A DNA stretch of 27,420 nt from a virus, in the IMG/VR virus record IMGVR_UViG_3300021403_000047, positions 1 to 27,420 of that record; one strand, given 5' to 3'. The notes beneath the pieces were generated by a model that ran no database searches, was not told the DNA's origin, and saw only the letters and a program-made list of their open reading frames with translations. The position numbers were made by a program, and so were the translations under genes. Positions 1 through 27,420 of the stretch are shown here, one piece after another (position 1 is the first letter of the stretch; every line of letters starts with the position of its first letter).

Positions 1-242
1 CTCCTATGGCATCGGATCGGCACCCCCCGCCCCCCGCCCCCACCCGGTCAGGCTGGCCGAGGCGGGCGGGTCAGGGTCGAGCGGCAGAGCGGGGCGGGTG
101 CGGGTGCGGTGTCCCTGCCTCGCTCCCTGCTGTGCCTCTGTGCTCTTGGCTCCTGCCCGGTGGCTGCCAGTGCCAGACGCAGAGGAGCCCTGGCTCACAA
201 GCGAAGCCAGGGCTCTCTGATGCAGCTGTGATGTGTCGAGTG
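1..242. other. Intergenic region at left edge, GC-rich
   Basis: I see no supportable gene here. The stretch from about 20 to 110 is very C-rich on the plus strand. A hairpin at 185-215 closes the gene to the right. At the very edge (1-6) the minus strand reads TAGGAG, a good ribosome binding site, so another minus-strand gene probably starts just outside the window. Confidence 0.5.
185..215 (-). terminator. Hairpin terminator after the 243-698 gene
   Basis: The arms at 185-195 and 205-215 are perfect 11-bp complements (GAGCCCTGGCT and AGCCAGGGCTC) around a 9-base loop. The hairpin lies just past the stop codon of the 243-698 gene. There is no U-tract. The stem sequence recurs in the hairpins at 730-758 and 1089-1117, so it belongs to a small family of terminators here. 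Confidence 0.6.
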
Positions 243-698
243 TCAGTCGGGTCTGTCGATCTCAGCAGCGCTGTGCTGGCGGCGCTCGACAGGAGCGCCT
301 TCAGGTCTGAAGGCTGCTGAGTGGACTGTGCGGCCTGTCGAGCTGTAGCACTCGATGATGTGCCACTCACCCTGCCTGCGCCAGCTGTGGCTGTAGCCGC
401 GCCTGCTGAGCAGTGGGATCATGCGCTCCACATACCTGCGGCACTGAGCATCTGTGCCATCGAAGTGGTCGATGGGTCCTGCGTTCGTGTCGATCCACCA
501 GCGCTGCTCGACTGGCTCAGGCTCTGGCACAGCGCAGGTGATCTCCTCGCCGATGCTCAAGCGAACATGCTCCGCCCGGTAGAGCTTCTCAAGGTCTGTC
601 ATCTCCCTGATGTGGCTGATGCTGCCAGCCGCATTGCGATCAGTGGCGATGTAGTACCTGCCAGAGCTGACTCTGATGAAGGTGGTGGTGATGGTCAT
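243..698 (-). CDS. Hypothetical phage protein, 151 aa
   Basis: I do not recognise this protein. The start is ATG with a strong AAGGAG ribosome binding site six bases upstream. The N-terminal half has a beta-rich look (MTITTTFIRVSSGRYYI), followed by a Pro/Glu-rich joint near residues 56-63 and a Trp/Arg-rich C-terminal half (RGYSHSWRRQGEWHIIECYSS). The gene stands alone: its leader follows the hairpin of the preceding gene and it ends in its own hairpin, so it is probably monocistronic. No membrane segment or signal peptide is visible. Expression as a single unit with its own terminator suggests a separately regulated accessory role, but no function can be assigned. Confidence 0.7.
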   Translation of the reverse strand: MTITTTFIRVSSGRYYIATDRNAAGSISHIREMTDLEKLYRAEHVRLSIGEEITCAVPEPEPVEQRWWIDTNAGPIDHFDGTDAQCRRYVERMIPLLSRRGYSHSWRRQGEWHIIECYSSTGRTVHSAAFRPEGAPVERRQHSAAEIDRPD

Positions 699-720
699 GA
701 TGGGCTCCTTGTCTCTCTCT

Positions 721-766
721 CACCTGAGAAGCCCTGACTCCTTCAAGGAGCCAGGGCTGACAGGTG
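721..766 (-). terminator. Hairpin terminator after the 788-1042 gene (module copy 1)
   Basis: The inner stem pairs 730-743 with 745-758 and has one A/C mismatch that becomes a G-U pair in the minus-strand transcript, which fits minus-strand use. An outer stem pairs CACCTG (721-726) with CAGGTG (761-766). The whole segment 711-777 is repeated nearly exactly at 1071-1139. It follows the stop codon of the 788-1042 gene and directly precedes the GA-rich leader of the 243-698 gene. Confidence 0.7.
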
Positions 767-787
767 CAGCAGTGATGTGTGATGCGC

Positions 788-1042
788 TCAGTGGTCGAGC
801 AGGCGCTCTCGCTTGATGGCTGCCGCTTCAATCTTCATCTCTTCGCAGACCATCTCAGTGCAGTCAGTCATCGCAGTGCGGAAGCTCATCCCACACTTCA
901 ACTCGACCAGTCCAGAGCCACCGCTCTGAACTGACAGCGAGAAGGTGCCATTGCGATCAGCATGCACTGTGTAGACAGTGCCGACTCCGCACACTGTGGC
1001 GACTGGCTCTGACTGGTATCTGTAGCTCGGGTGCTGTGTCAT
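788..1042 (-). CDS. Hypothetical phage protein, 84 aa
   Basis: This is a small protein of unknown function. It has three cysteines in the C-terminal half (near residues 50, 61 and 66) and a Lys/Glu-rich C-terminal helix. The ATG is preceded by a GAGAGAGAGCAG purine tract that can act as ribosome binding site. The leader also holds a small hairpin (1058-1072, CAGGC stem, AGAGC loop) whose counterpart precedes the 1146-1562 gene with a changed but still paired stem. The gene is flanked on both sides by the repeated hairpin module, so it is probably transcribed as a single unit. Confidence 0.65.
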   Translation of the reverse strand: MTQHPSYRYQSEPVATVCGVGTVYTVHADRNGTFSLSVQSGGSGLVELKCGMSFRTAMTDCTEMVCEEMKIEAAAIKRERLLDH

Positions 1043-1057
1043 CTCTGCTCTCTCTCT

Positions 1058-1072
1058 CAGGCGCTCTGCCTG
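1058..1072 (-). promoter_or_regulatory. Small leader hairpin with AGAGC loop
   Basis: On the minus strand CAGGC-AGAGC-GCCTG forms a hairpin in the leader of the 788-1042 gene, followed by a GA-repeat tract. The leader of the 1146-1562 gene has GGGC-AGAGC-GCCC (1591-1603). The loop is identical while the stem has changed in a paired way, which suggests an RNA element. The role is unknown. Confidence 0.4.
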
Positions 1073-1079
1073 TCTCTCT

Positions 1080-1125
1080 CACCTGAGAAGCCCTGACTCC
1101 TTGTGGGAGCCAGGGCTATCAGGTG
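1080..1125 (-). terminator. Hairpin terminator after the 1146-1562 gene (module copy 2)
   Basis: The arms 1089-1100 and 1106-1117 pair with the same single wobble as the copy at 730-758. The outer CACCTG/CAGGTG stem (1080-1085 with 1120-1125) is also kept. The loop differs (TTGTG instead of a single C between longer arms). It lies between the stop of the 1146-1562 gene and the leader of the 788-1042 gene. Confidence 0.7.
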
Positions 1126-1145
1126 CAGCTGTGTGATGTGGTGAG

Positions 1146-1562
1146 CTACTTCGCAGCAGCCTTGCGAGGAGTGCGCTTCGCAGTGGTGCTCTTCGCAGGA
1201 GTCTTCGCAGCAGCCTTCGCAGGAGTGCGCTTGGCAGGAGCCTTCGCAGTCGAGCGCTTGGCAGCAGCCTTCGCAGGCTTCGCAGCCTTCGTCGGCCAGG
1301 GTGCAGCCACTGCCTGCTGCGAGCTGAGCTGAAGCTCTGCGATCCCCTTCTCAAAGGAGTGCACCTGCACATTGACCACATGCAGACCCTTCAGGCGAGG
1401 GATGCGGCGAGCCCTGTCAGTCGCAACCTTGACTGATGCAGCAGCACCAGGGATCGCAACCTTCAGCGAGGTCACCTTGCCGATGTTCGCAGCAGCAGCT
1501 TCGATGGCAGCACCGAAGTCCTCGGCACTCTTGATGGTGGTGGTGTTCGGGCGCTTGGCCAT
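1146..1562 (-). CDS. DNA-binding-like protein with histone-H1-type Lys/Ala/Pro tail
   Basis: The protein is 138 aa from the ATG at 1562, which follows a GA-rich tract; a longer in-frame start nine codons upstream lacks support. Residues 1-90 form a folded-looking domain of unknown family. From about residue 92 to the end it consists of repeated KAAAK, PAKRTPAK and KTPAK units, like the tail of histone H1 and of bacterial HU fusions such as mycobacterial HupB. I infer that it binds DNA non-specifically and compacts or coats it. The tail is encoded by short imperfect DNA repeats (CTTCGCAGCAGC type) at 1150-1290. It has its own promoter-like region and its own terminator. Confidence 0.65.
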   Translation of the reverse strand: MAKRPNTTTIKSAEDFGAAIEAAAANIGKVTSLKVAIPGAAASVKVATDRARRIPRLKGLHVVNVQVHSFEKGIAELQLSSQQAVAAPWPTKAAKPAKAAAKRSTAKAPAKRTPAKAAAKTPAKSTTAKRTPRKAAAK

Positions 1563-1613
1563 GATGTCTCTTGTCTCTCTCTCTCTCATCGGGCGCTCTG
1601 CCCTGATGTAGAC

Positions 1614-1643
1614 ACTCTACGGCGGGAGCCCCCGCATCGGCAA
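1614..1643 (-). promoter_or_regulatory. Candidate promoter for the H1-like gene
   Basis: On the minus strand TTGCCG (1643-1638) and TAGAGT (1619-1614) are separated by 18 bases, a fair match to -35 and -10 boxes. The -10 box lies inside a short dyad, GTAGA-GTG-TCTAC (1608-1620), which could be an operator. The next gene downstream is the 1146-1562 gene. The call rests on consensus only. Confidence 0.4.
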
Positions 1644-1684
1644 CGGGGGACGCAGCCTTCTTAGGAAGGTCTTACCGATGCGGG
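1631..1684. repeat. 10-bp inverted repeat upstream of the H1-like gene
   Basis: CCCGCATCGG (1631-1640) and CCGATGCGGG (1675-1684) are perfect inverted copies 34 bases apart, with a smaller CCTTC/GAAGG hairpin inside. One arm overlaps the proposed -35 box. It could be an operator, an attenuator or a terminator for the tRNA-like gene upstream. Confidence 0.45.
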
Positions 1685-1710
1685 TCTGTGTGCCTGATGG
1701 GGCTCAGCAG

Positions 1711-1733
1711 CTCCTGGCTCAGCTGGCCAGGAG
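1711..1733 (-). terminator. Hairpin downstream of the Mom/tRNA unit
   Basis: CTCCTGGC (1711-1718) and GCCAGGAG (1726-1733) are perfect 8-bp arms around a 7-base loop. The hairpin lies about 180 bases past the stop of the Mom-like gene, in the 354-base stretch between that gene and the 1146-1562 gene, which otherwise holds only the promoter-like elements noted. No U-tract is present. Confidence 0.35.
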
Positions 1734-1916
1734 AGCCTGCCAGGGCTCGCTCTGAGCGCTTCTGGCTGCCTGATCGCACACTTGTGCCAGCAGCTGCGCT
1801 CAGGGGCTCTCAGGGCTCAGGGTGACTGGTGGCTCCCGGCCCTGGCTCATGCCCATCTTGAGAGAGAGAGACTCTGAGACATCAGGGCTCAGGAGCGACC
1901 AGCGCTCGACAGTCTG

Positions 1917-2588
1917 TCACTTCGTCGAGCGGTGTGCGGGGATCGAACCCGCCCCTTCCGACCGGAAGTCGGCTGGCTCACCCTTGAGCCTTCCACCGCA
2001 GGGATACGGCTTCGCCATCGCAGCGAGCTTGCGCTTCATGGCACGGTCGAAGCCCACTGCGTACTTGTGCTTGCCGTCGATCACTCGCAGCACTCCTCCC
2101 GGTGGAGCTGGCACACGAGGACCGTTGAAGTTACCTGCGGTCGCTGCACGCTGATGCACCACTGACCCATCGGGCATGACGAAGTGTCGCGATGGCGCGC
2201 TCTGTCCGAGGTAGCGCCAATTCATCGCTTGATAGATCCCGCCAGTGTGACCTTGACGCGGGTCGGCGTAGGAGATCACGAGCCGCAGTTCGGGTGCGTG
2301 CTCGTGTAGCGCCCGAAGGGCTCGAGCCCCGATCATCGACACCGGGTGCTCGTGCGTGTGCAGTGCGATGCGGTTCAGCTCGACGTACTGCCCGATCATG
2401 AGCCCGAAGGCATCACCTAAGTGATAGTTCGCTCCTCTGCCGAACACGACAGCTCCGATGAAGCGCTCGTCTTCCCACACTCCGAACGTGGCCAGTCTCC
2501 CGACAGGCAGTGTGTGCGAGTAGTGCCAGCGCTGACAGGCGAAGCGAGCAGCTCGCACATCGCACCACTGCACCGACAGCTCAGTCAT
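1917..2588 (-). CDS. Mom-like DNA modification protein (GNAT fold)
   Basis: The 223-aa protein resembles the phage Mu Mom family, which converts adenine in phage DNA to a carbamoylmethyl-type modified base and so blocks many restriction enzymes. Family-like blocks are an aromatic HY pair (WHYSH, residues 21-25), FGVWEDERFIGAVVFGRG (35-52), VELNRIAL (69-76), SYADPRQGHTGGIYQAMNW (106-124) and a terminal HKYAVGFDR. The ATG at 2588 overlaps the upstream stop (TGATG); the reading frame stays open further upstream but inside other genes. The family-like sequence ends near residue 196 (KPYP). The last ~26 residues are simply the translation of a tRNA-like sequence (1928-1999), so the natural stop seems lost or the tRNA was inserted. 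The family call is by eye. Confidence 0.75.
   Translation of the reverse strand: MTELSVQWCDVRAARFACQRWHYSHTLPVGRLATFGVWEDERFIGAVVFGRGANYHLGDAFGLMIGQYVELNRIALHTHEHPVSMIGARALRALHEHAPELRLVISYADPRQGHTGGIYQAMNWRYLGQSAPSRHFVMPDGSVVHQRAATAGNFNGPRVPAPPGGVLRVIDGKHKYAVGFDRAMKRKLAAMAKPYPCGGRLKGEPADFRSEGAGSIPAHRSTK
1928..1999 (-). tRNA. tRNA-Gly(UCC)-like gene, somewhat degenerate
   Basis: The minus strand folds as a 72-base cloverleaf: acceptor GCGGTGG with ACACCGC, D-stem GGCT/AGCC, a 7-base anticodon loop CTTCCGG reading UCC, and a perfect T-arm GCGGG-TTCGATC-CCCGC. Weak points are an A in place of the conserved U8, G-A mismatches at 7:66 and 27:43, and no encoded CCA. It lies inside the 3' end of the Mom-like gene on the same strand. 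It may be a divergent phage tRNA or a decaying one. The fold was done by hand. Confidence 0.5.
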
Positions 2589-2764
2589 CAGTGCTGCATC
2601 CGGTAGAGAAGCGAGAGCACCGCACCTGCCAGCTCGTAAGTGTCGCAGGGATAGCGGACGAAGCCACACAGACCACAGCGCTGCGGATACCCGAAGTCCT
2701 GATTCGCAGGGTCGTGCTGTCGATGAAGCGAGAGAGCCCACGCATGCAGCTCCTCGTCAGTCAT
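2588..2764 (-). CDS. Small Cys-containing phage protein, 58 aa
   Basis: The ATG at 2764 overlaps the stop of the ParB-like gene by eight bases, and its own stop overlaps the start of the Mom-like gene (TGATG), so the three are translationally coupled. The N-terminus is helical and polar (MTDEELHAWALSLHRQHDP) and the middle has a CxxC-x6-C cluster (CGLCGFVRYPC, about residues 31-41), compatible with a small zinc knuckle. No function is known to me. Proteins of this shape are common in actinophages. Confidence 0.65.
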   Translation of the reverse strand: MTDEELHAWALSLHRQHDPANQDFGYPQRCGLCGFVRYPCDTYELAGAVLSLLYRMQH

Positions 2765-3295
2765 CGACCGCCACCACTTCACCACCGACACCCGTGCGCC
2801 ACTTGAAGCCACATTGCGGGCAGCACTGCGGTGTGACTTCATCGAGCCGAGCTGCCGGCGCATCGGTGGGAGCGAAGGTCGAGCCGAGCAAGCGAGCGAG
2901 GTCTGCCTCTGTGTAACCCGTGGCAGCGAGGAGCACTGCATCACCTTGAGCACTCACCACTTCCAAGAAGGCGACAAGTGAGTCTTCGTCATAGACACCG
3001 AGGTCCGCAGTGTGATTGTCAGCCAGAGCCCACGCCCTCGCTGTGAGGTCGTCATCGTCGCACCACACGACTGCAATGGTTGTCCATTCCAACTCTCGTG
3101 CTGCGGTGCACTGTGTGTTCCCCGCTGTCACTTCGCCCCGACCGTCAGCCTTGTGTCGCGCCACTATCGGCTTGCGCTGTCCGAACTGTCGATATGAGCG
3201 CTTGACCGCTTCGACATCGCCCGGCGCGGGTTGCCGTCGAGCAGGTCGAGCAGGTCGAGCGGATACTCAAGGCTGAGGAGCTGCTCGGCGATCAC
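2757..3295 (-). CDS. ParB-like (ParB/Srx fold) protein, reading frame broken by one base
   Basis: The intact product would be about 179 aa. The first part starts at GTG 3295, coupled by GTGA to the HNH gene, and reads to LLDGNPRR near 3221. The family motif continues only in the -1 frame as GDVEAVKRSYRQFGQ, then GEVTAGNTQCTAAREL (G-N box), then LADNHTADLG. The in-frame downstream part is open from 3164 (GTG) or slightly earlier to 2757. Family members bind DNA as segregation factors or act as NTP-dependent regulators or nucleases. The break lies at CGCCGGGCGATG, where one extra G restores the frame, so it is either a sequencing deletion or a real mutation; no canonical slippery heptamer is present. 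The C-terminus adds a CCPQCG zinc-ribbon half site. Confidence 0.65.
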
Positions 3296-3624
3296 CTGCG
3301 CCGCCTCGCTGCCTCATAGCCTTCTCGACCAGTCTTCGACCGGTGGCAGGGCTCGCAGAGCGCTTGCAGGTTGTCCCACGCATCGGTGCCGCCGTTGGCA
3401 TGGCTGACGATGTGATCCACATCACTCGCAGGCGCTCCACAGCGCTCGCAGCGACCATGAGCACGACGCAGCACAGCTCGACGCTTCGCAGGCGGGACAG
3501 GGTGCGCTCCCTTGGCGTAGGCCGTGGCGGTAAAGGAAGGTCGATGCTTCGGGCAGCGCTCCTTGCCTCGCAGAAGGATCGGACAGCCCGGTGTCGGGCA
3601 CTGTCTCGGAGCAGACCACGGCAT
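3292..3624 (-). CDS. HNH endonuclease
   Basis: The 110-aa protein has the HNH zinc-finger nuclease layout: CERCGAPASDVDHIVSHANGG (about residues 60-80) with the DH pair, then DNLQALCEPCHRSKT (83-97) with the N and the final H. Two more Cys/His residues at the N-terminus (CPTPGCP, CPKH) suggest a second small zinc site. HNH enzymes nick or cut DNA, and in phages often sit near terminase and help packaging; here terminase is not adjacent. The start ATG at 3624 follows a leader with a large hairpin (3656-3736). Its stop overlaps the start of the ParB-like gene. Confidence 0.85.
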   Translation of the reverse strand: MPWSAPRQCPTPGCPILLRGKERCPKHRPSFTATAYAKGAHPVPPAKRRAVLRRAHGRCERCGAPASDVDHIVSHANGGTDAWDNLQALCEPCHRSKTGREGYEAARRRR

Positions 3625-3655
3625 CAGCTGCCGATCCTAGCTAGTGTCGAGAGCT

Positions 3656-3736
3656 GCGGCCCGCCCTGAGCGTAAAGCCGATCAGTGGGACGAAGCTCGG
3701 TGCTGATCGGTGTGTGTAGCGCTCAGGGCGGGCCGC
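3656..3736. terminator. Long nested hairpin between the 3742-4008 gene and the HNH gene
   Basis: GCGGCCCGCCCTGAGCG (3656-3672) and its exact complement (3720-3736) form a 17-bp stem. Inside it CCGATCAG (3678-3685) and CTGATCGG (3703-3710) form a second stem. It begins five bases past the stop of the 3742-4008 gene and ends about 30 bases before the HNH start. It is probably a terminator, possibly with a regulatory role for the HNH leader. There is no clear U-tract. Confidence 0.6.
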
Positions 3737-3741
3737 TGACT

Positions 3742-4008
3742 CTAGCGCTCTTCGACCACCGTCCAGCCTGCGAGCCAGCCGCCAGGACCCTTCGGCAGCG
3801 CATCAGCGACGATCAGCAGACCCTCGCGCACATCTTCTGGCGCTCGCATCGTGAAGCTGAAGCTGCTCGGAGTGCTGTGCTCTTCGACAAGTTCGATCAG
3901 ACCATGCTCGGTGAGCCCGTGCACTGTCCTGGTCATCGTGGCTCTTGCATTGATGGTGATCCTGCCCGCTGGTCTGCCGTGAGCGATGGAGAGCCGGTGC
4001 AGTGTCAC
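3742..4008 (-). CDS. Hypothetical phage protein, 88 aa
   Basis: The GTG at 4008 overlaps the stop of the previous gene (GTGA), which argues for a real coupled gene. The sequence has a run of HGLTEHGLIELVEEH and looks like a short winged-helix or beta-hairpin protein (residues 20-60), ending in Gly/Trp-rich GPGGWLAGWTVVEER. I do not recognise a family. It is the last gene of a coupled run (5776 to 3742) and is followed by a strong hairpin. Confidence 0.6.
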   Translation of the reverse strand: MTLHRLSIAHGRPAGRITINARATMTRTVHGLTEHGLIELVEEHSTPSSFSFTMRAPEDVREGLLIVADALPKGPGGWLAGWTVVEER

Positions 4009-4259
4009 CAGCGCGACTCGATGCAGTCAATGGTGCCAGATGGGCTGAGCGTGATGACGACTTCATCGCCGACCCTGATCCCGCTGGCATCAATCTTGCG
4101 GTAGTTCACATCACTCGCTGTGGTCGCTGCGGCACGCTCCCCGATGGTCGAGCGCCAGTGCAGCCGATACCGAGGTCTGCCGGCATCGGTTGGGTTCAGC
4201 ACTTGCACTTCGGTGATCGTGGCTTTGATCGGAGCCGTGATCTCTCTGCGCTTGCTCAT
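4005..4259 (-). CDS. Hypothetical phage protein, 84 aa, small beta-barrel-like
   Basis: The protein begins MSKRREITAPIKATITEVQVL and ends with IRVGDEVVITLSPSGTIDCIESRW. The alternating pattern with a VGDEV turn is typical of small beta-barrels that bind nucleic acid or mediate protein contacts, but this is only a shape argument. The ATG at 4259 lies 12 bases after the preceding stop, with a weak ribosome binding site. It is coupled to the next gene by GTGA. Confidence 0.65.
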   Translation of the reverse strand: MSKRREITAPIKATITEVQVLNPTDAGRPRYRLHWRSTIGERAAATTASDVNYRKIDASGIRVGDEVVITLSPSGTIDCIESRW

Positions 4260-4271
4260 GGCTGCATGATC

Positions 4272-4538
4272 TCACTTGCGCTCTTTCAGTTCACGGATCA
4301 TCGCTTGCAGCTGTGGAGTCGCAGCCAGGTCGAGCTTCTCCTCGTCAGTGGTGCGACGCAGCATCAGCCCGCCAGCCGGGAAGCGGTCGAAGATGGCCAC
4401 TGCGCCGCAGTACGTGCAGAGCGACACATCTCCTGCCTCTGGCCGCTCCTCTGGCGGTGCTGTCGGATCACGAGCGAGGTCGAGCACTTCGCCGCATTCG
4501 AGACAGCGCAGCGGCCCGATCAGCCGCTCTGCGCTCAT
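4272..4538 (-). CDS. Zinc-ribbon protein, 88 aa
   Basis: Two CxxC knuckles (CLECG at about residues 12-16 and CTYCG at about 41-45) separated by 25 residues form a zinc-ribbon. The C-terminal part is a charged helix (PQLQAMIRELKERK). Such small ribbons are common phage DNA- or RNA-polymerase-binding proteins, though the target here is unknown. The ATG overlaps the stop of the ribbon-helix-helix gene (ATGA), so the two are coupled and may act together in regulation. Confidence 0.7.
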   Translation of the reverse strand: MSAERLIGPLRCLECGEVLDLARDPTAPPEERPEAGDVSLCTYCGAVAIFDRFPAGGLMLRRTTDEEKLDLAATPQLQAMIRELKERK

Positions 4539-4705
4539 GATGCCTTCCTTGCCTGCTCGCTCTGGCGCACCGCAGAGAGCAGCACGTCACGGTGCCAGTC
4601 GGCCACGCTCATCTGCTCTCGCTTCGCTGCCTTCTCTATGCGCTTCCACAGCGAGAGCGCGACCCGCACACTCGCCACCTTGCGGACGTGTGTGTCCTCC
4701 TTCAT
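4535..4705 (-). CDS. Ribbon-helix-helix DNA-binding protein, 56 aa
   Basis: The protein reads MKEDTHVRKVASVRVALSL, a beta-strand, followed by LWKRIEKAAKREQMSVADWH and a second helix ending RDVLLSAVRQ. This is the Arc/MetJ/CopG fold: the strand contacts the major groove and two helices form the dimer. The length fits the minimal family size. Its ATG overlaps the previous stop (ATGA) and its stop overlaps the next ATG. I infer a small transcriptional repressor, perhaps of this operon or of the operator-like region at 5819-5943. Confidence 0.75.
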   Translation of the reverse strand: MKEDTHVRKVASVRVALSLWKRIEKAAKREQMSVADWHRDVLLSAVRQSEQARKAS

Positions 4706-4965
4706 GTTGCGTCCTTCCCATTGATCTCGACACTGACTGCAACCTGCATCCGTCTCGGGGTGATGCCTGCATCAAGCGAGCGCACCAGTCGAGTCGTGAC
4801 CCATCCGATGAGCGACCCGACAAGGGTGTCCATCGCATCAGTGCTGAAGGTCACCATCGGCTGCTCGACCACGGCTCGCTCTGAGCGCTCTATCTCAAAG
4901 GACATCGACGGCCCCGGCAGCTTGAGCAGTGTGTCCCACTCGTCATCATCGACAGGCGGGCTCAC
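4702..4965 (-). CDS. Hypothetical phage protein, 87 aa
   Basis: The GTG at 4965 overlaps the previous stop (GTGA); upstream codons in frame lie within the preceding gene. It begins acidic (VSPPVDDDEWDTLLKLPGPS), has a hydrophobic middle (DTLVGSLIGWVTTRLV, near residues 50-65) that could be an amphipathic or weakly membrane-interacting helix, and ends in a beta-like MQVAVSVEINGK. I do not recognise a family. It is one of a coupled run of small genes. Confidence 0.6.
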   Translation of the reverse strand: MSPPVDDDEWDTLLKLPGPSMSFEIERSERAVVEQPMVTFSTDAMDTLVGSLIGWVTTRLVRSLDAGITPRRMQVAVSVEINGKDAT

Positions 4966-5432
4966 TTGCGCCTGCCCTTCTTCGACAGGTGCCCGGTGAT
5001 GGTGGCACTCCACATCTGTGTGCCGTTGGAGAGCTGCATCGCCAGCTCGCCGTCGTCAGTCATGGCGAGTGCTCGCACAGTGAGCACTGAGCCAAGCTCG
5101 GGATGAGTCAGCCCCTTGACTTCACGCTTGACGACTTCGCTCTTCGCTGGCGGGCCCTGAGCTTTGCCTGCCACTCGGTACTGCATCAGTCGCTGGTGCG
5201 CGCCATCTCCTACGGGCGCACCTTCGACTTCATAGCCTGCCTGCCTGAGCTTCATGCAGACCTGAGACAGCAGCGCTATCGAGCCGCCGAGCTTCAGCGC
5301 ATCGTCACGGCTCGTCCAGTCACCCTTAAGCATGCGCCTTCCGAGCTTCGCTGTGACTGTCTTCGCACCTGACTGCTGCCAGCGAACCACTGTCGCTGCG
5401 GCAAGCTCTTCCTTCGTTCCTGTCATGCTCAC
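4962..5432 (-). CDS. Hypothetical phage protein, 156 aa
   Basis: The GTG at 5432 overlaps the preceding stop (GTGA); an ATG two codons later is an alternative start. The N-terminal half is helical and basic (LGRRMLKGDWTSRDDALKLG), the middle is linker-like, and the C-terminal half is a probable small beta-domain (LGSVLTVRALAMTDDGELA, then GTQMWSATITGHLSKKGRRK). A short gene in an operon with DNA-binding proteins suggests a nucleic-acid role, but nothing specific can be assigned. Confidence 0.65.
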   Translation of the reverse strand: MSMTGTKEELAAATVVRWQQSGAKTVTAKLGRRMLKGDWTSRDDALKLGGSIALLSQVCMKLRQAGYEVEGAPVGDGAHQRLMQYRVAGKAQGPPAKSEVVKREVKGLTHPELGSVLTVRALAMTDDGELAMQLSNGTQMWSATITGHLSKKGRRK

Positions 5433-5776
5433 TTGCGCCGCCCACCTTCCGTCAGAGCCAGGAGCATCTGCTCTTCGTTCGCAAAGACCTTCGCTCGGCG
5501 CATGACCTCTTTGCGCACATCGTCACCGTGCATCGGCTCGCCGTCGCCTTCCATGACGTAGCCCTCGGCATAGGAGTACCGACGCCCGTGGCGCTCGCCT
5601 GTCTTCGCATCCCACTTGTCAAGCGCTTGTGACCCGCAGCGAGAGCAGACCATATTGCGCCGCACTTCACCATCGGGTGCCTTGTAGTACCCGAGGACTC
5701 GCCAGTGATGGCCGAGATTGCCTCGGCGACACTCTAGAAACTCCTCGTCATAGCTTCGCAGCGGGTTCGCTGGCAT
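5429..5776 (-). CDS. Zinc-knuckle protein, 115 aa, actinophage type
   Basis: The ATG at 5776 has an AAGGGA tract 12 bases upstream; a GTG at 5818 would add 14 residues but lacks a site. The pattern GHHWRVLGYYKAPDGEVRR, then CSRCG, then WD, GER, RRYSYAEGY is one I associate with small actinophage proteins of unknown function, with a likely single zinc knuckle. The C-terminus is helical (VMRRAKVFANEEQMLLAL). It is the first gene of the coupled run 5776 to 3742 and follows the operator-like region at 5819-5943. Confidence 0.7.
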   Translation of the reverse strand: MPANPLRSYDEEFLECRRGNLGHHWRVLGYYKAPDGEVRRNMVCSRCGSQALDKWDAKTGERHGRRYSYAEGYVMEGDGEPMHGDDVRKEVMRRAKVFANEEQMLLALTEGGRRK

Positions 5777-5818
5777 GCAGTGGTGATCCCTTCTGATAGA
5801 AGAGAGATCGGCGCGCAC

Positions 5819-5943
5819 TGTCGGGACCGACCTTGAGCGATGCGCTTCTGTGGTGGTTTCGCATCGCTCGGTCGGGACCGACCGCCCTTGCCTTCGCTCT
5901 CTTGTGGTGGTTTCAGACCTGCAATGTAGACAAGGCGTCTACA
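5819..5943. promoter_or_regulatory. Operator-like control region with tandem and inverted repeats
   Basis: The 184-base gap (5777-5960) before the small-gene operon holds two copies of GTCGGGACCGACC (5820-5832, 5871-5883), the second part of a dyad GGTCGG-GA-CCGACC. TGTGGTGGTTTC occurs twice (5849-5860, 5903-5914). A 9-bp inverted repeat AGCGATGCG/CGCATCGCT lies at 5836-5844 and 5860-5868. TGTAGAC-AAGGC-GTCTACA (5925-5943) is a perfect 7-bp dyad. Repeats spaced 51-54 bp apart suggest a cooperative repressor or activator site controlling minus-strand transcription. Confidence 0.55.
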
Positions 5944-5960
5944 CAGAGCAAGTCTTTGCC

Positions 5961-6329
5961 TCAGAGCTGCGCTGCGCCTGCCTTGAGCGCTGCTGCATGA
6001 AGAGCTGCGAACTGCTCAGGAGTCATCACGACTCGCCACATTCCGCCCCGCATGCGCACCATCGTTGCGGCATAGCTCGCATGAGCGTGCAGCCGTTGCA
6101 CTTCTGCTCCGAGCGGCTTCTCACGCACGACACGCAGAGTGTCTGATGGTCGATATGCCACTTGCATCACTGTGTCGGGCAGACCAGCGAGGTCACCTTG
6201 ATCTTCTCGCCGCCCTGCGCCGAGCTTGCGCTCGACGTGATGACCGGTCAGGTCAGACAGCAGCCGAGCCGCCTCGAGCTCGGCTGCGTCACCTTTGCGT
6301 TTCGCAGGAGCTGTCACTCGCCCGAACAT
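5961..6329 (-). CDS. Holliday-junction-resolvase-like PD-(D/E)XK protein, 122 aa
   Basis: The layout matches small phage resolvase-like nucleases: a basic start with an early acidic residue (KRKGDAAELEAARLL, residues 10-24), a GRREDQGDLAGLPDTVMQVAYR segment around 39-60, and a C-terminal strand-helix GGMWRVVMTPEQFAAL. In active members the second acidic residue and lysine follow as V-E-V-K; here the equivalent reads MQVAY, so the catalytic lysine is not evident and the protein may be inactive or use other residues. The ATG at 6329 has GGGGGA as ribosome binding site, buried in a hairpin. The role would be branched-DNA processing. Confidence 0.6.
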   Translation of the reverse strand: MFGRVTAPAKRKGDAAELEAARLLSDLTGHHVERKLGAGRREDQGDLAGLPDTVMQVAYRPSDTLRVVREKPLGAEVQRLHAHASYAATMVRMRGGMWRVVMTPEQFAALHAAALKAGAAQL

Positions 6330-6332
6330 AGT

Positions 6333-6370
6333 CCGTCCCCCGACTAGCCGGGAGGGAAGCCGGGGGACGG
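6333..6370 (-). terminator. Hairpin covering the ribosome binding site of the resolvase-like gene
   Basis: CCGTCCCCCG (6333-6342) and CGGGGGACGG (6361-6370) are perfect 10-bp arms around an 18-base loop. In the minus-strand transcript the 3' arm contains the GGGGGA that serves the ATG at 6329. It can end transcription of the integrase unit, hide the ribosome binding site, or both. Confidence 0.55.
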
Positions 6371-6407
6371 TGATCCCCGATGTGTGAGATGAGGGATCAA
6401 TGGGAAG

Positions 6408-6776
6408 CTAGTCCACGATGCCCTCACATGCGCGCCTGAAGGTGCCTAGCTCGGGATCGAAGCGATACCAGCAGATTGCTTGATCGGTCAGCCGCAAGAG
6501 TGGGTCAGGCGGCTTGTCGTCCACTGCTGTCGGGCGCTTGCAATGCTGACACTTGCCACCATCCATGATCGACTCTGCGAGTCGCAGCATCGCTTGATAC
6601 GGATGCAGGGCTCCCGCTGCCTGCCAGATGTCTCCCCATCGTGCGCACGCGATCCACACGATAGGCATCTCTTCTTCGCAGTAGCGGACCTGAAACTCCT
6701 CCGCACCAGTGCGCCCGAGGAGGTCGATCAGCGCAGCGAACTTACCCTCTGTGATGTCGGGCAGCGGATCAGGCAT
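6408..6776 (-). CDS. Hypothetical phage protein with CxxC knuckle, 122 aa
   Basis: The ATG at 6776 overlaps the integrase stop (TGATG), so it is translated with the integrase. Visible features are an N-terminal helical part (GKFAALIDLLGRTGAEEFQ), a Trp-rich centre (WGDIWQAAGALHPYQAMLRL), GGKCQHCKRPT (about residues 73-83) as a zinc half site, and a Trp/Tyr-rich tail with one more Cys. Proteins of this form are frequent in actinophages without known function. Its link to the integrase may be only positional. Confidence 0.65.
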   Translation of the reverse strand: MPDPLPDITEGKFAALIDLLGRTGAEEFQVRYCEEEMPIVWIACARWGDIWQAAGALHPYQAMLRLAESIMDGGKCQHCKRPTAVDDKPPDPLLRLTDQAICWYRFDPELGTFRRACEGIVD

Positions 6777-8242
6777 CAGATGTCTTCGATGCGTATGCGA
6801 TCAGTGTCATTCGGGCTCAGACCTTCCTTGACGATGGTGACTCGCTTCCCGATGAAGTCGAGCACGCCCTTAATAGCTGCTCTGCGCTCATCGCTCGACA
6901 GCTGATCCCAACATTCACGCAGCAGACCGGGAGTGCTCACATACTCGGTGTCAGTGTCGCCGCTGAGTGCGTAGAGATTGGCCAGCTCGGCATTGAGGTC
7001 TGCGATGGTGCTCTCAAGGCGGGCAGCGAGCTTCATCCCGAATCGGTACGGCGAGACTCCCGACTCGACATCATCGACCACTTGAGTCAGCTCGCCCTCC
7101 TTGCGCGCCAGCTCTCGCTGCACTCGGGCGATCTCTCTATCAACGCCCTTCGCACTCTGGCGCTTCGCCATGCGACTCAGGTCCCGACCATCAGTGAGCA
7201 CGAGCACATACTCAGTCAGGAAGTCAGCGACGACCACGCCATTCATCGACATTCCACCGCATCGCTCTACGCCGGGGAAGAGATGACGTGTCGGGCATCT
7301 GAAGCGATCTCGACCTGAAGAGCGAGCGTGCCACATCACTGCGCCACAGTCGCCGCAGTGCACGATGCCTCCGAAGGTGGACACGTTGCGGGGAGTGCGC
7401 CGGCGATCTCCTCGGCGAGCCAGCTCGGCCTGAATGCGATCCCACTTCTTGCGGTCGAAGATCGGTGGCCACACGCCTTCGATCAGTTCGCCATCACTGA
7501 CCCGCAGCCCTGCATGATGTGGAGCACTGAGCATCTGTCTGACAAGGTTGCCGGTCCAGCCATTGCCGCCGCGCTTCTGCTGCACTCCTTGCTCAGTGAG
7601 CGACTGCGCCAGCTGTCGCAGCGATGCACCGCCGAGCAGGTCATCGGCGAGCTGTGTGAGTATCACTGCCTCTTTCGGCTCCTGCTCCATCGGAGTGCGC
7701 CAGCCGTAGGCCACGACAGAGCCCGGCAGACCTTGCTCTCGGCGCTCTCGCTTCTGATCGGTCACTCGCTGGCTGATGAGGTCAGTCTCCATCGCTCCCA
7801 CCATGACCAGCGTGCGTGCGGTGAGCTTGCCTTGAGGAGTCGTCAGGTCGATGAAGCCATGAAGAGTCGCAATGGTGCACGGGTTCCCATCCTTGACGAA
7901 CTTCGCTCTGCCTTCTCGTGTCAGCTGCTCGGCGAGAGCGATGGAGCGCTCAAGCTCCATCGGCTGACGCCACAGCCGGTCAAGGTTGTAGCAGACAAGC
8001 AAGTCGGCCTGCCCGCCTTCCAACATGGCGAGCGCTCGCTGATAGTCAGGCCGCACCTTGCGCGAGCGATGCGATGCGCTGATGTCGTTGTCCTCAAACA
8101 TGGCGAGCACTTCGGCACCGTTGGCTTTGCAGAAGGCTTCGATCATCTTCGCCTGTCGAGCGACTGTCGCTCCTTCGTGCTTGTCTCTGCTGACCCGGCA
8201 GTAGCCGATGGCTCGCAGCTTCTTTACTGTGGTGGTTGTCAT
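6776..8242 (-). CDS. int: Large serine recombinase (phage integrase)
   Basis: The 488-aa protein has the N-terminal resolvase domain: GYCRVSRD with catalytic Ser18, then DNDISASHRSRKVRPDY and DLLVCYNLDRLWRQ with the conserved arginines. A recombinase domain follows (VAYGWRT to about residue 270) and a zinc ribbon: CGDCG near 297-301, with later cysteines in RCPTRH and RCGG. A coiled coil lies at about 370-425 (EIARVQRELARKEGELTQ). This is the usual length and order for actinophage integrases that recombine attP with attB. The ATG at 8242 has no clear ribosome binding site. A strong dyad at 8263-8310 directly upstream is the likely attP. Its stop overlaps the 6408-6776 gene. Confidence 0.95.
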   Translation of the reverse strand: MTTTTVKKLRAIGYCRVSRDKHEGATVARQAKMIEAFCKANGAEVLAMFEDNDISASHRSRKVRPDYQRALAMLEGGQADLLVCYNLDRLWRQPMELERSIALAEQLTREGRAKFVKDGNPCTIATLHGFIDLTTPQGKLTARTLVMVGAMETDLISQRVTDQKRERREQGLPGSVVAYGWRTPMEQEPKEAVILTQLADDLLGGASLRQLAQSLTEQGVQQKRGGNGWTGNLVRQMLSAPHHAGLRVSDGELIEGVWPPIFDRKKWDRIQAELARRGDRRRTPRNVSTFGGIVHCGDCGAVMWHARSSGRDRFRCPTRHLFPGVERCGGMSMNGVVVADFLTEYVLVLTDGRDLSRMAKRQSAKGVDREIARVQRELARKEGELTQVVDDVESGVSPYRFGMKLAARLESTIADLNAELANLYALSGDTDTEYVSTPGLLRECWDQLSSDERRAAIKGVLDFIGKRVTIVKEGLSPNDTDRIRIEDI

Positions 8243-8262
8243 GCGCAGCAGGCTAGCTCAGA

Positions 8263-8310
8263 TGGGCAGGTTAAAACTTTCGACCCTGTTCTGAAGTTTT
8301 AACCTGCCCA
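8263..8310. other. attP: Candidate attP site
   Basis: TGGGCAGGTTAAAACTT (8263-8279) and its exact complement (8294-8310) form 17-bp arms around a 14-base centre. Serine integrases use ~50-bp attP sites made of inverted arms around a central dinucleotide, usually beside the integrase gene. This 48-bp dyad begins 21 bases upstream of the integrase start and fits that form; its centre falls at 8286-8287 (CT). An alternative is an operator or terminator, but no U-tract follows on either strand. Confidence 0.6.
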
Positions 8311-8373
8311 CCCTGCTCGATCTACCCTAGAGCCCTGCCCGTGAAGCTCTGCCAGGGGAGAGCATCAGGACAG

Positions 8374-8412
8374 AGGGAGCCCCTGCTACTCGATCACGAG
8401 CAGGGGCTCCCT
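8374..8412 (-). terminator. Hairpin terminator after the 8418-8672 gene
   Basis: AGGGAGCCCCTGCT (8374-8387) and AGCAGGGGCTCCCT (8399-8412) are perfect 14-bp arms with an 11-base loop, beginning five bases past the stop of the 8418-8672 gene on the minus strand. It separates the methyltransferase operon from the integrase unit. The rest of the gap (8243-8373) holds the attP-like dyad. Confidence 0.7.
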
Positions 8413-8417
8413 TTGAT

Positions 8418-8672
8418 TCAGTTCTCTTCGACTGCTCTCGCTGCCGCCTCGTGCTGCATCGCTTCGTAATCATCGACCCTGCGCCGTGTCTGATCGGCTG
8501 GCTCCTCTGCGATCTCCCACTCGGCGATGACAGCGAAGGTGCTCCCGTTGTAGAAGCGATGCGGCAGCTCGTGACCTTGCACGCGATTGCAGTGCACCTG
8601 CGATTCATAACTCGGCGATGTGCGAACCCACGGACCGGGCACCATGCAAGTGCTGAGCTTCTTCGGACCCAT
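8418..8672 (-). CDS. Hypothetical phage protein, 84 aa
   Basis: The ATG at 8672 overlaps the methyltransferase stop (TGATG). The protein has two cysteines (STCMVPGPW and HCNRVQGHELPHRFYNG), an HxxPHRF-type segment typical of small phage proteins that may bind zinc with Cys/His, and a C-terminal acidic helix (DDYEAMQHEAAARAVEEN). No family recognised. It is the last gene of its operon, closed by the hairpin at 8374-8412. Confidence 0.65.
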   Translation of the reverse strand: MGPKKLSTCMVPGPWVRTSPSYESQVHCNRVQGHELPHRFYNGSTFAVIAEWEIAEEPADQTRRRVDDYEAMQHEAAARAVEEN

Positions 8673-9490
8673 CAGTAAAACCTCCTGACGATGCGCCGGC
8701 CGATAGCCTCGGCCACTTGTGGAACGACGGCATTACCTAGCGTGCGCAGTCTGTCCATCCGAGCGGGAACCCCATCAGCCATTCGACCCACGTCGGGTTC
8801 AATCTCCCAATCGTGACGTCGGGCGCTATCACGTCGGTCAAGGTCCGCCCCGAGTGGTGGCGAGTCGAAGACGGCGAGCGCTTGGCGGTTGCGTTGCGAG
8901 AGCGCTTGGCGTCCTGCGCTGTCGGAGTAGGAAGCTGCCGCTGCACTGCTGTGCGCAGATTCATGCCGCCGAGTCGCTTCGGAGATGTCCCCGGCCCACT
9001 CACTCCGTCTGCGACGGTCGGCGTAGGCCACGATGAAGACTCGCTGCCTTCTGTGCGGCGCGCCGACATCGGACGCCGCCACGCGATCCCACTCTGTGTC
9101 ATACCCGAGGTCGGCCAGGTCCCCGAGAACGTCTCCCATTCCACGAGAAAGCAAGCCTGAAACGTTCTCCACGAGTGCGAGTCGTGGTCGAAGTAGACGA
9201 ATCGCTCTAGCGAAGGCGGGCCAGAGCCAGCGCTCATCTTCGGCTCCGAGTCTCGACCCGGCGTAACTGACGGGCTGGCAAGGGAAGCCTCCGCAGATGA
9301 GGTCAGGCCGGGCAGTGTCGGCTGAGAGTGTGCGGGCGTCTTCATGGCACGGGACATCTGGCCAGTGTGTCGCGAGGACTTGCCGACAGTAGGGATCATT
9401 CTCACACTGCCAGATGACATCGAAGCCCGCTCTCTCTAGGCCGAGGTCGAGCCCGCCGATGCCGCTGAAGAGTGAGCCCACTGTCGGCAT
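8672..9490 (-). CDS. DNA (cytosine-5) methyltransferase
   Basis: All main motifs of C5 methyltransferases are visible in 272 aa: motif I FSGIGGLDLG (residues 8-17) for AdoMet, motif IV GGFPCQP with catalytic Cys71, motif VI ENV (108-110), motif VIII with RRQRVFIVAYA (147-157), and motifs IX-X RLRTLGNAVVPQVAEAIG near the end. The target recognition segment (about 160-235) is short, so the recognised site is probably 4-6 bp but cannot be read from sequence. No restriction enzyme gene adjoins it, so it is an orphan phage enzyme, likely protecting against host restriction. The ATG lies directly after the stop of the 9491-9655 gene. Confidence 0.93.
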   Translation of the reverse strand: MPTVGSLFSGIGGLDLGLERAGFDVIWQCENDPYCRQVLATHWPDVPCHEDARTLSADTARPDLICGGFPCQPVSYAGSRLGAEDERWLWPAFARAIRLLRPRLALVENVSGLLSRGMGDVLGDLADLGYDTEWDRVAASDVGAPHRRQRVFIVAYADRRRRSEWAGDISEATRRHESAHSSAAAASYSDSAGRQALSQRNRQALAVFDSPPLGADLDRRDSARRHDWEIEPDVGRMADGVPARMDRLRTLGNAVVPQVAEAIGRRIVRRFY

Positions 9491-9655
9491 TCATGACTCC
9501 TCGTGTTCGTTGTAGTGCTCGCACCAGTTATCGAAGGCTCGACCCTCAGAGACTCCTGCGAAGCCTTCACCGCACGAGCAGACCACGAGCACCACCACAT
9601 CGGCGATGTCGTGGCGCACCGGCTCAGGGTCTGCGTAGAGATGCAGGCTTCTCAC
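9491..9655 (-). CDS. Small Cys-rich phage protein, 54 aa
   Basis: The GTG at 9655 overlaps the previous stop (GTGA) and the TGA lies immediately before the methyltransferase ATG. The protein has CSCGEGFAG near residues 26-34 and WCEHYNEHEES at the end, giving three Cys and two His that could bind one zinc. The central VVVLVV is hydrophobic. Function unknown. The tight coupling on both sides is the main support for it. Confidence 0.6.
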   Translation of the reverse strand: MRSLHLYADPEPVRHDIADVVVLVVCSCGEGFAGVSEGRAFDNWCEHYNEHEES

Positions 9656-9804
9656 TTCGACCGCCTCTGCATCGAAGCGGCGAGCCCCTGCACGACTGCC
9701 TCATAGACGACCTGCTCCTTGTCGATCCCTCGCACGATGGCTTCTGCCTCAAAGATCAGCAGCACTGACTCGGGCACATCGACAATGATCCGAAACTCAG
9801 GCAC
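9652..9804 (-). CDS. Small phage protein, 50 aa
   Basis: The GTG at 9804 overlaps the stop of the DUF7694-like gene by eight bases, and its stop overlaps the next start (GTGA). It begins VPEFRIIVDVPESVLLIFEA, a strand-rich start, and continues as an amphipathic helix (IDKEQVVYEAVVQGLAASMQ) ending basic RRSK. The pattern resembles very small regulatory or partner proteins, but no family is recognised. Confidence 0.6.
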   Translation of the reverse strand: MPEFRIIVDVPESVLLIFEAEAIVRGIDKEQVVYEAVVQGLAASMQRRSK

Positions 9805-10198
9805 CGTCGTCGCGCTTCTGCTCGTGCAAGTGAAATGTCGTGTCGTGAACGTTGACGAACTCCTCTGGCGGCGGGAGCTTCATGACGACCTCGAGCTCGG
9901 CCGGCAGCAGTGCGTACCGAGCATCTGCGATCTCATCCCAGGTCGGGTATCGAGAAGCGCCACGCTGTCGCTTCGCCAGCTGTCGCCGATTGTGACTGAT
10001 GCTCATGTGCCAGAGAAACTCAGGCGGGTTGCGAGTGACGATGGCGGTCAGCTCGCCGTCGTGTACCCGGCGCACCATGATGCCGATGTCGGTGCAGCCC
10101 GCCTCAACGAGCATCTCAAGGGTGCGGTGATTCACATCTCGTGATGGCTCCCACAGCGAGCGCTGCCGGGTGAGCGGGTTACCGGGTCGCTCTGTCAT
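9797..10198 (-). CDS. DUF7694-like phage protein, 133 aa
   Basis: The conserved-looking region is FLWHMSISHNRR followed by SRYPTWDEIADARYALLP and LPPPEEFVNVHDTTFHLHE, a combination I recall in many actinophage and other phage proteins grouped as DUF7694; the name is from memory. It is probably cytoplasmic, of unknown function, and is often near replication or modification genes, as here. The ATG at 10198 overlaps the preceding stop (ATGA). Confidence 0.7.
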   Translation of the reverse strand: MTERPGNPLTRQRSLWEPSRDVNHRTLEMLVEAGCTDIGIMVRRVHDGELTAIVTRNPPEFLWHMSISHNRRQLAKRQRGASRYPTWDEIADARYALLPAELEVVMKLPPPEEFVNVHDTTFHLHEQKRDDGA

Positions 10199-10332
10199 CT
10201 GTGGCACCAGCACCGGCACGAGAGATCACGATGCTTCGGGCTGTCCACATGACACTCAGGGAGATGCTCTCGCTCAGCCGAGCACTCGCCGCCCTGACCG
10301 TCAGGGTCCGATCCTTCACTGAAGATGACCAT
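10195..10332 (-). CDS. Small Cys/His-rich protein, 45 aa
   Basis: The ATG at 10332 has a near-perfect GGAGGAGAG ribosome binding site ending four bases upstream. The product begins MVIFSEGSDPDGQGGE and carries five Cys and four His residues within its last 30 positions (CSAEREHLPECHVD, then HRDLSCRCWCHR), compatible with one zinc site. Its stop overlaps the next ATG (ATGA). It is a typical tiny phage zinc-binding protein; function unknown. Confidence 0.6.
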   Translation of the reverse strand: MVIFSEGSDPDGQGGECSAEREHLPECHVDSPKHRDLSCRCWCHR

Positions 10333-10487
10333 CAGCTCTCCTCCACGATGGTGACGTGTGCTTCCTTGGCATGGCGTAGCTCTGGCGATTCGGCCCACCA
10401 GTCGAAGGGCTCGCAGCGAGGTCGAGCGGCCACGAAGCGGACCCTGATCCCGACCGCTCTGCGCCAGCGGGCCCTGAGTGCGCTCAC
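10332..10487 (-). CDS. Small basic phage protein, 51 aa
   Basis: The GTG at 10487 overlaps the stop of the previous gene (GTGA), and the TGA at its end overlaps the next ATG (TGATG). The N-terminus is strongly basic (VSALRARWRRAVGIRVRFVA) and the rest is mixed (CEPFDWWAESPELRHAKEAH). The basic helix could bind nucleic acid. Its coupling on both ends is the evidence that it is real. Confidence 0.55.
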   Translation of the reverse strand: MSALRARWRRAVGIRVRFVAARPRCEPFDWWAESPELRHAKEAHVTIVEES

Positions 10488-10810
10488 CACGGCTCACCAG
10501 TGCGCTCGGCCCCGATGTACGGATGCCCGCACAGCGGACGCCAGTCAAGCTCTCGGGACCCGTAGAGCGCAGGCAGGTGCCGCACTCGACCGCCAGCGAC
10601 TCCGAGCGACCACGAGGGATCGCGAGGGAAGCGACTGTCACGCCAGAGCGCCGCCCACTTTGCACAGCGCTTGCAACGTTCACGCACTTGAGCATCAAGA
10701 GAATCGGAGCGCTCCGATTCAGATTGAGCACCTAGAGAATCGCCCGATTGAGCACCTAGAGATCGGTCTCTTGATGCTCTTCCACATGGTTGAGCATCAA
10801 GAGAGCCCAT
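10484..10810 (-). CDS. Hypothetical protein with repeat-encoded N-terminus and Cys-bearing domain, 108 aa
   Basis: The ATG at 10810 overlaps the end of the primase gene, with AGGA about 12 bases upstream. Residues 3-41 are built from copies of the 14-bp DNA repeat, giving SLDAQ and SLGAQS motifs. The part after residue 42 looks like a real domain: RERCKRCAKWAALWRDSR, then a Gly/Arg loop, then DWRPLCGHPYIGA, with CxxC and CxH as a possible zinc site. A shorter form could start at the GTG at 10687 (67 aa) but lacks a ribosome binding site. Function unknown. Confidence 0.5.
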   Translation of the reverse strand: MGSLDAQPCGRASRDRSLGAQSGDSLGAQSESERSDSLDAQVRERCKRCAKWAALWRDSRFPRDPSWSLGVAGGRVRHLPALYGSRELDWRPLCGHPYIGAERTGEPW

Positions 10811-10921
10811 TTTCGTCTTCTTCCTGCTCGGAGCGGGTGCTCTCTTGATGCTCAGCTGAAACTTGAGCATCAAGAGGTGCGGGCTCTTGATGCTCAATCT
10901 GATCGGGCTCTTGATGCTCAA
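10688..10921. repeat. Array of nine 14-bp repeats, candidate replication origin (iterons)
   Basis: The repeat TTGAGCATCAAGAG, or close variants, starts at 10688, 10724, 10748, 10790 and 10863 on the plus strand and, inverted, at 10768, 10842, 10884 and 10908. The copies at 10724 and 10748 read TTGAGCACCTAGAG. They are irregularly spaced and are read in different frames, giving IEHQE in one gene and LDAQ in both, so selection is on DNA rather than protein. The array straddles the 3' end of the primase-helicase gene, a usual place for iterons bound by a replication initiator. A repressor operator array is the alternative. Confidence 0.6.
10701..10720. promoter_or_regulatory. 20-bp perfect palindrome inside the repeat array
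   Basis: GAATCGGAGC followed directly by its exact complement makes a perfect 20-bp palindrome with no spacer, lying between the first two repeats. Close by, AATCGCCCGATT (10738-10749) is a second dyad. A zero-spacer palindrome is better suited to a dimeric protein site than to a terminator hairpin. Confidence 0.5.
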
Positions 10922-12812
10922 TCTGTGCGGGCTCCTCTGGCGGGTCCTCTGCGCCGCCAGGAAGGCACACGAGCCAGCTTGAGATGCGCCGCCCCGATGG
11001 GTCGCGCAGGCGCTTCGTGGTGACACCGAGCGACTCCCTGGCTCGCCTGAAGGTCGATGCGGTGATGCCTGCGCTCTGCATGCCCTCGTTCAAGTCCTGA
11101 GCCGTCAGCGGCCCATCGGCCAGAGTCTCTCGCAGCCAGTCCTGAGCGGCGCTCAGTGACGCCCGCTCGCCTTCGTTGGCCACCTTGAAGAGATCAGAGC
11201 TGCGCACGTTCAGGCGCTCTCCGAGCCACTCGACACCCGACGTGTCGATGGGCAGCCCGCCAGCGGGGTCGGGAATGTAGCGGGCTTCGATCTTGAAGGC
11301 GAGCGCAGGAGCTGAAGCCATCGGGCCGAGGTTGGACTTCACCAGCACCACGACACGAGCGTCAGGGTCTGATGGGTCGATGCCCACTCCGAGCACAGCT
11401 CTCGCTGCTGCGGTGAAGGCACGGCTGCCGAGGATGCGATCAAGCGCTGTGGTCGTCGGTGCCTTATTCCAGTGCATGATGCCGACCGCTACCGCTTGCA
11501 GCTCGTCCATCGCTGCGGCGAGTGGAGCGATGGCGCGCCGCACATCTCGCTCCTTGTGGCTGTCTGTCCTGTCGTCGCCGATGTGGACACTGAGCGGGTC
11601 GAGCACCAGCAGTCGAGCGCCGAGCTGGCTCATGGCTGCGCTCAGCTGTGGGAGATCAGCCGGGATCGACAGCCCGCCAGGAAGGTCGTCGATGCGCACG
11701 AAGTGCACCCGAGTGAGATCAGCCCCGGCAGCAGTCAGGCGCGGCACCAGTGTGTGAGCTTCTGAGTCCTCGGCGCTCACGTAGACCACGGAGCAGGGTC
11801 CGCTGACATCGCCTTCTAAGGTGCCTGCTGTCGCCTGAGCGGCCAGCTCGACCGCAAGGGTGGACTTCCCGAGCCCTTCTTGACCAGCGAGGAGCACAGC
11901 GCTTCCGAGTGGCAGCCGGTTGCGCCAGAGCCAGCGCTGATGCTTGACCGTGATGCTCGCTGCCGGGACAGTGCTGAAGCCAGAGAGACTCAGAGGCTCG
12001 ACCGGCAGCGGGACCTTCAGCAGCTTGCTCAGAGCCTGCGGGTAGTACGGCTCCGCACTCTGCGCACCATCGACCGACGTTGACCAGATGGTGACGTGAT
12101 GATCGGGGTGCGGGTAGATCGTGGCCGAAGTCCCATCCTTCGGGCTCTTGCCGGGGCGGGTCAGGTGAGCCTTGCCAGCGTTGTCGATGTGGGGCTCGGA
12201 GTAGCCCGCCGTGAGCATCATGGAGAGCGACGGCTCTAGCGCTTCACGGCCAGGGCTCGACCCGGCAGGCCGCAGCGAGTGCAGCATCCACTCAGGCGCT
12301 TCGGGCGCTTCGATGTGCGAGGGTCGCCCGCTCTCCTCCCAACAGTACGTGCCGCCGTTCGGGTGCAGCGATGGTGGAGCGAGCACCTGCCTGCCCTCGG
12401 CCCGAATGTCGAGATGGTCGCCGAGTGTCTCACGAGGGTTAAAGCCGGGCCATCTGAAGTAGAAGTGCCAGCCGCCGCCAGGAGTCACCACCATCGGACC
12501 CTCGGGCAGCGGGCCGTGCTCCTGCGTCAGCGCAAGAAGAGTGTCTTTGCCGAGCTTGTCTCGACCGTTGTCGTCCACGTCGAGCACGAAGATGCCTGAG
12601 CCCGCCCCGGTGGCGATGCCGATGCCTGCGCCTGCGTGACCGTTCGTCCACCAGTCTTCGATGACCGCAGGGTCAGTCGTGGCGAGCTTCGGCCAGTCAG
12701 CGAGATCAGGCACCTTCGACCCGGTGCGGATCGGGATCACCCGCCAGCCGAAGTCGTGCGCATAGCGCAGCGCGACTGCGAGCATGGTGGGATTGTCCGT
12801 CAAGGCGAGCAC
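10797..12812 (-). CDS. Bifunctional primase-polymerase / RepA-like helicase
   Basis: The 671-aa protein combines an N-terminal Prim-Pol domain (about residues 10-180), seen as GWRVIPIRTGSKVP, GIGIATGAGSGIFVLDVDD with the metal-binding aspartates, and PGGGWHFYF, with a RecA-like helicase domain: Walker A GQEGLGKST (310-318), VVYVSAEDSE, and Walker B RLLVLDPLS (400-408). A C-terminal winged-helix-like part (RASLSAAQDWLRE to about 605) precedes a low-complexity tail made of IEHQEP units encoded by the repeat array. It probably primes and unwinds DNA at the phage origin. The GTG at 12812 directly follows the previous stop; an ATG ten codons in is the alternative. Confidence 0.93.
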   Translation of the reverse strand: MLALTDNPTMLAVALRYAHDFGWRVIPIRTGSKVPDLADWPKLATTDPAVIEDWWTNGHAGAGIGIATGAGSGIFVLDVDDNGRDKLGKDTLLALTQEHGPLPEGPMVVTPGGGWHFYFRWPGFNPRETLGDHLDIRAEGRQVLAPPSLHPNGGTYCWEESGRPSHIEAPEAPEWMLHSLRPAGSSPGREALEPSLSMMLTAGYSEPHIDNAGKAHLTRPGKSPKDGTSATIYPHPDHHVTIWSTSVDGAQSAEPYYPQALSKLLKVPLPVEPLSLSGFSTVPAASITVKHQRWLWRNRLPLGSAVLLAGQEGLGKSTLAVELAAQATAGTLEGDVSGPCSVVYVSAEDSEAHTLVPRLTAAGADLTRVHFVRIDDLPGGLSIPADLPQLSAAMSQLGARLLVLDPLSVHIGDDRTDSHKERDVRRAIAPLAAAMDELQAVAVGIMHWNKAPTTTALDRILGSRAFTAAARAVLGVGIDPSDPDARVVVLVKSNLGPMASAPALAFKIEARYIPDPAGGLPIDTSGVEWLGERLNVRSSDLFKVANEGERASLSAAQDWLRETLADGPLTAQDLNEGMQSAGITASTFRRARESLGVTTKRLRDPSGRRISSWLVCLPGGAEDPPEEPAQIEHQEPDQIEHQEPAPLDAQVSAEHQESTRSEQEEDENGLS

Positions 12813-13154
12813 TCAGACGAGATCGTCCGCAGCGACACTGGTGCTGCGGTGAGTCACCGTGACACGGAAGAGCTTCGCCGGGTTGCGTCCTGGCTGTGCC
12901 TTGTCTGACTCGCCGAGGTACTCGATGGCGATGTCGTCGCCGATGGCGGGCGGGTTCTCTGCCAGCTGTCGCTGCAGCCCGCTCTGCGTGGCGCTCACGA
13001 TCACGTCGCCGTCAGCAGTGCGTATCTTCAGCTCGGGATACTCAGCTCCGAACCCACTCGCCAGCCCGACGTGAATGACCGTTCCGTCCACGATCACACC
13101 GGGCTGCTCCCACTTCATGTAATCACCCTTGAACCGATTCCAGTCGAAGCTCAT
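12813..13154 (-). CDS. Possible OB-fold DNA-binding protein, 113 aa
   Basis: The ATG at 13154 overlaps the nuclease stop (ATGA). The sequence alternates strand-like segments: PGVIVDGTVIHVG, PELKIRTADGDVIVSATQSGL, IGDDIAIEYLGESDKA, then NPAKLFRVTVTH. Strands with a GD turn and a Gly/Asn-Pro-Lys-Phe segment are what I associate with small OB-fold phage proteins between a RecB-like nuclease and a primase, where single-strand binding makes sense. The fold is inferred from pattern and position only. Confidence 0.6.
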   Translation of the reverse strand: MSFDWNRFKGDYMKWEQPGVIVDGTVIHVGLASGFGAEYPELKIRTADGDVIVSATQSGLQRQLAENPPAIGDDIAIEYLGESDKAQPGRNPAKLFRVTVTHRSTSVAADDLV

Positions 13155-14161
13155 GCGGCGTCTGTCCTCTCTCTCATCGGAGCCGGGTCTGGCTCCCCGA
13201 ACGGGATGCGGTGCTCCCCTTCGATCCGTTGCAGCACTTCGGCGACCCGCTCGAGCTGCTCGGCAGTCTGTCCGTCGTGCTTGAATGTCGGCACTCCGAG
13301 TGGCCACTGTGCAGCGAGCGCAGCGAGCGCTTCGGGGTGATGCTCCTTGAGGCGGGTGATCTCGCCGACAAGCCAGGTGCGGCGATCCTTCGGCATCTCT
13401 GCCTTCACCTTCGCCTTGCGAAACGAGCGGACGTGATGCGCCAGCAGTGCGCCTTGCCATCCGAGGTCGAGATCGACGGCGAGCAGCTCGCACTTCGCCT
13501 GACCCGCAGGACAGTGAGCGACAATCCCGATGCGCTGATTCACTGGCGGCATCGGAGTATGCGTGTGCGTCGAGCGGTTGTAGATCGTGGCTCCGTGCGC
13601 ATAGAGCGCCAGCTGTATCGCGATGGACGTGAGCCCGAGACTCTGGCCAGTCTTCACGTCGAGTATGTAGCGCTCGCCACCGAGCCACACGACACGATCA
13701 AGGGTGCCGGCGACAGTGAGATCGGGCACGACGACGGTTGACTCGACCAGCTCGACCGTCAGATGAGCCGCCTGCATCGCTTCGGAGTAGGCGGTGATGT
13801 CAGCGAGCCAGGGCTCAGGGACTCGCTCAAGCGCCAGCTCTCCGAGGTCGAGTCGCTCGGTGAACTCGTGGAGCGCCTGACCTATGTTGCGACCCGCACT
13901 CGCTTCTGCCGCTTCGATGGCGTCCACGACGAGCGAGTCGATCCTCGTCTTGTCGTCATCCCTCGCTGCTGCGACTCCTGCGAGGAGATCAGCTCGACGG
14001 CTGAGCCCGATGGCCACCATGCGCTGTGACCACTTCTCAAGAGCGAAGCGGTCGTCAAGTGTGGCTGCGTGTGTGGTGGCTCTCGTGTGTGCGACTGGCT
14101 TGCCGCCGTCTGCCGGGACGATCAGATACCGGCCCCACTGGTCGAACCCTTCCTCGGGCAT
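13151..14161 (-). CDS. RecB/Cas4-like PD-(D/E)XK nuclease
   Basis: The 336-aa protein has the active-site order of this family: GQALHEF (His98), an acidic strand ELVES (138-142), GTLDRV with Asp155, LDVKTG with Asp168 and Lys170, and a following QLALYAHG with Gln183 and Tyr187 (QxxxY motif). Such enzymes are exonucleases or process recombination ends. No C-terminal four-cysteine cluster of Cas4 is visible, so an Fe-S cluster is unlikely. The ATG at 14161 has a good AGGAG site. It leads the replication operon with the possible OB-fold protein and the primase. Confidence 0.88.
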   Translation of the reverse strand: MPEEGFDQWGRYLIVPADGGKPVAHTRATTHAATLDDRFALEKWSQRMVAIGLSRRADLLAGVAAARDDDKTRIDSLVVDAIEAAEASAGRNIGQALHEFTERLDLGELALERVPEPWLADITAYSEAMQAAHLTVELVESTVVVPDLTVAGTLDRVVWLGGERYILDVKTGQSLGLTSIAIQLALYAHGATIYNRSTHTHTPMPPVNQRIGIVAHCPAGQAKCELLAVDLDLGWQGALLAHHVRSFRKAKVKAEMPKDRRTWLVGEITRLKEHHPEALAALAAQWPLGVPTFKHDGQTAEQLERVAEVLQRIEGEHRIPFGEPDPAPMRERTDAA

Positions 14162-14312
14162 GATGCGCTCCTAAGTACGGCTTAATGATGGAGACGAGGA
14201 GCGCCAGCAGTTCGGGTGGCAGTCGTCGTGGGAGCCTGCCCGCTGACTTGTCAGCAGCGACACGCTCTCGGGCGCTCACCTTCACCGCTTCACGCTCGGT
14301 CCCGACACTCAC
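14055..14312 (-). CDS. Possible small protein, 85 aa, overlapping the nuclease gene
   Basis: A GTG at 14312 overlaps the stop of the XRE gene (GTGA). The first ~50 residues look protein-like (EREAVKVSARERVAADKSAG, then LPPELLALLVSIIKPYLGA), but the frame runs 107 bases into the RecB-like gene and the last 30 residues are Arg/His-rich, as expected for a shadow frame. It fills an otherwise empty 147-base gap between two clear genes. Real expression is uncertain. Confidence 0.35.
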   Translation of the reverse strand: MSVGTEREAVKVSARERVAADKSAGRLPRRLPPELLALLVSIIKPYLGAHHARGRVRPVGPVSDRPGRRRQASRTHESHHTRSHT

Positions 14313-14560
14313 CCGCACAGCTCCTTGCGAGAGCAGTGCAGGATGCGGCACAGCTGCACGACCCGGCCCGGCTGCGGCACGTTCTCATCGCGCTCCCACC
14401 GCCCGATCACTGACTCGTGCGTGTCGAGTCGAGCGGCGAGCTGTGTGCGGGTGAGATCAGCGCGACGACGCAGCGAGGTTAAGCGACTCCCAAATGTGGG
14501 CGGGCTCTTGCGCACCGCTGTCGCTGCTGGTGGCACTTCAGGCTGACCAGTGTCGGGCAT
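14309..14560 (-). CDS. XRE-family helix-turn-helix regulator, 83 aa
   Basis: From the ATG at 14560 (GGGGGG eight bases upstream) the product is 83 aa. The HTH reads FGSRLTSLRRRADLTRTQLA (about residues 23-42), then ARLDTHESVIGRWERDENVP and a last helix RVVQLCRILHCSRKEL, the standard XRE fold with the TQLA and VIGRWERDE recognition part. A GTG eleven codons upstream is an alternative start. It is cytoplasmic and probably controls the downstream replication genes or lysogeny. It follows the lysis genes in transcription order after a 147-base gap. Confidence 0.88.
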   Translation of the reverse strand: MPDTGQPEVPPAATAVRKSPPTFGSRLTSLRRRADLTRTQLAARLDTHESVIGRWERDENVPQPGRVVQLCRILHCSRKELCG

Positions 14561-14674
14561 TGAACACGCCCCCCGTTCTGACGCACCCGACACATAAGCG
14601 TCAATAGCCTTCTCTCTCGGCGGTCAGTCTGATCCCCCGTTTCGGCTGGCCGATCCCCAACCTATGCACAGCCT

Positions 14675-14774
14675 GAGTGTCGTGGCAAGTGCCGTGGCAG
14701 AATCGTGCTACTCGCTGGCATCGGATGCAGTGCCGAGTGGCGTGTCACTTGGCGTGGCAGGTGCCACGACACTC
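14675..14774 (-). terminator. Inverted repeat at the 3' end of the holin gene
   Basis: GAGTGTCGTGGCA (14675-14687) and its complement (14762-14774) are perfect 13-bp arms, one inside the holin C-terminus and one past its stop, with several other GTGGCA copies in between. It may end transcription of the late genes. The long 74-base distance makes this uncertain. The rest of the gap 14561-14707 shows nothing more than a poor promoter-like TTGCCA/ATAGGT pair. Confidence 0.35.
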
Positions 14775-15094
14775 TGAGCACTCGCAGTGGTGCCAGTCTG
14801 CTCAGCTGACTTAGCACTCGGTTGAGACAGCAGCCCTGCTGTCGCTGCGCTCCTCCCGTAGCGGAAGCCCATATACCCGCCGAGAACGGCCACGAGCCCA
14901 CTGACGGAAGTGTCGAGCAGCTGCGTCGCGTTCGCCGATATCGCAACGTCGATCCCCTTGTGACCGACGATCACTTCGATCATGGCTGCCACGGCGATCA
15001 GCCCGACAAGGACAGCGAGCCCGGTGGCGAGCACGAGCGCCACCACATCAGGTCCCCGGCCCTCGGCCTTGTGACCGAGAGACTCGGCCTTCAT
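14708..15094 (-). CDS. Holin-like membrane protein, 128 aa
   Basis: The first transmembrane segment is about residues 16-43 (DVVALVLATGLAVLVGLIAV and onward), and a second, weaker one at about 64-80 (SGLVAVLGGYMGFRYG) follows a polar loop. The C-terminus (85-128) is a Ser/Thr/Ala/Pro-rich cytoplasmic-type tail. Two membrane segments, small size and position directly after the lysin make a holin likely: it would open the membrane to let the lysin reach the wall. The ATG overlaps the lysin stop (ATGA). Confidence 0.75.
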   Translation of the reverse strand: MKAESLGHKAEGRGPDVVALVLATGLAVLVGLIAVAAMIEVIVGHKGIDVAISANATQLLDTSVSGLVAVLGGYMGFRYGRSAATAGLLSQPSAKSAEQTGTTASAQSVVAPATPSDTPLGTASDASE

Positions 15095-16344
15095 CCCTGC
15101 ACCGAGCCAAGGAAGGGAGCGCCGAAGGCGAAGGCACCACCATCAGCGGCTCCGATGTAGTACCCGCCCTTGCTCGCTGCGATCCCGACCGCTGGCCAGT
15201 TCAGGACGATCCCGCCAGTCGAGCCAGCGAAGCTCGCAGCTCCGAAGCAGAAGACTCCACCATCGGCACCGACCAGCCAATACCCGCTGCCGTCAGCGAT
15301 GGCGTCGATGCCCACAATGGGCTGATTGAGCTTCGTGCTGCCCGCAGAGCCCCTGAAGTCGCACCCGAAGGCAAACACGCCCCCATCGGCTCCTGCGAGG
15401 ACGTAGCCGCCGCCAGAGCGAGCGATGCCCACCACTGGCGCATTGAGCTGCATCCCACCGGCTGAGCCGTGGAAGGGTGCATCCCCGAAGGCGAAGACTC
15501 CTCCGTCAGCTGCGGCCAGCCAGTAGCCTTGACCGCTCGGAGTCGCAGCGATGCCCACCACCGGAGCATTGAGCTTCGTCCCACCCGCTGAGCCGTAGAA
15601 CTGCGGAGCGCCGAAGGCGAAGACTCCTCCGTCACTCGCAGCGAGCCAGTACCCACCCGGCACCAGCGCGAGCCCCACGATGGGCGCATTGAGCTTCGTC
15701 TCAGCTGCCGAGCCGTGGAACATGGTCCCGAAGGTGAAGATGCCACCATCAGCCGCAGCCATCGTGTAGCCGCTGTCGTCAGAGTCGATGGCCACGATGG
15801 CGGCATTGAGCCCTGGCGGCACTGGTGGTGGAGTGGGACCCACTGCGCCACCACCGAGCACGCGATCCCACGGGAAGCTCGGACCAGGGTCCCAGTGCCC
15901 GCCGCCTCGTGAGCCGAGATCGACGTGACCACATACACCGGTCCCGTTGCCTTGTGCAGCGCTCGCTCCGATGCGCAGCAGTGGGATGCCAGCAGCTGCG
16001 CACTCCTCGGCGATCCATTGCCGACAGTTATCGAGCATGACCGGGTGACGGTTCCACTCGGCCAGGTCCCATGATGCGAAGCCGCACAGCTCGGTTGAGA
16101 TCGCAGCACTGTTGAAACTCGCCTGCGTCCATGAAGCGTTCTCTCGCTTCACGTACTCACCGATGATGCCGGGCTGATCGTCAATGCCGGTCTGAGAGCT
16201 GACAGCGTTGGAGCGGTTCGCAAAGAAGGAGCCGAGGCTCTCAATCGTCCTGGCTCCTTCGGCTGTGTGCACGACGATGATCCGAGCTCGAGCGCTGCGA
16301 GAACTGAAGCTCGGCGACGCGATCCACTTCCTTTGCAGGCTCAT
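15091..16344 (-). CDS. Endolysin: N-acetylmuramoyl-L-alanine amidase with six C-terminal repeats
   Basis: The 417-aa protein starts with an amidase_2/PGRP-type domain: RIIVVHTAEG with zinc-binding His26 and a later GVCGHVDLGSRGGGHWDPG (about 136-154) supplying the other zinc ligands, all within about 165 residues. A Pro-rich linker (PTPPPVPPG) leads to six repeats of about 40 residues with the core GYWLAAADGGVFAFG, then HGSAGG, LNAPVVGIA. I infer that the repeats bind the cell wall. There is no signal peptide, so a holin is needed. Similar repeats are, from memory, abundant in Acidimicrobiia exoproteins. The ATG overlaps the previous stop (ATGA). Confidence 0.88.
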   Translation of the reverse strand: MSLQRKWIASPSFSSRSARARIIVVHTAEGARTIESLGSFFANRSNAVSSQTGIDDQPGIIGEYVKRENASWTQASFNSAAISTELCGFASWDLAEWNRHPVMLDNCRQWIAEECAAAGIPLLRIGASAAQGNGTGVCGHVDLGSRGGGHWDPGPSFPWDRVLGGGAVGPTPPPVPPGLNAAIVAIDSDDSGYTMAAADGGIFTFGTMFHGSAAETKLNAPIVGLALVPGGYWLAASDGGVFAFGAPQFYGSAGGTKLNAPVVGIAATPSGQGYWLAAADGGVFAFGDAPFHGSAGGMQLNAPVVGIARSGGGYVLAGADGGVFAFGCDFRGSAGSTKLNQPIVGIDAIADGSGYWLVGADGGVFCFGAASFAGSTGGIVLNWPAVGIAASKGGYYIGAADGGAFAFGAPFLGSVQG

Positions 16345-16535
16345 GAGTCCTCCCCGGTCGCCTTCTCTTCTGCACCGACATCGGTGCTCTCGTACTCAGT
16401 CGCATCTGCGGGCCGCTCTTCTTCAGGTTGCGGCTCTTCGCACGGAACATCGTCGGCTGCCGGCGAGTCCTCGGACGGTTCCGATACTGGCTCTTGCGGC
16501 TCTTCGTTGTCATGACGGCGCTCGTGTTCACTCAT
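16341..16535 (-). CDS. Small very acidic protein, 64 aa
   Basis: The ATG at 16535 has a GGAGA site upstream. Almost every third residue is Glu or Asp (for example EEPQEPVSEPSEDSPAAD), with no hydrophobic core, so it is probably disordered. It could be a DNA mimic, a chaperone-like partner or a tail-associated protein; nothing selects between them. It is coupled to the lysin by ATGA. The frame is open further upstream but lacks a better start. Confidence 0.65.
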   Translation of the reverse strand: MSEHERRHDNEEPQEPVSEPSEDSPAADDVPCEEPQPEEERPADATEYESTDVGAEEKATGEDS

Positions 16536-16563
16536 GGTGCTCTCCTTTGCTTGATGGTGGTGA

Positions 16564-16896
16564 TTAGATCGGTGTGCCTTCACTGTCGAAGTACAGAGCC
16601 GCCACTGTCGGGAAGTTCGCTTGCGTCAGGCTCAAGAGGTCTGCATCAAGCACGAGCGACTGGTCTATGGTGCCGTCCCCGTTGTCCACCTTGTCGGCGA
16701 TGCCAGGCCCGCCCGCTGCGAACTTGAGCAGACCTGAAGACGGACCCTGCTCATCGCGCAGCACTGAGCGAGCGCAGGCAGCGATGTCGGGTCGAGTGTC
16801 GTTGATGAATACCTCGGACTGCTGTGTGTTCACGGCCCGCACTCGCAGCTGAAATGTCGGGTCCTGCTCTAGTTGCGACTGAGCGAGATAGCTCAT
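16564..16896 (-). CDS. Minor tail-associated protein, 110 aa
   Basis: The ATG at 16896 follows GGAAG. The protein begins MSYLAQSQLEQDPTFQLRVR, has RSVLRDEQGPSSGLLKFAAGG in the middle and ends near ALYFDSEGTPI. It resembles small proteins often found between minor tail genes and lysins of actinophages, where they may be baseplate or tail parts. The assignment rests on position and a general look. No membrane segment is present. Confidence 0.6.
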   Translation of the reverse strand: MSYLAQSQLEQDPTFQLRVRAVNTQQSEVFINDTRPDIAACARSVLRDEQGPSSGLLKFAAGGPGIADKVDNGDGTIDQSLVLDADLLSLTQANFPTVAALYFDSEGTPI

Positions 16897-16908
16897 GGGT
16901 CTTCCTTT

Positions 16909-17787
16909 CTATGCGTCGGAGATATTGATGGCCATTGACTCAAGGGACGGCTGAGACACCGGACGACATCGGAAGGTGCCACCGGCATCGACCCATGCGT
17001 CAATGCCGAACGTGTAGAGCGTGCCCGGTGTGAGCCCGTAGAAGAAGGCAGACCCGCCAGCGAAGAAGGCTTGCGGAGTCACTGCCGACATCGGGCTGCA
17101 CAGTCGCACCACCGTCTGACCGAGGGTCGTGCCCTGCGCCGCTCGGAAGTACACACGATTCATCGCGACAGCGTTGAAGCCGGTCGCCACCAGCTCGACC
17201 CGCACTGCTCGTCGTGCCGGTGTGTACGTACCTTGCAAGATGCGCTGTGCTGTGGTCGATGTCAGCGCAAGGTCCGTCGCCAGAGGGTAAGAGACTGGCT
17301 GTCCCGGCACCGAGAGTCCCTGCGGGCGAAGGTCAACAATGGTCGCACCGTCGAGCACTGCTGTGCCGCCCACGACCGTGACCGCACACATGCCGAGTGC
17401 GTTCGCCGGCACATTCGGTCTGACCGGGTTGCTCACCGCAGGGACGCCCGTGACCGCCGAGAAGATGAAGTCGTTATTGCCGCCCGAGTCAAGCGCATTG
17501 TCTCGCACCTGGCACACGACAAGATCAATGCGTGACTGCCCGGTCGCAGGCGAGGCAGCGAGTGTCGCAACCTCGGCGGTGCTCCATCGACACAGAGCGC
17601 AGCCGCCACCCGCTATCGGCACAAGCGCTGTGTCGGCAGCGAGACTCACCTGCATGGTGCTGAGCACTGTGGTGATCGGAGCTGCGGCGAGCACTCCTCC
17701 TATCGGCCACACCGTTGCCATCAGGCTTCGATCAAGTGAAGCCGAGTAGTTTCCTCCCTGCTGCCAGAGCGGTGCGTATCGGGTCAT
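16909..17787 (-). CDS. Minor tail protein, 292 aa
   Basis: The ATG at 17787 has AAGGAG eight bases upstream. The N-terminal half has a beta-rich, Ala/Val-rich make-up (residues 30-150) with motifs common in receptor-binding or baseplate proteins: DLVVCQVRDNALDSGGNNDF, then a Gly/Val-rich GMCAVTVVGGTAVLDGATIV and DLRPQG. The C-terminal half has small fibronectin-like stretches ending in LTPGTLYTFGIDAWVD. It lies between two minor tail genes, so it is a tail-tip protein, perhaps a baseplate or fibre part. Confidence 0.7.
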   Translation of the reverse strand: MTRYAPLWQQGGNYSASLDRSLMATVWPIGGVLAAAPITTVLSTMQVSLAADTALVPIAGGGCALCRWSTAEVATLAASPATGQSRIDLVVCQVRDNALDSGGNNDFIFSAVTGVPAVSNPVRPNVPANALGMCAVTVVGGTAVLDGATIVDLRPQGLSVPGQPVSYPLATDLALTSTTAQRILQGTYTPARRAVRVELVATGFNAVAMNRVYFRAAQGTTLGQTVVRLCSPMSAVTPQAFFAGGSAFFYGLTPGTLYTFGIDAWVDAGGTFRCRPVSQPSLESMAINISDA

Positions 17788-17791
17788 GGGT

Positions 17792-19042
17792 CTATCTCCT
17801 TGCGAGAGCGTTCACGTCGGCGGCTTGATTGCGGAGCAGGTCGATCAGCGAGAAGGCCGAGCGACCGAGGGTGAGCGACACGTCCTCTTGACCATCGTCG
17901 CCGATGTCGAAGGTGATCCCCATAATGCGGATCGAGTCCTCAACATGCAGGCGGCCTGAGTTGACCACGAGTGGCACCGTGTCTCCCATGTTGAGCAGTC
18001 CCTCGCGATAGAAGCCGGGTCGCAGCACTGCGGTGTACTGAGGGATGAGCACACCGCTGATGTCGAGCGCACCCTGAGACTGTTCGTCCAGCGTTGATTG
18101 CAGCACCACGTCCGAAGCGTTATCGACATTTGACCAGAGCCCGACCGGCGTCACCGTCACGTTGTTTGCGTCGGCATTCCAGTGCTCGCCGAAGAGTGGC
18201 GGCGTGCCATCAGGCGAGCCATCGGGCACGCCCCCGATGAGCCACTGATAGTTGGCATACGCCGAGGAGTCGATGGTGCGGGTGAGCGTGGACACTGCGC
18301 CGCCGTACTCAAGGACGAACTGTGATGTGCGGTCGATCCCCTGGCTCGGATAGAAGATGCGAAGGTAGTCCCACGTCTGCGCTGTGTCGAAGCGCCATCC
18401 CGGCACGATGTCGTAATCGAAGCCTCCGATCACATGCGCGAGATCATCGAGCAGAGTCCCGATGTTCTGTGCGGCGATGTAGTTCCGATCTCGGAGCTGA
18501 CCTGATGGGATTGAGCGCCGAGAGCCGTCAGGGTTCACCGTCCACGGTCTGAAGGGAAGGTACGAGCCAGGTTGCAAGCTCGTGCCGTTCGATGTGCTGA
18601 CCCGAGTTGACCATTGCCAGAAGCTCGACACGATGGCATCTTGCTCGGTCTGGTGAAAGTTCCACAGCGCTGTCGTCCACCGACGCTGCATCATGGCGAG
18701 ATAGTCATGACAGGTGAAGGTGACGGTGTGTGTCTGCTCGGACAGCTCGTCCTCTGAGTGGCTCACGATCCCTCTGAAGTAGGCCACGTCCCGACCGGCG
18801 CTCTCGCTCCACCGCCACAAGATCACATCTTGAGACAGCTCCTTGATGAGCGAGGCAGCAGGCGAGTTACCCGGCAGCACGAAGGTGAGCTGTGCGGGCG
18901 AGTTGAGACTCTGCTCAAGCTGGCGAGAGCGAGCATCAGACAGCTCTGCGATCATGGTCGTTCCCCACGCCACGTCGGCGAACTGTCGATTGTGCAGAGT
19001 CAAGCGCCAGCGACCACGCCCCGAGGGAATGGCGACGGTCAC
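17792..19042 (-). CDS. Tail-tip protein, Tal/Gp37-like
   Basis: The 416-aa protein begins with a basic strand (GRWRLTLHNRQFADVAWG), then RSRQLEQSLNSPAQLTFVLP, VILWRWSES, YFRGIVSH and a VTFTCHDYLAMMQRRW run. This order (split-beta domains with an early LP and a later HDYLAMM) is what I know from Siphovirus Gp37/Tal-like proteins, which close the tail tip and hold the tape measure end. The position after the distal tail protein supports it. GTG at 19042 overlaps the previous stop. No peptidase domain is seen in the C-terminal half. Confidence 0.75.
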   Translation of the reverse strand: MTVAIPSGRGRWRLTLHNRQFADVAWGTTMIAELSDARSRQLEQSLNSPAQLTFVLPGNSPAASLIKELSQDVILWRWSESAGRDVAYFRGIVSHSEDELSEQTHTVTFTCHDYLAMMQRRWTTALWNFHQTEQDAIVSSFWQWSTRVSTSNGTSLQPGSYLPFRPWTVNPDGSRRSIPSGQLRDRNYIAAQNIGTLLDDLAHVIGGFDYDIVPGWRFDTAQTWDYLRIFYPSQGIDRTSQFVLEYGGAVSTLTRTIDSSAYANYQWLIGGVPDGSPDGTPPLFGEHWNADANNVTVTPVGLWSNVDNASDVVLQSTLDEQSQGALDISGVLIPQYTAVLRPGFYREGLLNMGDTVPLVVNSGRLHVEDSIRIMGITFDIGDDGQEDVSLTLGRSAFSLIDLLRNQAADVNALARR

Positions 19043-20622
19043 GTCACGAACCGATCATTCCAAGTGGCGCGCACCTGCGTCGAGTTGGTCGCCGAGGACC
19101 CGTAGAGACTCATGTTCGTCCGAGTCGGTGCGACGGGCAGCTGTGGCCAGAGTCTCGACTGTACCCAGTCGATGAAGGGCAGCATGTTCTGTGTCGGGTC
19201 GTTGTCGAGATAGGCCGTGCGCGCCGCACAGTCGATCTGAAGGAAGTGTCCCGCATCGACACGGAAGCCGGTGTCAAAGTAGAAGCGCCAGTTCGCACTG
19301 CCGACACTCGGGTAGAAGAATATTTGCGGGTCGGTGATGGGTCCGAAGAGTTGCAGCACCGGAGCGACAGGCAGGTCACCGTTGCTCACGATGATGCCTT
19401 CGATGTAGCCGCCACTGCCTGCGGGATAGGCCCGGTTGAAAGTGAGATTGTAGACACGGCCCGCCACGACAGAGCTTCCACTCCATGCCGTCGCTGATGC
19501 AGCGACAGCCGAACGGATGATGGGATCGGGTGCGACCCAGCTGAGTTGAAAGTCTCGCCGCACCGGTTGGCTCATCTCTGCGGACCATGCCGTCGCTCGG
19601 AGTATCAGGACCCGCTCGAGCCCCGATGTGTCCATGAGCGTGTAGTGCAGTTCGGGTCGAGCAGACGGATCAAGGAAGGGTGCGAAGCCTTGCACGATCT
19701 CGTCCAGTGGCACGCTGCCGTCAGGCACTGCGGTGATGTTCGCTGTCACCACACGAGAGCCGAGGTACTGCGTGCGATCATCCGTGCCGTGCTGATCGGG
19801 CGAGTTATTCACCACTTCTCGCACCACTGGACCGCCGAGGTCGAGACTGGTGCACGCCCATCCCGACACGAGATCATCAAGCGGTCGAGTCAGCTGGCCG
19901 AGCACCAGCCATGCCTTGCGCTGATTCACTGGCGGACCCGGCTCAGGCTCGGGAGGTCGAGCGCCACTGAAGGCAGCGAAGTGCGCTGCGACTGTCGCTG
20001 CGCTCAGCTGCGTCGGGTAGATCGCCACGTGGCAGAGGTCGCCGAGTAAGAAGCCCCCGAGGTTCCCGTTGGCGATGTGCCAGAAGCCAGTGAGCGCAGT
20101 CGGCGAAGCGCCCGCCGAGTATGCGACTTGCACTCCGTCGCGATAGAGCGTCAGGTTGCCGCCCTGATAGGTCCCGACTGCGTGATGCCACTGACCATCG
20201 TTCGACGTGTTCGGGTCCTCGATGACCGGCACGCTGCCGCCGTACGTGTAGACCCTGAGCTTGCCTCCGCTCAGGTAGAGAAACGGTGTCTCGGACGGAT
20301 CAAGCGCGAGCTGGCCAGCATTGAAGGCAGCCAGTGTCGCGCTCTGTGCACCCGTGCGATACCAGCACTCGATTGAGAAGGGAGCGAGCGCCATCGGGCG
20401 AGAGCGCATATCGACAATGAAGCCGCTCACGCCATCGAAGGTGCATGCGTAGGGTTCGCCCCACGGATCAGGCCGCCCGAAGGTCTGCGATCCCATCACG
20501 ACACCGTTGAGATTGTTCACCAGCTCGACGGCAGCGATGGAGTTCACCCGGTCACTCAGTGGCCAGTACGCCGAAGGATTGGAGCCCATCACTGCGGCAC
20601 GGTAGGCATCAGAGAGTGGCAT
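19039..20622 (-). CDS. Distal-tail-type minor tail protein with LamG domain
   Basis: The product is 527 aa from the ATG at 20622 (TGATG overlap with the tape measure). Residues about 20-195 form a LamG/concanavalin-like jelly roll: YWPLSD, TFDGVSGFIVD, FSIECWYRTG, GQWHHAVGTYQGGNLTLYRDG and a last strand GDLCHVAIYPTQLS. Behind a Pro/Glu linker (PPEPEPGPP) the rest looks like a distal-tail protein with a beta galectin-like part. The LamG domain may bind cell-surface sugar. It is followed by the Tal-like gene, the usual order. Confidence 0.8.
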   Translation of the reverse strand: MPLSDAYRAAVMGSNPSAYWPLSDRVNSIAAVELVNNLNGVVMGSQTFGRPDPWGEPYACTFDGVSGFIVDMRSRPMALAPFSIECWYRTGAQSATLAAFNAGQLALDPSETPFLYLSGGKLRVYTYGGSVPVIEDPNTSNDGQWHHAVGTYQGGNLTLYRDGVQVAYSAGASPTALTGFWHIANGNLGGFLLGDLCHVAIYPTQLSAATVAAHFAAFSGARPPEPEPGPPVNQRKAWLVLGQLTRPLDDLVSGWACTSLDLGGPVVREVVNNSPDQHGTDDRTQYLGSRVVTANITAVPDGSVPLDEIVQGFAPFLDPSARPELHYTLMDTSGLERVLILRATAWSAEMSQPVRRDFQLSWVAPDPIIRSAVAASATAWSGSSVVAGRVYNLTFNRAYPAGSGGYIEGIIVSNGDLPVAPVLQLFGPITDPQIFFYPSVGSANWRFYFDTGFRVDAGHFLQIDCAARTAYLDNDPTQNMLPFIDWVQSRLWPQLPVAPTRTNMSLYGSSATNSTQVRATWNDRFVT

Positions 20623-22898
20623 CACACACCTGCTGTCTGCGCGACCCACGCCACGCGCTTCATGAAGTGGTCGATGTCCACGTCCGAGTTGAAGTTCGCT
20701 GTCTGTATGACGACAGCGGGTCCTCCCGCACCGCTGCCGGCAGCCATCGGTGAGCCGCCGCCGAAGTCGGGCAGCACATGGTTGAGTGTGTTCGTGGTCG
20801 CACTGGCGAGTGACTCCATGCCGTTGATGTAACCCTGCACCGTGTTCCGTCCGAGATCATGGAAGACGGTCGATGGCGAGTGAATGCCAAGGATGCCCTT
20901 CGCCGCATTGATCGGCGCAGTCACGACGGACTTGATCTTGTCTTCGACTGCACCAGCGAGCGAGCCGATGCCATTGATGAGCCCCTGAATCAGCGCTCGG
21001 CCTGCATCCTTGAGCAAGCCACCGAGATCGCCGAGAGCGGTGATGATCTGATGCGGGATGCCAGAGACAACGGACCACAGTCCTCCGAGCGCACCAGCAG
21101 CTGCACCTGCTGCGGTAGAGAAGCCGCCTGCAATGGCACCGAACACGGCACCGCCGAGCCCTGACAAGAAGCGCACGACCTGACCCGGCAGGGCTGCGAC
21201 GGTCCCGAAGAAGCTCCCGAGCGCTGCACCGGCAGCACCGGCAGCAGTCGAGAAGCCGCCTGCGATGGCACCGAACACGGCACCACCGAGCGACGACAAG
21301 AAGCCGACGACCTTGCCGGGGATCGAACTGACCTCAGTCCAGAAGCCTTGCAGTGCGTTCGCGATGCCGGGGCCGAGGTTGGCGAAGGGTGCGGTGATGT
21401 AGTCGAAGAGCAGCTTCGGCACCGCAGCGAGCGCTCGCAGCGCAGAGAGCACCGCATCCTTCGCTGCGTTCCACGCTCCCTGCCAGTTTCCGGTGAGCAG
21501 GTCGATCAGCACCTTAAAAATGTCCACGTACATTCGGATGATCGGCTGAATGACGTGGTATGCGTCCTGCATGAGTCGAGCCGCTGTGGTGAAAGTGGCA
21601 CCGATCATTTGCCTCAATGGCGTGATGGCGTTGTAGATATCTCGGGTCGCCGCAGCGAAGAAGTGCGCGACGTCCTTGAAGGCGTTCGTCGTGTGCTCCA
21701 TCGCTCCCGGTAGGTTCGTCCCGAGCCATGTGGCTGCGACCGTGAGCGCCTTCGTCATGCCGATCAGACCCTGCGTGATTCCCTTGAAGACGGCGGTGCT
21801 CAATGGCTCAAGAGCCACTGCGGTCGCATTCTTCAATGTGGCGAAGGAGCCGCCGAGTGTGGCGGTGCGCTTCGCTGTGTCGTTGATGGAGTCGCCCGAT
21901 CCCTTGACCTCTTTGGAGAGCTTGCCAAAGTCGAGCTGCCCTCCTCGCACCGCCTGCACCATCTGCACTGCGCCACGAGAACCGAAGGCACCCGCCGCAA
22001 TGTTGAGTGCGTCGGTCTGATTGCTCGCTCCCTTGATGGCGGTGATGGTGGCGTCCATCGCTGCGGGGATGTCTTTCACGCCCGCCTTTGCGAACTTGGC
22101 ACCCGCAATCTGCATCGCCGCCATGACCTTCGACGTGTTCACGCCATGCTGCTCAAAGCTCGCCAGCATCGAAGTCGAGTCGCTGAAGCTGTAGCCCATC
22201 GTGCGCAGCTGTGGCGCGAACTTCGTCACGTTGCCTGAGAGGGACGAGAAGGTCACTCCTGTCTTCTGGCTCGCCGTGAACATCTGATTCATGGCGGTCG
22301 TGGCGTCTTTGCCGTGAAGGTCCCACTGCTCTAGCGCCTTCGACCCTGAATCGACATTCGTCTTCAGGTCGGTTCCGGTGATGCGTGACAGGGTGAGAAA
22401 CTGCTTCGACAGTCCCTCAAGATTCGGCCCGGTCGTGCCAGTCATACGCTGCACTTCGGTGATGGCAGTGGTGACATCGGCGAAGGAGGACGGCCCGCTC
22501 TTTGCCACATTGCGGAACGACTGCTCTAGGTTGGCCAAGTCTTTACCGGTCGCACCAGTGTCGCGAGCAATGGTGCGGTATTGAGTCTCAAAGTCTGAGC
22601 CCATCTTGTAAAGCGCAGTGCCGACACCGACTGTCGCAGCGACTGCTGCGGCTGCTGCGATGCCGTACGGACCCGTTTCGCCGAGCATGCCAGCGAGCCC
22701 GGCGATCCCGCTCTTCGATCCGCCGAGCCCCTTCTCCATCCCGCCGCCCATCGAAGAGCCGAGCTTGTTTCCGAGCAGCGCTCCGACAGGGCCGAGCTTC
22801 GCCCCGAGGTTGCCACCGAGTGAAGTCAGCTCAGACTGAAGCCCCTTCGTGTCAGCACTGATGCCGACATAGCCCTTCCCGACTTCAGTGCCCGCCAC
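20622..22898 (-). CDS. Tape measure protein, 758 aa
   Basis: The protein begins as phage tape measures do (KGYVGISADTKGLQSELTSL), with a Gly/Ala-rich hydrophobic region near 75-105, helical middle parts (GATGKDLANLEQSFRNVAK) and a C-terminal HSPSTVFHDLGRN found in many tape measures. Two consecutive 44-residue units (FLSSLGGAVFGAIAGGF and FLSGLGGAVFGAIAGGF) are near-copies, 132 bp apart in the DNA. At about 0.15 nm per residue the tail would be roughly 110 nm. GTG at 22898 overlaps the second chaperone gene. Confidence 0.92.
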   Translation of the reverse strand: MAGTEVGKGYVGISADTKGLQSELTSLGGNLGAKLGPVGALLGNKLGSSMGGGMEKGLGGSKSGIAGLAGMLGETGPYGIAAAAAVAATVGVGTALYKMGSDFETQYRTIARDTGATGKDLANLEQSFRNVAKSGPSSFADVTTAITEVQRMTGTTGPNLEGLSKQFLTLSRITGTDLKTNVDSGSKALEQWDLHGKDATTAMNQMFTASQKTGVTFSSLSGNVTKFAPQLRTMGYSFSDSTSMLASFEQHGVNTSKVMAAMQIAGAKFAKAGVKDIPAAMDATITAIKGASNQTDALNIAAGAFGSRGAVQMVQAVRGGQLDFGKLSKEVKGSGDSINDTAKRTATLGGSFATLKNATAVALEPLSTAVFKGITQGLIGMTKALTVAATWLGTNLPGAMEHTTNAFKDVAHFFAAATRDIYNAITPLRQMIGATFTTAARLMQDAYHVIQPIIRMYVDIFKVLIDLLTGNWQGAWNAAKDAVLSALRALAAVPKLLFDYITAPFANLGPGIANALQGFWTEVSSIPGKVVGFLSSLGGAVFGAIAGGFSTAAGAAGAALGSFFGTVAALPGQVVRFLSGLGGAVFGAIAGGFSTAAGAAAGALGGLWSVVSGIPHQIITALGDLGGLLKDAGRALIQGLINGIGSLAGAVEDKIKSVVTAPINAAKGILGIHSPSTVFHDLGRNTVQGYINGMESLASATTNTLNHVLPDFGGGSPMAAGSGAGGPAVVIQTANFNSDVDIDHFMKRVAWVAQTAGV

Positions 22899-23169
22899 GG
22901 CTCACGATCCTCTTCAGGTCACGCCATGAGATGCGCTCTCGCTTGCGCTCGACCTCACCCGGTCTGCGTATGCGCAGCGGGTCTGGTATCTCCTTGGCTC
23001 CGCTCAGTGCGAGCAGGGTGCGGTACTGCGCAAAGCTGATCTCAGCCAGCGATGCGAGCATCTCATGCTGATCCCACCCGATGCGCCGGCGCTCGGCTGC
23101 CTTGTCGCAGAGCGCGTCGAAGTACGCACGCCCACCTGCGAGCAGCTCGGCAGGTCCGCAGCCTGTCAT
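22885..23169 (-). CDS. Tail assembly chaperone, second frame (gpGT-type part)
   Basis: The product of 94 aa begins MTGCGPAELLAGGRAYFDAL and ends in the basic SWRDLKRIVSRGGH. The sequence upstream of its ATG continues as SGAADLLAELTL in the same frame, so translation may enter from the first chaperone gene by a -1 shift, as in many siphophages. No canonical slippery heptamer is visible. It overlaps the tape measure start by 14 bases. The chaperone keeps the tape measure soluble. Confidence 0.65.
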   Translation of the reverse strand: MTGCGPAELLAGGRAYFDALCDKAAERRRIGWDQHEMLASLAEISFAQYRTLLALSGAKEIPDPLRIRRPGEVERKRERISWRDLKRIVSRGGH

Positions 23170-23174
23170 CAGTG

Positions 23175-23471
23175 TCAGCTCGGCGAGGAGATCGGCGGCT
23201 CCGCTCCGTTGCTCGGAGCCGTTGCCGTAGGGTCCTCGGGAGCGAAGTCCGCAAGCTCAGAGCCGACGAACTGGCGCAGCCACTCCATCAGCTCACCATG
23301 ACTCTCAGGGGCTCGCTCGTGTGCGTCATAGAAGGCGAGCCATCCGTTATCCGCTGCGCTCTCAGGCGCACGCTTGAACGTGTCCTCAAAGAGGACGGCC
23401 AGGAAGGGAGAGCCGACGTGTGCGACCTCGGTTGTCCCGTCCCGGCGTGTGAACACCAGGACCTGAGCCAC
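23175..23471 (-). CDS. Tail assembly chaperone, first frame (gpG-type)
   Basis: The 98-aa protein (GTG at 23471, overlapping the major tail stop as TAGTG) has a beta start (VLVFTRRDGTTEVAHVG) and an acidic, Pro/Ser-rich end (EDPTATAPSNGAEPP). Its size, its position between the major tail and tape measure genes, and the open -1 frame near its end agree with the gpG chaperone. The frame stays open in the -1 direction from about 23248 to the next gene. Confidence 0.7.
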   Translation of the reverse strand: MAQVLVFTRRDGTTEVAHVGSPFLAVLFEDTFKRAPESAADNGWLAFYDAHERAPESHGELMEWLRQFVGSELADFAPEDPTATAPSNGAEPPISSPS

Positions 23472-24046
23472 TACGCAGCAGCTTCGTGGTCAGCCTGCGC
23501 CCCGTTGCCAGCGACGGTCGTCCAGTCATCGGGGAAGACGAACTTGTAAGCCACCGGTGCAGCCTGAATCGAGAACGTCAGAGGCATCTCAGCCGCTCCC
23601 GACTTCTTCCACGGGATCACCACGTTGTCACTGAGCAGCACCCGAGGAGCCCAAAACGCCCACTCGTCGCCGCCATCGACAGCGGTGATGTAGAGCGCTC
23701 GCACGTCGAGTGTCTCTGCGCCTGCGGGCATGAACTCGCCCGATGTGCTGTCGATAGTGCCACCACCGAGAGCGAGGAGAAGGTTCGCCACACTCGACTG
23801 CATGAGCGTGAACTTCACACTCTTCGGCGCTTCGGTCGTGATGAGTCGCAGGGTGTCGAAGCTCTGCCATCCCTTCAGCTCATCTGTCGTCTTGCCGAAC
23901 GTGAACTCCACACCGTCCTCAGTGGCGAAGCCGTGATCGGTCCATGCCGCAGGCACTGTCGTCGTCGGCAGTGCCGTGTCAGCTTGCGCCGTGTAGATAT
24001 TGCCGGTGCCTGCTACGTACAGCTCGGTTGCATCCTGTCCAGCCAT
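23471..24046 (-). CDS. Major tail tube protein
   Basis: The 191-aa protein begins [20 protein letters not shown], then TDHGFATEDGVEFTFGKTTDELKG, TLRLITTEAPKSVKFTLMQ, VRALYITAVDGGDEWAFWAPRVLL and ends with a beta part PLTFSIQAAPVAYKFVFPDDW. This is the tail-tube beta-barrel fold of siphophages, about the usual length. It is followed by the chaperone genes and the tape measure. The ATG at 24046 overlaps the fibre stop (TAATG). Confidence 0.88.
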   Translation of the reverse strand: MAGQDATELYVAGTGNIYTAQADTALPTTTVPAAWTDHGFATEDGVEFTFGKTTDELKGWQSFDTLRLITTEAPKSVKFTLMQSSVANLLLALGGGTIDSTSGEFMPAGAETLDVRALYITAVDGGDEWAFWAPRVLLSDNVVIPWKKSGAAEMPLTFSIQAAPVAYKFVFPDDWTTVAGNGAQADHEAAA

Positions 24047-25542
24047 TACTGCTCCTTCCCGACAGGGACTGCCTGTCGTGTTGAGTCGCGACGAGGACTG
24101 CTCGCCGCAGGCGACGACACGTCGCCGATGTGTAGATCAGGGCTCGAGCTGGTCGGTGTCTGATAGCTCGGCCAGAATCGGATGCCATTGAACATCAAGA
24201 ACGAGATATTGAGCACGCCGGGAAACTGCGATGCGGTCGAGTAGAGCAGCACATCACCGCTCGGCTGAAGGAGCACTTGCAGCGCCGTGCGTGGTCCGCT
24301 GTAGCCGCCGAGATCGCACGGTGCGAGAACGACTGTCGGCTCACTCGGGCGATAGTTGACCGGCAGGTTTCCGATGCGCACCTGAGCTGTGCCGGTCCAC
24401 GGATTAAGCCCGGCGTAGCCGTCCATCACGATCTCTCCGTGATGACGAGCGAAGCGGATCGGGTTCGTCGGCATCCACACCGGATCGAGTGTGAACGGCA
24501 GCCACAGCGGCGGCTGGTCGAGCTGGTGCAGCGTGACCTCACCGGGATCACCCTTCGGACCAGTCGAGCCTTGCGGACCAGTGTCGCCGTGCGGCCCTCT
24601 GTCACCTTCGATCCCCTGCGGCCCTGGCTCACCTTGCAGACCTTGCGGACCATCTGCGCCAGGATCACCTTGCGCACCGGGAGGACCCTCGGGGCCGTCA
24701 GGACCGTCAGCTCCTTGTGGGCCGACGATCTGTCCGACATCGACCCACCCGCTCGACTGTGAAGCCTGCGACACGAACACGAAGAGATGTCCGTCAAGGG
24801 GCTGCTGGCCGAGGACGGTCTGGTAGAAGAGCCCTTCACCGACTCGACACTGATACGCCGGTGTGCCGGGTCGATCCCAGTCGGGCGGCAGGTAGCCGGT
24901 GGCAGGCAGGTCGAGCGGAGTCTTCGTGATCCCGAAGCGCCCGACGATGACCGTTGCCGCGCCATCTTGACCGGGCGGACCCTGCTCGCCGAGTGCTCCC
25001 CGAGGACCCTGAATGCCTTGAATGCCTTGTGACCCTGGCGGGCCCTGGCCACCAGTCGGCCCACCGGGACCCTGCGCTCCTCGCTGCCCTTCAGAGCCCG
25101 TGTCTCCCTTCTCACCGGGCGGACCCTGCGAACCCTGCGGACCCTGCGAGCCAGAGGCACCAGGAGGACCCTGCGGCCCTGTCACGACCGCAGGATTGAT
25201 CCATCCTGTCGGGTTCGCTTCAGTGCTGACGAAGACCCACAGACCTCCGGTGCGAGTGTCGATGCCCGCCTGCCCGACGAGAAACTGAAAGTCGGCGACC
25301 GGGGTGAAGGGTCCGTCCCATCCCGCAGGGATCAGGCCGCTCGGTGGCAGCTCGCTCGGGTCACGGTTGGAGAAGCTGCCGACGATGGTGGTCGTGGCTC
25401 CTGGCTCACCTGGCACACCGGGCGGACCTTCGACTCCCTGCGGACCATGCGGACCCATCGGGCCGGGAGGACCCACTGTGCCAGCGCTCACCCCGACCTT
25501 GATCTCGGTGGCAGGAAGATCGACGGTCACGGCTCGACTCAT
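24046..25542 (-). CDS. Collagen-like fibre protein, 498 aa
   Basis: Three Gly-X-Y tracts (about 22-48, 117-190 and 265-330; for example [13 protein letters not shown]) are separated by two copies of a ~70-residue domain ([15 protein letters not shown] and [15 protein letters not shown], both with VG, FVFVS and SGW segments). The last ~150 residues form a globular head that begins [15 protein letters not shown] and includes [11 protein letters not shown]. Such trimeric collagen-like stalks with head domains are receptor-binding or decoration fibres. The gene precedes the major tail protein, which suggests a neck or collar fibre. It is coupled to the BppU-like gene by ATGA. Confidence 0.85.
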
Positions 25543-25913
25543 GCGAGCACCGCCTCACGCAGTGGTGGAGTCACTCGGGTCACTGAGATGATGGCTCCTC
25601 GCAGCACTGTGCGGCCTTCTCCTGCTGCCGGGTCGCGCCCGGTCACATCGAAGTCAGACCACCGCCGAGAAGGCAGGAGGAGTGTCTCTGAGCCCCGCAG
25701 GTACAGCTGCACACCGGTCGGGGTCGGGGTGCACGTCCATGCCATGCGAGTCCCGCCACCAGTGTCGATCTCGGCGGCCCACGTCCAGCCGGTCACGTCT
25801 GCGGGCTGGCCGCCGACAGAGAGCACGATCTCAAAGTCGAAGGCGTCGCCTTGATACGCACGGAAGCGCCACCACTGCGGCACCAGCTCAAGAGTGTTCA
25901 AGGTGTCACTCAT
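25539..25913 (-). CDS. BppU-N-like beta-domain protein, 124 aa
   Basis: The ATG at 25913 overlaps the tail terminator stop (ATGA). After a short lead the protein reads FRAYQGDAFDFEIVLSVGG and DVTGWTWAAEIDTGGG, the pattern (QGD, then F/V-rich, then TGxTxxxxI) known from N-terminal domains of baseplate upper proteins. It ends with a second strand set and [13 protein letters not shown]. Because it is only one domain and coupled to the collagen fibre gene, I infer that it anchors the fibre to the neck or tail. Confidence 0.65.
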   Translation of the reverse strand: MSDTLNTLELVPQWWRFRAYQGDAFDFEIVLSVGGQPADVTGWTWAAEIDTGGGTRMAWTCTPTPTGVQLYLRGSETLLLPSRRWSDFDVTGRDPAAGEGRTVLRGAIISVTRVTPPLREAVLA

Positions 25914-26347
25914 GGCAGCGGGGCTCGCAGTGGTCGCACGAGAAGCTGAGCAGTGAAGCGATACCTCGGCTTCGGCGGGTTGAAGCTCGCATCTGCGCTC
26001 TGCACCAGTGAGGACACGAGGACGGAGAGCACCACGCCTTGCGGCCACTCGCCGACAAGCTTCTGTGCCATGCAGGCTCGCACTGTCTCAGCCAGCGAGC
26101 GCAGTGGTGGGAAGCCACCGTCAGCCCACACATCGACCTGCATGCTCGGATTGTCGAGCCAGTACGGGTGCCCGCCGTAGAGCGGATCGCCGCCGAAGCG
26201 GTACACACGCGCCAGCGGGAACACACGAGGAGACTTCGGCACGATGGAGTACAGACGACCCTCGAGCTCGGCCAGCTCGGGCATGCCGGCGAGTGCGCCG
26301 ATGACGAGCGCTTCGGAATCTGGCAGGACGATTGTGTCGGTGCTCAT
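25910..26347 (-). CDS. Tail terminator protein, 145 aa
   Basis: The ATG at 26347 overlaps the previous stop (ATGA). The pattern LPDSEALVIGALAGMPELAE, then RVFPLARVYRFGG, then MQVDVWADGG and a helix PLRSLAETVRACMA with a final beta part PKPRYRFTAQLLVRP fits tail terminators (gpU/gp17-like) that cap the tail tube and join it to the head. Length and position agree. The last residues LRAPLP are polar and flexible. Confidence 0.82.
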   Translation of the reverse strand: MSTDTIVLPDSEALVIGALAGMPELAELEGRLYSIVPKSPRVFPLARVYRFGGDPLYGGHPYWLDNPSMQVDVWADGGFPPLRSLAETVRACMAQKLVGEWPQGVVLSVLVSSLVQSADASFNPPKPRYRFTAQLLVRPLRAPLP

Positions 26348-26661
26348 GTTGGAACGTAGACCTCCACCACGCTCTGCACTGCGGAGCCGAGAACGTTTGC
26401 CGGTTCGTTGTTGATCGAGCCGAACTCGATCCAGTGCCAGTACCACGAAGAGCTTGCGAGCATCGCTGTCGGCGTGTCTTCGTCATCTTTGATGCGAGCG
26501 AAGAGCGAGCTGCGATAGTCGCCCGTTCGCTCAGGGGCTGCCGAGTAGGCAGCGTTCAGCGCATCCTTGGCCACTCGCACCAGCAGCGAGCCCATCTCAG
26601 GAGTGTCGGTGACCTTCTCCGCTGCGTCGGGATAGATCGTGATCCCACCAGTGATCGGCAT
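26344..26661 (-). CDS. HK97 gp10-like neck/tail protein, 105 aa
   Basis: The protein has the helix EMGSLLVRVAKDALNAAYSA followed by APERTGDYRSSLFARI and SSSWYWHWIEFGSINNEPAN, with the RTGxYRxS and WIEFG motifs typical of gp10-like proteins of the head-tail joint. The ATG at 26661 overlaps the previous stop (TGATG), and the stop overlaps the next ATG. It is a component of the neck. Confidence 0.85.
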   Translation of the reverse strand: MPITGGITIYPDAAEKVTDTPEMGSLLVRVAKDALNAAYSAAPERTGDYRSSLFARIKDDEDTPTAMLASSSWYWHWIEFGSINNEPANVLGSAVQSVVEVYVPT

Positions 26662-26993
26662 CAGGCTGCCCTCGCTGCGGTCGCTTCGATGTGGTCGAGT
26701 CGCCCCGACAGTGTGTAGGCGGGCCAGGAGTCACCCCGAAACTCGTACGTCACGCCGTCAACGATGAGCTGATCCGCAGCCTTCGGTGGCACGGCGTTCG
26801 GCAGGAAGGTCACGAGCCACGTCGTGTCGCTCAGCTGTCCCATATCGCCGATCTCTTGTCGGCCCCGCTGCTGAAACTGGCACAGCGTGTCCACGTCGAA
26901 GAAGAAGTCAGTCGGGTTGCCATGCGCATCAGGCGCACCGCTCGACTGGTAACGGATGGTGCACTTGCGAGTGAGGTTGCGAGCGACACTCAC
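26661..26993 (-). CDS. Head-tail stopper/head closure protein, 110 aa
   Basis: The protein reads NLTRKCTIRYQSSGAPDAHG, then DVDTLCQFQQRGRQEIGD, TTWLVTFLP, then DQLIVDGVTYEFRGDSWPAY: a small beta-barrel with the DGVTYEFRG segment common to head closure proteins (SPP1 gp16 type). GTG at 26993 overlaps the previous stop (GTGA). It closes the head channel after DNA packaging. Genes on either side agree. Confidence 0.82.
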   Translation of the reverse strand: MSVARNLTRKCTIRYQSSGAPDAHGNPTDFFFDVDTLCQFQQRGRQEIGDMGQLSDTTWLVTFLPNAVPPKAADQLIVDGVTYEFRGDSWPAYTLSGRLDHIEATAARAA

Positions 26994-27420
26994 GAGAGCT
27001 GCCTCTGTGCTCGCTCAAGGTCTGCGATGTCTCCTGGCCACCACCAGTCGCCGCCATAGCCTCCGAGTCCGTACTCCAACGGGTGCGGCACCACGAGCTT
27101 GAGCGAAGCGAGATCGGGCGCACGCCAGGGCTTGAGGAGCAAGCGCCAGCCTTCAGGCAGGAGCGAGCTGTCAGACCAGTTCGTCGCGTAGGCCGTCTGT
27201 ACCCACCCGATGCGCTCCATGCTCACCGCACCATCAGGACCGGCAGGCTCGGCCACCAGTCGAGCGGTGACCTGACAGGTCACGAGCACCACTGCATCGG
27301 GCACCGGGCCGGGGTCGATGGCTTCAGGGTCCGTGTCGTCATAGTGAACCCACGGCAGCACTCCCGGCGCGACACTCGCCACCACCGACGACCCGACTCC
27401 GAGCAGGAAGGTGACCCTCT
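26990..27420 (-). CDS. Head-tail connector-like protein, 5' end outside window
   Basis: A GTG at 27385 gives 131 aa, but the frame is open through the window edge (RVTFLLGVGSSVVASVAPG), so the true start probably lies outside. The sequence has VTCQVTARLVAEPAGPDGAV and a Trp-rich end (GDWWWPGDIADLERAQR). The position directly before the stopper protein suggests a head-tail adaptor; the sequence itself is not diagnostic. Head and terminase genes should lie to the right. Confidence 0.6.
   Translation of the reverse strand, partial: RVTFLLGVGSSVVASVAPGVLPWVHYDDTDPEAIDPGPVPDAVVLVTCQVTARLVAEPAGPDGAVSMERIGWVQTAYATNWSDSSLLPEGWRLLLKPWRAPDLASLKLVVPHPLEYGLGGYGGDWWWPGDIADLERAQRQLS

Follow-up and report, generated by a model that had tools for sequence, protein, structure and literature searches.

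Nine short repeats that cluster at the 3' end of a primase-helicase gene in a phage are most likely the replication origin of that phage, or the part of it to which the initiator binds, with the phage's own primase-helicase as the binding protein. Binding, helicase loading, melting and initiation are all inferred. The inference draws on the fixed place of such arrays behind an initiator-type gene, on repeat words that drift as a set, and on the way in which these words track the winged helix of the protein. The window, meaning the whole stretch of viral DNA analysed, is 27,420 bp long, and its virion genes include a tape-measure gene and a gene for a collagen-like, probable tail protein. The features discussed below are as follows.

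10688-10921, both orientations: array of nine repeats, proposed iteron origin; its position agrees with the arrays of homologous loci
10688-10701, plus: copy, exact TTGAGCATCAAGAG
10724-10737, plus: copy, variant TTGAGCACCTAGAG, two mismatches; TTGAGCACCT is common to the unit of relative L052
10748-10761, plus: copy, variant TTGAGCACCTAGAG, two mismatches
10768-10781, minus: copy, two mismatches
10790-10803, plus: copy, exact, spanning the primase stop codon (10797-10799)
10842-10855, minus: copy, one mismatch
10863-10876, plus: copy, exact
10884-10897, minus: copy, exact
10908-10921, minus: copy, exact
10797-12812, minus: primase-helicase gene, 671 aa, with Prim-Pol, RepA/AAA_25 helicase, winged helix and disordered tail (Pfam and model)
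12288-12773, minus: Prim-Pol domain, residues 14-175 (Pfam PF09250, E 9.5e-40)
11460-11945, minus: AAA_25 helicase core (RecA-fold, RepA-like), residues 290-451 (PF13481, E 6e-27)
10968-11195, minus: winged-helix domain at the C-terminus, residues 540-615, proposed to read the repeats (AlphaFold2 model)
10484-10810, minus: downstream ORF of 108 aa, overlapping the primase stop with its start and consisting of array DNA over its first ~40 codons
14309-14593: XRE protein gene
4535-4705: small NikA-like ORF

A scan of the window allowing at most two mismatches recovers nine 14-bp copies of TTGAGCATCAAGAG, five forward and four reverse, in agreement with the overall coordinates and the counts given by the original prediction; five copies are exact, one has a single mismatch and three have two. 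When up to three mismatches are allowed, the window holds 12 matches where 2.9 are expected, a number reached by none of 100 dinucleotide shuffles, and the three matches outside the array are solitary and far off. No exact or one-mismatch copy of the word lies beyond the array in the entire 27,420-bp virus record, and the repeats are essentially confined to one place. Of the nine copies, four belong to the primase tail and four to the overlapping ORF downstream, and the remaining one is placed over the stop codon. The copies are read as IEHQE or LDAQ in the primase frame, depending on orientation as had been claimed, and as SLDAQ or SLGAQ in the downstream ORF. That one word yields four different peptides argues for selection on the DNA. 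The downstream ORF, which is only a possible gene, has no Pfam match, and 10484-10825 has no PHROGs match.

The base composition of the window gives less guidance. A+T content in the array is about 38-52% per 50 bp, compared with 37% for the window, without a distinct A+T-rich core, and no sharply A+T-rich segment separates two sets of repeats in the array. A check of GC skew around 10800, proposed with the original prediction, gave no clear support: a shallow local minimum at about 10.5-11 kb is accompanied by a lower one at about 16-17 kb, and the skew is uninformative for the origin.

The primase-helicase was modelled with AlphaFold2 from 69 aligned window and locus sequences, with a mean pLDDT of 86. 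The model consists of a RecA-fold core, to which the nearest solved folds include RSF1010 RepA, DnaB and RadA, and a confidently modelled C-terminal winged helix encoded just ahead of the array. The winged helix comprises helices at 540-566, 571-580 and 585-595 and strands at 598-603 and 609-615 (residue numbers are model numbering plus 264). From residue 627 the tail has pLDDT mostly below 50 and is predicted to be disordered. The array begins at codon 631, 16 codons past the winged helix, and continues over the stop into the next ORF. Because the array is translated within a tail predicted to be disordered, the DNA rather than the protein appears to be constrained, and the earlier inference to that effect holds up.

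Elsewhere in the window, a minus-strand ORF at 1917-2741 matches the Mom protein family (PF25680, E 2.5e-40) and is a probable DNA-modification, anti-restriction gene; the same phage carries a C5-cytosine methylase gene at 8672-9490. The collagen-like Gly-X-Y protein (24046-25542, minus; PF01391) is encoded among tail genes and is probably a tail fibre. A 417-aa protein encoded at 15091-16344 (minus) has many ADGGVFAFG-type repeats in its C-terminal half, and its N-terminal half is amidase-like by eye, with only a sub-threshold Pfam match.

The 14-mer was to be looked for at the corresponding position in related phages, and no relative with it there was found. Single-protein searches of viral contigs with the primase and with the exonuclease returned no close relative of the window, the DNA of the array region had no match among phage records beyond a 35-base chance hit, and no exact pair of inverted copies of the 14-mer was present in viral contigs. 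None turned up because the word diverges between relatives. Degenerate pairs of direct copies are present in 19 viral contigs; all of these repeats are one-directional and the contigs lack the primase-helicase, so that they were rejected as relatives. Unrelated viral contigs (L178-L196) carry nearly the same 12-mer in one direction only, often at multiples of 9 bp and probably as coding sequence.

Distant homologues of the primase-helicase, mostly at about 26-43% identity, were gathered from phage and plasmid records and by profile searches of viral contigs and bacterial genomes. In each of the first four to be checked, repeats cluster where the homologous gene ends. The words in these four are TGCACCGACTGG in Mycobacterium phage Boilgate, TGTCACAC in Microbacterium phage StrawberryJamm, TGACGCGA in a Streptomyces plasmid and TGTATGTAAGTG in the Corynebacterium plasmid pCG2.

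For a family-wide test, the end of the AAA_25/winged-helix domain was placed by profile in 171 loci. After removal of sequences more than 70% identical, 127 non-redundant loci with enough downstream DNA remained, and the test region in each was the 430 bp that start 30 bp ahead of the domain end and finish 400 bp past it. Each 10-mer was scored by counting its forward and reverse copies up to 160 bp away to the left and right, with one mismatch allowed and simple repeats excluded; the 10-mer length and the scan window were set once the first four examples had been seen and about 20 loci had been tried, a small part of the 127. At least five bidirectional copies are found in the test region of 70 of the 127 loci (55%). 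Windows of equal size from other parts of these loci reach that number in 19 of 2751 cases (0.7%), and none of 378 dinucleotide shuffles of test regions reaches five. Per 100-bp bin from 0 to 400 bp, arrays are seen in 53, 52, 21 and 7 of the 127 loci, and elsewhere between -1500 and +2500 the count is near zero. The loci are related by descent, so that the counts can be taken as independent only as far as the 70% identity cut ensures. Fewer than four bidirectional copies were detected by the 10-mer scan in 36 of the 127 homologous loci (~28%), so that the gene-end array is common but not universal; some of these loci may hold shorter or more degenerate arrays, and others may have their origin elsewhere. 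As judged by these sequence comparisons, the clustering of short repeats in both orientations at the 3' end of this gene is a family-wide trait.

Of 90 arrays, 41 are contained in the coding tail, 24 run across the stop codon and 25 are located entirely past it; position tracks the end of the gene and not the reading frame. In several relatives, among them L008, L012 and L016, the array-encoded tail is followed in the same ORF by a Cys-rich, zinc-ribbon-like end with CxxC pairs. The units of the family fit the loose pattern TGRnCnnn with CTT or ACTG after it, and the window units TTGAGCATCAAG and TTGAGCACCTAG have their first nine or ten bases in common with TTGAGCATCTTC (L082, L100) and TTGAGCACCTTC (L052). 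Polarity and spacing were analysed in 44 well-fitted arrays. Neighbouring units on the same strand are most often 9 bp apart, neighbours of opposite orientation whose TG ends point inward tend to be 22-27 bp apart, and the first unit is on the non-coding strand in 37 of the 44. At 50-150 bp, mean A+T is about 6 points over the locus mean. Oriented by its TTGAGCA half, the window array has a polarity opposite to that of most relatives; its polarity is ambiguous, given that the core TTGA-GCA-TCAA is nearly palindromic.

The repeat words diverge in concert and covary with the winged helix. The proteins of L031 and L049 are 59% identical, and each locus has six units in the common order ++-+--, with spacings of 21/22/56/22/21 and 21/24/54/24/21. 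The words are of AAGGTGATCAA type in the one and AAGGTTGCCAA type in the other, and in every one of the six copies the difference falls in one and the same half. Between L099 and L054 (37% identical) a single core position differs, again in all copies. In 73 loci, the similarity of the units correlates more closely with that of the winged helix (r 0.36) than with that of the helicase core (r 0.26); in a partial Mantel test the winged helix retains r 0.27 (p 0.0005) after correction for the core, and the converse is 0.115 (p 0.0015). Residue 601, which is part of the wing strand, has the strongest association of any protein column with the CTT/ACTG class of word, and is mostly Lys in relatives with CTT-type words. 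In this column scan, which was not corrected for phylogeny, the winged helix does not exceed the helicase core in mean residue-word association. Since the top column is in the winged helix but the domain is not enriched, the residue-level association is only a hint.

If the array is an origin, the primase-helicase would bind the repeats at the end of its own gene through the C-terminal winged helix, copy by copy and on both strands. Several protomers would thereby be gathered on an array that is locally richer in A+T. One or more RecA-fold helicase rings could then be loaded and the DNA opened at the array, after which the N-terminal Prim-Pol domain would make the first primers.

Some iteron sets act as control sites. 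The array may accordingly bind the primase-helicase yet serve as a copy-number brake, an incompatibility determinant or an autoregulatory site, with melting and priming elsewhere. Gene-end position and bidirectionality would look alike under this reading, and the lack of a distinct A+T-rich core in the window array is in its favour. It is nonetheless unlikely: the loci hold no other regular repeat cluster, the profile being flat outside about 0-400 bp, and the gene-end arrays of SaPI, PICI and SCC elements are known or probable origins (PMC6092414, PMC7581432).

The original prediction had left the choice between a probable origin and a multi-site operator. Its first half is strongly supported by the family-wide gene-end arrays; the second remains possible, with a lower likelihood. 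Operators can take the form of clustered repeats, and genes for other possible phage regulators, the XRE protein and the NikA-like ORF, are both present in the window. There is, however, no repeat near either of these genes or near any other start, about half of the copies are inside the primase coding sequence, the array in relatives comes after the primase-helicase gene, and unit similarity tracks the primase's own winged helix, all of which makes control by such a regulator quite improbable.

There is very little to recommend an RNA element, in which inverted copies would fold in the transcript as a terminator or translational switch. The array transcript does fold far better than shuffles (z -9.1), but the pairing comes from many inverted copies and not from one stem, any set of inverted copies would fold likewise, and what relatives conserve is spacing, polarity and word rather than one stem-loop. 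Selection on a repetitive peptide tail is scarcely tenable either: the copies are translated, partly with a 24-nt period (PDQIEHQE), but the peptides change with orientation and frame, the word runs on past the stop codon, the tail is predicted to be disordered, more than one quarter of relatives' arrays are wholly beyond the stop, and coding repeats of the same word in unrelated contigs are one-directional.

The origin reading can be compared with systems already described. The origins of SaPIs and PICIs are directly 3' of rep, Rep recognises SaPI origins through its C-terminal domain, and PICI pri-rep-ori segments replicate plasmids (PMC6092414, PMC7581432); Rep is related to D5-type helicases (PMC7581432). 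The window array resembles these modules in position, as a cluster of short repeats at the 3' end of a helicase gene, with origin activity inferred. In SaPIs the C-terminal domain binds the iterons; for the window binding is inferred, with only indirect support from winged-helix covariation. Two iteron sets flank an A+T-rich region in the SaPI/PICI type; the window array is locally richer in A+T than the window at large, without a distinct A+T-rich core. The window helicase is a RecA-fold RepA/AAA_25 protein fused to Prim-Pol and not of D5 type, and the element is a tailed phage rather than a satellite, with homologues on phages, chromosomes and plasmids. The window module would therefore work like a SaPI/PICI module without being a member of that group. 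Similarly, Cch2 from SCCmec uses its C-terminal domain to bind short repeats that closely follow its gene (PMC7581432), but there are three 5-nt iterons, the helicase is of the D5 family and the A-family primase-polymerase is separate.

An essential origin-like region lies immediately downstream of the Prim-Pol/helicase gene of pRN1, ORF904 (PMC4234260). Like the window protein, ORF904 combines Prim-Pol, helicase and winged helix, but it has an SF3 helicase, and in place of a repeat array pRN1 has one stem-loop of ~100 bp. In a survey of primase families, the winged helix of multidomain PrimPol/RepA-type helicase proteins was suggested to recognise the origin (PMC5862659). These proteins have the same kind of domain order as the window protein, and the passages of the survey drawn on here name no DNA site. 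Classical iteron plasmid origins also adjoin an initiator-type gene and are confined there, but have direct repeats and a WH1-WH2 Rep, as opposed to five and four copies in the two orientations and a different protein family. The iterons of phage lambda are inside the coding sequence of the initiator gene O. Lambda O is not a helicase or primase, and its iterons are internal to the gene, whereas the window array is at the gene end; the position of the lambda ori iterons is noted in PMC7157519. No description of AAA_25/Prim-Pol proteins with iterons at the gene end was found in the open-licence papers searched, subscription papers and preprints being outside the scope of the search.

With less assurance than for the array itself, we favour the view that it belongs to a large, undescribed class of replicons, comprising phages, prophages and plasmids of many bacterial phyla, in which RepA-type primase-helicases have a gene-end iteron origin, origin specificity evolves as the word is replaced in concert in all copies along with the winged helix, and the wing strand (residue 601 here) is a specificity position. 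The gene-end arrays supply a candidate DNA site for the winged helix of RepA-type PrimPol proteins. The origins of most phages and prophages are unmapped, and, if this view is true, the origin of any element with this primase-helicase family would be readable from its sequence. Paired differences in word and winged helix would likewise be ready-made tests of how initiator specificity evolves. The plan of an origin behind the helicase gene, read by the C-terminus of the helicase, would then exist with two unrelated helicase folds, and the origin organisation of PICIs would not be unique to them.
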